64,000 nt of DNA from Mortierella sp. BCC40632. Lineage: Eukaryota > Mortierellomycota > Mortierellomycetes > Mortierellales > Mortierellaceae. The stretch covers positions 3,428,501 through 3,492,500 of the forward strand of contig WAEK01000002.1 in NCBI GenBank assembly GCA_011634665.1. Reading direction: 5' to 3'. This document shows positions 1-64,000 of the stretch, one piece after another (the stretch's first letter is position 1; each line of letters starts with the position of its first letter). Under the pieces are notes generated by a model, which was given only the letters and a program-made list of their open reading frames with translations, ran no database searches and had not been told where the DNA came from. Position numbers and translations under genes: made by a program.

Positions 1-761
<761 letters not shown>

Positions 762-1743
762 ATGGATCAACCTCATCAGTCCCCCCTTCACCACCAGTCC
801 CAGCCTACAGCTGCAGTAGTAGCTCGACGCCCTCGCTCTGACAGTAACGGCAATGACGACCAGCCACTTAAACGGCAAAAACCTGGGTATTCTCCTTCGA
901 CACGTGAAGAGGAACCTGACTCGGATGCGGATGCGGATGCGGATGCTGAGGCTAATGCTGATGATCATGATGAGAGTAAAGACTCATGCGAGGATGAAAT
1001 CAAAAGCGAACAAGACTTGTCGCGGGACGACATGTTCCTGTCAGAGGTACATATTCACCCGGGGAATGGATCAGTCGATGGCAGGCTCATCAGTACAATC
1101 TTCCGATTTACCAAGACCGCCAAACTACCACCAGGGGTCTACAATTATGTCTCCGATACAGATACAGTGGCTGAGACCACAGAAGTAACCAATAACGAAG
1201 AGAACGACATTCACTCTGACAGCGACAACAGCGACTCTGACAATGACAATGGCAATGACAATGACAATGACAATGACAATGACAATGACAATGACAATGA
1301 CAATGACAATGACAATGACAATGACAATGACAATGACAATGACAATGACAATGACAATGACAATGACAATGAGGAAAGCGATCCATGGGACTACTATATC
1401 GATATCCAGCACTCGATGGGTTCTTCCCTCCAGGGAGTTGGTATGGAAATCTCTCTCTCTCTCTCTTTCTCAAAACCATGACACCACAAGGTCTAGTCCA
1501 TACAGTATGAGTGTCTTCCATCAATACTCTCATATCATGATACTAATCGATGACCCTTGGATAACAGGCTCTCAAGTATGGATGGGAAGTTTTTTGATGG
1601 TCGATTACTTAGCGTCGCTTGGAGACAAGATCAAAGGCGCCATAGCGATTGAGCTCGGTGCTGGTACAGGGATTGCTGGTATTGCCGTAGGGCTTCTCAC
1701 ATCGGTTGGCAAGATCTTTTGCTCAGGTTTGTACCTTTGGGAG

Positions 1744-1774
<31 letters not shown>

Positions 1775-2902
1775 TTTGTGTATGTGCTTGTGTGAATGTG
1801 TGCGTGTGTGTTGTCTGTTTTGAAATGAGAGCAATCGCGCACAGACCTTTTTTTTTGCGAGTGAACTCACTCAATATTCATTTTGGGGCTCTAGACTTTG
1901 ATACAGTTGTGCTTGAGAATTGCCGGTCGAATATTACCCAGAGCAGTGCAACCTACCCCTGCTGTCCAACAGTCGAATCCTCCTCCACCCTCCTCCCCTT
2001 GGAAAAGAGGATCTATCCGAAACGGCTCAATTGGCTTGCCCACAGCCCTTTTGACAGCTCCTCTCTCGTTCCTACAAATGAGCCGGATCCTTTTTCATGG
2101 ACACCCTATGAGATTGAGGAATGGAATCAAAAAGGCACATTTATCTTTGCATCTGATGGTAAACAACAGTCGGAAAAATTAATCAAAAAAAAAAAACTCA
2201 TGCAAGGGGCTTGCAGATCCTGAAAGCTGATGTTGAATCAAATGCACTTTTCTTTTTCAAGTTGTGTACGACGACAGCCTCACGGATGCCCTGATAGATT
2301 GCCTAGAAAAACTGCTCTCTAGCCCCATGCCCAAGGATCATCCCCACTATGGGCGAGGACGGGTAGCCTACCTTTCCATGGAAAAGAGGTGAGTCATCAT
2401 TTTTCATCTTTTTTGTTTTTGTTTTTGATTTTTTCTTTTGGGTTAGCATGGTTACGGGAAAGAAAGAGAGGGCAAGATAGAAAGCCTCAAAGTCTTCTTT
2501 TACACGGATAAAGGTTTTACGCTCTACGCAATCTATTTACCAATGGACCACCACTGGTGGAAAAAAAAAAGGTATAACTTTTCGTTGAATGAGCTGGATG
2601 TAGTTGCTCAGGCTCATGATTACTTTGTGAAAAAGATGAGCTCGTCCCGAATCCTCAAAGCACGCACACTAGACAAGGATAGTATCAGCAGTTACTGTGA
2701 TTATAGTCGCGTAGATGATCTGGTATGTCATTTTTTTTTTTTTTTTTTCAACAACTCGGGCTGCTGCTGCTTTTTTTTTTTTTTTTAGGCATGAGCCTAA
2801 GCTAACTAGGGACTCTATTGACATTTGTTTTCTGACTATAAACCCATAATGCAGGTTCTCTTTGAAGTCACCTGTCGAGAACTACCTGACTTGCTCGAAT
2901 AA
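762..2902 (+). CDS. METTL22: METTL22-like protein lysine methyltransferase
   Basis: Class I SAM-dependent methyltransferase of the METTL22 group (family 16), which in animals methylates lysine on non-histone proteins such as Kin17. I read six exons: 762-1440, 1568-1726, 1895-2158, 2262-2388, 2572-2722 and 2855-2902, all GT-AG with phases that join cleanly. Diagnostic segments are VWMGSFLMVDYL before the fold, the SAM-binding motif ELGAGTGIAG, the post-II stretch VVYDDSLTDAL, and MEKRYNFSLNELDV near the C-terminus. All four line up with METTL22 as I know it. The N-terminal ~200 residues are acidic and disordered and include a long Asp-Asn repeat. Intron 2 holds a (TG)n tract. The last intron but one ends in ten A's directly before its AG. 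The substrate in this fungus is unknown. Confidence 0.85.
1237..1371 (+). repeat. GACAAT hexanucleotide repeat coding for (Asp-Asn)n
   Basis: About 22 near-perfect copies of GACAAT inside exon 1 of the METTL22-like gene, in frame and read as alternating Asp-Asn. Being a multiple of 3, it can change length without a frameshift. Antisense and alternative frames give artefactual long ORFs (HCHC.., IVIV.., MTMT..). Confidence 0.97.
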
Positions 2903-3064
2903 CAGTTTTGACTAAATAGAAAAGAAAAAAAAATGAAAGGTTCAGGGTCTATTAAATACTCTCGGAGAAACAGCATGGATAGAACCGAGCGAGTAGAATG
3001 CTTACCGCCTAGTTGAACTATTGTTACCTGTGTGCTTACATGATAGAGAGGGATATTATGACCC

Positions 3065-3105
<41 letters not shown>

Positions 3106-3769
3106 GACGCTTATGAGACAAGCACAAATGAAAGAGTATCTACTCCTATGCAATTGCAGCATATTTGTTTAGGTTAATGCAAAAAAAAAAAAAAGAACCC
3201 GTGAGCAGAATGGGAATGGTTATGACATGGACTTTACGTCTGTGCGTGCTTGGAGGGATGGGGCGTTGAAAGGAGAAATAAATTGAGAGCTTTGTTGGGA
3301 TTCTAACCCGAATACTGGTATAATCCTATCAGCTGTGTAGAGAGGCGAAGGCGAGATAGCGCATTCTTCCTAAATGAAGAACTGTCAAGAGATATGTGGA
3401 GAAGATGCACAAGATAGGGGAGAGGGAGGGGGACAGAAACATCCCTTGCATGAAATGCAGAGACACTACATGGTTCCTCCCTAAAACTCAATTTAAATCA
3501 CACCCAAACTATACCACCCATCAGCCACTTTTGATATCCCATCGGTTCAGATACACACTGGCTCAAAGATCTCGACCTTTTCATTCTCGCAAAGCTTTAC
3601 TCTATACTATTGGTATCTCTTGCAAAGAGGACTAGAGCCTGAAGGGTAGAAGGTATTCGTCACATGATCATAATCTCATTATCCTTTGTCTGCATGGGGA
3701 AGCACGGGTCTTAAAAAAAAACCAACGTCGCCTTTTTACCCTTTTTTTCTTTTTTCTTCTTTTTCTTCT
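2903..3769. other. Convergent intergenic region, no gene seen
   Basis: Shared 3' flank of the METTL22-like gene and END3, 867 bp. It contains a (CT)n tract at about 3065-3103, short A runs, and no frame with recognisable protein features. Confidence 0.6.
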
Positions 3770-4206
3770 TCAAGACCGTGTTCGCAGGCGCTCAACCTCT
3801 TGCTGACTTTGGCGAAGCTCACTTTCGGAATCCTCCAAATGAGTCTCCAAGAGAGCCTTTTGTTCACGAAGACCTTGCATGACCTCACTCAACTTCTTCA
3901 GTGCATCTCTCTGACGTTGAATCTCCCGGTCCTGGTCCAACAGTTGACGGTCCAAGGAAGAGGCATCATCGTTTAACACTTGCTGTTGTTTGTATACAAG
4001 CAACTCCCGCAATTCTCTCACAGCAGTCTCCTTGTCCTGACCCGACCCACGAGATGCATATGCTCGGTCCTCAACCTCTTTGATTTGTCGTTTGATTTCC
4101 TGAAGCTCCTTCTTTAACCGTTCTTCCTGTGCATGCGTTTCTATCCTCATGAATAGTCCGTAGAGAAAATAAGAGTGGCAGGAGCAACGTGAGAAGACTT
4201 GGTTCT

Positions 4207-4285
<79 letters not shown>

Positions 4286-5584
4286 CTCTCTTTCTTTCTT
4301 TCCTAAAAAGAATTCCACCCGTTTTCTCTTCTTACCACTGGCAGCGTGATCCTTTTGATTCAATCGACTCAGATAGTCATCTGCCATCGCATGGCCCTTT
4401 TGACTCGAAAAGGCCGACTTTGTCGCAAATGACATGGGTACGGAAGGTCTTCCCGGTTGCTGACGAATTTCATCCACCGAGTAGTTGTCCGACAGTTCAT
4501 AGTTGGAACCGCCCAGGAATGAGGTCCTAAGGGAAGATGGGAGGGATGGTGGGACACGTTTTCCAAGTCGACGACTGTTGAGAATATGAAAGAATGTGAT
4601 GCACTGCTCCTTTCCAATTTGAGGTGCAGAGTGAACGTTCACAAGCGACCTGTATCGTTCCAAGTGTCCAGTAAAGAAGAAGAAGAAAGAGGATTGAAAG
4701 GGGTCAGTTTTGTGAATCTATGAGAAATCGATTTCAATATATGCCTTTTTCGAATCCTACCAAGCAGCATTAATGTCCTCTCTTGGAATCTGCAAAGATT
4801 GGTATAGTCCTTCAAACTGCCCCACTATTGCCAACAGATTTTTAAGAGAAAAAAAAAAAAGAGTCGACATAATGTGTTTAGTAATTGCATGGATGGTGCC
4901 GTTTTGGTAAGGGATCACACTGTGAGGGGGAAGGAGCGGCTGGCTTACTCCGAACCTCGCCAGTAGACAACTGGACATTGTTCCTGTAAATGGCCTCGTA
5001 ATTTGCGCGGTCAGTGGGGGCAATATACCAGTCAAAATCGTCCGACAGATTCTTGACAACGGCTACTTCAGTATCCTAGGGTAATATAGAGAGTAATGAT
5101 AGAGAACATGGCATCAGCATTAATCCATGATCGAACGACCGAGTGCCCGTCTCTTCTTCTTCTTCTACTCTTCCTTTAAGCTAAAGGAGAGATATTGATC
5201 AAAGCCAAGGAACCTACAAGCATCGAAATAGCCGAATAGTTGGACGAGAGGTTCTGGTTCATGACAGCAGCCGTTGGCTGGGGCTGCACATGATGCATCA
5301 TATATGACTGCTGACCATAACCGCCAGCGCCAGCGCCACCCGATCCAGTAAAATAGTGCATCTTTGAAGCTGGGATCATCTGTGGTGGGAGCGTTGCGGG
5401 GATATGAGATATTTCGCCGTTCGTGACGGCATAGACAAAACGGAATGCGAGACTAAACTCGTCAAAATCCATGTTCCCGTCCTTGTCAATGTCGCAAATG
5501 TCCCTGTAGTAAGCATGGAAGGAAGGGGGGAAGAGAAAGAGAGAGGGAGAGAAGAGTAGGAGACACATGGAGATGAGCTGCTAG

Positions 5585-5630
<46 letters not shown>

Positions 5631-6049
5631 CAAGTAGGCTGGCGCCTCCTCTTTGAATTAGATCTGAAAGAAAGAAAGAAAAAAAAAAAAAATAGGAAAA
5701 GAAAGAGGCATTGGTAGGTATAATGTCCTTCTTCTCCTGAACATACCAAATCTGGCTCAGCACGTTAATGTCCAATCCCGAATTCTGAAGCACCTGGCGC
5801 GCCTGAAGGCCTAGGAATGATGGAGAACGAAAGGATCATGTTTGGTTCACATGAGGATGGAAGGGTCGAGAATGGGTTGGCTGGCGCGTAAAGGAATGAG
5901 AAGCGGAAAGCGGAAAAAAAAAAAAAAGAAAAGAAAGCTTTCTTCTTTTTCTTTTTTTTTTTCGCCATACCAGAGATGTAGCCATTGACGGGACCAAGAC
6001 TTGCAAATATCTCTGAGTACTTTTGGCGCTCAGCTGGTGAGATGTCCAT
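3770..6049 (-). CDS. END3: End3-like EH-domain endocytic adaptor
   Basis: Subunit of the Pan1/End3/Sla1 complex that couples clathrin-mediated endocytosis to cortical actin. Seven exons, in transcript order: 6049-5971, 5810-5747, 5503-5218, 5075-4949, 4824-4761, 4649-4336 and 4140-3770. The N-terminal EH domain begins SPAERQKYSEIFASLGPVNG and is followed by a calcium-loop-like EF-hand, DIDKDGNMDFDEF. A glycine-rich linker leads to the second EH-like unit with DDFDWYIAPTDRANYE. The C-terminus is a strong coiled coil (QEERLKKELQEIKRQIKEVE and onward), matching the End3 C-terminal repeats that bind Sla1. Introns carry a T39 tract (5587-5625) and a (TC)n tract (4211-4279). It is head to head with SLS1 across 465 bp. 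Junctions are hand-built; exon 5 is the least certain. Confidence 0.88.
4211..4279. repeat. (TC)n microsatellite in the last END3 intron
   Basis: About 34 TC units. On the END3 transcript this is a GA tract lying just downstream of the 5' splice site of the last intron. Confidence 0.97.
5587..5625. repeat. T39 homopolymer in END3 intron 2
   Basis: Thirty-nine consecutive T on the + strand (poly-A in the transcript) within the second END3 intron. It is among the longest homopolymers in the window; others are A36 at 13210-13245 and A36 at 26764-26799. Confidence 0.97.
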
Positions 6050-6514
6050 GATGATTCAGTACTGAAGGATTGCTAGATGTATAGCAGAGAGAGTGAAAGA
6101 GAGAGAAAGAGAGAAAGAGAAATAATGGGCAAAATGTCTTTTGGTTGTTGAAGAAAGGACGAGTGGTAGTGCAACTCTTGGAAGACAAGGAGGTCAATGG
6201 GTTGGTAGAGTGAAGTAATGATGATGATGCCTGCAAGTGCATGCGGGCAAAGCCAATGGACAGTCAAGACCCAAAAAAAAAATGTGACGTTGTTTTGCTC
6301 GGTTTTATGAAAAGTGGACTAAACGGGGGAAGAGGGGCGATCTGATCTCTCAGGCCGACCATTCCTCACGATCTGTTCGAAGGCAACCACCACCGATTCG
6401 GACTACGGACTTGCAATACCTTCGACGACAGCTATACAACGCAAAAGCAAAAGGGAAAGAAAGGCCCGCCCAACGCCTAGTGATACCAGAAATAGACAAT
6501 AAGACGGAGCAGGC
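6050..6514. promoter_or_regulatory. Divergent promoter region between END3 and SLS1
   Basis: 465 bp between two head-to-head starts, so it must hold both promoters. GA-rich repeats lie on the END3 side (6085-6122). I see no specific factor-binding site I can name with confidence. Confidence 0.5.
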
Positions 6515-8985
6515 ATGAGCAGGATCAGTCGCCAGAGCTCCTTCTGGCTCTCCTCATTCAGAGCCGCTCGAGGTCTCGCCCATAACCTGAAGCCTCAAAC
6601 GTGCAGGAATAGAGTACAGAGCATTTGTACATCCTACCCCAGCCGTGATCTGGCCTCGTCTTTGTCAACCTCATCCAATGCCACCCCAGCCTCTGAAGAA
6701 TCCTCGACTACAGCAGAGTCAAAGACGACAAGGAAGCGAGGAAGAGCAAAAGCGACCAGCCATATGAACGCATCTGATCTCGACAGTCTCTCAAATAAAC
6801 TTATCAGCGATCTCTATGACAGACCTTCTGCAGGAAGCAAGGTCACTGTCCAGGACATCCTCGCTCTGAGACCACCAAAATCCAAAGTAACAGCCGAGGA
6901 GTTTGACAAAATCAAAGAGCAACTCGCAGACTCATTCAACGTTTCTCAGCTCAGGGATGTCCTTCGATCTGTCCGGATGCCTGCTGGACGCAAAAAAGCC
7001 GCCTTGCTGAATCAGGTCATGGTACTTATGAAACTCGAGGTCGTTGTTTCAAAACCAACAAAGAACAAGCTACTCGAGGCTCCCTTTTCGCCTGTAGGGC
7101 CAGATACCGTTTCAGAAGTTTGTCCCTCCAATAGAAGAGATTTGTATTTCATCTTGGGTGGAGAGGGTGACACGATGAAAAGAGTCGAAAAAGAAAAGAA
7201 CGTGCGGATCTCAATCAATATTGCGGACGAGTCGTATCTGATCCAAGGCGCCAAAGACTCGGTGGCAGAGGCGAAAAAGGCGATCGAGGAATTGGTTGCA
7301 GTCACGGAAGAATCCTGGGATATTTCTGAATACAAGGACAGAGCACTAGTCACTGGAGAACCAGCTGCCTTGGAAGACATTGCTCGTCGATCCGGTACTT
7401 TTGTTTCTGCAGAGAATGAGGATACTCTTGTGATCTCAGGACGATCTGCTCGTGAAATGGAAGAGGCAAAGCGACTCTTTGAGTTGAAGATTCAAAAGGT
7501 ATGGCGGTCAGCACTATTATTTTTTCTCTCCTTTTTGTCTATTCTTTCAGTAAGACTATCAACACACTATGGAATCAACTCACCATTAACATTTCTATGC
7601 GACGCACTCTCTTTGGTTAGCCAAATCTCAATGTGGATAGATTAGCATTCATTCACCAGGAGGATGAGCTCAAGTATGTTGGCATGTTCCCTGTTTACGA
7701 CTCTATTACAATGACTCCGGATGAGGCTCAAAAGTCTTATTTCCGAATCTGTCAAGTGGATGCAGTAAGTCAAACTGAAAACGAAGTTGGAATTGGTGCG
7801 ATGAAAAAAAAAAAAAAAAAAAAAAAAAAAGTATACTGAATGACTGCTGACTCGGCGCTGATCTTGGTTTGACTTGCTATAGTTTGCAGACACATCTTCA
7901 GAAAATGGAAATATACTCCCAGTCATGGCAACCCCAACCAGCATTGGAAGTACTTTGGCACTAAAGGATCACATGCAGACATCTATGGAAACAGCCAGAA
8001 AGCCAGGTCAATCTCTGGAGCTCGCAGCTCATTTTGGGCAGGTCCTCTTCCGCAACCTTGACTCCAGAATGACTACAACCCCGATTCCATCTTCATTTGA
8101 TTCTTTGGATCTGGAGCAATGGCTCAAGACTGTTGAAGATCCATATTTCTTTGAAAGGTAATAGAATCATTGGCAAAATTTCGAGCGAAACGAATTCTTG
8201 GATATCAATTTTTTTCTCTCTCTCCCTCGCTTTCTCTAACATGGTTTCTGCACTGTGTTTGTAGCTTGCCTTTCTTCAAGGCTGTTTCACGTATCCCACT
8301 CATTGGACCAAAGCGACGAACGATTGATGTTGAATATATTCCCACGGCACGCGTCACCCCTGGTTCTTCACATTATGAATCAAACGGCCCCACAGCAGAC
8401 ATGAATCGCAGGATCCACATCACATTGGAGATGAATGATCAAGAAGGCTTGGTCTATCTTCGAAACAGTCGATTCATTGACCATCAACTACTTGCCAATA
8501 TGATGATGCTTGGTCAACCAACGGATATTCAAATTCGAGGGGAGCTCTCGACTCTATTAGGACCCGAAAATAGACCATTGAAAGATCTTCTTTCCAAAAC
8601 TACCTTGTCCTCCACAAGCCAATTGGAGTGCCCCGGTTTCTTTTCGTTCCGTGAGACTGCATCACCGGAGTCATCACCATCACTATCATCACCGGAGTCA
8701 TCCTATTCCTCTCCAGCCGAAGCGTCATCAGTCTCATCTGCGGTTGTATTGCCACCTTCCGTCTCGCCTATTATCTCTCAGTTAGGATTGTCGGCCACTC
8801 ATACACTCAAAAGTATACAATTCAAAACCACGGGCGTATTTAATTACAAGGGACTCCCCCTTGTGGCCTCCGACATCAGGGACCAACACAGTCAAATCCG
8901 TAAACAAGAACTCAAAGTAAGGAATCAGACGGACTGTTCTTTTGAGAAGTACATGCATATACCACTATTCATCTAACACATCACT

Positions 8986-9016
<31 letters not shown>

Positions 9017-9193
9017 CTCTCTCTTTCTCTATCATAGTTGCTACCCATTCCATTTAGCTCCAGCTCTGAGCTTCTTGTTGAGCAGGCTCGGGAAGCGGCC
9101 TCACGGGTGGGGTCTGACTCGGGTCTCTCGACTGCATGGGAGAACTGGGACGACTTTGTCAAGACGGCCATGCTACTCAATAGAACTATTTAG
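6515..9193 (+). CDS. SLS1: Sls1-like mitochondrial inner-membrane expression factor
   Basis: In yeast Sls1 links mitochondrial transcription to translation at the inner membrane. Exons: 6515-7498, 7621-7764, 7883-8157, 8265-8916 and 9038-9193. The start MSRISRQSSFWLSSFRAARG is basic, Ser/Arg-rich and lacks acidic residues, as expected of a mitochondrial presequence. After a Ser/Thr-rich linker comes a conserved block (LRSVRMPAGRKKAALLNQV), then two or more KH-like repeats, including FILGGEGDTMKRVEKEKNVR and a second unit ending LVISGRSAREMEEAKRLFEL. The C-terminal half (LPFFKAVSRIPLIGPKRRTI onward) is the Sls1 C-terminal domain, interrupted by a Ser/Pro tract at about 8650-8760. Intron 2 contains a long poly(A) run. 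Assignment rests on overall architecture and motif order. Confidence 0.82.
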
Positions 9194-9457
9194 AACCAAA
9201 AATTGCATAAATCTCTCTTTCTTTCTTTCCTTCTCTCCTTTTTTTTTTTTCCCCCCCTCCTCCCCACCCCTCTGTCTCTCTCTTTTGGCTCTCGGTCTAA
9301 GAATCATGAATCGGTCGCAACGAGATTTTTCCGGTTTACATAATTTACTCCGCCTTCAAAATCTTGCAACTTGAGATCATTTTGCTATCCACTTTTTCTC
9401 CCTCCATTATCATCTGAACCTCTCGTCAAGATTCCGCAAAAAATAAAAAATAAAATA

Positions 9458-9517
<60 letters not shown>

Positions 9518-9639
9518 GAAAGGAAGGAAGGGGGTGTTTTATTGCTGATGGATGGGACCTCTAGAGTTCAAGATAAAAAAAAAAAAAAAAGGGAAGGGAA
9601 GGGAAGGAAATAGGAAAAAAGAAACATCCTCAGTCCTCC

Positions 9640-9681
<42 letters not shown>

Positions 9682-9695
9682 AGATAGTGACAAAA
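9194..9695. other. Convergent intergenic region rich in microsatellites
   Basis: 502 bp between the SLS1 stop and the APH-1 stop. Contains an (AAAG)n then (AG)n block at about 9458-9519, a poly(A) run near 9574, and a (CT)n tract at about 9643-9680. No coding signal. Confidence 0.7.
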
Positions 9696-10930
9696 TTACG
9701 AAGCACCAAGGTGAAGGCTACGAACATCGTTCACAACGATAATCGCTGAAGCGATCAATAGGACAATATTGCCCATGATGGACCAAGCACATCCCAAAGT
9801 AACCGTTTTGCTTGAATTGAGAATCGTCAAATAGGATGCACCATAGTGAGTGATGATGACCCAAAGGATCCGGATATACGAACGGTTAGTGAATCCCGTG
9901 AAAGAAATCATCATCCATGCACAGTTGTGGAAAATAAAGACACAAGTTGTGATGGCTATTACACAGGAGGGGAAAACAAAAAATGCGGAACGAATGAGTG
10001 CCCATTGTTCAAGAGTTGGCTTTGCGGCAACAATAATAATAATAGCAAACAGCAAGAAGGTGCAGTAAAATGACATGACACTCTCAAAACAGCTGAGAGG
10101 GCTCCTTGCGAGTCATCCGCCTGCTCAACAACAACAACAACAACAACAATAATAATAATAATAAAACATACCAGATACGAGATAGAGAGAGAGATTAGGA
10201 CATGAAGGGCACATCAGCACACCTGGTCCTAGAGATTGAACAAGCTGAGTAATGTAGGAGATGACTCCAAACATGATCCCGAATCCCAATCCTGCAGCAA
10301 GCGCATATCCTGATCGATTGTACTTGGACTTTGGGTGTTTTGCTACTAGATTCAAACCCTTTTCAGCACGGCTATCAAATTTGATTTTGATTTTTTTTTT
10401 TCAACCAGGTAAAGGAAAACGAATGTCAAGATACTTTCTTTTCCCATTCTCTCCTTCTCCAGCTCCCGTATTATCTTTGACAAAGTCGGACAGATGGGTC
10501 TGATCGAAAAAAAAAGACTCTTTACCTGATGAGGAGAAACAGGAAAAAGCGAAAGAGTTCCTGCAAGAGTACGGTATAGATGATTGTCGATGTGTACTGT
10601 TGTCGACTACCGGACGCTATGAACCATATTGCGGAGGCAAGTAAGAGGGAGACTAGCCAAAAGAATGCGCTATGGGTCGGAGGACAGCCCAAGTGTAACA
10701 TAGAGAGAGAAAAGAAATGGGTATTCCATGTTAAGTATTGCTAAAAAAAAGAAAAGAAAAGAAAAGAAAAGAAGAGAAAGGAGGAGAGAGAGAGAGAGGT
10801 AGAAAGACCATACCTACCTTGACACCATGAGAATGACAAGCTGGGCATTCGGGGCAATGTAACCAAAAAAGATGGCAAGACTGGGGCCATAGGCGGTCAG
10901 ACCGCATCCGAAAAAAGTGAGTAGAGTCAT
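9696..10930 (-). CDS. APH1: APH-1-like gamma-secretase subunit
   Basis: APH-1 is the multi-pass scaffold of gamma-secretase, the intramembrane protease built on presenilin. The first three exons are clear: 10930-10818, 10669-10526 and 10371-10179. The start reads MTLLTFFGCGLTAYGPSLAI, and exon 2 begins with AFFWLVSLLLAS, which matches animal APH-1 almost exactly. Exon 3 holds the GxxxGxxxG helix motif (GLGFGIMFGVIS) and the LGPGV segment. Exon 4 ends at 9696 and carries the two membrane histidines typical of the family, in VFIFHNCAW and VIITHYGAS. Only the exon 3/4 junction is uncertain: in-frame acceptors near 10083 and 10020 both work, giving a protein of about 257-278 residues against about 265 in animals. 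Presenilin, nicastrin and PEN-2 are not in the window. Confidence 0.85.
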
Positions 10931-13208
10931 GCGATGGAGGATGTTTTCTCTTTTCTTTTTTTTCTGGCCCGCGTTTCCTCCGACTATTGGGAGTCGAGTG
11001 ATGTAAGATGGGTGGTTCCTGGGGATGAGATAGAGGAGGAGGGGGTTGTCCGTTTATTTGCTCTGACGACGGCTTCGTTCTTTTTCTGGAATGGCGTTGC
11101 TGCAATACATTCTCATCCAAAAGCGTCTGAAAGATGGGCGGCTCCTCTTTTTTTTCTTTCTCCACCTTTTTTTTTTAATACGTCGTGACTGCTCCAAATG
11201 GAAAAGCAGGTAAGCTCGAGAGAAAAGGTCTCTCAACAGGCCTGGTTGCGAGGATTGTCAAGAGTAAAGAGCCTCTCTGTGTTCAAGGTTTTTTTATTCA
11301 TAAAAGAACCCTTGACACAACGTTTTTGAAAGGGTTCTCCTCGAGTCTTTCAAAGCTGCCATGTAGAAACGTCTGTTCAAGCAAAAGTTTGCTAAGGATA
11401 AGCACCAAATAGAATCCAGGCCAAAAGTCGTCCTTGTCAGGAACGCCACCGCACATTCGCCACTTAATATCCTCGGGAAGTGAACTGCTCAAGAAGAGTT
11501 CTCTGGATGGGATGGTCGGTTCGATTATGTATCCACTTTTGAAGGCTGTCCAAAGAGGTGGGATCCGGATCGTCCTCGACAGTGGTTGACAGATTAGCAA
11601 ACTCTGACAATCTACAGTTCCTGATCTCTATCGTCCTCGCTTCCAGCCTCCAGTCTCTGTAAGCGATAGTGCATATCCAGCAGAGCCTCTCCAACTCGGT
11701 AGCAGTCGGAATGTCTTTGATGATGTCAGGAATTGCTTGACCACTTCTAATGCAGATATATCTCCCTTGTGAACTTTTCCAACTGTCCAGCATCTGCCAC
11801 GGATAGGACGAGTCATCTTTCAATATACGTCTTTGCTGCAAGAAAGCTAAAATGGCACGATCTGCTCAAGTCCATTGAACTGGAGTTGATACCTCTGAGT
11901 GTGTAACCTTGGTTGATTCCTCCCTCCAAACTTATGCCCACAGTGTGAAGGACAGTAGGGGTTCAAACTCTCAGCTGTCATCTATATCAGTATTTCTATT
12001 GGCTTCTTGACTCTTTTCTTCACTCCAAGGTATCCCACAGCTTTACGATCCCTTTCAATCGTCCTGAACAGATCAATGTATCCCTTCCTTAGTTCATTTG
12101 CACCTTTGAATCATGAAAGAATCCCGATTTTAGTGACGATGATATTGCTAACACGAGCGATTTCGAGATCCAGATGTGAATGCGGGTGAAAGCCCGTCAA
12201 TTGACAACCATTTGATCAAACTTCCTCCTTGCCACGACGAGTCGACTACAGGTGGCCTTCAATCCCAGTTTAATCCCCAGGGGTCTAAGGCAAGTGATAT
12301 CTTCACCTCCACTCCCACTCTTCCAGAGAACATCTATCGCCTTGGTGGCTCCCTTTCTTGTCAGTTGTACAAATCAACCTGACCAATTGCTCTCTCTCAG
12401 AAGAGGAAAGACTCGAAGGATATGTCAAAAGAAAAAGGCTCTACATAATCAACCTACCTGCGATTTTGTAGGCTTGACTCAAGTCTTCGATAAAGCGACA
12501 CTATCGTCTGCCTGCTGTCATTCAAACCCGATCAAGTAGGATGCTCTATGTTTTTTCTAATCGAACATCGATCTAACGAAAGGGTCGCAGGGCGCCACTT
12601 TTGCGAGAGGGTAGAGGAGTGCATTCATTTCCAGATGCCCCCTTCTGTAACGGGAGACGCGTTAGCGCTTTACTAGGGCGTGGGAAAGTACCGCCCTAGA
12701 GATTCTTTATGTCAGTGACACTCGAGTGATCATAGGTGGATCTTCTTCCCAAGAAAGAAGGCCCAGTCAAAATAGTCTGCCCTTAGAGAAAATAAGGTCA
12801 AGTGGAGAGTGTAGTAGTGTCATCGGCTGTTGATACACTGTCAAAGGAATCGCCACAGAAGAGAGGCTACTGTTATCATTCAAAGAGGATACATTTCGTT
12901 TGGAGTGGGCCATTGGGGGAGAGGGTTCACTTGGCAACATGTTCCTGTGACTGACAGGACGGTTAAGACCTTGTCCCACGGACACCTGACACATTCGCAC
13001 GTTCTCTAATCCATGTGGATCTAATCGTATCTTTGCTTTGTCTCAAGTCTCCAAGAGTAGAGTCCATCTATCCTTTTAGAATCGCGCGTCCTACTCCTTC
13101 TGAATTTTGCCAACTTGTTACAAAAGACAGCGTTCTGCTGTGCCCTTTTCTTCTTTTTCGTTTTCTTCTAGACAAACCAAGAAGGGATATTGTCTTATAT
13201 CAATCCGA

Positions 13209-13248
<40 letters not shown>

Positions 13249-13861
13249 GTTCGATGTGGAAAGGCCGTTTTCCAAAAAGAGCACTTCCGCATCCAATTTC
13301 CCCCCGATCCCCACCACCGCACCCGAATGACCCCTAGAATAGGACTTCAAATTGCGCAGGAAGTATGAGGGTGGACTCCCTAGAGAGACCGGACTGATAG
13401 TCCGAAATACAAGAGTCAATTGCCCAAGTTCCTCTTGATTGGGAGACTCGTCCTTGCAACGTCGGGTTGAAACGGTCGGGATTTTTTTTTTTTTTTTTTT
13501 TTTTATCCTGATGGATTCTACTTCCGGCTGTCTCCACTTGCCCATTGACTCGGTAGAAGGCGTCCGTTGACTGCATGGCATGCATGATCACAAGAGAGAA
13601 CTGCGCCTGAGGTCAGCCATGAAGGTCTAACAGGCAAACGGCCTCTTTTTTTTCTGGGCCCGTTAAGGGGGGTATGACAGATCTGCCTGCACCAAGTAAA
13701 CCCCTTCATTGGGGCTATTGAGTATAAGACTATGTCTTCCCACGGGGCATCTCCGCCTTTGTCTCTCCACCCGCCGCTTCTCCACCTTTCTTGCGTTCCG
13801 CTCTCTCTGTCTCTGTCTCTCTCTCTCTCTCTTTCTCTTTCTCCCCCCACACTTTTACACA
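10931..13861. other. Gene-poor stretch with possible decayed coding sequence
   Basis: 2.9 kb upstream of both APH-1 and the aminotransferase. The minus strand between about 11300 and 13000 has several 60-125-codon open segments in different frames, broken by stops. One runs 11841-11464 (cysteine/tryptophan-containing, 125 codons), another 13000-12767. They look like remains of one or more proteins but match no family I can name. Also present: A36 at 13210-13245, T-runs near 13482-13504, an inverted repeat (AGGGCG...CGCCCT) near 12675-12700, and a CT-rich aminotransferase 5' UTR at about 13790-13850. Confidence 0.45.
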
Positions 13862-15346
13862 ATGTCCACCCCATCCAGCTCCCGCACCTCCTGGAAGGTC
13901 AATGCCTCCATCATTTCCAAGCGCACTTCGAACCCCATCCGTGCCATTGTCGATCACATCAAGGTCAAGCCCAATGTCAACAAGTCCATGATCTCCTTGG
14001 CCCTTGGTGACCCCACTCTCTTTGGCAACTTCAAAATCCACCAGACCTGCACTGATGCCGTCGCCAAGCAGCTCCACTCTTACAAGTCGAACGGATACCC
14101 ACCTTCCACGGGTTATCTCTCTGCTCGTGAGGCTGTCGCCGAAAAGTTCACTTTGCCCGAGGCTCCCTTGACGGCCCAGGATGTGATCATTGCCAGTGGA
14201 TGCTCTGGTGCCCTCGACATGTGCATTGGCGTTCTCTGCAACGAAGGTGACAACATTTTGTTGCCTCGTCCTGGTTTCTCGCTCTACCAGACACTTGCTG
14301 ACTCGAAGGGTGTCGAAGTCCGTTACTATGACTTGTTGGTAAGTCAATTGAAATTGTCACGGGCCCATCGCGATTTTTTTCTTTTTCTTTTGAATGCTTC
14401 TCTTTCTCTCATGTCCGTCCGAAGCACTTTTTATTCACCTTCTACTTGATCCACAAATGCTCACACATATTTCTTATTTTATTTAGCCCGAGAACAACTG
14501 GGAGATGGACTTGAAGCAGTTGGAGTCTTTGATCGATGAACGCACTTCGACCGTTGTCATGAACAACCCCTCCAACCCCTGCGGCTCTGTCTTCCGTAAG
14601 CAGCACCTCCTTGATTTCCTTGAGGTCTGTGATCGTCACCATCTGCCTGTCATTGCCGACGAGATCTACTGCGACCTTGTCTTCTCTGGCAATGAGTTCT
14701 ACCCCTTGGCTTCTTTGACCAAGACTGTGCCAGTGCTTTCCGTTGGTGGATTGGCCAAGAAGTACCTTGTTCCTGGCTGGAGAGTGGGTTGGATCTTTAT
14801 CCACGACCGTCAGGATGTCTTTGCTCGTGAGGTCCGTGAGGGATTGAACAGCCTGAGCCAGTTGATCTTGGGATCCAACTCGTTGATCCAGAGCGCTCTT
14901 CGGGATATCCTTCACAACACTGATCCCAGCTTTTACGATGAGACCCGTGTCCAGCTTGAGGTAACCATTTGTCCACTATTGAAGATATGGCGGCCGCTTT
15001 TTTTCCTGATTATCAGAGTCTAACCCCTGCTGTGAATGTACCCGTTCCTCTTAATGAATAGGCTAATGCCAAGTTGAGCACAGATATCTTGAGCAAGGTC
15101 CCAGGATTGAAGGTCATTGTTCCTCAGGGAGCCATGTACGTCATGATCTCGATCAACATTGCCGAGTTCAAGGACATTGAGAACGACATTGTCTTTACGG
15201 AGAAGCTTCTTGGTGAAGAGTCGGTCATGTGCTTGCCCGGCTCTGTTTTCCAGTGCCCCAATTTCATCCGCATTGTTTTCACTTCTCCTCCTGAGGTCTT
15301 GAAGGAGGCCTATGAGCGTATGGCCGAGTTCTGTGCTCGCCACCAC

Positions 15347-15352
<6 letters not shown>
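13862..15352 (+). CDS. TAT: Tyrosine aminotransferase (PLP fold type I)
   Basis: Transfers the amino group of tyrosine (and related aromatic amino acids) to 2-oxoglutarate, the first step of aromatic amino acid breakdown. Exons 13862-14338, 14487-14960 and 15062-15352 give 413 residues, all junctions phase 0. Seen: the N-terminal SLALGDPTLFGNF, the cofactor-contact NNPSNPCGS, ADEIYCDLVF with the Asp that pairs with the pyridine nitrogen, and SVGGLAKKYLVPGWRVGW, where the first Lys (about residue 250) is the expected Schiff-base lysine. The C-terminal PGSVFQCPNFIRIVF has the carboxylate-binding Arg. The spacing and the GGLAK motif favour TAT over alanine or kynurenine aminotransferases. Codon use is biased to C-ending codons, suggesting good expression. 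A poly(A) stretch follows the stop directly in the DNA. Confidence 0.92.
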
Positions 15353-15383
<31 letters not shown>

Positions 15384-15679
15384 AATCGGGTGCTTAAAAC
15401 CCCAGAACCACACTCTTCCTTCTCCCTTTCCTCCTCCTCCTCCTCCCCAAGCATGTCGCACGACAAGCTGATTTGTATAGATTATTAGATCATGTATAGC
15501 ATTGCTAGGAGATACTCTTGTTGTAAAAGAGAAAAAAAATGGATACACTACAGCAGCAGTCAATGTGTTTTTTTTTTTGTCCAACTCGAGTCCCGAGAAT
15601 TCCCTCCAAAAAGAAGGATCTCTAGTGAGTTGTCTCGACTTTGCACTATAGATTGTCCAGCGCATATCAACTCCATGCA

Positions 15680-15714
<35 letters not shown>

Positions 15715-15779
15715 AACCAAGATTTTATAGACAAAAGAAATTGTTTGGACAAAGAAAAAAATTGGTTGCTACTACTCTC
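15353..15779. other. Convergent intergenic region
   Basis: 427 bp between two stop codons. Holds an A-run fused to the aminotransferase stop codon and a second A-run at about 15680-15711. No coding signal on either strand. Confidence 0.7.
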
Positions 15780-18455
15780 TTAGAATTCCTTGGCCTTGCC
15801 CTTGCCAACAAATTCCGCTTTGCCTTTTCCCTTATGGCCACTCTCCTTCCCAACCTCATGCTTGCCATGGAACCCATTGGCCTTCTTGGCCGCCTCAGCC
15901 AGATCCACAATCATCTGTTGAACGTTAGGAGAATCCAACAATGGGTGACCCTTCTCCACTCGGATCACCACCTGACTATGAACTCGATTACCCTCGGCTG
16001 TAGTCGCTTCTTGAAGGACCACCATCTCTTCATCCTCGACCACATATCCTTGGTCAGCCACCTGTTTTCCTTTGCCTCCATCCAGGACAATATCACGGCG
16101 CTTTTGGCGACGACGACCGTGATCACTATCACTTTCGCCACTGCTGCTGTCACTGTCGGAATCCGATGGATCGCCACCGACTCGAGTTCGGTTGGGATCT
16201 CTTCGGTTCGGACGACTACTGTTCGCGACAACGGCGCCTTCCTTCTCCTCTCGAGGTGCATGCACAAAGTACACACGTCCACCATGCTTGTCCGAGGGAA
16301 TCGCTCCTTGGCCCACGATATGTGTGGCCATTTGAGGCATGGGAGAGAACATGCCAGCAAGACAAAGAATCTTGCCCAAGTATTTACAGGCTTGCTTTCC
16401 AATCTTTTGACCTGGAATCAAGTCCTTGACCAATTCAGCTGTCTCGGGATCTGCTAGATCTCCTTCATGTCTTTCTGCAAGGACAGTTGCAAGAATGGCT
16501 CGATCGGAATGGGTCAGACCATAACAATTCGAAAGAGCACCTCCGGGAAGAAAGAGTTGCCATGCTGCCGTGGACCGAGTTTCCTTGGGTAAGTTGTTGA
16601 AACAATTGACGACCATGACCATGAGTGGAATCAGTCGAGGGACACTACTGAAAAAGAGTTGAACTCCCGCAGCCTCTTTACGAGACATACCACTCTTGGG
16701 TGGTTCTGCATGTCCATTCGCATGGGCCTTCTTTCCTGTACTCGAGGTTTCACTTCCAGGTCCTGTGCTTGCACTGGCTCCTCCCTCGGCAGAGGATGAT
16801 ACTCCTGGAGGAGGACCTCGGCAATCGATCGTGATGTCTGACGGAAGTGCTGAAGCCACAAAGGACGACAACACATCGACATCCAAAGGATGTAAAGCGG
16901 GTTGACCACAACCTGCATTCGAGGCAACAAAGTTCCTAACCGTCTCATACGCTGGATCCCTGTTCTGGATTTCAGTACTGAGTATTCTAAAGCATCCACC
17001 TTGTCGAACGCCTCCCTCCGAAAAGTAGACATCCTTGATCGGGATCACCTGCATGACGGCCGCCATGAGGGTTGCACAGGCAGGAATCAACTTGGCACGT
17101 CGCTTGGAGACACGGAAGGAAGTCTTGACATCTGCAGGATCCAAGTCGCGGTACTCTTCCACCAACGAGGCCAGTTCCTCGCCAGAGGCAACAAAACCAT
17201 TGATGATGGGGATAGGATAACGCGATCTATTCTTCTCGCCAATCTTTCTGGCCATGAGTAAATAACCCAGGGCACGGAAACCTCCTCCTGAAAGGTACAA
17301 CCGATATCCTCCTTCCTTATCTCGTCGCTCTTGGATCACGGATGGGACGTTAATGGCACCGAGTCCTTTCGAGAAGTCATCGACCATTTTGTCAAAAATA
17401 ACCTTTCTCGCTACCTTGTCGGTTCCACAGAGGTTGAGCTTTCTTGACAGGGCTGCGGCTCCGTAAGGCCAGGATTGAGCATCGAGAGAACTTTGGCCTT
17501 CACCATCCTTGGGACCACGGAGAATATAGTTGAGTTGGACAGAGCCTCCTCCAAGGTCCATAAAGAGTCCCTCCACAGTATGGTACGAGGCCATGACTCC
17601 CAATGCTCCTACAAGGGCCTCTTCCTCCTTTTTCAAAAGGCTGACCGTCCAACCTGTGGCAGCATGGATCCGAGCTTGAAACTCGTCCGAGTTGGGTGCT
17701 GTTCGAGTGGCCTCGGTAGCGATCAACTTGACCTCTTTGACGTTGGCCTGTTCACAGAGAGCTTTCCAACGGACAAAGGTTCGGACCACCTCATCAATAA
17801 TCTTTTCAGGAATTGGGGTCCGCCCCGAATCTGGGTTCGAGGTCGAGGGGACATGAAGGGTCAGGTCATTCTCTTCTGTAGCGACCAAGGTCCTTCGAAG
17901 AGCCTCCTGAGGATCTTGTTCATCATTGAATCCATCGTCCACATCTTCGAGTTTTTCCCGACGGAGAACCTCTGTTGGATCGACTTCTTCGTCTTGTGCT
18001 TGACCAGCGATGGTAGCGGAGTTGGAGATGGACGGAGTCACACCTGCACCACTCCGTTGACCCTTGGCCGACATGCTTCCTGCGGTTGTGGTTCGCTTGA
18101 AGACAGAGGTGGGTCGAACAATGGAAGGATCGATGGTCAGGCTCTTTGGACGACCATCACCCGAGAACTGAGCCTCAAAGAGAGAGATGGGGGCACGTTC
18201 TTCATAGAGGACAGGGAGGTGTCGATCCAGAGAGGAGATGATACCGAAACGGATACCATTGCTGCCCATGTCAACAATGGCTAGTGCGGCATTGACCTGT
18301 TTGTCTGGTAGAGGAACAAGCACGGGGAGAAGTCCTGAAACAGAGGATGTACCCGGCGAAGTAGAGCCTGAACCATTGAGCTGTGCTGTAGAATTGGATG
18401 CCGCGGAGGGCGAGAGGAAGAAACCTCTGAGAGTATCAATGCAGCCTGCAGGCAT
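15780..18455 (-). CDS. RTG2: Rtg2-like Ppx/GppA family protein
   Basis: Single-exon ORF of 891 residues in the exopolyphosphatase/guanosine pentaphosphatase superfamily (ASKHA fold). In yeast the fungal member Rtg2 relays mitochondrial dysfunction to Rtg1/Rtg3. The phosphate-1 loop VDMGSNGIRFGI is at about residues 61-72 and the phosphate-2 loop MDLGGGSVQLNYI at about 298-310; IATEATRTAPN lies between. An unusual low-complexity insert of about 110 residues separates the first two core blocks (about 105-215). Beyond the core, the C-terminal ~150 residues are charged, with a SDSDSDSSSGESDSDHGRRR stretch. Yeast Rtg2 is about 588 residues, so this is a long version. Lack of introns is unusual for this window. 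It could also have pyrophosphatase or polyphosphatase activity. Confidence 0.85.
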   Translation of the reverse strand: MPAGCIDTLRGFFLSPSAASNSTAQLNGSGSTSPGTSSVSGLLPVLVPLPDKQVNAALAIVDMGSNGIRFGIISSLDRHLPVLYEERAPISLFEAQFSGDGRPKSLTIDPSIVRPTSVFKRTTTAGSMSAKGQRSGAGVTPSISNSATIAGQAQDEEVDPTEVLRREKLEDVDDGFNDEQDPQEALRRTLVATEENDLTLHVPSTSNPDSGRTPIPEKIIDEVVRTFVRWKALCEQANVKEVKLIATEATRTAPNSDEFQARIHAATGWTVSLLKKEEEALVGALGVMASYHTVEGLFMDLGGGSVQLNYILRGPKDGEGQSSLDAQSWPYGAAALSRKLNLCGTDKVARKVIFDKMVDDFSKGLGAINVPSVIQERRDKEGGYRLYLSGGGFRALGYLLMARKIGEKNRSRYPIPIINGFVASGEELASLVEEYRDLDPADVKTSFRVSKRRAKLIPACATLMAAVMQVIPIKDVYFSEGGVRQGGCFRILSTEIQNRDPAYETVRNFVASNAGCGQPALHPLDVDVLSSFVASALPSDITIDCRGPPPGVSSSAEGGASASTGPGSETSSTGKKAHANGHAEPPKSGMSRKEAAGVQLFFSSVPRLIPLMVMVVNCFNNLPKETRSTAAWQLFLPGGALSNCYGLTHSDRAILATVLAERHEGDLADPETAELVKDLIPGQKIGKQACKYLGKILCLAGMFSPMPQMATHIVGQGAIPSDKHGGRVYFVHAPREEKEGAVVANSSRPNRRDPNRTRVGGDPSDSDSDSSSGESDSDHGRRRQKRRDIVLDGGKGKQVADQGYVVEDEEMVVLQEATTAEGNRVHSQVVIRVEKGHPLLDSPNVQQMIVDLAEAAKKANGFHGKHEVGKESGHKGKGKAEFVGKGKAKEF

Positions 18456-19266
18456 TTGGACTTTGGTACTTTTATCCTTGGGAGGGGAGAAGACGTTGCT
18501 TTTTTTTTTTTTTTTTTTTTCCTTTTCCTATTCTCTTCGGATGTGGGCTTTCCTTCGGGGATGGAGAGGAGAGATGGATGGATGGGGTGATGGAATGAGA
18601 TGACTCTTGAGAAGAGACAGAGAGGGAGAGAGAGAATGAGAAGAAAGAGAAAGAGAGTGTGTGTGTGTGAGTAAGAGAGTGGGAGAGAGAGAGAGGAGAA
18701 TGGAAAAGAGAGAAAGAGATGGGAAGAGGTTGTTTGTCTTGATTACACTTCCTCACTCACTCTCACCCTCACACACACACACACTCTCTCTCTCTCTCAC
18801 TCTCTCTCTCTCCCACCCCATTTGCTGATCTCCTCATCGCGTTCGTCGGGAACTCAATGAGGCTATTTCGTTCTTCTTCTTATCGGGCTTTTTTTTTTTC
18901 CCACCCGCATTGCTCGTTTATGCGAGGTGTGCATATGCCACAGGGGCCTCCTGGGTCGTGTGAGCACTGACAACATTTTGGACACGAAAAAAAAAAAAAA
19001 AAAAAAAAAAGAGATGCTTAGGGGATTAGGGAGAGGCGAGTGGTTCGAATTTTGTTGTTGTTTTTTGTCCTTGTCTCGTGAAAATAAAAAAAAAGATGGA
19101 TGGGAGAGATGGTGAAGCAAAAAAAGAAAGAGAAAGAGAGAGTGTGTACATCGGAAAACTTTTCTTTTTCTTTTTTTTTTTTTTAAAGTACAAAAGGTAG
19201 TTGGGGAATAGTGAGGATAGAGAAGAAGATGGCATTCAGGGCGATCGCTCGCTATGCCGTTTGGCA
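18456..19266. other. Upstream of RTG2 / downstream of FCP1, no gene seen
   Basis: 811 bp with T and A runs (about 18500-18520, 18987-19010), GA/GT-rich repeats (about 18620-18700) and CT tracts (about 18771-18812). Must contain the RTG2 promoter. No recognisable coding frame. Confidence 0.65.
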
Positions 19267-20841
19267 TTATACATTGTTATCCTGCCCTTGATCCGCGTCG
19301 TCACCGCTCTCGTTCAATTGCGCGTCAATATCATTCTCCAAGTCCTTCAAAAAATCATCATCCTCTTCCTCCTCCTCATTCTCTTCCTCACCATCCTCAA
19401 CCCCGCTCCCTTCCGCTCCAGATTCGTCCACCAATCCAATGTCGCCCATTCCATCGCTCTCGTCTTCATGGTCCCCCTCCCGCTTCTCGCCATTGCCAGA
19501 AATAGTCCGCCGGCGTTTTGCACGAAGTCTTGGTCGTTTTTTCTCTCTCGCGGCTTCAATCCCGCTATCATTGGAATCACTTCCTTCCTCCTCCATATCG
19601 CCATCACTCTCATCCGCAAATTGTTGACTACTGTCAAAGTTTTCATCTTCGGGCTTGAGAATAGTTGCTACTGTTGCTGTATGACTTCCTCCTTCACTTT
19701 CATCTCCGTCATCGTCATCATCACTACTGGCATAAGTCACTGTCGCTCCGAGGTTGGACCGCCTTGGTACTCTTGCACGCTTGAGGTTCAAGGGAGGCGT
19801 ATGATTTTGATCCACATCCATGTTTACATCGCTTCTCGAGACGCTTTGCGTGCTAAATTGAAAAAAAAAGACCAAAATAAGGACCTTAGTGGCAGCTACT
19901 AAAATAAAACCCCACAAAAGATAAAGCAAAAAGAATGAGGGAAGGGAGAGGGGGGGAGAGAGAGAGAGAGAAGGAGAAAAGGGAGAGACGATATCGAAGG
20001 TGCGCGATTTTCGAACGTGTGGAGGGGTTGCTCAGAACGCAGTAACGCGCGCCGTCGCGTTGATTGCTAGACACCCGTTTGACGTAGGTCATGTCATCAA
20101 CCTCTGCTACTATGCTAACCTCGTATCACTGTCAAAGTCGGTGTCGTCCAGATCGCCTACAAAATCCTCGACTTCCTTGTCCAAGTCATCCCAATTGACA
20201 CTCTTAAGATGTTCATTCATCTCTTCCTTGTTTATACTCAGAGGACGATGGTTTTCATCCATACCCTCTGAGATACCGCCTTGATCATCTTCGTCTTCAT
20301 CTTCTTCCATATTGTCCTCAAGTCCTGTTTCGTTGACTTCTTCAGCTTCAGTCGTCGTCAAAGGATCGGCAGAGGCTGCAGGAGAATCCAGGCCACGAGT
20401 TTTCTTGCTTTGGATGTCAGGTAGCATATAGAGCGATTCATCCTGCCGTTGCCACTTTCCAATTGAATGGTACAACCACTCGGGTCGCACAATTTTGATG
20501 TTTTTCCGATGTAAGGCCTTTGCCACTTTAGCTGTTCCAGGCTGAAGAAGAAAAAAATATATAGACATATGAATATTAGTAAACAGAACATCGCCTTAAA
20601 GAAAATAATAATAAATAAATAAATAAATATACAGAGTTGAATAAGCGGGAACCTACCTTTGCAGCGACAAGATGTGTCACCCTCGAGTTCAAGTCGTGAG
20701 AACACTCAGCTCCAAAGATGGTTGCCTGTCTCCAAATGTCCGCGCGCTCAGGATCCTGCCCAAGTGGAATAATACTACTAAATACAAGGTTGACTCCGCG
20801 CAATACAGTCTTTTTCATATCCTGAATGATGGTCTAGAGTT

Positions 20842-20876
<35 letters not shown>

Positions 20877-23176
20877 CATGTCGAGTCAGCTTTCAGAATA
20901 TCTCGAATATCCTTAGCACCTAGTCAAAACAGTCAAAGGAGCGAATGATGAATGTTGGGTACCTTGACATCGGCTTGCTTTCTAGATTCGCCTTGTAAAT
21001 ACTGCTCTCGCGCGTCATAGAATCTCTCGTGGATCGTCTCCAAAATCTAATAATCAGATATCGAGAATCAGAACGTGGATACTGCGATATGGTACGACAA
21101 ACACACTAGCAACTTGCAGCCTATTGAAGCTGTAACAATAAGTGATCCTGGATACAAAGGGGAGGTACGGGGGAGTCCACGAACCTCGAGAATATGTTTC
21201 ATCTCATGGTCATTGTCTTCAAGGGTGAGTGGTTTGCTCGCAGGGGGCGTTTTGGGCTTCTCCGAGTCTGCTTCCGCTTTTTCTGGCGTAGCTGCTGCTG
21301 CGGGGGCCGGGTTGTCTGAACCTGTTGAGGGTTTGGCCGATTCAGCGCTTTCAGAGGCCTCTGCAGTATCGGGTGTTGAGGTTTCTGTCGCTGTCGATGA
21401 AGCAGCATTGCCATCAGTGCTGGGGGTGGTTGTTGCTGCAGATTCAGGAAGAGTGGTAACAACTGGGGCCTGTTTAGGTAGAAAGTCGGCGTTGATATCT
21501 CCAGCTCCCACAAAGTATTCATCTGTATAAAGAAGAGTCCAGTTACTGTCCCTTTCTAAAAACTGTTTTGGAAAAAGCTCCAACTATCGGTGACCATAGC
21601 AATAGTACATACAAGGGTGGACCTTGACAAGGTTTGGTGACCATTGCCACACATCAGCTCGATCGTCAATTACAACGACCATGGATGTATCGCATGGGAA
21701 TAGTCTTTCGATTGTCTTCTTGGTCATGCCTAGGTGAGGGAACATTATTATTTAGATCCAGAGTGCTCCGTATAGAATCATTCAATACTGCTCATTTAAT
21801 GTCGGCCAAATATCTTACTGGAATTTTCATCGCGTGATACAATACGCTGGCTAAAAAACTTGCCATCAGGATCGATGACATTGGCTACAGCAGCAGCATA
21901 GTTTCTCGTTCCCATAGTGTAGATATGCAGTTCGTATAGACTAGTGACCTTTTTCAGGAACATTTCCAAATGCGGTCTAGTATCATTGAACGATAAAAAA
22001 AAAAAAAAAAAAAAAAAACGTCAGCTAAAAGAGAAATCTGCTATGCCTGTGTCGCTCTTCTTTGGCTTTCCTGTAACATGCTTTTGGACAGTCTTGAAGA
22101 AAGGAGGGTGGAAGCTTACCTGAGCTTTATGTAGTATGGTGTAGGACTGTCCGGCAAAGGGAATTTTCGAATATCCTATTCCCGGTCATTACAATGCAGG
22201 TTCTCCAGTTAATCTTGGTGACAACGACAACAAAAAGGTCCCAATGGTTGACCTGGTGTAATTCTCGAATCAAAAGAGTCGTTATTCACCTCGGGAACAT
22301 CCTTTTGTGAGTTCACCCAGTCGTCAATCGCCTTTCCAACGGTAGCATGAATAAGTGTCTGATCCAGATCCACAATCAGCGAGAGTTTCCCTTCAGCCAA
22401 GAGTCGGTTCACTGTATCCTGCTCAAGGCGTTTGGCCTCCTATGAAATTGACCAACAAAAAAAAAGAGAGAGATAGAAGGGGAAAAAAATACCATGAGGT
22501 TGGTGTTTTGAAGAAATCAGAGTAACCCTTGGAATAGAGCCGCAGTATCGTTTATCCTTTGCAGAGAGAGAAATGTAAAGGCTGACATACCGATCGACTG
22601 ACGCTCAAGGAGGTCGCGTCATGAGTAATGTTAATATGCGATTTAGAGTCCTTGGGAACTGATTTGTAGCAGTTGCAGCACATCCCTTCGTACTGCGTAA
22701 CGTGTTCGCATATCTCGTACTCTATCAAAGCCTGACTGTAGCATTTTTCAAACCCGTCAATGGGCGCAGAGAAAGAAAGAATGACAGAGAGAAAAAAAAA
22801 GGGTAGAGAGGTTCCGTGACAAAGACGGTTGGTTATCGTGATCAAGAACATAACCAAGTTCTCTTCTCCTTTGAAAATACACTCTACGCTGTCCCGAGAA
22901 ATGTCAAGGGTTACGTTACTTTTCATCAGAAATGGTGTCGCCCTTTGTCACCAAGATAGTTCGAACGATCCCATCTCTGTTGGAGCGAATCTCGGCTCGT
23001 CTGGCAAGGATAGAGGTCGAGTCCTCGTCTGAGAAGCCTTTGACCTGCTCCTTGTACTCGTACTCTATCAGTTCATCTCCTTCAGACTGAGTTTTATCGA
23101 CTGCTGTCTTGATGCCGACGATGACAGCCGGGGTATGGTGCTTTGGAATGTGGTATGTGAGGTTGCCTTCGGTCAT
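19267..23176 (-). CDS. FCP1: Fcp1 RNA polymerase II CTD phosphatase
   Basis: Removes phosphate from the RNA polymerase II C-terminal repeats so the enzyme can be reused. Eleven exons, in order: 23176-22920, 22735-22591, 22439-22290, 22175-22120, 21976-21819, 21729-21613, 21522-21185, 21046-20963, 20833-20657, 20541-20120 and 19852-19267. They total 829 residues. The catalytic DxDxT motif is DLDQT (about 158-162), followed by LHIYTMGTRNYA and the second aspartate pair VVVIDDRADVW (about 277). YEYFVGAGDIN closes the FCPH domain. A BRCT domain spans exons 9-10 (NLVFSSIIPLG... to RPEWLYHSIG). The last exon is an acidic tail (EEEEEDDDFLKDLENDIDAQ), like the TFIIF-binding end of Fcp1. The N-terminus has the biotinyl/lipoyl-like fold typical of the family. 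It diverges from GDI1 across 505 bp. Confidence 0.92.
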
Positions 23177-23681
23177 GATTCTGTCCGTTTATAGTCCAAT
23201 GATTCGCCCGACATGGACCAAGAGAAAGCTGAGTGTGTGGGAAGCGGGAGGAGCAGAACAAGGGCAAGGGGTGGGTGGGATGTCGTTTCGTGAATCCGAG
23301 TGAGCTGGTTGATCCCTGTGTTGGTCCGCGAGTCCGAGAGAATGAGGCTCTTTCTTTTATTCTGATCCTGCGTGTGTCTGGAAGCGATCTTGGAGAAGAG
23401 AAATGTCGAGCAGATTAGCAGAGCAGCGCGTCAGCCCTATTTCCTATATTGTATAGGATTTAATGCATTTCATTCTGCGTCTTTCCCCATCGGGGCTCCT
23501 CTGCCCCCCTCTTCTGTCCTTCAAAAAGGCAAGCATCAACCCATTTTTTTTTCCCTTTCATCATCATCTCCTCACAACCCCACAAATCCTTTACTCCTAG
23601 TCCACTTTCTGCCTCATCCCCTTTTCTCTTTTTTACTCAAAAACCCTTTCTCTTTCTCTCTCAAGTCAACACAAAGCCAAC
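23177..23681. promoter_or_regulatory. Divergent promoter region between FCP1 and GDI1
   Basis: 505 bp between two opposing start codons. The GDI1-proximal 150 bp are T/C-rich, as in strongly expressed fungal promoters. No named binding site is claimed. Confidence 0.5.
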
Positions 23682-26218
23682 ATGGTGAGTGGTTTGTACT
23701 ATCTATCTCTCTTTCTCTCTTTCTCTTTCTCTTTCGTTATCTCGTTTCTACTCGGTCTCCCCTTACGCGTCACTGCCCCGAGAATGACAATACGACACAA
23801 CCTTGAAGAGAGTCTAGCTTGGTCCTGGGAAAAAACACAGTTCCATCTCGAGTTGCTTCCTCTCCACAGTAGAGAACGATGCTTTGCATTCTCTCTTTCT
23901 CTCACGGCACAAAGACATTTCTTTGCGATCGCCAAAGAATGAACTACCTTCATCGTCCGCAGACTTTTAAGCCTAATTCATTTGCCTTTTGTGTACTCAT
24001 TCGATACCCCATGACCTCTGCCTGATACTAAATAGGATGAGAAATACGATGTCATTGTTTTGGGAACTGGTTTGACCGAGTGCATTCTCTCTGGTCTCCT
24101 CTCCATCGAGGGCAAGAAGGTCCTTCACATGGACCGCAACGACTACTACGGAGGTGAGAGCGCAAGCTTGAACCTGACTCAGGTAATAAGAAAGGCATCT
24201 GGAGCCCGGTTGCGCAAGTCATAGAGTGTTTTTGACATGTCTCTATTGATGGGTCCAATGATCCTGGGTCAGAGAGCATGAGTGCCCATTGTGGGTCTGG
24301 AGCCATGTCTATTTTTGGTTGCAACTATACCTCTTTGACGGAGCGCAACCCATGGGAAGAGCGATTTTCCTGAGTAGCTAGCTATCTTTGTGGGAATGCG
24401 CGAGAGGAAAAAGGAATGCGAGCAAATGCTATTTCTGGCCTTGCTCGATTGCTTGCCCCAGTTGCCGTCTTGGCTCCTCCACACGCGTATTTCCCCGCCA
24501 GACCCTCAGCATACGGGCATTGGTGTACGAAGCTCGCAAGGTCAAATTGCTCACGCGTCTCAATTCTTTTTGCTCTTGTAAAAATATCCTTTAGCTCTAC
24601 AGACAGTTCCGCGATGGCCAGACTCCGCCCGAGAGTTTGGGACGTGACAGAGATTACAACGTCGACTTGATCCCCAAGTTCATGATGGGCAACGGTGAGC
24701 TCGTCAAGATCTTGACCCACACCGACGTCACCCGCTACCTCGAGTTCAAGCAGATTGCTGGCTCCTATGTCTACCGCGACGGCAAGATTGCCAAGGTCCC
24801 TGCCACGGAGATGGAGGCTGTCCGCTCGCCCTTGATGGGCATCTTTGAGAAGCGTCGCGCAAAGAAGTTCTTTGAGTATGTCCAGACCTACCGCCAGGAT
24901 GACCCCTCGACCCACCAGGGCATGGACATGGCCACCAAGCCCATGAAGGATGTCTACGCACACTTTGGCTTGGAGCCCGGCACCATTGACTTTATCGGAC
25001 ACTCCCTTGCCTTGCATTTGGAGGACAGGTACAGTTTTATTGATGATAGGGAGGAAAGGAGAAGGAGTTTCCCTTTTCTTTCGTTCTTTTTCTTTAATAA
25101 GCAATTTGGGAAATGATAGCGGTATTCAAGAACAGTGCATGGAATGCTAACGGTAATCCACCCTTTTTTTTCTTTTTCCCGTCCATTGAACTGGATGTTT
25201 CCTATTTCAACAGCTATTTGGATCGCCCAGCACTCGAGACCTTCACCCGCATTACTTTGTACATGTCTTCGATGGCTCGCTGGGGCAAGTCCCCTTACCT
25301 CTACCCCCTCTATGGTTTGGGAGAGCTCCCACAGGGCTTTGCTCGGTAGGTTTTCTGGAGAATTCTTTTTGTCCCGCTTGCTTCATTTCATTTTTGGACA
25401 CTGAATGCTGACTCTGAATCCTTTTCATTAGTTTGAGTGCTATTTACGGAGGCACCTACATGTTGGACAAGAAGGTCGATGAGATTGTTATGGAGGACGG
25501 AAAGGTCGTCGGTGTCCGCTCTGGAGATGAGGTTGCCAAGTGCACCCAGGTCATTTGCGACCCCTCATATGCCACCAACAAGGTCAAGAAGACTGCTCGT
25601 GTCATCCGTGCCATTTGCTTGCTCAAGGGCCCCATCCCCAACACTGAGAATGCGGACTCGTTCCAGGTCATCATTCCCCAGAACCAGGTTGGCCGCAAGA
25701 ACGACATTTACATTGCCGGTGTCTCTTCATCTCACAACGTCTGCGAAAAGAACCACTACCTTGCCATTGTATCGACCATTGTCGAGACTGACAACCCACA
25801 GGTTGAGATTCAGCCTGCTCTTGCTCTCCTTGGACCTGTTGTTGAACAGTATGTGGCAGTTTTTGTTTTTTTTTTTGGTTCATTTTGTTGTTGTTTTGTT
25901 GAAGACGGGTTGAAACGAGCTCTTTTTATTTTGTTTGGGCTATTGGATCCTGATTGTTGAATGCACATGCTGAATTTCTTTTCCTTTCTCTCTCTCTCTC
26001 TCTCTCTCAGGTTCATTGATACTGTCGACATTATGGAGCCTACGGATGATGGCACAGCCGACCAAGTCTTTGTGTCCAAGTCCTTTGATGCCACGTCGCA
26101 CTTTGAGACGGTCTGCGACGATGTCAAGGACCTTTACAAGCGAGTGACTGGCCATGAGCTTGTTTTGAAGCAGCGCAAGACTCAGGAGGAGGAGCAGAAG
26201 GAGATGGCTGCCCAGTAA
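23682..26218 (+). CDS. GDI1: Rab GDP dissociation inhibitor
   Basis: Extracts GDP-bound, prenylated Rab GTPases from membranes and recycles them through the cytosol. Exons: 23682-23684, 24036-24182, 24595-25028, 25214-25345, 25432-25848 and 26011-26218, giving 446 residues. Exon 1 is only the ATG, followed at once by a consensus GTGAGT donor; exon 2 opens with [20 protein letters not shown], the FAD-like Rossmann start of all GDIs. Family signatures include [16 protein letters not shown] and [20 protein letters not shown] (Rab-binding platform), [20 protein letters not shown], and a C-terminus enriched in Lys/Glu. The shortness and the lack of the REP insert separate it from Rab escort protein. 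Codon use is strongly biased, consistent with high expression. Confidence 0.95.
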
Positions 26219-26494
26219 GAGTATTCCACGACACGTATCAAAAATGGAAAAAAAATTAAGAAAAAAAAAAAAAAAAAGAAAGAGCGATGGTCTCCCTTTC
26301 TCTCACCTGTGTAGTAGTTCGTAGTAGCACCTAGAGTGTACCTAAAGAAGCGATCGATGAGCGTAAGACGAAGGCGCGGCAAACATAAAGTCGATTTATT
26401 TTTTTTTTTTATTTTTTTTTTTTTTTTTGGCAGAGTACAACCCTCCCTTTTATCTTCTTCTTCTTTTACACTTCCACATGCCGACCCTGTTTAG

Positions 26495-26763
26495 ATCCCT
26501 GTCCATGCCCACTCAAACGGATATGGCCTGGAGGCGACGAATGCCCAACCAAGTCTTCTTTTCCTTGTCCTAAGTCTTGTCCTACTTGTTCTCGGCCTTT
26601 GTGCTGTCGGAGAAGGAGCTGGTCACCAAAAGGTGCGAATTTCTAATGTCGAGACATTGACCCTTCATCGAGACCAGATGACAACAGGTCGACGAGCGAA
26701 TCCTGTCTTACAACTTGAGTGCATTGGTGGAAGTGCTAAAGGAGCTTTTGAACCAGGTTCGAG

Positions 26764-26801
<38 letters not shown>

Positions 26802-28035
26802 TGTTTCTTTATTCAGTCTTTGTCCATTCTCATTCTCATTTTTCTCTATTTTTTTTCATTTTTTTTTTTTTTTTTTAGAGGTGGTGCAGTGCCAGAATAT
26901 GGGCTCTGATGGTGTCACAGCAATGGGAAATGCGAGGCCGACTTGCCAAACAACATGAAGTTTGGAAAAACTAAAAGTGAATTGTGAAGAAGGTAAGGGG
27001 AAGGTCTTTTTTTTTTTTGACACATCCTAACCAACCATCCACTAAAAAAAAAACACCGTTTTGGTGGTTATTTTCTTCTTCTTGATTAGGCTATGATTAT
27101 CCAGGCGATCCGTTTATCCTCTACGGAAGCTGTGGCCTCCGATACAACCTCCAATACACCCAGAACCGAGGAAACAATCAACAGTTCCAGAATGACTTTA
27201 ACGAGTGGAGTTACCATAGTAAGTGTATTCTTTCTACTTTACTAGAAGAAATCCACCGACCGTACCTTCACGCCCCTCCTCTCTCCACCGGGTCTTTTGT
27301 TGTTGAAGTCTCTCTCTCTCTCTCTCCATAGATTCTCACTACTTTGGTCTCCTCCCCTTTTAAAAAAATATATAGAAAAGAAAGGGGATAAGTCTTTCTT
27401 GGACAACGCCGTTCTAGTATTCGGCTTCATCTTTGTAGCATGGTGTTTCTTAGCATTTGTCCAAAGCTGTCGTCAAGATCCGCACCAGAACCATCGCGAT
27501 CCTCCTCCGCCCTACAGACCCTCAGGAAGCGATTCGGGAGACTATTGGGATGGTTCTGGTGGTGGTGGCGGTGGTGGCGGTGGTAATGGCGGTGGCCATG
27601 GCCCTGGAGGTGGATGGGGCCCTGGAGGTGGATGGGGTTCTGGAGGCGGCAACAACAACAATCACAACAAAACCAATGAATCAGGTACGATTGGTCTACC
27701 AGTGGTCTTTGCCGTCATTTCTCCCTTGTCATTGGCGCTTTTGTGTCCTGGATACTTTTAACTATTGTCTGGACTAACCCATGCTTTTTTCTCTCTCTCT
27801 CTTTTTTTTTGTTCAAGGCTATCAGCCTGGTTTCTGGTCTGGTCTCGGTCTAGGCAGTACGATGACCTACCTTGCAACATCAAATAGAAATCGGTCACGA
27901 GAGTATCATCACTCTCCTGCCAGGGATTCAACAAGATCCTGGGGAAGTAGCTCAAGAGCAGGCCCATCCACATACCGATCTAGTTCAGATGATACCTACT
28001 GCGCCTCTGGATATGGAGATACCGATTATAGGTAG
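26495..28035 (+). pseudogene. SARAF: SARAF (TMEM66)-like gene with several frameshifts
   Basis: SARAF is an ER membrane protein that turns off store-operated calcium entry in animals. Exons read: open frame from 26495 to 26756, 26879-26992, 27090-27218, 27332-27684 and 27818-28035. Matches to animal SARAF: SNVETLTLHRDQMTTGRRAN, VQCQNMGSDG, GYDYPGDPFILYGSCGLRYN, a TM segment (VLVFGFIFVAWCFLAFV), PPPYRP, a Gly-rich stretch, then GFWSGLGLGS and CASGYGDTDYR at the end. The hydrophobic signal peptide is in frame with no ATG; the best ATG (26541) is one base out of frame at a T4 run. Exon 2 needs three one-base corrections between about 26917 and 26980 to keep the family reading, and exon 4 another near 27350-27370. 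Splice sites and downstream frames are intact. Sequencing error, recent pseudogene or unusual decoding are all possible; the SARAF identity is firmer than its status. Confidence 0.75.
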
Positions 28036-28285
28036 CGGAGAGTGGATCCCAACAACAATAATAATAAAAAAAAAAAACTTCCTCCTCCAATATCAGATAA
28101 GCGGACTACTGAGTTGCTGACGACCAAGTCATTTATTTGGAAGGAGCTGGGAAAAAGCAAGCTCTCAAGTACAAGATGACCAAAAGGAAACGAACAAGTG
28201 GGCAGCAATGGTGTACACAATGCTATAAACGATTACATTTTTTTCCCCTTCTTTCTCTCTCTCTCTTTCTTCCTTCTCTTAATAT

Positions 28286-29971
<1,686 letters not shown>

Positions 29972-30196
29972 ATGTTCAGCACCCGCACCTTGAGAGGCTC
30001 CTTGCTCTTTATAGCTCTCACTCTCTCAGCTCTCTCTATTTTTATAGCCATGGCAGGACCTTTTAGACTGGTTGGCCATGATGGGACTTACCCCCTGTCC
30101 CCTACCAACAAGAGACCAGGCAAACTCAGTGCCTGGGCCTGGATCTCAATAGAAGAACGATCTTCCTCATCACATTCCGAGCAAATGGATGACTGA
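29972..30196 (+). CDS. Possible small membrane or secreted protein
   Basis: ATG-started frame of 74 codons. The N-terminus (MFSTRTLRGSLLFIALTLSA and on to about residue 29) has a basic start and one long hydrophobic segment, like a signal peptide or signal anchor. The rest is polar with no recognised domain. It might be the first exon of a longer gene: a pyrimidine-rich TTATTTGTCAG acceptor-like site lies at about 30229-30239, but no clear continuation follows. No homologue recognised; chance is a real alternative. Confidence 0.3.
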   Translation: MFSTRTLRGSLLFIALTLSALSIFIAMAGPFRLVGHDGTYPLSPTNKRPGKLSAWAWISIEERSSSSHSEQMDD

Positions 30197-30532
30197 TGGT
30201 GGCAGTGGATGCATTGATCACTAATCTCTTTATTTGTCAGCTATACTCCCACTGGTACCCAAGACCTGGAGAAGAAGAAAGAGTAAGAGAAAAAGACAGG
30301 CTACAGGAACGAGAACACTCCCGATCATACTAACCAACAACAGCCGCCAATCAACGCGTGCATTCTACAAATATGACTGTAGTAGAGGCCTGTCTCCACA
30401 AACAAGATCGAGATCCCATATCCGATCCCACACAAATGAGGCAAAGAACGCAAGAGAAATGAACGTTTTATTTGGTTCAAGGCAGGAGATAAAGAATGAA
30501 AGAGATCCAGGGAGGCTTTTGGTTAAAGTTTT
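30197..30532. other. Downstream of eL19, no gene seen
   Basis: 336 bp on the 3' side of the eL19 gene. A/G-rich, no convincing frame. Confidence 0.55.
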
Positions 30533-31978
30533 TTACTTCTTGGACTTCTCAGCAGACTCAACACCGGTAAGAGCAGCACGCTTCTCAGCAACACGCTCGT
30601 TGCGGCGGGCACGGGCAGCCTTGGTCTTGTTGCGGTGAGCCTCAGCCTGGTCAGCGATGAGCTTAGCACGGAGCTTCTCGGCCTTGGCCTTGTGGATGTA
30701 CTCCATCAAGACACGCTTGTTCTTGAAGACGTTACCCTTAGCCTTCATGTACAAAACGTGGTACCTAAAGATTCATTCGGTTTGAATAGAAAAGACTGGA
30801 TGAGTTTCTATCCAAAGCAAAGGCACTTTGTCTTTTTGACTAGCGAAAGAGGATCGACTCTTTGATTCATTCGAGTCAGTCAGTCACTTACAAGTGGCGG
30901 TCGATCTTGCCCGACTCACGGTACTTGCGGAGAAGGCGACGGAGAACACGCTGGCGGCGCATCCAGATGACCTGGGTGGGCATACGGGCCTCGGCGGTAC
31001 CCTGGCGCTTACCAGTGCCAGAGTGACGACCGGCACGCTTGGCAGCGAGCTTCTCACGGTGACGGAAAAGCGAGTGCATGGTCTGAGGCTTCTTGATGAT
31101 CAAACCATCCTTGATGAGCTTGCGAACGTTCTGGCCTAGATATTGATGCAAAGGGAAAACCTATAATGTTATTCTCTGGGCTGGCCTGCTATGCAATTGT
31201 GACGAGGTTGGTCTTCCTGACTTGATTCTTTCCGTCTCTCTTTAGCCATATGAAGTGTTGGTAGCGATAAAGGACCAAGAGATGTAGTCCATGATGGTAG
31301 TCCAGAGATACAAAAGGGAGAGAGAGAGAAAAGAAAAAAGGAAATAAAGAAAAAAAATGCCAGGCTGGCTTTGGAAAAGAGGTGTTCCTGACAGCATTTG
31401 ATCCAGACCAATATGAAATGTCGAAATCTTGAATCGGTCATCGAGTCCAATAGGTCCTTGGGCCAAGACAATGCATCCGTAGAGTTGATGATGGTCGGAC
31501 TCATTGGTCGGCTGATGGGCTGAGATAAAGAGATGAAAAGACTTACGAGAGTTGGCGTTGGCAATCTCAGTAACCTCGTTGGGGTCAAGCCAAATCTTGC
31601 GCTCTCCGCACTTCAAGACGGAGGCGGCCAAACGTTTCTGACTGCTCAAAGAAACCCTGAAAGAAGTTGGGAGAAATGAGATGGGAGCGGCATAGATAAT
31701 GGTGAGAAATCCTGCTCAAGGGAGATTCATGCTCATCATGAATTCACATTTTTTTAAAAATGTCCCCCCCATTGCTGAAATAAACATTGGATTGGCCCCC
31801 CTCCCGATGGGAACATTGGTCGGAAAATGGGTGACAAATTGAAATCCAATGAGCAGCGCCACAATCCACAATGATCGATCCCAGTGAAGAAATGATGGCA
31901 ATGATCCCAAATCCCAAGTCAAAAACGACTCCTCTGTTGTCCATGTGCCCGGTCAGCAATGATCCTCCATGCATACAT
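30533..31978 (-). CDS. RPL19: 60S ribosomal protein eL19
   Basis: Structural protein of the large ribosomal subunit. Four exons: 31978-31977, 31656-31547, 31135-30892 and 30764-30533; 195 residues, the normal size. Family sequence is plain throughout: [44 protein letters not shown], the [20 protein letters not shown] basic block, [20 protein letters not shown], and a long basic C-terminal helix ending in KSKK. The start codon is split: exon 1 contributes only A-T before a GTATGC donor, and exon 2 begins with G then GTT TCT. That start is inferred from the splice consensus and from the conserved Met-Val-Ser opening. It shares a 172-bp promoter with uS13. Confidence 0.92.
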
Positions 31979-32150
31979 GATGTCAACAGCTTGCGGAAAA
32001 AGGAAGAGCGACTTTACTGGCTGGGCCACGCCTAAATAACCAATGTGAGATCCTCACGTGTATCCAAATCGAGTCGAGCTCAAGCCACATTGGAACTCCT
32101 TCAAAACTACCCTTCACGCACCTTGAATGTTCCTCCTCTTTTAAACCAAA
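31979..32150. promoter_or_regulatory. Bidirectional ribosomal-protein promoter (eL19 / uS13)
   Basis: 172 bp separate the inferred start codons of two cytosolic ribosomal protein genes on opposite strands. The interval contains CCAAT (about 32039-32043), the palindromic CACGTG (32056-32061), and a pyrimidine run TCCTCCTCTTTT (32131-32142) just before the uS13 start, typical of ribosomal protein gene leaders. Such divergent pairs allow joint control. Factor identity is not claimed. Confidence 0.6.
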
Positions 32151-33569
32151 ATGGTGTGTACACGGCATGCTGTGTAGTCATGCAATCCATCGCCATTGCT
32201 ATCGACCCCATCCATCGACCCATCGATCCATCCGTGGCGCCAAACCATCAACCCGTAGACTCTTTTGACCGACAGCCTGCTAGGAGACTCGTTATTTTCT
32301 TTTTCTCTCACCCGCCCAGCGCACTCTTCTTGACCCGGGGGAAACCATGCTCGGACTCGGCGTATTATTTTTGGAGGAGCTGATTGGGAGGCAAGGGCTC
32401 TACAGATGACCGAATCGACTTTTCAGTTTGACAACATCGTTCATTCATGGCCAATTCAGTGTACAGCATCAGACAGGACATGGATTAGCCGCCTTTTACC
32501 AGCACTCTTGTTTTTCCAACAAACGACCAGGACTGATTGAACCCCTCCCCCTCCCCTGTGCCATCGCGATCTCTGCAGCATCCGATTAACATATTCGTCC
32601 GCCTACTCTTGTCCCCTCTCTACCACAGTCTCTCCTTGTCCCTGAGAAAGGCCAGTTCCAGCACATTCTTCGTGTTCTTAACACGAACGTTGAGGGCAAG
32701 ACCAAGATCATGTTCGCCATGGTAGGGCTCATCTCACCTCGTTTCCATTTGAGTTTTGCAAAGGGGGAAAAGACAGTGACTGGTGACTGACAAAGAAAAA
32801 ATCATTGGTCTTGGAATACTCTAATAGACGAACATCAAGGGTGTTGGTCGTCGTTATGCCAACTTGGTCTGCAAGAAGGCTGACATCGACTTGAAGAAGA
32901 GGTGCGTAGTTCTCAGTGAAGAACAAAAAAAAAAAGAACTACGACTCGATTACTCCTGGGCATTCTATCTTTCCAACACCATCATGCTACAGGAGTATTG
33001 AAAATATGAAGAGAACACACCATCATCGACCAGCGCCACTCTATCCTCAGTCCTTTTTTTTCTTTTCTTTTTTTTTTTTCTTTTACGATTTTTCATTGTC
33101 TGGATCTTCAAGCGACTATTGATACCTCACCCCAACTGGAGTTTATACAGAACAAGAGACATCGTGATGTCTTTCATTTTTTTGTCAACACTATGGACTT
33201 TCGACTGATCATCCGACATCTCTATTTTTTTTTTTCTTTCCTTTTGCATTGGTCCTTGTCTACGACTCGAATAGAGCTGGCGAGCTCACCAACGAAGAGC
33301 TTGAACGCCTCGTCACCATCATGCAGAACCCCACCCAGTACAAGATCCCCCAGTGGTTCCTCAACAGACAGAAGAACTTTGTCGATGGCAAGTACACCCA
33401 GCTCCTTGCTAACGGTCTTGACAACCAGATGCGTGAGGACTTGGAGCGTCTCAAGAAGATCCGTGCTCATCGTGGTCTCCGTCACTACTGGGGTGTCCGT
33501 GTCCGCGGTCAGCACACCAAGACCACTGGCCGTCGTGGTCGTGTTGTTGGTGTCTCCAAGAAGAAGTAA
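32151..33569 (+). CDS. RPS18: 40S ribosomal protein uS13 (S18)
   Basis: Small-subunit head protein that contacts the large subunit and tRNA. Exons: 32151-32153 (ATG only, inferred), 32629-32721, 32828-32901 and 33275-33569; 154 residues, as expected. Conserved: [70 protein letters not shown] and the RNA-binding tail [20 protein letters not shown]. Exon 2 opens right at SLLVPEKG, so the initiator must come from upstream. ATG followed by GTGTGT at 32151 is the only well-placed candidate and gives a 475-nt first intron. The remaining junctions are certain from the frame. Confidence 0.93.
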
Positions 33570-34244
33570 ACTGTAAGTTGGGCTTTTTTTTTTTTTCTAC
33601 CTTTTCCCCTTCCTTCTTTCAGCAAATATCAACTCGACTGGACACAATCCTTGGACCTTCTTAAATGATGCTTAACAATCTTATCTACATTGTCCGAAAA
33701 TACATGTGGACAACCTACTGTTCCTGATTTTTTTATATATACATTCACTTTTGCGAGAGTGTCTGTGTGTGTTTTCTTATTGGTGCCTTGGAGAATGTCC
33801 AGTTTTGATGTTTGCAACAAAAACAACGACAAAAATATCCCCCCCCCATTCTCTCTCCTCCCTCAGTTTCTCTGGACGCGAATCTTTGGTGACTAACGGA
33901 GCTTTTTGCATTTATTGCTGTCAAATGATCCTTGTAGAGACTCCTCAGTCTACTTTGTCGAACTTGGGCTTGCGTTATCATGCGCTTCATGGAATAAAGC
34001 ACGCTACCGACCATTGCACAATGAAAAAGAAAAAAAAATCTTTAATGACCTATTCAGGGATGGTGATTCCAATTGTTTTATTGAGAAGAGAGAGAGAGAG
34101 AGAGACTGCACAGCTGTGCTACTCGAATTTATTCCTTCAGTGACCCAAAGCCGATGGAGATCGGGCTGTCTTAATGATTCTGCGACTAGAGAGCCAATGT
34201 CTAAGCTAATAATCTACGATACCCACATCTCGTTTGTGTCTGAC

Positions 34245-34281
<37 letters not shown>

Positions 34282-34936
34282 AAGGAAGGGAGAAGAGACT
34301 TTCACCAATTCTGACCTAAACCAAGCGCATCTCCCCTCCCCCCTTCACCAACATAAATGGGCACTGTCTAGTATTGAGCTAATCATCTGTCCTTCTATCA
34401 ATATCTATTCTTTTCTTTCGGTTCTCTGTGCCAGAACTATGCCAGTATTCGCAAATAGCTGTTCTAGGCCTCTTCCCCTAGTAAAAAAACCTAGAGGGCT
34501 GGACCATACACCTTTAAAAAAAAATCGACTACCAACAAGTGCGATCCATTCGCTCATTTGACGTACCTCTCAAGGCAAACTTACAGATCCCCATCCTGCT
34601 CTTACTCTTCACTAAGGAAGGAAAAAGAGAGAAGGGGAAGGAGGAAACACGCCTAGCAAAGAAACTTGTGATGAGCCATATCATGCTTTAATCATGATTT
34701 GCCAAGTCAATAAAAAAAAAAAAAAGGATCTCCCACCTGGAAGAATAAGTTGTTGGGGAGGGGAAACAATTTAATCCGCGCATTTTTTTCTGCATCTTCA
34801 CAAACTACAGAGAATTATCTAACCAGGACACTTTTATCCAAAAGGAAGGGGAAAAGGAGGAGATGGCGGCCGTATTTCGGGATTTTTTTTTTTTTTTCTC
34901 ACGGAGTACTCGAATCCTAACATTTGCTTCTTTCCT

Positions 34937-34977
<41 letters not shown>

Positions 34978-35067
34978 ATTTTATTGTTCTTTTTTTTTCC
35001 GCAGCAAAAGAGTCATAGTGGGAAAATGGAAGAAGGGAGGGTGAAGGGAGAGGCGCTATTAATCGTC
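33570..35067. other. Convergent intergenic region, no gene seen
   Basis: 1.5 kb between the uS13 stop and the ECM15 stop. Contains A-runs (about 34249-34279), (CTTT)n near 34930-34975 and a short GA tract (about 34088-34104). Frames up to 145 codons exist but are low-complexity and unlike any protein family. Confidence 0.6.
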
Positions 35068-35805
35068 TCACTTGGATTTCTTGAGGATCTCATGGACCAC
35101 ATCAACCTTGTCCTGCATAGTCTGTCCAACCTTGTCAGTCCTGGTACCAATGCGGACACTTTTTTTTTTTTTTTTTCCAATAAAGGAGAAAAAAGAAAAG
35201 AATCAGAGAAATGAGTATGGGGAAACAACAAACCGTCGAGCAAAACCCGGTAGAAAGACGAACGAGAAGCTAGAATAAAAGACTTCTTACCTTGTCGAGA
35301 CACGAGGGCAACCCATGGCATGGACAGCCTCGTGACATTCCTTCATAACTCGACACACATCATCCCACTCTCCTTCAATATTCTATTGCATCCAACAGGA
35401 TCGTTTTTTTTTTTTTATGAGAAAGGTGTAAATCGAGTAGAGGGAACCCTCGTAGAGAAACAAAAAAAAAATAAAATAAAAAAAAAAAAAAAAAAAAAAA
35501 AAAAGATAGACTCGGCTACTTACGGTGCCATAGGCGTGCATGCTATAAGAAAGACCTGGATTCAGAGACAAAGAAAGAATAAAAAAAAAAAGTCAGTCCT
35601 TGTATGCGTGCTGCCTTGCTTCATATTCTTTCCATTCTGCTAAATTTTTTTCCCTCTTTTTTTTTTTTTTCCTCCATAAAAAAAAAAAAAAAAAAAAGAC
35701 TGACATACCGCTCTTCTCGATAACTCGTTGGCATTCAGCAACATATTGGCTCACAGAGGAGGTGACACCCATTGGGATCACGCAAAAGTCGGCAATGGTA
35801 TGCAT
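35068..35805 (-). CDS. ECM15: Ecm15/UPF0045 (MTH1187-type) thiamine-binding-like protein
   Basis: Small cytosolic protein of the UPF0045/MTH1187 family; some members bind thiamine-like ligands, but the cellular role is unclear. Four exons: 35805-35709, 35555-35524, 35382-35291 and 35158-35068; 103 residues against about 104 in yeast Ecm15. Conserved elements: ADFCVIPMGV near the start, VAECQRVIEKSGLSYSMHAY, NIEGEWDDVCRVMKECHEAV, the PRVSTSVRIGTRTDK core, and a C-terminal helix. The last intron ends with about 18 A's directly before AG, so it lacks a normal pyrimidine tract. The A-run just before the ATG at 35805 makes the 5' end slightly uncertain. Confidence 0.9.
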
Positions 35806-36180
35806 TTTTTTTTTTTCTTGGTCCAGGAAATGGATGAGAATGCGATGGTGTGCGTGTGTGGAGGGGAGGGGGAATGCTCAACAGAAGTAATGAGTCAGAA
35901 ATGCGGGGAGAGAGACAGAAAGAGGGAAAGAAGAAAAAAGGATCCATGCTATATGACCAAGAGTGATGCAGCCACCCACACTACCCGATGATCAATTGTT
36001 GGGTCCAGTCAGTCTCCAACTCACAGCTACACTAGTCCAAAATCCCTTTACCCAATAACGGCACACCCTTTCTTTCTTTTCTTTTCTTTCTTACTCTTGC
36101 CTGCCCGCTCCTTTTCTTTTTCTTTTAATGTGCTGTAGAGAGAATCACTGTAAATTACCAAGGCGTAGACACATTATCTA
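35806..36180. other. Spacer between ECM15 and the Ivy1-like gene
   Basis: 375 bp that must hold the ECM15 promoter and the 3' end of the Ivy1-like gene. TTTC/CTTT-rich at about 36070-36125. No coding signal. Confidence 0.6.
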
Positions 36181-38467
36181 TCATCGCCTCCGAGGCCCAA
36201 CAGCCACAGAGACGCGTCCATCGTCATAATCGGGTATCGTACCCGCGACACTATACCGCCCAGTGGAATTGGCACTCTTGTTGGCTGCCGTCGAATACCG
36301 GTACCCACCATTGCTCGACACAACAGTGGAATGACTCGTTCCTGCCGAGGTGGCTCGACTTTGTGGAGTCATGGATCGGGAAGGCGGTGGGTATCGTGGC
36401 TGTGGATCCCCTCCTGCCCCACCTCGGCGCATCATCAGTGCCTCGTGTTGTTGCTGAATATATCCACTAGCACCTGTTCCACTCATACCCCTAGGTCGCT
36501 GAGTGCCAGTAGGTGACGCAGTCTATGGAGCATTAATGGAAGAGAGAGATATATACAAGTTAGTTTTCCATTCGTCTACTATCCATGTAATCCATCCTTG
36601 CTCTGATCAACTTGTTGATTCACTTACTGTGGTGCTGGGAGAGGAAACGACGTCTGAAATGCTCAAGTCCGAGTACCGGCGCCTCAGGTTTGCAACTGTG
36701 CCTCCACCCGAACCAGGCCCCATTCCTTGGGATGTTCCTGGTCTCCTACCCTGCCCTGCTCCAGCACCAGATCGGGCAGTACCTGGAGCAGATGATGCAG
36801 CATTAAAGGCTCCGACGCGTTCACTTAAACCCATCTTTTGGTTCCCCATCATCTCCATCATCTCACGCTCCCGGTCCTCAAGTGTAGGACGTGGGGGAGG
36901 GTAATCTCGTGTGACAGGATACTGCTCCCGCGCATAGGTTCCTCCATTCCGAGCTCCATGGGGTGCATCTGAAACGGCAGATGCCATGGCGACCGCTGCT
37001 GTCGAAGACACTGCCCATTCATCTCGATGAATCCTCGAAGAAACAGGATGGTCTACCTCTCGGTCACGCTCTCGCTCTCGATCACGACTGTCAAGGTAGT
37101 AGGATGCTCGGTTTCGTCCTGTTGGCATTGACGAAGAGTAAACTCCCTGCCCTTGTCCAGGCGAACGTCCGTATCCACGATCATAATCACGATGACGATC
37201 GTCTTCGTATCGTATTCTACCATAATACTCTGGCTCGCGATCACGTCGGATAGGGATCGATCCAGAATGCACAGACTCCTCATCATCAAAATACCGTTGA
37301 TCATGGACCTCAGGAAGATCGTCCTCATCGTAGTACTCGTGTGGATTACCAACCATATCTCCAAGACCATCCTCCCTTGGACTCAGAGGCGAATAGGGTT
37401 CCGCATAGAGGTCATCTGGATGACCACCAACCAGATCGTCGTCTCTTCTATCTCTATCGTCATGGCGATGGGCGTTGACATCGTCAACATAGACAGAGAC
37501 GCGATCCAGATACTTGGAGTGTCGCTCATATGGTTGGTTGCGGTGACTCGCACGGATCTCGTCTTCACCGTCATCTTCACCATCTTCGGCCTCGAGATCC
37601 ACCTCCAAAGATCTCGCGTCTCGATGGAAGTGCTCCCGTGACTCCTGAATGACCTCGGTGTACTCAGATCTGGTGGCAAGGGCCATTTGCTCACGCCTGC
37701 GTTCGCCTAGAGCCGAATCGCTATCCAGAGAATCTACCTTGACACCAATCGGTCCACAAGCTTCTGGCGTATTCCCTTCTGTAATTGTCGAGGTCACTGT
37801 TGTTGTAGCGGAAGTCTCGGGTGAGGTTGTAGTAGTGGTAGTAGTAGTAGCTGTTGTTGCTGGTATTACTGTAGTCGGAAATGCACCAGGTGTAGATGCT
37901 GTGCTGCCAGTGGCCGTTGGTGATGCCGTCAAGACTGCAGGTGTGGTCACTTTAGTTAAACTCCCCGAGATTGCAGTCCCCCCATTCCCCATTCCTGTAT
38001 TGGTCGTGATGAGCGTAATGGGCTTTCTTTCAACCCTAATTTCTTTAGTGACCGGCTCCACACTAGTCGTAATCGTCTTTGTTGTTGTAGGTACAACTCC
38101 TGGACCTTCCTTGACAAGAACCTTGTGATCTGAGACAGGAGTAGGCTTTGTGATCGCCACAGTGGATGGTGGAGATTGCGTCAAGGTTGTTGGGCCTGTC
38201 ACAACTGCAGGGGGCTTGGAGGTAATGAACTGCTTAGGATCAGGCATGCTAGTGGGGAAATCCCTTGATCCTGTTGTGGAGGTAGGGGACCTCTGATCTA
38301 GGTGTGTTTGCTGTTGCTGCAAGTGTTGCTGCATGGGTGCAAATGGAGGGAGCACGATCGGCGGTAGCTTGGAGTCACTTGGAGAATTGGGTTGATAAGG
38401 TGTGCTTCCCGTAGTTGCAGTCGTTGAAGGAGACGTGATGGGCGTAGGCGTTTGCACTGGGGCTGGG

Positions 38468-38499
<32 letters not shown>

Positions 38500-39525
38500 C
38501 TGAGTTGGGAGCACAGTGGAAGCCGATCCATTGGTCCGATAGGCCTACATTTCAAGCCAAAACGTGCGTGTGTGAGACGATCTGAAATAGAGAAAAGGTT
38601 CACGGCGAGATGAGTTATGAAGGCAAACTTACACCAGGTAGAGATGTGTTGTTCATCGGCATATGTCTAGCGGTGTACTCCTCAAATGAGCCTCCTGTTC
38701 GGATTTCGATTGTCGGTTCACAATCGCCGCCACTTTCATTGGCAACAAATGTTGGTGGAGGCATATCGATGCCTGCAAAGGGTGCCCATTCCTTAATCTT
38801 GAGCAGGCTAGGGCCAGACCCACGAAGCTGTCGTTCAATCGCCAAGAACTGAGCCTCGGCTAGGCGACAGGCAACCTGGGCGGTAAGTGATTGAGTGTAT
38901 CGCTCACGCCTTGCAACAGTATTCCGATGGTCCTTCTTTGTGGTCGCGATCGAGTCCTGTAGCTCTGTTAAGGTAGTGATATATTTCTGATGGATAATAG
39001 GATTAGTGATTAGGGAAAGTGGACCACTGGAGCAAAAAACGTAGCCAGTATGGTAATCTCTTCTTACTTCATGTGACATGAGAGCTGTGTTGGGATCAGG
39101 CTTTTTTGACTTTTTGTCGTAACTGGAGCTGATTTTCTTGATTCTCTCGTCCAGATCGCCCAAAACCTCGTCGTGCGCCTTTTCATCTTTCTAGAGAGTG
39201 TAAGATGCCGTTGGAAGTTGTGGGTAAGCGACTGTCATCGAGACTATTCACGACTATGAGAGCCAATGCCGTATTTGACAACATTTTTTGTGCGATTGCT
39301 GACTTTACCGAGACTCTCTTGGAGTGTTTTTCCCAGTTGTTATGTACAATCTCAAAGTCCTTTTGGAGAGAGGATGCCTAGGAACGCGAGAGTAAAGTCA
39401 GTCGTTGAGCAAATGACAATGTGCTAAAAGTCCGATCGTGGGGTCACACAGAAAAATGGATGGTAGGTGTGGGCGAAGATAGACAAGTTGGGGAAACCAC
39501 TCTTAAACACACGCAAATACATGCA

Positions 39526-39562
<37 letters not shown>

Positions 39563-40356
39563 GGCCCCCTGGCTGCGCTCATGCTCGCATATTTGCTTAC
39601 CAGTTTACTCTCCATCTCGGAGAAAGACTCGTAAAAGTTGGCTGAAGACTTGAGACACATGACTACATTGTTTAGACAAGACAACAGAAAAAAAAAAAAT
39701 AGGGGGATGGACACGAAGGATTATGAATGAGAGAGAGAGAGAGAGAAAAAATAAAAAAGCCCAGATAGTCAGTTGCCTAAGGAATCGCCAGGTGGAATGA
39801 AAGAAGCTCCACCACAAGCTGTCAGAAGCGTGCATGCGCCCAGTACCTCGCAAGCCATTCGTTTAAGCTTACCATAGGTGTTGTCCATGCCCTTGCAGTC
39901 TCCATACTCTTTAAAGCATCGCCCAAGTTGCTTGGTGGTCTTTGCGAGCTTGGCTGTGAGCTCACGATAGGATTCTGCCGCTGTGACGAGGCGTTTGAGC
40001 AGCTCCAGAGACTGGTGGACCTCGGCCCTTGTCAGGGAGTGTAGTCCACCGTTGCCACCGTTGTCATCATCTGCTGCACTCCCTGGGGGGAAACCTGTGC
40101 CGCTTCCACTGTTATCTGAGCTGCTGGTAAAAGTCGACCCCTGTCGGCCCTGTGAAGCAAGGGTCGGTGGAGGATGATTGGATGGCGAGTAGGCTGACGA
40201 CAGGACCTGGCCCGATGTGGTTCCGCCTGGACTAGATCCTGTCATAGCCGAGGAAGAAACCGAAAGGGCGGCAGACTGATGTTGCTCTGGCGATGGTGAA
40301 GGGATATCAGTCATGCTCGAGCCAAAGAGACCCGAGAACCGCTTCTTTTTCAACAT
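36181..40356 (-). CDS. Ivy1-like BAR/I-BAR domain protein with long disordered tail
   Basis: Seven exons: 40356-39873, 39662-39601, 39377-39309, 39190-39068, 38986-38633, 38544-36628 and 36522-36181; about 1,116 residues. Residues ~110-410 are helical and charged, resembling an I-BAR/BAR coiled coil: ELLKRLVTAAESYRELTAKL, KSSANFYESFSEMESKL, then KYITTLTELQDSIATTKKDH with LAEAQFLAIERQLR. This pattern resembles yeast Ivy1, a vacuolar phospholipid-binding partner of Ypt7, which is my best guess. After the helical part comes about 700 residues of disorder: repeated Met-Pro, Thr-rich tracts, then Arg/Asp/Tyr-rich sequence with many RDRER-type motifs. A short serine-rich N-terminus precedes the BAR-like part. 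Family assignment is moderate; the exon structure is well supported by frame. Confidence 0.7.
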
Positions 40357-40556
40357 GACTATAGATTAGAAAGGCTAGAGGGAAAGAGGAGGGAAATGCC
40401 TGGTCGAGATTGGTAAGAAGTGAATAAATAGGCGATGGTGGCGTTGGTGAAGGAGCAGAGACGGTTAAAGAACAAGGAGTGAGAGAGGAGTGAGAGTGCG
40501 AAGGAGATTACAAGGAGCGATGGGTGGGAGGACAAACGGAGAAAAAAAAAAAAAAA

Positions 40557-40599
<43 letters not shown>

Positions 40600-41821
40600 A
40601 GTGGGAGAAGAGAAGAGTAAGTGAGTGAGTGAGTGAGTGAGTGAAAGTGAAAATGAGAGTGAGTGCGACCTCGAGGCCTTGCGCTCATGATCGCTGTGGC
40701 TGACGAGAGGCGTTGCGAGTGTAGGTCTGCAGCGAGACGCGCGATGAGCAGAGGTCATCCGGCTCCGCGCGGCCCATGCTCCCTGTTCCTCTTACCCCTT
40801 TCGCGCCTCCCTTGTGTGTTCACACGCCCAGCAGGCCGTCATCCGCAACAGTGGTGTACACTCACATACACACTGCATTTCCATACAAGACAGCAGAGTC
40901 ATGACGCTGTAAGAAGAAGAAAAAGGGGGCGGGAGGGAGGGGCGTCTGCACTGCATCGAGAGAGCACCGAGTATGGAAGTGGGAATCTTGATCTGCTTGC
41001 TGGGGCGTGGTGCAAGCTTCGTCTCTCACTTGGCAACAATCTCTCAAGGATGCTAAACAACAGGGGTCAGGGCGAAGAGACCCATTGAGCTATCCTCTGA
41101 GGCTTGTTGTGACCGAGACATGGGGCGGCGTAGACCGGCAAGGACGGAATCCTCGGGGAGAGGGGAGGGAGAGTGAGGCTCAGCTTAACATGTGGTGCTG
41201 GCTAATCTACTCCCCTACTGGGAACTCGTGGCCAATGGTAAAGACAGGTCATCAGCCGAGAACAGGGTGAATGCAAAATAAATGTGTAAATGGATTGTAA
41301 GCTACAATGGGTACAGTAGGCAGGGGAGTCTGCGCGATCCCCGTTCCTTCGCTCACTCACTCACTCACTCACTCACTCACTCCTTCTCTTGCTCACTCAC
41401 TCTCTCCCCAACCCCCGCGTTCCTTATTTCTCGAACAGTGGGCCTCACTCTGCCCGCAAATGGCCGGACTGCACCCATGGGCAGTTCAACCAATAGGAGT
41501 ACTGCACTGCCCCCGATCGGGCCAGAAGGAAGCGGTCATAAAGTGAACTTTGTCGGTCCCGGCTGGCGTCGCTTTCCATTCCATTCCATCTCTCATCCGG
41601 CCGAGTCTCTCTTTCTCTCTCTTTCTTTCCTCTTTGCTTTCTTCCTTTCTCTCTCTTTCTCTCCTCTTTTCTCTCTTCTCCTTTTCTCCTTTCCCCACTT
41701 TTTTTTTTTTTTTCTCACTCTCTCTCCTCTACTTCACGGCTTTCATCGTTGGTTGCCAAAAAAAAAAGACAGGAAGACAGGACTACATCCCACTTTTTCA
41801 CTCTAGACTTTCAACACAGCA
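40357..41821. other. Divergent intergenic region, Ivy1-like / PEX5
   Basis: 1.46 kb with both promoters. Contains an A-run followed by (GA)n at about 40541-40596, (GTGA)n at 40618-40645, (ACTC)n at about 41350-41400, and a C/T-rich block at about 41610-41740 just upstream of PEX5. Frames of 87-174 codons here are repeat-driven and not believable as proteins. Confidence 0.6.
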
Positions 41822-44219
41822 ATGTCATTCCAGAGTATGGTCTCGGGAGGCGAATGTGCCTCGGGCAGCAACGCAATGCGCCAGTTCACAAAGCACTTTA
41901 ACCAAAACACAAGTCTGCATCAGGTACCCTCAACCCGACGAGTCTTTTTTTTTTTTTGCGGTGCAGATCCTCCTTTTTGGTGATGTCCATGTGCAGAGTC
42001 AGAAAAAAAAAAGAAGAAGAAGAAGAAGAAGAAGAAAAAAACTGTATTCTGACACCCAGAGGCTCTTTACTTTTTTGTTTGTCCACTTTAACCAGGAACG
42101 ATTCGGAAATGCTCCTGCGGCGGCTGGTCCATCCATGAGAACCTCAACACGCCCTGCTATGGGTGGCGACGATCAACAGGTAAAATATGTTCAATGGAAA
42201 GATACAAAAAGAAAAAGAAAAAGAAAAAAAGATGGCTTTCTCTAAAGAGATTATCTCCCATGCTCAAATCAAATTTTTTTTTTTTTTTTTTACTAACCCT
42301 TTGTCATTTTATGCAATAGCTTCTGGATGAGTTCTTTGAGCAGCAAAAACAACAAGGAGACCCAGGTGCTTTCCGATTCAATGATATGCACCAAGAATTG
42401 TCCGCCATTCATCGTCCTCCAGGATTCGAGATGGCACCACCAGGTAAGTCGCACAACAGGAGAGGGAGGGGGGGCACAGTCGATTGAGCGAAATCCTTAC
42501 CATGAAAAAAAAAAGACCATTGTCGTTAACATTTTGTTGTTATTGTTGTTGTTCGCTCGGGATAAAAATAGGGGTGGACTGGTCGCAAGAATTCCACCAG
42601 CAGCAAGGTCCAGCAGGTCCCCGGATCTTTGAGCTGAACCCAGAGGAGGAAGCTGCCTTTTCTGCTGCATTCCAACAACATCAGCCTGCTCCACATGGTA
42701 AGACCTTTTTTTATGTATATTTTAATCTTCTCCGTCTTTTCCTCTACCATTACTAATAGGCCCTTCTTTCCTTTTCTTTTTCGATTGAATTATAGAGTGG
42801 CAGGAAGAGTATTTGCAAAGGGAACATGTCGTGGGTGAGATGCCTGCAGAGTTTGAGGCTGCTTTCCAAAAGAACTTTGATTGGGCCAATGAATTCGCAT
42901 TGGTAGAGGGCAAGGGCAAGGGTCGTGCTGTTGAACCAAACCATGCCACTTGGGAGGCAGAGTTTGAAGCCGCCCAGACCGCATCCACTACTACCGCTGA
43001 TGCTCTCAACTTTGATAATGATCGGGAACAACTTGAGGATCTCTGGAACACACTCAAGGACAACCTGACGGATACCGAGGATGTTCAAAATATCTTGGAC
43101 GATCCCAAGAGCTGGGAGACCGAGTTTGCTGACTTGAGTGCAGTGGCTACTCCACAGTTGGGTCCTTATGTCTTTGAGACAAACAATCCATATTTGACTC
43201 ATCCTGACCCAATGGCTGAGGGCATGCGATTGATGGAACAAGGTGGCAGTCTTTCTGAGGCCGCACTCGCCTTTGAGGCCGTTGTACAGAAGGACGATAA
43301 TAACAGCCAGGCCTGGATGATGCTGGGCAATGTCCAGGCCCAGAACGAGAAAGAGGAGCCTGCTATTCGAGCATTGGAGCGTGCAGTTCAAGTGGATCCC
43401 AAGAATTTGGATGCTTATATGGTAATTAAGAATATTCCTAACGAACCTCTTCATAAGGACGATACATGTTCCACTATCTCCAAAGAGAAAAGTTACTTAC
43501 AAAAAAAAATGATACCAATACTTCTCCTCTCTACTCTCTAGAACTTGGCTGTGAGCTACACGAATGAAGGCTATGATCACCAAGCATATCTGACACTGGA
43601 GAGATGGCTTGCGACCAAGTATCCTGATGTGGCGGCCTCCAATGGACCAGCGCCGGCTCACATTAGCTCATGGGAGACACACGGACGGGTGACAGACCTC
43701 TACCTGCAAGCTGTCCGGAATGCGGCCGAGAATGCAGTTCTGGATGCCGATCTCCAGGTTGGACTTGGTGTTCTGTTCTATGGAAGTGGCGATTACGAAA
43801 AGGCAGTCGACTGTTTCACGGCAGGACTCAAGGTCCGACCAAACGATTATTTGCTCTGGAACCGATTGGGAGCGACCTTGGCCAACAGTGGCAAGAGTGA
43901 GGACGCTATTGAGGCCTACCATCGGGCGTTGGAGATCAAGCCCTCGTTTGTGAGAGCAAGATACAACCTGGGTGTGAGCTGCATCAACATTGGATGTCAC
44001 AAGGAGGCAGTGGAGCATCTTTTGGGTGCTTTGAGCATGCACCAAGGTGACGGCGATGGTAGCGGTGCCAACCCTGGAGCAGGTGGTGAAGTGAATGTGA
44101 GTGGAAACCTTTGGGAGACTTTGAGGCGGACATTTATCATGATGGGACGGAGTGATCTTGCTGAGCGAGCTGTTGCTGGTGCGGACATTAACCAGTTTAG
44201 GGGTGAGTTTGAGTTTTAA
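41822..44219 (+). CDS. PEX5: Pex5 peroxisomal targeting signal 1 receptor
   Basis: Cytosolic receptor that binds C-terminal SKL-type signals and carries cargo into peroxisomes. Exons 41822-41923, 42096-42179, 42320-42443, 42572-42697, 42796-43421 and 43542-44219; 579 residues. Near the N-terminus is Cys12 (GGECASGSN), the expected monoubiquitination site for recycling. Five WxxxF/Y docking motifs for Pex13/Pex14 follow: WSQEF, WQEEY, WANEF, WEAEF and WETEF. The C-terminal half is the TPR domain (from about residue 290), including NPYLTHPDPMAEGMRLMEQG, AWMMLGNVQAQNEKE, NLAVSYTNEGYDHQA and YNLGVSCINIGCHKEAVEHL. Every landmark of the family is present in order. Confidence 0.96.
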
Positions 44220-44472
44220 AAAAAAGGACGCACAAACACCCAAAGAAGGTCCATACCATTCTACATATCCGCATGGAAAGTGTTAAGAGAACCAAAGAGC
44301 AAAGAGCCTGTCCATATCCATAAAAGAAATATCCGTTTTGTATAGTAGGCCTGCTGTTTGCATCTGTGCAGGCATTCAAAGGGTCAAAAGGCGAAAGTCT
44401 CTTCTTTTGGCTTTTTTTTTCTTCATCTTTAATTAAAAAATTTTCGACCAAGCAATGGTAGAGCCAGCTATA

Positions 44473-46212
44473 TTACAAAAAGTGAATGAATTCTTGTTTG
44501 TGGTTATCCCATACGACAATGTCGTTGTCCTGCAGCATGTCTTGGTCCTCATGTTCGAAGTAGACTCGTTGTTGGGTGAGTTCTTTTGGTTCTGGTGTTC
44601 TTTGACCTTTGCTCATTTCGGACCGTTTCCTTCGGACCCGCCGTGCAGCCTCGGGTGGTGTCTGTTGACGAGGATAGATGATAGTACGATTGTACCAACT
44701 TGTAACCCGCATTGCTGCTAGCCAAGACATGGTGCTTCTACGGGATCCAATCACCCAGCGTGCGCCACGTCCTGTCAACACTGCAGAGTCGATAAACACT
44801 GGGCTGAAAGGGCCAAGAACTTTTGTCGCATCCAAAAGATTGGGATCAAGCGCATGATCCAAGCGATACCATCCAAAGCTGTCAATTTCGGCCTTTTCTT
44901 GCTCTGACTGGGTGTCAGAGACAAGTACCACGTTTGGTCTGTACTCTATCAATGATAGGTCATCCTGACGTCGCTGTTGGCTCTGTGCACCTGTTGTGTT
45001 GATGCCTGTTAGGGCTTGAGGTGATACGACTTTAGCAAAAATGGCGTCCACATGAGCTTTGTAAATAGAAAGAGGTACGATACAGTCAGAACCACCACCG
45101 ACTGCATGAACGCCAAGACTGGGTTTGCTTTTGGTATTGGTATCGTTGACAGGTGTGCATTTGATGTTGATATCTCCTCTACGGAGGTGGATCGCTATAT
45201 AGTCCTCCTTCATCCGTGGTTTCCGATCGAGGAACGTCTGAGCACGGTCACCCTGGTCGAGGATTGAGGTACCCAGGTCCTGAGGTGGTCTTGGATGTTC
45301 CACCGGAGTTTCGTTGTCGTCATAGCCCTTACCCCCGCGACCAGCGGATAGGGCCGACGAATTCAGCGGGATCCCGAATCGGTAAGCGACAAGATCCTCA
45401 ACATACGACTCAAACCTGGGCAGGAATCGCAAATACTGACCCATTTCGTTCCAGCCAATGTCCCACCGATTCTTATTCCTCTCAAACTGGACTGTGAAGG
45501 TGTAGGTGAGGCAAATAATCTGCTCTGTCGAGTCTCGGTTGCGCTCAAGAATATCTCCTGCATACGAGACCGTATCCTCAATTGAATACCCCGGGACCGG
45601 GACGGGTTCGATGTCAAGGAGGTGCTGGTATGCAAAGTCGCCACCGATCGAGTCATCATCGATGTTGTGAAGGTAGTCTTGACCATAGCCGCGGATTACC
45701 TGACAAGGCATCCGCTCGGCGAGCCGGTTCCATGAAGCAGGGACATGTGTTCTGTTTCCCTGGGCAATGACAGCCTCGCGAATTGTGCTATCGATGGGCT
45801 TGATGGTGTGCCACTCTACAATACGCGTGCCGGAATGCACATCCATGTTGGCAAGGTCCAGAAAGTGGCTCCAGGGTTGGTTCGTCCCAAGGCGATCGTG
45901 TCGGTTCGAGGTGATGGGAGGCACAACTAAGGTCCGATTGAGGCGGTGGGCAAGGGTGGCAGCATTCTGGAGCGAGTAGAATTGGTTCGAGATACCCTCG
46001 AATGGGAGGAAGACGATGTATTTTTGGGTAGGGTCCCATTGTGTGGTTGGCTGCCTCAGTGGGTCTAGGGAGTTGTACTTGTTGAAGAAGTGGTCAAGTG
46101 CAGCCTGGCGCGCAGAGTAGAAGAGGACGACCGCAGCGAGAAAGCAGGCTAGTGCCAGCACAGCCGCAAATCGCTCACAATTTGAGAGCAGCAGCATTGG
46201 CCGCCGCCTCAT
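44473..46212 (-). CDS. O-fucosyltransferase-like type II membrane protein
   Basis: Single-exon frame of 579 residues. A short basic cytosolic end is followed by one TM anchor (about residues 14-31) and a lumenal domain, the layout of a Golgi/ER glycosyltransferase. Family motifs are IVFLPFEGISNQFYSLQNA near the start, which resembles the donor-binding G-x-x-N-Q region of GDP-fucose O-fucosyltransferases, and AIHLRRGDINIKC with the basic R-R-G-D segment that contacts the nucleotide sugar. WVIGSRRSTMSWLAAMR near the end resembles the final conserved block. Several NxS/T sites (NRT, NSS, NTT) fit a lumenal location. The acceptor is unknown. GDP-L-fucose synthase lies 15 kb away. Confidence 0.72.
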   Translation of the reverse strand: MRRRPMLLLSNCERFAAVLALACFLAAVVLFYSARQAALDHFFNKYNSLDPLRQPTTQWDPTQKYIVFLPFEGISNQFYSLQNAATLAHRLNRTLVVPPITSNRHDRLGTNQPWSHFLDLANMDVHSGTRIVEWHTIKPIDSTIREAVIAQGNRTHVPASWNRLAERMPCQVIRGYGQDYLHNIDDDSIGGDFAYQHLLDIEPVPVPGYSIEDTVSYAGDILERNRDSTEQIICLTYTFTVQFERNKNRWDIGWNEMGQYLRFLPRFESYVEDLVAYRFGIPLNSSALSAGRGGKGYDDNETPVEHPRPPQDLGTSILDQGDRAQTFLDRKPRMKEDYIAIHLRRGDINIKCTPVNDTNTKSKPSLGVHAVGGGSDCIVPLSIYKAHVDAIFAKVVSPQALTGINTTGAQSQQRRQDDLSLIEYRPNVVLVSDTQSEQEKAEIDSFGWYRLDHALDPNLLDATKVLGPFSPVFIDSAVLTGRGARWVIGSRRSTMSWLAAMRVTSWYNRTIIYPRQQTPPEAARRVRRKRSEMSKGQRTPEPKELTQQRVYFEHEDQDMLQDNDIVVWDNHKQEFIHFL

Positions 46213-47336
46213 TGATGAAGTGCGCGAAGAGAGAAAGAGAATGAAGGAGAAAGATGAAGAATGGGGGTGAGGAGAAGAAAAAAGGGTTTATGAATGGCAG
46301 GAAAGGGGAGAAAGGGGAGCAGTATGTAATGAGGAGCGTAAAAAAAGGGTGAATGGAATAGGAATGCGAATGAGTAAGGGGACATGTGAGGATGTGAAAA
46401 AAGAGAAAGAGAGAGAGACAGTGACAGAGACAGTGGCAGTGACAGTGGCGTTGGGGGTCGGTGATGGATCCTATCAGCGACACGTGGTTTCAGTCACCGG
46501 AGTGGAGGCTGGATCAGAGAGTATCAAGAAAGCGACTAGGGTTGAATCGATCTAGAGGCTTCTCGCCTACAGAGAGTTCTCCCTTCTGCAGCGCGTCCAA
46601 CAACAGGGTCCACATTTGGTAAGCGTGCATTTGTCCTCCCCTCCCCTACCTTGGACACGATTGGCTGAGTTCAACGTCCCTCCCAGCCTGCCTGGCTGCT
46701 CAATCTGCACGTCCATCCACTGCATAGACGCACGGTCTTGTCACAAACAAAAAGAGACAAGCAAACAGCTCACTTTCCGAGATGCAACCGGTTGCTCTGC
46801 AAGATTGCCGCTCAAGTGCTTTGAATCTAGGAATGCCACCACTTGACATTTGACTGGAATGACGCGATGCGCTGTCTCCCAAAAATATAAAAAATATCTT
46901 TTTTCCAAGAGCCACCTGCACCATGTTCTCGGCGCAAAGAATGTATTGTACTCCAGAGAACACACCATCTTGCTCGTCTTTCTTTCTTTCTTTCTTCTCT
47001 TGCAGCGGCAAGGAGGCCGTGAAACACCACCGGCAGTCACCCTGGGAGCACCGTCGCAAAAGGGCGGCAAGATCAAGGAGTGGAGCGGTGCAAGGAGAAA
47101 GAGGGGAGAGCGAAGAGAGAGGGGAGAGGGGAGAATGAGAGTGGAGAGGAGAGAGGTCGTGCGGGTCAAAGATAGCCCAAGAAAGTTCTACGGGGCAAAC
47201 AATGGGACAAGCAATGGGGACAAGCAGACCTCTTCCTGACTCTCACAAGAGGATTGGCGCCTGACTTGAAGAAAATGCATATTTTATTAGTCCTGCTGTA
47301 ATGATGGGAGAGAGAATTCTATGCGGGCTTGCTTCT
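46213..47336. other. Gene-poor spacer
   Basis: 1.1 kb upstream of the fucosyltransferase-like gene and downstream of the GPI protein. GA-rich blocks at about 46395-46450 and 47085-47160 and a TTTC run at about 46978-46997. No frame with protein-like features that I trust. Confidence 0.55.
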
Positions 47337-47936
47337 CTAAAAGAGCTGGAATCCCAAGGCAACAAAACCCGCAAGGGTGAGCATGGCGAAGGATCGGGAG
47401 TTCGAGACCGTCGAGGCATCGTTTCCTGAGGGAGTGGGCGGAGTACTAGCACCAGTACCTGCACCTGCACCAGTACCAGTACCAGCGCCAGCACCGGCAC
47501 CGGCACCAGTACCTGCACCGGCGCCAGGTGCAGTGGTGCCGGGACTAGGTGTGTTTTGCGCGGGTTGTGAAGGATTATCGATCTGGAAAGAGTTTGTGTA
47601 CGACTGCTGGGGCGACGTCCGAACAACGATCGCATACTGGCCCGATGCCACAGTCGAAGGGACAGTCATGTCCGCGCGTGTGTTGGAACCCGAACAATCC
47701 AAGGTACCGAGAGTGGCGACATACCGGACGGCGGTCGAGGGCCCGTTGACGAGATCGACCTTGACACTCTTCGAGTCGTTGCCCATGGAGGCGCAGTTAC
47801 CCGTCCATCCAACAAAGTTGGGCACACCTGTCTTCCAGACCGTACCATCCGTCGGGTTGTTGATCTGGAGCATGTCTGCAGAGACAACAGCCGCAAAGGC
47901 AGAGGCAGTGAGAACGTAGCTGGACAGGAACTTCAT
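47337..47936 (-). CDS. Kre9/Knh1-like GPI-anchored cell-surface protein
   Basis: 199 residues, single exon. Start chosen at MKFLSSYVLTASAFAAVVSA, a clear signal peptide; the frame stays open upstream but with no better start. The mature N-terminal domain (about 21-115) begins with INNPTDGTVWKTGVPNFVGW, the pattern of the Kre9/Knh1 N-terminal module in many fungal surface proteins, with a cysteine in the GNCASMG segment and another in TLDCSG. Then comes a Pro/Thr linker and a (Gly-Ala/Gly-Thr)n repeat, and finally a Ser-rich region plus a hydrophobic tail (FAMLTLAGFVALGFQLF), the signature of GPI-anchor addition. Probable role: cell-wall or plasma-membrane structural protein. Codons are strongly C/G-ended. 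Confidence 0.85.
   Translation of the reverse strand: MKFLSSYVLTASAFAAVVSADMLQINNPTDGTVWKTGVPNFVGWTGNCASMGNDSKSVKVDLVNGPSTAVRYVATLGTLDCSGSNTRADMTVPSTVASGQYAIVVRTSPQQSYTNSFQIDNPSQPAQNTPSPGTTAPGAGAGTGAGAGAGAGTGTGAGAGTGASTPPTPSGNDASTVSNSRSFAMLTLAGFVALGFQLF
47449..47530 (-). repeat. Gly-Ala/Gly-Thr coding minisatellite
   Basis: Imperfect repeats of a 6-bp unit (GGTGCA/GGTACT types on the coding strand) in the GPI protein linker. Length change would alter linker length without breaking the frame. Confidence 0.9.
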
Positions 47937-49512
47937 CTTGTGTTCAGACTTGTCGCGCGAGCGGAAAGGATGGATCACAAAGGAGAGACGGGACAAGCGG
48001 ATATGTACAGTATGGTCGCGCTGGGATGAAGGATGGGAGGGGGAGGATGGGGGATGGCGGAAGGTGAGTTCGGTCGTTCGGGCGGGATGGGGCGAGGCGA
48101 GGCGAGGCGGTGGGTCAAGAGAACAAAGGTCGCGGCGAAGCAAAGTTCCAGGATTTTATATGGCGACGTGAACAAGCGGCGCACATGCGAACAAGCGATG
48201 GGTCTTGTCTGGGCAGCTTGCAGTTCTGCGGTTCTCCTTGCTCTCCTTGTTCTGGACGAAGGACCAGCCTCAGGTCATTGCTCGTGTTGAAATTCGGGCA
48301 CGGCACACAATGGACGGTGCCATGTTGCCCCGTCTGTCCCTGAAAAAGGCCCATCCTGCCTATTTGGAGGGGTAGAGACGGGTGAAGTCCCACCTGCTCC
48401 GAGCAGGGCCATTCGGTGCTTGTCCAAGTACATTCACTCCAGAGTGTGCATGCACAGGAGCATTGCTCTCCGTATTGGACGCTTCATTTTTTTTTCGGCT
48501 GCTACTCCTGGCCTCCTTCGTTGCTCCAGCCAGCAGAAGACCCCTTACAAAGGCATGACCGATGCAGTCCTTCTACTCTTGCCTCCTTGGCACTCAAATA
48601 GAGCGGGCCTCCTTTTTACGACTGCCTCCTTGACATGTATTCCTTCCAAAGCGCCGCCCATTATCAATGATGACCAGTCATTGTTTGGGAAACCTCGACA
48701 GACTGTCGAGCCTCTAACAGTCGACTCTCCTTGAAAGGCACCCCTACAGTCACCACATGAAGCATAATATCTTGTAGGAAAACAGGTAAAATTATAGCCT
48801 ATCACCTTCCTTTATCTCGGGTGCCACTAGCCGAGTGACATTGCGCCAAGGGTAGGCCTGGGGGGGGTATTGGTTCTGTAGAACAGTATAGGAGGCAGCA
48901 CTAAACACGAATGTAGTGCTGCTTTTACCTTTGATGAACTGAAGAGCGACATTCTGATCCTTAACACGCTTTGGTATGGAACCTCAAGCTCTTGCCTCGC
49001 GATATTTTCAACAGGAACGCTCAGAGAATTGTCGCACGGAAAGTAACTGAGCCAACCTTTCAGGACGAATAGCCAACACAGGAACCAGCCGAATGGCCAG
49101 TCTGTAAAAAAAAAAAAAAAAAAAAAAAAAAAGCTCAGGACAAAGCTCCGACCAGTTCTTTGCCTGCTTGTTGAGCCCGGTGCGAGGGCGACCATAGAAG
49201 AGCTACCCGCCCCACCCTTCCCATCAACCCATACAGATTGGATATCCCTTTTCATGACCCACCCACACTTTTGCCATTCTGAAATCACTTTCAAGGAACA
49301 AGCCAAGAGACTTGTCAAAGCGAATTGGGTCATTCTTCACACGTTGAATGGGTCTCCCTCTAGAAGGTGTGAGGAGAGAGAGAGCAAAGAAGCCACAGTA
49401 ACCAATTATGTCAGCTTGCAAGCCAGTTATCCTTCCCCTCTTCTGCTGGCGACGGTATGCCCAAGACTCATGATTCTTTACGATATTGTGAATGTGCACT
49501 AGCATTGCTTCG
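47937..49512. other. Gene-poor spacer
   Basis: 1.6 kb. The part next to 47937 is the GPI-protein promoter and is unusually G-rich on the + strand (about 48020-48110). Further on are a T run (48487-48496) and an A run (about 49106-49132). No credible coding sequence. Confidence 0.55.
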
Positions 49513-50439
49513 CTAATTATGGCCTATCGCTCTAGGATCACTCGAGACCAACTGCTCCATATCCATTTGGCTGTACTTGTCCTTTTTTGACTGCTCCTGG
49601 AGAGTTGTTGCAACAAAGAGGATGACTGGATAAAGTATCCCAAAGAAAGAACCGAATGCGGTCAACAGTGTGAGGATCAAATCCCAACCACTCTTGTTTA
49701 CGTTCTCCCAACACAAGTAGGACGTCTTGATGGTCACATTTTGGCCAATCATCGCCAATTGCCATACTTCATTGCGCTTTTCAGTGAAGTATTTTAGCAG
49801 CGTCCATGGGGCAGTGGTTCCATTGTTGTCGGTGACGTGACCCCTTACTTCCTTAAAGCCTTGCGCGTTGGTCCAGACACGAATAAAGCAGTTTTCGGGG
49901 TCCCTATAGTCTCCATCCAACACGATAGTGGACCTTCCAACGTCTCTGTTGTCGAAAATCAACCCTGGAAGTGGAATTAAAGCGTTGCTCCCTGGACAGG
50001 TCACACTAAGGTCCGAGTCCCATCCAAAGCCAATGTTGGATACCGTATCCACAACCATGAAGAAGTTAGGGCCAGAGTCGAAGCGGCATGAAGCATTATA
50101 AAAGACATGCGTGAATCGGTCGGAATGCAGAACCACTCTGTAAGAGATTAGTTGATCGCATCTGTAGACTGTGTCCTTGTAGTCGAACTGCTTTTCGAGA
50201 CCATCCACCCTTCCTGCAAAAAAGGTGTTATTAGGCTGTGCATGGGCCCCATTGAATAACCTGTTTGGGTGACATTTGCCCTCCTCGTACTTCATGGAGA
50301 GGTGCTCAGGTTTGTCGACCTTTGTTACGAATGTCCACACCATTGCGCCCGACATTGACAAAAAAAGAGCAACAATAATGAAAGCCGTGTAAGCCCTGGA
50401 GAATGGCTTAGTAATAGGGTAACTCAGTCCGAAAGCCAT
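49513..50439 (-). CDS. Unrecognised two-TM membrane protein
   Basis: 308 residues from ATG 50439; the frame is open further upstream, but that part looks like 5' UTR. One TM helix near the N-terminus (about residues 15-37, AYTAFIIVALFLSMSGAMVW) and one near the C-terminus (about 255-282, LILTLLTAFGSFFGILYPVI) enclose an ectodomain of about 215 residues. The ectodomain has several cysteines (KCHPN, YRCDQ, ASCRFD, VTCPGS, ENCFIR) and NxS/T sites (NNT, NAS, NGT, NVT). The C-terminal tail is short and charged. I do not recognise the family; it may be restricted to this fungal lineage. A surface receptor-like or structural role is only a guess. Confidence 0.7.
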   Translation of the reverse strand: MAFGLSYPITKPFSRAYTAFIIVALFLSMSGAMVWTFVTKVDKPEHLSMKYEEGKCHPNRLFNGAHAQPNNTFFAGRVDGLEKQFDYKDTVYRCDQLISYRVVLHSDRFTHVFYNASCRFDSGPNFFMVVDTVSNIGFGWDSDLSVTCPGSNALIPLPGLIFDNRDVGRSTIVLDGDYRDPENCFIRVWTNAQGFKEVRGHVTDNNGTTAPWTLLKYFTEKRNEVWQLAMIGQNVTIKTSYLCWENVNKSGWDLILTLLTAFGSFFGILYPVILFVATTLQEQSKKDKYSQMDMEQLVSSDPRAIGHN

Positions 50440-51231
50440 GGCTTGGATAGCTGTGCAGGTATATGAGTAAAAGGGCTGGACTTGATGGAGGGGTGGAAAA
50501 GAGTATGTCGACAGTAGGAAGAAAAGGAAGGAGCATTGCTTCTGGTTTTTATATTGGCCGAAACAGTGGTGAGAACTGCGGTGGGGCGGGGGAGGGGGGA
50601 CAAGGCACAACCGGCATAGAAACAAAACAGAGTCAGTGTTGACAATCCAGGAACGGCGTATCTTGACTTTCCTGCGACCAATCAAAGATATCAAGAAGGG
50701 GTAGAAAAGAAAAAACCTCAGCCCTTTGTGTCCGATCAGTACAGTTGGCAGAGGAGATTTGAGCCTGCGAGGTCACCAAACTTTCTTTTGGCTGTGCACA
50801 GAGTGTGGCTGCGTTGTCACCTTATCAGGACGAGCAGATGGGTGCAAAGGTGTCTCATACCACATGCCACGGTAACAGACAATACTTGCCACAACGCCTG
50901 TGCAGAGTAATGAACCATGATTACGGAATTGCTGGTAGCTTTTTGAAGGAGGAGGAGGAGAAGGAGGAGGAGAAGGAGGAGGAGAAGGAGGATGGATGGA
51001 TGGATGGAAACAGTAATCAACAACAGCCACCTTCCTTTCTTAAATTTGACTTTGACTTTGACTGGTTACAAGCTCTGACTGAGTTCAGGTCAAAAGTTAG
51101 ATCCTTGCCTTGCTTGAGGCCTTGGCAGGTCACAAGCTCTAATTGACTGGAGGAAGAGTAGGGGCGAGACTGTGCAACTTTCCACACCTTTGTCTCGCCC
51201 ATCACCACAATGCACAAGTCAACAGCTGGTA
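50440..51231. other. Upstream region with GGAGGAGAA repeats
   Basis: Promoter side of the two-TM gene. Contains an imperfect GAAGGAGGAG repeat at about 50946-50990 followed by (GGAT)n. No gene recognised. Confidence 0.5.
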
Positions 51232-51870
51232 ATGAAAGTGCTGCTATTCCTCCCATACCTTCCAGTCATACATTTCTCGTCTCTCGTCAGCTATTGCTTC
51301 CCTCACTCCTCCAGGAGAACCAATCCTGCCAGCATTCTTTTGTCCAGAATTTCATTTCACCGCTTCAGTCGCTTCCTTCCCCCAACACAACCAATTGACC
51401 AACATGCATTTGCATGTAGCCCATTTCATGAACCTCGCCCTTTACTACAGGACCGTTACTCTCCTACCACTAATCTGCTCAACACCTCTTTGCCCCTCGG
51501 TGGGTCGTCACCACCCTCCATTGATACACCTCTCAGTCCAAGATCGAGTGAAGGCGCTCCTCGTCTCACAAAGGATGCTATCGCCACCGCTGATGACTTC
51601 TCCAAGAATGAATCTTGCGCTCGCAATGATAAGGGTGACGATGACCATTACGAGAATGACGCAGATGTGGGTACTACCTTTGACGATTGGTATGGTGCGA
51701 GTCTGCCCGTCGAAAGGTCTTCACTTGATCGCGTGTCAGACAACGAGGATAAAGAGATGCCGTTGGTTAGATATCACCGACTTCGGCTTTGTCTGTCGCG
51801 CCGCCGTCAGTACTATTATCAACATCTCCTCAAGCAGGATCAATGCACTCTAAATGGGCCACATTTGTAG
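51232..51870 (+). CDS. Hypothetical ORF, low support
   Basis: 213-codon open frame starting MKVLLFLPYLPVIHFSSLVS, which could be a signal peptide, then Ser/Pro-rich and Asp/Glu-rich segments. No cysteine pattern or domain is recognised. The composition is protein-like and there are no stops, but no conserved feature supports it. Chance, or a fragment of a decayed gene, are both realistic. Confidence 0.25.
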   Translation: MKVLLFLPYLPVIHFSSLVSYCFPHSSRRTNPASILLSRISFHRFSRFLPPTQPIDQHAFACSPFHEPRPLLQDRYSPTTNLLNTSLPLGGSSPPSIDTPLSPRSSEGAPRLTKDAIATADDFSKNESCARNDKGDDDHYENDADVGTTFDDWYGASLPVERSSLDRVSDNEDKEMPLVRYHRLRLCLSRRRQYYYQHLLKQDQCTLNGPHL

Positions 51871-53354
51871 GGGCCACGCGTGCAGCTTCCACAGGGCGGT
51901 CCAAACAAGCTCTAAAACAAGGTTGGGTTGTTCTGAAGTGAGATGAAAGTAGCGAAAAGGTAAAGATCCTGTAGCTGAAAGGAGAGCAGTGCGAAAACTA
52001 GATTCAGATAGGTCTTGATGATATCATCCAATTGTTGACATGAAGCTGGCGGAGAAAGGTTCATTTTGATCGTGCGGGACTGCGGTAACGCCCCCTTCGA
52101 CATTGAAGGTAGGGGGGGGGAGAGAGAGAGAGAGAGACGGAAGAAAGGAGAAAAAGAAAAAATATCCAAGGCAGTGGTGAGTCAGGTCAAAAATAAAGAG
52201 CATGGTAAAGGTTTGATTGTTGACTTGGCTCACTGTAAGCATCTTTCAGCCAATTAGAGCATTCAAAGCCAACTTCATTAAGAAAGGAAGACGCAATGAC
52301 CCTTCCTTCGCGTGTTCGAGCTTGGCAGCTGCACAACTGCGCCACTTTGCTCTTCTTCCAAAATCCTTGGCAATGTGGCGAAGCTTGTGTACTCACAAGA
52401 TTGAACCCGTGCTCATTCGGCTGGTAGATTCCGAGGAAGACAAACGAGGGCAAAATTGTATGCAGACCTTACTCGCCATCTTGCCACAGGCGCTGTTCCC
52501 TTTTGCCCGTGTTCTTTTGCCCCTAAAAGGGGCTGAACTCGAGGAAGCTGGTCACATTGTCGTATCCCATCACAAATCCCCCGAGAGAAGTACAAAAACT
52601 GGTTTTCGGAAGGTTTAAATGCTAATCACATTGAGCCTCACACTCTCTGCGTGTTGAAGGACTCTGCCCGCAAGATCTAGACTGACTGAGCTGTCCTTGT
52701 ATAGCCGACACAAGAAACGAGCAATGGTTGGTGCTGGCCCCCTAACCAAGAAATTGCTCAATAACACAAGAGCCAGTCATGACTAGGAAAGATGGATTGG
52801 TCAGTAGAGGTAGAAGCAGTCGGATATTACGCAGGAAACCAAGATGATTTAAAACGACTCATGGTTACTGAGATACCGTTGCCAAAGTAGGATCCCCATT
52901 GCGAGATGCGTGTACCTCTAAACGGGACATTCATTTTCCTCCGCGGCAATTGTAGTAGAGACAAGACTTTTGTTCTCAATCATTATGGCCACAATTCATT
53001 TGCTCGGGCTACCTTTTCAGTTTGTACACTCTGGGAGCCTTGCCTACTGTAGGTCGGAACACCACACCTGATGGACGTAATGAGACACTCTATCAGTTCT
53101 GCAGGCCAGTGCAGTATGGCTTTCAAACCTGTGCCTCCACTTGACATCCTTTCAGTGGCAATGACGACATAATAGTGTCTACTCCAATTTTCAGATCACC
53201 CCTTCCCTTTTTTAACGTTGTTGTCAACTTGGTTAAGATGAGGTGTAGGCAGACAGCGAGCATTCTGACCAATATCTACTGAGAAGGGGTATAGACTATC
53301 AATGACCGGTCATAGTTCCCTCTAATGGGTATTAGTGAAAGTCTGCATAACGGA

Positions 53355-53394
<40 letters not shown>

Positions 53395-54820
53395 CTGGGT
53401 TATGGAGAATACCCTGCTATTATCCCTACCGCCCATCCTCTCGCCTTGTCATTTACAGATCTCATTCTGCCACCACAGAACGCCCCCGTATCGACACTGA
53501 GTGGCTCCAAACTAGCGTCATTCAGAGCTGGTAGGCAGAGGTGGGGAGCTCCACAGCAGATACCGGGCTTTCCCCAGACATTTATTATAGATTCTTGAAG
53601 CAGGCATGGCGACTATCATAAAGCGATGTGATTTTTCAGATAATACTTGGCAAAGTCGAGGAGATGACCACAAAAATGAATACACGGCGGAACAAAACCA
53701 ACGTCTCAAAATTTACAACTACTCGGTTGAGGAGTAAGATATGATAGGTGGACCATCCGCAGACACACCAGCTCAAGTAGACTCTTCTTCTGCATTCACG
53801 ACCACGAAACACTCCGATGCTCAACAGTTGGAACTATAGAGGCTCAGGCTGCCATAGTCTCTCGAAATCACTGCAGAACAGATCAACAACATTTAGAATT
53901 TCAGTTGGGCGATGGGAAAACGGGAGTGTCGGCCCCGGAAAAAAGAAAAATACCAAGATAAGACAGACTTTCGAGTATATGCCCAAAGAGCAGATCATGT
54001 CCCATAGACAGTCTGCAATCTTCAAGCAATTGACGCTGCCCATCGGTCTGTTTAAGATCATCTAAAAGAGTCTGAAGCATCGGACGTACGACAAAGGGAC
54101 TTGCGGAATCACCATCTTAGAGCAACCGAGCCACGGGTATAACTTGGCGCAGACGAGCGTATACACGTCTGTGGGCATGCAAGGAAGGAGAGTGATCACG
54201 GCGGGTCTAGGTCAAAGTCCAGACATATGAACTGAACGTGTTCAAAAGTCTATTTAAGAGCTGAAAATCGTTATTTTTTCTTGTTTTTCATGTCTAGGCT
54301 CCGTGTTGGTCGAGGATGGGTGGTGCACTTCATGCAATACTCACTTTATCCGTCCAAACTCAAGCTGGCACCATTTTCTCGCCCTAGACAATGCCTCAAA
54401 GAAAACAAGATGTACTTTTAGGGTTGTTTATTGGAGATGCAATACGATTGAATGGCACCCTAGAGTGTGTGAATCCCGAGTGCGCACCTCTAAAGTGTGA
54501 GTAGTTTATCAGGTCTCGAGGTACTCGCTTGGTGGCGGCAAACACAACCACAGGGGTATCCAACCTCCTTTCCCCCACTCGCAAAACTTTGCCTCTGTTC
54601 CAAGTGCAGAAAGGATCCTTGAGAATCAACCCCAACACTACTAACGTAGTCAATCGTCGAGTCTTATTACAAGCTCGTCTTTATCCACGCGGATTTCAGG
54701 AGAGCCCCCCGCAGATCGGGGTATACATGTTTTTTTTTTTTTTTTTTTTTTTTTTGACTTGTTATACAGATCTAAGGCTTGCGAGATTTCTTAGTTGGGA
54801 CAAAACCACTAACAAACGCC
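51871..54820. other. Gene-poor region, possible decayed sequence
   Basis: About 2.9 kb without a recognised gene. T-runs at about 53367-53394 and 54731-54755. From 53600 to 54700 the + strand shows short protein-like segments broken by stops, which may be an old gene remnant; I could not identify it. A 133-codon frame at 52217-52618 is not supported by any feature. Confidence 0.45.
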
Positions 54821-57260
54821 TCAGCATATTTCTTGCACCCGCCTCCGGGGTTGAAGGCTAGGGACGGCCTCCCCGTTGTTGTGGGCCTGCTCTAGTGTTG
54901 ATTGTGGCTCATAATCCGAGGAAAACCCATGGGTAGATGGGTGTGAATGGTCCACAGACAAATATGATGATGCTGTAGTGGCGAGTCGTTGATAGTGAAA
55001 GAGATGTCCCCTGATCTTGACAACATAGACGGAATAGACCAAGGCTCCAGCAACAACGCAGGTAAACGACAATGTACATGGGATATAGTAGTCTCCTGGC
55101 TCGAACCAAATCATGGTCAAGATAAATTGTCCCAGTTCAAAGATGCTCATCATTGAATAATGCCAGCCATTGAGCACACCTGCGTTCCCGTGGCTATCCG
55201 AGATATACTCCTGCATTGTCTGTGTAATAACAAGGTCAAAGGACCAGACGCCTATCCTTGAGAGCGCCATCCCAGCTGGTTGATAGAGAGACAGTCAATG
55301 TTAGCAACCATGTGAAGTTGGCATAACTCACTAAATCCAGTCTCAACTATTTTACTACATACCAAAAATCACCGCCTGAACTGGTAGAACATTGGAGTAT
55401 ATGGAGAACACAACCGGAGTCAGGGTTAGAACCTCAAACCAGATCGACCATGCTCCTGTTCGTACCAATCCGATATACCGTGTAGCGATCGGCATGATAT
55501 GTGTTCCGAGCAGCTCTGCTGCGGTACAAATGCCCTTCAAGGTAGCAATGGATCCTGCGGAAAAGCCTCTCCATTGTAGGTATCCGATCATAGTGCCTGA
55601 TACACTCATCAGGTTGATGTAGATGATTGCATACGATAGAGAGGCTATGTCAAAAAGAACATGTTAGAACAACCGGATCAAACAAACAGCGGCCATATCC
55701 ATGAGAAATCAGTGGAGACCAGCCAGGAGTATGATCCTACCGAGAAAGACAATATGGTAGTAATATTCTTCGAAAGATGATATTCCTCTTGTAACAAGTT
55801 TAAACGGCTGAGAATCGAGACATTGACTCTGATTAAGGTTAATAAGCTCTGGTGAGCCAACCCTGTCCAATCTTTCTTCGTGATTTTCCTGCTCTGTTTG
55901 ATGGTTCCCAGAAAGGCTTCTATTATGTTTCAAATGGCGACCATGCCAGTTTGGGTTGCTAGAAGGGTGAATTGTGCGTGGTCTCCATAGTACCGGAGAG
56001 GTTGTCCAAATCCTGCGAACAAGCGTCAGCTCCACACAGAACGAAAAAAGGGCCCACGCTGCTAAAGAAAGGGCGCAGTAGCCGGCTCCGAACCTTGCCA
56101 GTATCGCTGCAAAGATTAATGGCGCAACAAGCTTGCAGGCTAGATCAATCCTTTTCATGCTAACATTGATCCCTGAACAAGATTCGATAAGCGTGTGAGT
56201 AATCCTCCTCCCCTTTTTTTGTACATATTTCGCACTTTTTAATGAGATGGAAGCAAATCTTACTAGTGAGTGTTTCCGAGCTGGACTGGCAAAGACATAC
56301 AATCCAGTCTCGCTCGATTGAAATTGACCATCCCAAAGCTGACAACTTTAATACTCCGCTGAGAATGACGAGGAATGCAAAAAGCGCGTAACCCTGATAG
56401 AGAGTCATTGATCCACGGCATTGGTGTAGAGTTGCTGGCGACCCATTTCCATCCTGAGATATTGAACAAGGCTCCGACATGGAGGCGTCAAAGTGCTCGA
56501 GTAGAGCCCAAAAACCAGTGTAACCGAGAATAGTTGAGAACTTTTGGGTGGTGAGAAAAAGCTGGACGGCTTTTTTAAGGTTGGTTGGAAGCCAGAGTCC
56601 ATGACACAGAAAATTGACAACCATGTGGATAGATTAGAGAAAGGAAGAAACCGAGCTAATGGGTTAGCGGTTGATTCCGGGTTTGGAACAGCTACGAAAG
56701 GACAAAGGGAAGAAGCAAAAGAACAACTCGTTGAAGTACCATTCAGACGAGGCATACGGTCAACAACAAGGCCGACAGCCGTGCTTAACAGGATTCCTGC
56801 CACGGTGGTCGAGAATCCATAAACGGACATTGGTAGTAATGTCGTTTTAAAGATCTCTATCAGAAAGAAGTACGATGCAAACTCATAGATCCGTTCATCG
56901 AACGTACTACCCAGCGAAAGAAAACGACGGTTCATTTAGCAGCTGCTCGCTCCTCATTTCGCTATAGTGTAGGTGTTGCGATCTCCGAGGTGGTCAAACT
57001 CACCAAAATGCGTGGACGGCATAGAGTGCAGCAATTGGTATTGATGGTGACTCTTGACTATCCAATTGACGATTCCTTTGAAGAATAGGAACACTGCTTG
57101 AGTCGAGATGATCCTCTTCGTCCTCTATGTCGCTTCTATCGTCCCGGCGGTCATCGTGAAGCATGGTTTGGTCCGCTTGAACTACTCCGGTAGGTTGTCG
57201 ACTGCTGCTAATTGTGGATGGGACTGATGGTGTATGTTGGGATCGAGAAGAATGCAGCAT
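54821..57260 (-). CDS. SLC40A1: Ferroportin-like iron exporter (SLC40)
   Basis: Major-facilitator-type exporter of Fe2+. Six exons: 57260-57004, 56906-56740, 56569-56264, 56172-55741, 55644-55363 and 55275-54821; 632 residues. After an acidic disordered N-terminus of about 75 residues, TM1 begins at AALYAVHAF. Family segments: FFLIEIFKTTLLPMSVYGF, ISIERDWIV (the conserved R-D-W-I-V), VSMKRIDLACKLVAPLIFAA, LQWRGFSAGSIATLKG, and SRIGVWSFDLVITQTMQE before the last helices. The TM1 metal-site His and Asp appear kept (HAFCTFDE). The second-site pair seems lost: where vertebrate ferroportin has its TM7 Cys and TM11 His, I see no Cys and a Gln (ELGQFILTM). A charged loop of about 110 residues splits the two halves. 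Exon 3's acceptor follows six A's. Confidence 0.88.
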
Positions 57261-57923
57261 GAGACGATTGCAAATCCATGAAGGGAGAAAGACAAGAGAG
57301 AGAGAAATGAGTTAATGTTGCACTTTTATGGGCAACCAATGCCGACGGACTGTCGGAGTCGTGGGGCAAATCTCCAGGTTTTTTTTCTACCAATCGCCCG
57401 CATCTCCTATCTTTTTCACAGCCTGGGTTCAGAGTTACGGGCAGACTCTTCTCGAATCTTGCACCAACAGGCTGCGCTTCCTCTCGACTGCTGACAGTGC
57501 TCTCAGCTGCCCAACTTTTGTCAAGAATGGAAGGATCAGGGAGCATATTCCCCTAGTGGCCTTGTCGACTACTGACGAGGATATTCTTCACCCCTATGAT
57601 TCCTTCCACCCTTTTATGATTGTCATTGCTTAGCACCCCCCTAAAAAAATCCCACTTTTCCTTTTTACCTCGCTCTCATGCTCAGAAAACAGTACCTGGG
57701 CGAAGTCTTCATTATATCATGAGTGGCTAAGATGTTCCAGATCAGTCTCTTTCATCACCTGCATCAGGAATGAATGAAATGCACCCTCTCGCCCAGACTA
57801 AGGTGATTTTGGTTCGCTGGCTCGAGCCACCGTGGGCGGTGCTCGTTGTGGAATGAAAGTGGAATGACTGCGTTTGAAAGAAAAAAAAAAAAAAAAAAAA
57901 AAAAATCGCTCCTATTTTATAGC
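57261..57923. other. Region between ferroportin and the viral RdRp ORF
   Basis: 663 bp holding the ferroportin promoter and the unknown upstream junction of the viral insert. An A25 run (57881-57905) lies 18 bp before the likely RdRp start. The RdRp frame is open back to an ATG at 57846, but this would translate the A-run as poly-Lys. Confidence 0.6.
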
Positions 57924-59849
57924 ATGCTCCCACGGAGGTGGGAATGCTCTTTTATTTGCCAATCCATGGCTGGACTTCCATTCGCCGCCAGAGAGTTCTC
58001 ATCGTCAAACATCATGTACGGACCGCCACCTCCACTATACTCCACTCAGCAGATGCTGGGGGCCCTTGATGCCCTTCCGATCAGAAACTACACACCCTAC
58101 AATCAACGAGGTCCGTACAACAACTACAACAACTACAACAACCGTCGACCTCACAAGACTCCTCCACTATTCGACTCCGAGGAGCTGGAGAGAATACGGG
58201 AAAGGCTGGTTCAAAAGTTCAACTTCTTCACGTTTCATAAAAACGCAAAGTTCTATAAGCCAATGGACAAGATGATTGACATGGTCGAAAAGGACCCTTT
58301 CATTATGAGCTTCAGCTCCCTTCAACCGCCTCCGCTACCACTAGACGTGGACCTTTCTCGTATCGACTATATTAAATCATGTTCTCTTATCCAGATGAAA
58401 CATTTGGAGCTCTTTAATCGCCCTCCTCGTGAGATACCCAGTCAGTATGCCAAACCGTTTCGACGCGCTGTACAACATGTCGCAGCACTGCTAGAGCTTC
58501 CCACGAAGCTCCCCATGCCGACCGAAGATTCACTCCATAGCGTCAAATACGACCGATCAAAGTTTTCAGGTCTGTTTTATGCACAGCAAGGCTTAAAGAC
58601 AAGGGGAGATGCTCATGGGGAGGCGATTCATGATGGAATCCTAGTCTGGAAAACCCTTCTTCGAGGACAGCGCGTCCCGCCTCATGACACAAGACTAGGT
58701 GGGAAAGGCAAGCTAGTCACCAAGGATAAGGAAAATCACGGCAGAATCGGAGAAGGCGACGACGGCTTGGCGATGGGACGACTTATTCTTATGCTGAGTC
58801 ATCGTGACCTTCTGATCCTGGGCGCACTCGAGCAACCTCTGACACAAGAGTATCTGGATTCTAGTTACCCAATCAATATCGGTCAGAGTTGGTATCATGG
58901 AGGCTCTGCAACGTTTGTCAACAAGCTCGCTCGACACTCAATCTACCACTGCTTCGACGCTAAAAAGTTTGATGCGTCGATTGACCCTTGGCTAGTGAAA
59001 GAGGCACTATTGATCCTACGGAATCAATTCGTGGATGGACTGAATCCTAAATACGACACTCTGTGGGAATTTGTTTATGAGAGTCTAGTCAACCCCGTTA
59101 TCTGTCGTGACGATGGCATCCGTATGCAGAAGCATGTGGGAACAACATCGGGCAACTGCTTCAATACGCTTGTTCAGTCCATCATCACACTCTTCCTTGG
59201 ATACACAGCGCTAATTGTCAAAGCAAATGAACGATTTGGTGATTTTGGGGTCGAGTTGGTGCTGTCGCAGAGCGTCATTGAAGCCTTGGGCGACGACATG
59301 GTCATGGCACTGGAGGCATCGTGGTCATATCTCACAAAGGAGCCACTTTCTGAGGTCGTCCGAGATTGTTTCAACATTGACTGGTCAGGCAAAAAGTCGT
59401 TCTCTACCAATCGACTTACAGACGATTCAACACCCGATACAATCCCTTTTCGTGGTGTCCAGTTTTTGGGGATGTATTTTCGCTGGCAACTTTGGAGTGA
59501 AGAAAGATTTGCACCAAAGGTCATTATACCCTACCGCCCCTTCAAGGAATCATACCTTAGTCTCCTGTTCCCAAAATATGGTAAATATTCTATCGAGCAC
59601 TCTTGGCTACGCGCCCTTGGGATCTACTACAACGCCGCAGGCAACCCAGTTACTCAGGAGTGGCTAGAGAAATACATGGATTACTTGGAGTCTTTAGGAT
59701 TCCTAGCGCCGGATCAGTGGCCCCCACATATGGAGAAACTCATCACAAAGGACTTTTGGGATATTGGAACAGAGGCTCCAAAACCATGTAGGATCAGTAA
59801 AAAGCAATGGTACCAGTTTGCCTGCTTTCCAAAGGTTGAGGACTGGTAG
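57924..59849 (+). CDS. Endogenous partitivirus-like RNA-dependent RNA polymerase
   Basis: Uninterrupted frame of 641 codons from ATG 57924 (667 if begun at 57846; another in-frame ATG is at 57966). RdRps of this type replicate double-stranded RNA mycoviruses. Canonical palm motifs are visible: motif A with Asp codons at 58956 and 58971 (DAKKFD), motif B with TSGNCFNTL (about 59140-59170), motif C GDD at 59289-59297, then a KS pair and an FLG segment as in motifs D/E. Motif B and the length point to partitiviruses (Durnavirales) rather than narna-, mito- or totiviruses. It sits in nuclear DNA between ferroportin and retroelement remains, so it is an endogenous viral element. No stop or frameshift is seen. 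I found no viral capsid gene. Genus and expression are unknown. Confidence 0.9.
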   Translation: MLPRRWECSFICQSMAGLPFAAREFSSSNIMYGPPPPLYSTQQMLGALDALPIRNYTPYNQRGPYNNYNNYNNRRPHKTPPLFDSEELERIRERLVQKFNFFTFHKNAKFYKPMDKMIDMVEKDPFIMSFSSLQPPPLPLDVDLSRIDYIKSCSLIQMKHLELFNRPPREIPSQYAKPFRRAVQHVAALLELPTKLPMPTEDSLHSVKYDRSKFSGLFYAQQGLKTRGDAHGEAIHDGILVWKTLLRGQRVPPHDTRLGGKGKLVTKDKENHGRIGEGDDGLAMGRLILMLSHRDLLILGALEQPLTQEYLDSSYPINIGQSWYHGGSATFVNKLARHSIYHCFDAKKFDASIDPWLVKEALLILRNQFVDGLNPKYDTLWEFVYESLVNPVICRDDGIRMQKHVGTTSGNCFNTLVQSIITLFLGYTALIVKANERFGDFGVELVLSQSVIEALGDDMVMALEASWSYLTKEPLSEVVRDCFNIDWSGKKSFSTNRLTDDSTPDTIPFRGVQFLGMYFRWQLWSEERFAPKVIIPYRPFKESYLSLLFPKYGKYSIEHSWLRALGIYYNAAGNPVTQEWLEKYMDYLESLGFLAPDQWPPHMEKLITKDFWDIGTEAPKPCRISKKQWYQFACFPKVEDW

Positions 59850-60363
59850 CTTCTCATTTTCCATCGAGTCAATCCTCTGGCACTCCTGGGGTGCTCTAAT
59901 ATTAGCCAAGTGCTTTAAAGAGGCGCAGAGGAACAAAAGTGAATGACAACTACACATTTCAATAGAGAGTCACTAGTAAGGCCAAAAGCCGCACCATGGT
60001 ACAGAACAGCACCAATGTGGAACGACAATATTTGAATATCCAATTTAGTAAATGCTAACCCGGGGAGTGGAAACCGCGGTCAGACCAATAAACTACTGAC
60101 TCTCAAACGAAGTGTCCTGTTGACGTTGCTCAAACACGTATGAGATACATTGGCTCTTCTCTCTGGACGCATGTCCAACAAACTGTCGTGACAGACAGTG
60201 ACACCATTTCTGTTCTTGTTGGGCGCTTTATCAGGCACTCTGTATGCTTTTATTAATATCGTCTATGTCAAATAAAGAGGGGAAGAGGGGTCGAAAGGCC
60301 CACAAACAAAAAAAAATTCTGCGCATTGATCTTTGTCGTGACGGGACCCTTTGTTGTCCATGA
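59850..60363. other. Flank of the endogenous RdRp, nothing recognised
   Basis: About 510 bp after the RdRp stop. It may include viral 3' untranslated sequence, but I see no poly(A), no capsid frame and no obvious target-site duplication. Confidence 0.5.
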
Positions 60364-60777
60364 CTACAATATATTCTTCACTCTAGGGAAGCTGATAATG
60401 TGTCGCCCTTTCATTATGTCTGGTCTCTGTCTACTGTTTGCTAAAAAAACAGAAAAAGTGACCTTATGAGTACAGGCAAGTCTGCTTGTTGTGGATTGGA
60501 CCCACTTACTGAAGGTGTCCTCCACTTCCACTCCCTTCCAAGAGTTGGCCAAATGATTCTCATTCCTGAAGGACTTGGCCTCCTTCCAAATGAACGATGA
60601 GAGGCGTCCCCCGCACTGGAGGGCGTCAGTTGGACAAACGAACGCGTATCCATCGCCCCATTGCCCTCTTTCCGCAACAGTCAAAGGGAGTTTTTTGATG
60701 GGCAGTTTATTGCTAAAAATTAGGAGAATGAAAAGAGCTATCTGTTTAACTGTCCGAGTCATTCGCGGTAATGACAC
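60364..60777 (-). pseudogene. Protein fragment of unknown family
   Basis: 137-codon open frame. Its central part (WKEAKSFRNENHLANSWKGV, FSKWVQSTTSRL) is protein-like, with aromatic and charged residues in helical pattern. I do not recognise the family. The start is arbitrary and the neighbours are transposon remains, so it is likely a fragment of a repeated gene. Confidence 0.35.
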
Positions 60778-60837
60778 AAGTGATGTTCTCGCTTGCCATC
60801 CTTTCCGGTTGAGAAAAATGGTCTTTATTTTTGGGCA

Positions 60838-60861
60838 AGGGCCAGTATTTTTACTGGCCCT
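60838..60861. repeat. Perfect 10-bp-stem hairpin, copy 1
   Basis: AGGGCCAGTA / TTTT / TACTGGCCCT. On the minus strand it is followed at once by CCTTGCCC and an AATAAA-like signal, as in copy 2 at 61473-61496. Confidence 0.9.
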
Positions 60862-61002
60862 GAGCAGTCCGCCTTCAGAGTAAAAATGCTGTCTACAGCG
60901 TGGCTACAGACCGCCTATAAACGTCTCCTTGGATGTCAATTTTAGGTTCCTAACTTCCTATTACTTTTTACTAGATATATTAATGTTGATCTACAACATC
61001 CC

Positions 61003-61152
61003 GGATAAAACTCAGACTATGGGTGATCGCTGCCATCCCTGAGTGTCTCCAGATTAAGTACTTTGGGGGTCTATTCTCTGTCCCTTCTCTTGGCTGCTGC
61101 TCGAAACGCTTTTTAGCTTCTATCTTGGTTTTGTTGGCGGCCCTGTTGCCCC
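61003..61152 (-). repeat. Dispersed repeat, copy 1 (coding-like)
   Basis: About 150 bp clearly related (roughly 80% by eye) to 63770-63920, same orientation. On the minus strand both read as a similar peptide with EAKK-FEQQPREG and RPPKYLIW cores, so the relation extends to protein level. Family unknown. Confidence 0.8.
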
Positions 61153-61472
61153 AATCATTAATCAGGTTGATTGCCTCCTCTCAGATCTCCCTTCGCTAGG
61201 TCTCTGATGCTGGGCAACTCTACACACGGCATTTCGCATCGCTGTACAGATCTGGGTACCGAGCAAACATTACGTTCCCTGTTGGAAGCATTCCAAACAA
61301 CTTTTTGACCCGGTGGGTCCGTTGTTTGGTGTCTTCAGTTCCACTGTAGAACGAGTAGACTTGGTGGTTATCATGCACAACTGACTAAGTCGATCTCTAT
61401 GCCACATTTCCTAGTGATATGAAATGGAAAGGTGGTATCGGTGAGATGGGGTGTGTGTTTTATTCAAAGGCA

Positions 61473-61496
61473 AGGGTCAGTATTTATACTGGCCCT
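61473..61496. repeat. Hairpin, copy 2
   Basis: AGGGTCAGTA / TTTA / TACTGGCCCT: the same hairpin as 60838-60861 with one G-T change in the stem. It lies just after the RNase H stop of the gypsy fossil, with TTGAATAAAACAC downstream on the minus strand. Confidence 0.88.
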
Positions 61497-61526
61497 GTTA
61501 AGCCAGCTTTCTATTTAGGTTCCTAT

Positions 61527-62146
61527 TTATCGACTTTGTAAAGTCAGGTCTAAAATGGTGTCGAGCCACGACACTAACATTGGGGCAAGCTCCTTCTTCT
61601 CGCGCATGTACACCAATGTCTTATGGTCTGTATATAGAGTAAACTTCCTTCCCCACAGGTAGGAATGGAACCTCTTCAGTGTAAATTCAATGGCAAGAAG
61701 CTCCTTCTTAGTATTAGAGTACTTCTTCTCTGCCGGTTTCAACTATCTGGCAGCTAAAGCAAAATAGCGTCTCTTGCCATCGATCATTTGGTACAATACC
61801 CCTGCTACTACTCCTTCTGCCTCCACTCCTAAGCCAACTGTGCCACATGGTCCCCCTCATCCCGTCTCTTCTCACCACGCATCTCATCCACCGCCATCGC
61901 ACTCACGTAAATCTGACCCTGACCCTATATCAGTCTCGCCAGGCTTTCCTCCATTCTCACACACATTTGCTCCATCTTCTGATCCATCCTTGTCTCCATT
62001 TCTGTGATACGTTGATTTAGCATCTGGAAAAAATCCATTGCTCTCTTCACACGTTCCTCAGAATGCTGGACAGCCGCCTTCACTAGGTTGACTATGCTTT
62101 GCTCGCTTCCTTGAAATTCACCAGTAAGGGGTAATCTGCTAGGCAA
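61527..62146 (-). mobile_element. Degenerate Ty3/gypsy retrotransposon: gag-like and RNase H pieces
   Basis: On the minus strand, 62146-61925 is a coiled-coil, Met/Glu-rich frame (RVKRAMDFFQMLNQRITEME) like the N-terminus of a gag protein. From about 61850 to 61527 lies the RNase H domain of a pol polyprotein: GVLYQMIDGKRRYFALAAR, KKYSNTKKELLAIEFTLKRF, YLWGRKFTLYTDHKTLVYM. An in-frame TAG (61743-61745) breaks it. Protease and reverse transcriptase are missing between the two pieces, so a large internal deletion has occurred. No integrase follows. Long terminal repeats were not clearly identified. Confidence 0.85.
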
Positions 62147-62250
62147 CGCGCCGAGGCGGCATCGCTGGTGATAGAAAAGAGTGTAGATGTATCTCTTCTC
62201 TAGAGCGCCAGCGATGCGTATCGACTAGCGCAGTGAATGACAAATAGGAA

Positions 62251-62361
62251 CTGGAAAGGTTCCTCACATAAAGGTCAGTTTATTATCGTGTAAGAGATGG
62301 GTATACATAGTGCTACGAGAGGGTCCAAGGTCCTACCTGGAAAGGTTCCTCGCATAAAGGT
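62251..62361 (+). repeat. Pair of 25-bp direct repeats
   Basis: CTGGAAAGGTTCCTC followed by (A/G)CATAAAGGT occurs at 62251-62275 and again at 62337-62361, 86 bp apart, upstream (minus strand) of the gag-like fragment. It may belong to a long terminal repeat or a rearrangement junction. Confidence 0.8.
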
Positions 62362-62472
62362 GAGGAACTCTCCAGGCAGGGGTGTCTGCTATTTATATGG
62401 CGTCGCCCCAAGGGTGACGTGCTCCAGCAGGGGGGTTGATGAGTACTGCTCCGCCTGCGGCGAGAGCAGTAG

Positions 62473-62526
62473 TTTTTTTTTTTTATAACAATCTGTTTCC
62501 GCTGGAATAGCCGTGTAGGCAAAACT
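62473..62526 (-). mobile_element. Poly(A)-tailed retroposon 3' end, copy 1
   Basis: On the minus strand the sequence ends TAGGCAAAACTAAG-type bases, then GAAACAGATTGTTAT and a run of 12 A's (here T 62473-62484). The same end with a longer tail occurs at 63083-63146, suggesting a SINE- or LINE-like element copied by target-primed reverse transcription. Confidence 0.6.
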
Positions 62527-62869
62527 AAGAAAACCTAATCTAGCCCCGGCCACTGCAAAGCGATGGCATAGTTGCAGGAGAGCCAAGTAGGGTTGTTTGT
62601 CCTATAGAGCGCCTGTTATAGATTACCTCGATTCAGGATACTGGGGTGAGCGTTTTTTTGTTAACGAGGGCCCCACGTGGGCATGCAGAGTTTATGGAAT
62701 ACCGGGCTACTGGCATGTTGTCACTTGGGCCATAACAGGATCTAGCCCTGCAAATAAACACTAAATAGTTTTACCTAATGTCCAGATACTCTGTTCGTCA
62801 TCACTTGCGTCGCATGAGTGGTCGTAATGCCAGCTCCCTACGCGGCCTGTTGCGCTCATTCGTCGTCTT

Positions 62870-63045
62870 TTAGCCCTCTTGGTCCATCGCTAACACTTTT
62901 TTCCAACTCCCTAGCCGCTCCATCACCTCCAGCTTTCTCTTTCCAAGGTAGTACTCATGCACAGTACGGTCTGCTTCATCGTATGCCTCCTTGAGGTTCG
63001 GCTTCTGCCTCAGCGGATTGTTCAAGTCGGAGAAATTTCCACAGC
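62870..63045 (-). pseudogene. Unidentified coding fragment in repeat region
   Basis: Open for about 58 codons to a TAA at 62872-62870, reading NLKEAYDEADRTVHEYYLGK and a Leu/Trp-rich end. Upstream it shares GTTGCGTCTCCCAGC (63069-63083) with the 63.9 kb repeat, so both probably come from one repeated gene family. Not recognised. Confidence 0.4.
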
Positions 63046-63082
63046 TGCTTTGGTGTCCGTCAGCACCGTTGCGTCTCCCAGC

Positions 63083-63146
63083 TTTTTTTTTTTTTTTTTT
63101 TTTTTTTTATAACAATCTGTTTCTGTTAAGATAGCTACGTAGGCAA
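63083..63146 (-). mobile_element. Poly(A)-tailed retroposon 3' end, copy 2
   Basis: Same terminal sequence as copy 1 (62473-62526) with a 26-nt A tail on the minus strand (T 63083-63108). The tail abuts the unidentified coding fragment at GTCTCCCAGC, marking an insertion point. Confidence 0.6.
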
Positions 63147-63160
63147 AGAACTAATCTAAG

Positions 63161-63179
63161 GTCACCACATAGTGGTGAC
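63161..63179. repeat. 8-bp perfect inverted repeat
   Basis: GTCACCAC-ATA-GTGGTGAC, inside or just beyond the copy 2 retroposon end. Its role is unknown. Confidence 0.8.
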
Positions 63180-63383
63180 AATCCCCCCGTAACCATGTCA
63201 ACTACACGTGGCCAGTGACTCCGCGCAACGACTGCCATCCCTCGTCAGGATGTTTGAAAATTGAAAACAGGTTAGGTCACCGGAATGGGATCCACCCCAT
63301 TCTCTCCATCATCTCCAAACGTCGCCTCCCTGCCAGACTGTCTAGCGAGCGAGCATCTGCTGCTTCCATGCCAGCTTGGGTCC
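63180..63383. other. Repeat-region spacer
   Basis: Short spacer between the retroposon end and the repeat-borne ORF. Nothing recognised. Confidence 0.4.
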
Positions 63384-63944
63384 CTAGACAACGTCCCCCC
63401 TCATGTCCTTCAATAAGTGCTCCACATGGGCATGCACCAGGAGCGCAAAGGAGATCATAGCCATAATTCTATTTAGCTCTGGCTCCCTTAGTAGGGCATC
63501 TTTTTCTCGAGCGAAGATTCCATTGAGCTGCTCCCACTCGATAGTCGTTTCACACCACTTCTTCCAAGGCTCTTGTGTTGCTTGTTCCTGGGTGTGATCC
63601 ACAAACCGATGCGATATTTCAGCTGCTACTCCCTCTGTCACCTTGAAAAGAGTTTTCCAGGTTTTGTTAAGTATCGCTTGTGCAACACCTCGACACAAAG
63701 AGCCAAAAGTCCATTGCGAAGGAAGTCTTGTCTGGTCTGTAGCTTCTTGAGGCTGCGTGGGGGTTTCCTGGATGAAATTCAGACTCTGGGTGATCGCTTC
63801 TGTCCCTGGGTGTCCCCAGATTAGATACTTTGGAGGTCTGCTCCCTGCCCCTTCTCTTGGCTGTTGCTCAAAATGCTTTTTCGCCTCTGTGTTCGCTTTG
63901 TTGACAGCACTGTCGCCCCCCGTTGCGTCTCCCAGCGCGTTTGC
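63384..63944 (-). pseudogene. Repeat-borne ORF fragment, unknown family
   Basis: Open for about 186 codons on the minus strand (in-frame TGA at 63947-63945) with no ATG until well inside. The N-terminal part holds the repeated segment (EAKKHFEQQPREG, RPPKYLIWGHPG), also found at 61003-61152. The C-terminal part (AQAILNKTWKTLFKVTEGVA, MAMISFALLVHAHVEHLLKD) is helical. Two copies within 3 kb of transposon remains suggest a mobile-element or lineage-specific repeated protein. No function assigned. Confidence 0.5.
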
Positions 63945-64000
63945 TCACTGCAGGGATTCCTACTGGGGTGAGCGTTCTCCTGGGCTATTTATCGTCGTTC

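Follow-up and report, generated by a model that had tools for sequence, protein, structure and literature searches.

The window, that is, the whole stretch of 64,000 nucleotides of Mortierella sp. BCC40632 DNA analyzed here, carries an RNA-dependent RNA polymerase (RdRp) gene that is very probably an ancient curvulavirus-like RdRp turned host gene, captured once long ago, inherited vertically, and probably equipped with a core that still works. An RNA polymerase is the one enzyme that an RNA virus cannot do without, and fossil virus genes are, to our knowledge, mostly debris. Here, host fungi of many genera appear to have maintained a viral RNA polymerase in working order. The locus comprises the following features:

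54821 to 57260, minus strand: ferroportin (FPN1/SLC40) gene with six exons according to our splice reading, in head-to-head orientation relative to the RdRp gene (PF06963 and spliced frame)
57881 to 57905, plus strand: A25 tract between the ferroportin and RdRp genes (sequence)
57924 to 59849, plus strand: endogenous curvulavirus-like RdRp gene, for which an intronless reading suffices (641 amino acids from the first ATG)
58116 to 58142, plus strand: Tyr/Asn repeat in the N-terminal extension of the RdRp (sequence; low predicted confidence)
58950 to 58973, plus strand: motif A, C-F-D-A-K-K-F-D, with Asp 345 and Asp 350 (sequence and alignment)
59145 to 59174, plus strand: motif B, TSGNCFNTLV (also given as GTTSGNCFNTL), with Asn 411 (sequence and alignment)
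59289 to 59297, plus strand: motif C, G-D-D (sequence and alignment)
60800 to 63900, no strand assigned: repeat-dense stretch downstream of the RdRp gene (interspersed repeats)

The RdRp frame at 57924 to 59849 (plus strand) has no stop across its 641 codons and matches the Pfam family RdRP_1 with 57.7 bits (E = 1.2e-15; cut-off, 23.9), and its AlphaFold2 model has an RdRp fold (mean pLDDT, 85.2; pTM, 0.84). An earlier, sequence-only reading had described an intact 641-codon frame with motifs A, B, and C in fungal nuclear DNA, and both parts of that description hold: the RdRP_1 profile and the ORF itself each match one place in the 49.9-Mb genome, and this copy sits inside a 3.6-Mb contig, adjoining the ferroportin gene. 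The GC3 value of the RdRp is 0.52, and the five neighboring genes span 0.48 to 0.57. The codon-use score of the frame is a weak discriminator, as the score of one reverse frame comes close to it. Of the two candidate ATGs, that at 58014 is likelier than that at 57924 to be the true start and would give a protein of 611 amino acids, since the Lunasporangiospora protein P0001 seems, judged by eye, to begin opposite it; the other results hold with either start.

At least 53 RdRp homologues were identified among the best 7,996 candidates scored out of 5.8 billion proteins (the three protein searches scored the best 7,989 to 7,997 candidates, chosen by shared words). Thirty-one of these (P0001 to P0031) are 50% to 82% identical to the window protein. 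Three are encoded on contigs 6 to 11 kb in size, and 28 named proteins come from ten genera, all listed in the Mortierellaceae: Lunasporangiospora, Gamsiella, Mortierella, Linnemannia, Podila, Haplosporangium, Dissophora, Entomortierella, Lobosporangium, and Gryganskiella. For eight of the 18 listed Mortierellaceae genera, there was no RdRp match among the best-scored protein candidates. The remaining 22 homologues are 32% to 45% identical to the window protein; six are named viruses and, among the matches listed, these six are curvulavirus-like bipartite mycoviruses and their kin (34% to 43% identity). The RdRp search and tree that the sequence-only reading had proposed as a check placed the window protein and the 31 relatives in one Mortierellaceae clade (UFBoot, 100; SH-aLRT, 100; 100% of 200 bootstrap trees), with curvulavirus-like viruses as the nearest viruses. 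The tree takes in 54 rows, 32 from the clade and 22 others; the seven proteins P0101 to P0107, from a later profile search, are not among these rows. Within the clade, the closest relative of the window protein among the matches listed is that of Lunasporangiospora selenospora (82% identity), followed by the other rows at 50% to 64%. The stem of the clade measures 1.31 changes per column, and part of this change could have happened in an unsampled virus. In neither the first protein search nor the later profile search was a protein named Phycomyces present among the matches listed, and a scan of viral contigs gave 27 pattern matches, none of which was confirmed. Two RdRps outside the Mortierellaceae clade, P0046 (on a 145,563-base contig) and P0045 (on a 13,448-base contig), are possibly further endogenous copies, since these contigs are too long for such viral segments; P0046 reads GDE in place of GDD.

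The recent capture offered earlier as one explanation of the clean frame is contradicted by this clade, which spans ten Mortierellaceae genera at identities of 50% to 82%. The intact frame and the presence of repeats on one side of the gene would suit either a recent insertion confined to this one genome or a chimeric assembly. However, either event is hardly credible, given the 82% identical homologue in L. selenospora, those at 50% to 64% in the other clade rows, and a neighboring gene common to other genomes. In addition, random substitution in this frame is expected to create ~8 stop codons for every 10% of divergence at the nucleotide level, or ~4 to 24 stops at 5% to 30% neutral divergence, and none was seen. 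The general statement that endogenous double-stranded RNA (dsRNA) virus genes are usually broken misfits this lineage as far as seen, its homologues being long open frames drawn from a protein database that is blind to broken copies.

Among classified viruses, the window RdRp is nearest to the curvulaviruses by protein search, by fold matches, and in the tree. It had been called partitivirus type, and the Partitiviridae do share the order Durnavirales with the Curvulaviridae and the RdRp fold with the window protein. However, the nearest named viruses are curvulavirus-like, and a partitivirus origin was rejected: no partitivirus is found among the six named viral matches listed, and in the 50 best viral fold matches the curvulavirus-like models are 32% to 45% identical to the window protein, compared with 15% to 18% for partitivirus and partiti-like models. 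In size and motif order, the RdRp is similar to those of the Curvulaviridae and bipartite mycoviruses, represented by Cryphonectria parasitica bipartite mycovirus 1, Botrytis cinerea mycovirus 3, and Curvularia thermal tolerance virus, the last of which is 38% to 45% identical to the window RdRp over partial models. Unlike these viruses, the clade rows are without the basic N-terminal cluster and have SGN instead of SGH in motif B. The predicted fold alone does not place the family of the RdRp. The top Foldseek rows are coronavirus nsp12 proteins with 12% to 13% identity, and the polymerase of Aspergillus fumigatus polymycovirus 1 (PDB 9jkc/9jkd) is 13% identical to the window protein, with calicivirus polymerases within ~1 Z unit. 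A phmmer search of the RdRp against PDB sequences gave no match, and the A2 profile matched one chain there (1khv; E = 1.6e-7).

The ferroportin flank named in the sequence-only reading is a real gene. Three exon pieces each match PF06963, the spliced frame at 57260 to 54821 (minus strand) encodes 621 amino acids, and this is the one place in the whole genome matched by PF06963. The RdRp and ferroportin reading frames lie ~660 bases apart. Judged by locus tags and contig sizes rather than by aligned DNA, the two genes are on a common contig in five of seven other genomes, six of which were scored by a shared locus-tag prefix and one, Lobosporangium, by an equal-sized contig. Tags two apart on equal-sized contigs were identified in (i) Mortierella sp. 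GBA30 (BGX28_001391 and BGX28_001393), (ii) M. alpina (BGZ70_006436 and BGZ70_006434), (iii) M. polycephala (BG011_007686 and BG011_007684), and (iv) Podila clonocystis (BGZ82_009076 and BGZ82_009074); in Lobosporangium, both genes are on a 472,804-base contig. In M. hygrophila and L. zychae, both of which belong to the Linnemannia part of the tree, the genes are on different contigs. The linkage in the assemblies of other species, as read from locus tags and contig sizes, contradicts an assembly join to viral cDNA, another of the explanations first offered. A neighborhood common across genera indicates one old insertion, and we strongly infer that a single such event lies behind the clade.

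Local gene order appears to have changed while the neighborhood stayed common across genera. In Gryganskiella P0030 and Mortierella sp. AD094 P0023, a related extra protein (34% identity over 189 residues) precedes the RdRp, and a RING finger is present in that of P0030 only. These models are probably two adjacent genes merged by annotation; a real fusion with the RdRp is possible. The gene that elsewhere lies between ferroportin and RdRp may be this RING gene, in the same direction as the RdRp. No RING gene was found in the window by tblastn. Its best match in the genome is on contig C15 (55%), and ~13 kb downstream of the window RdRp there is a RING-type match that is much weaker.

The gene family, its expression, and its host-like tree have been published (PMC7482067; PMC12548735). 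Endogenous sequences of the same lineage were reported from the Mortierellales and Phycomyces by Myers et al. (2020, mBio; PMC7482067), who found the family as mRNA and wrote of a "seemingly" novel fungal gene. The more recent report (Virus Evolution 2025, veaf074; PMC12548735) places 64 sequences in a single clade of Mortierellaceae, whose nearest neighbor is Curvularia thermal tolerance virus, with an endogenous RdRp tree that mirrors most of the host tree; among the 316 isolates of one study, 53 carry the RdRp on a contig. As far as these descriptions go, the window gene agrees with them in fungal family, kind of gene, curvulavirus kinship, single clade, and host-like tree, and, judged by the tree rather than by accession, it is one more member of the Mortierellaceae endogenous RdRp clade. 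To this we add the common neighborhood, the rate comparison with ferroportin, the retention of the active site, and the absence of the basic cluster. A word search of the main texts of both reports found no occurrence of "synteny," "purifying," or "selective," and "GDD" solely in another context; the word search for "ferroportin" covered the main text of PMC7482067. No functional study of a Mortierellaceae endogenous RdRp was found among the matches listed from the open-licence literature.

In PMC12548735, very strong host specificity is left as an alternative, and some sequences from virus discovery projects fall inside the clade. Both points would suit exogenous viruses that are strongly host specific, codiverge with the Mortierellaceae, and are seen in assemblies as contamination or as separate insertions. 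Such viruses are nevertheless a very improbable source of the clade, since the RdRp and ferroportin genes share contigs, the window copy lies inside a 3.6-Mb contig, and the P0030 and P0023 models carry related extra protein upstream of the RdRp, with a RING finger in one of them.

At the protein level, the RdRp appears to behave like a constrained host gene. Mean identities over the 55 pairs of 11 species are 0.673 for RdRp and 0.678 for ferroportin, with the RdRp being the more conserved of the two in 25 pairs, and the distance matrices of the two proteins are correlated (Mantel r = 0.85; 0 of 20,000 permutations as high). In this rate test, the paired proteins of Gamsiella, P. verticillata, and L. 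elongata come from different assemblies, those of Lobosporangium come from two annotations, and some ferroportin models are partial. Small trees of the two proteins have four of eight splits in common; this comparison adds little either way, since one RdRp-only split and no ferroportin-only split is well supported. Site variability in the clade is correlated with that in the other rows (Spearman coefficient, 0.67 over 536 columns). Among the 68 columns invariant in the nonclade rows, 56 show the same residue throughout the clade, 2 do so in all clade rows except one, and the other 10 have changed; 107 of the remaining 468 columns are identical throughout the clade. That an old insertion is expressed yet dispensable, with its frame kept by chance, is very unlikely, because the RdRp diverges at the pace of a transporter gene and its site variability tracks the variability seen in the viral rows. 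Of the three options that the sequence-only reading had offered, evidence at the protein level best supports selection on the host copy.

The N-terminal extension sets the clade apart. In the AlphaFold2 model of the window protein, pLDDT is below 50 at residues 1 to 38 and 51 to 79. A basic R[RK][RK] cluster precedes the core in 15 of 15 nonclade rows versus 1 of 31 clade rows, and the sole clade row with the cluster has it at the core boundary; the count took in the rows in which 15 or more residues precede the core, 31 of 32 in the clade and 15 of 22 outside it. Median extension lengths are 120 residues in the clade and 61 outside it, a difference partly due to fused models, and the median shares of Arg plus Lys in the extension are 0.11 and 0.21, respectively. 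The loss of the basic tail would fit a polymerase that is no longer packaged with a viral genome. A polar, Asn-rich N terminus was dropped as a mark of the clade because, on recount, the ranges of the N+S+Q+T+Y share overlap (0.14 to 0.45 in the clade versus 0.21 to 0.43 in the others).

By its sequence, the window RdRp has the motif A and motif C aspartates, the motif B SG and N, and the motif D lysine. Both motif A aspartates are present in all 32 clade rows and all 22 other rows, and the motif B SG and N and the motif D lysine are present in all 32 clade rows. The GDD is kept in 31 of 32, the exception being the Lobosporangium gene model P0026, in which seven residues are missing at this point, possibly through a gene-model error. 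Basic residues R257, K263, R286, and R294 are also found in all 32 clade rows and presumably belong to motif F; the motif letters are our own assignment. From these residues, it is fair to infer that the RdRp would be a catalytically active polymerase. The clade also has changes of its own: in motif B, all 32 clade rows have SGN and all 22 others SGH (H411N), another ten columns differ between clade and nonclade rows in a fixed or nearly fixed manner, and the residue after the GDD is Met or Thr in the clade versus Asn in most nonclade rows. The activity of the clade polymerase may have shifted, since ten otherwise invariant columns have changed, H411N among them. The changes beside the catalytic motifs (H411N and the Met or Thr after the GDD), together with the absence of the basic N-terminal cluster, would also be compatible with domestication for a nonpolymerizing role, in which the protein binds viral RNA or jams the replication of related viruses as a dominant-negative restriction factor. 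However, some drift would then be expected in the motif A aspartate pair, the motif D lysine, and the putative motif F residues, which are present in 32 of 32 rows, and in the GDD (31 of 32), and we regard such a role as unlikely.

The genome also encodes candidate RNA interference (RNAi) components. In six-frame translations, the cellular RdRP family (PF05183) is matched at one place in two adjacent stretches, Piwi (PF02171) at three places, and Dicer_dimer (PF03368) at three places, the third weakly; several of these matches run over stops, which are presumably introns. With matches to all three families present, the captured RdRp does not appear to be a stand-in for a missing RNAi polymerase, and replacement of a lost cellular RdRP was rejected. 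The cellular RNAi RdRP belongs to a Pfam family separate from that of the window RdRp and would make dsRNA too.

Under the preferred reading of an ancient capture that became a host gene, the polymerase segment of a curvulavirus-like dsRNA virus would have been copied into DNA and inserted near the ferroportin gene in the genome of a fungus ancestral to many Mortierellaceae. The copy would then have passed down vertically, losing the basic N-terminal cluster of the viral enzymes while its polymerase core was kept under constraint, and its product might make dsRNA that feeds the fungal Dicer/Argonaute pathway beside the cellular RdRP. For this last step, we tentatively suggest that the enzyme might copy host transcripts or infecting viruses into dsRNA for that pathway, the simplest role for a conserved polymerase with its catalytic residues intact in a cell with Dicer and Argonaute, be it in antiviral defense or in the regulation of transcripts. 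Slightly more speculative is the idea that much of the Mortierellaceae uses the captured polymerase as a working cellular RdRp, a second dsRNA-making enzyme acquired separately from the ancestral RNAi RdRP that it accompanies, so that a parasite replicase could now serve host RNA surveillance. A conserved neighbor and a single copy make the gene a clean deletion target, which would allow a direct test of captured replicases in RNAi and antiviral defense.

The A25 tract was not adopted as the tail or scar of a retrotransposition, since it is on the 5' side of the RdRp gene and similar A/T tracts recur in the window. Downstream, the retrotransposon fossils of the sequence-only reading find a counterpart in the density of interspersed repeats from 60.8 to 63.9 kb, and the two ORFs scanned downstream of the RdRp, which gave no Pfam match, lend that description nothing further. 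One interspersed repeat of ~430 bp, at positions 62653 to 63082 beside a T tract, has at least 18 further near-full-length copies with at least 90% identity in the genome. Elsewhere in the window, positions ~1189 to 1400 hold a long Asp-Asn (or, depending on the frame, Met-Thr) dipeptide repeat inside open frames, and an ORF at 49513 to 50772 (minus strand) has a subthreshold match to the heme transporter family HRG (14.2 bits; cut-off, 27). Beyond the window, downstream of the RdRp (L018, 7576 to 8568), there is a long ORF that resembles, by eye, a GH16/CRH-type cell wall glycosidase.
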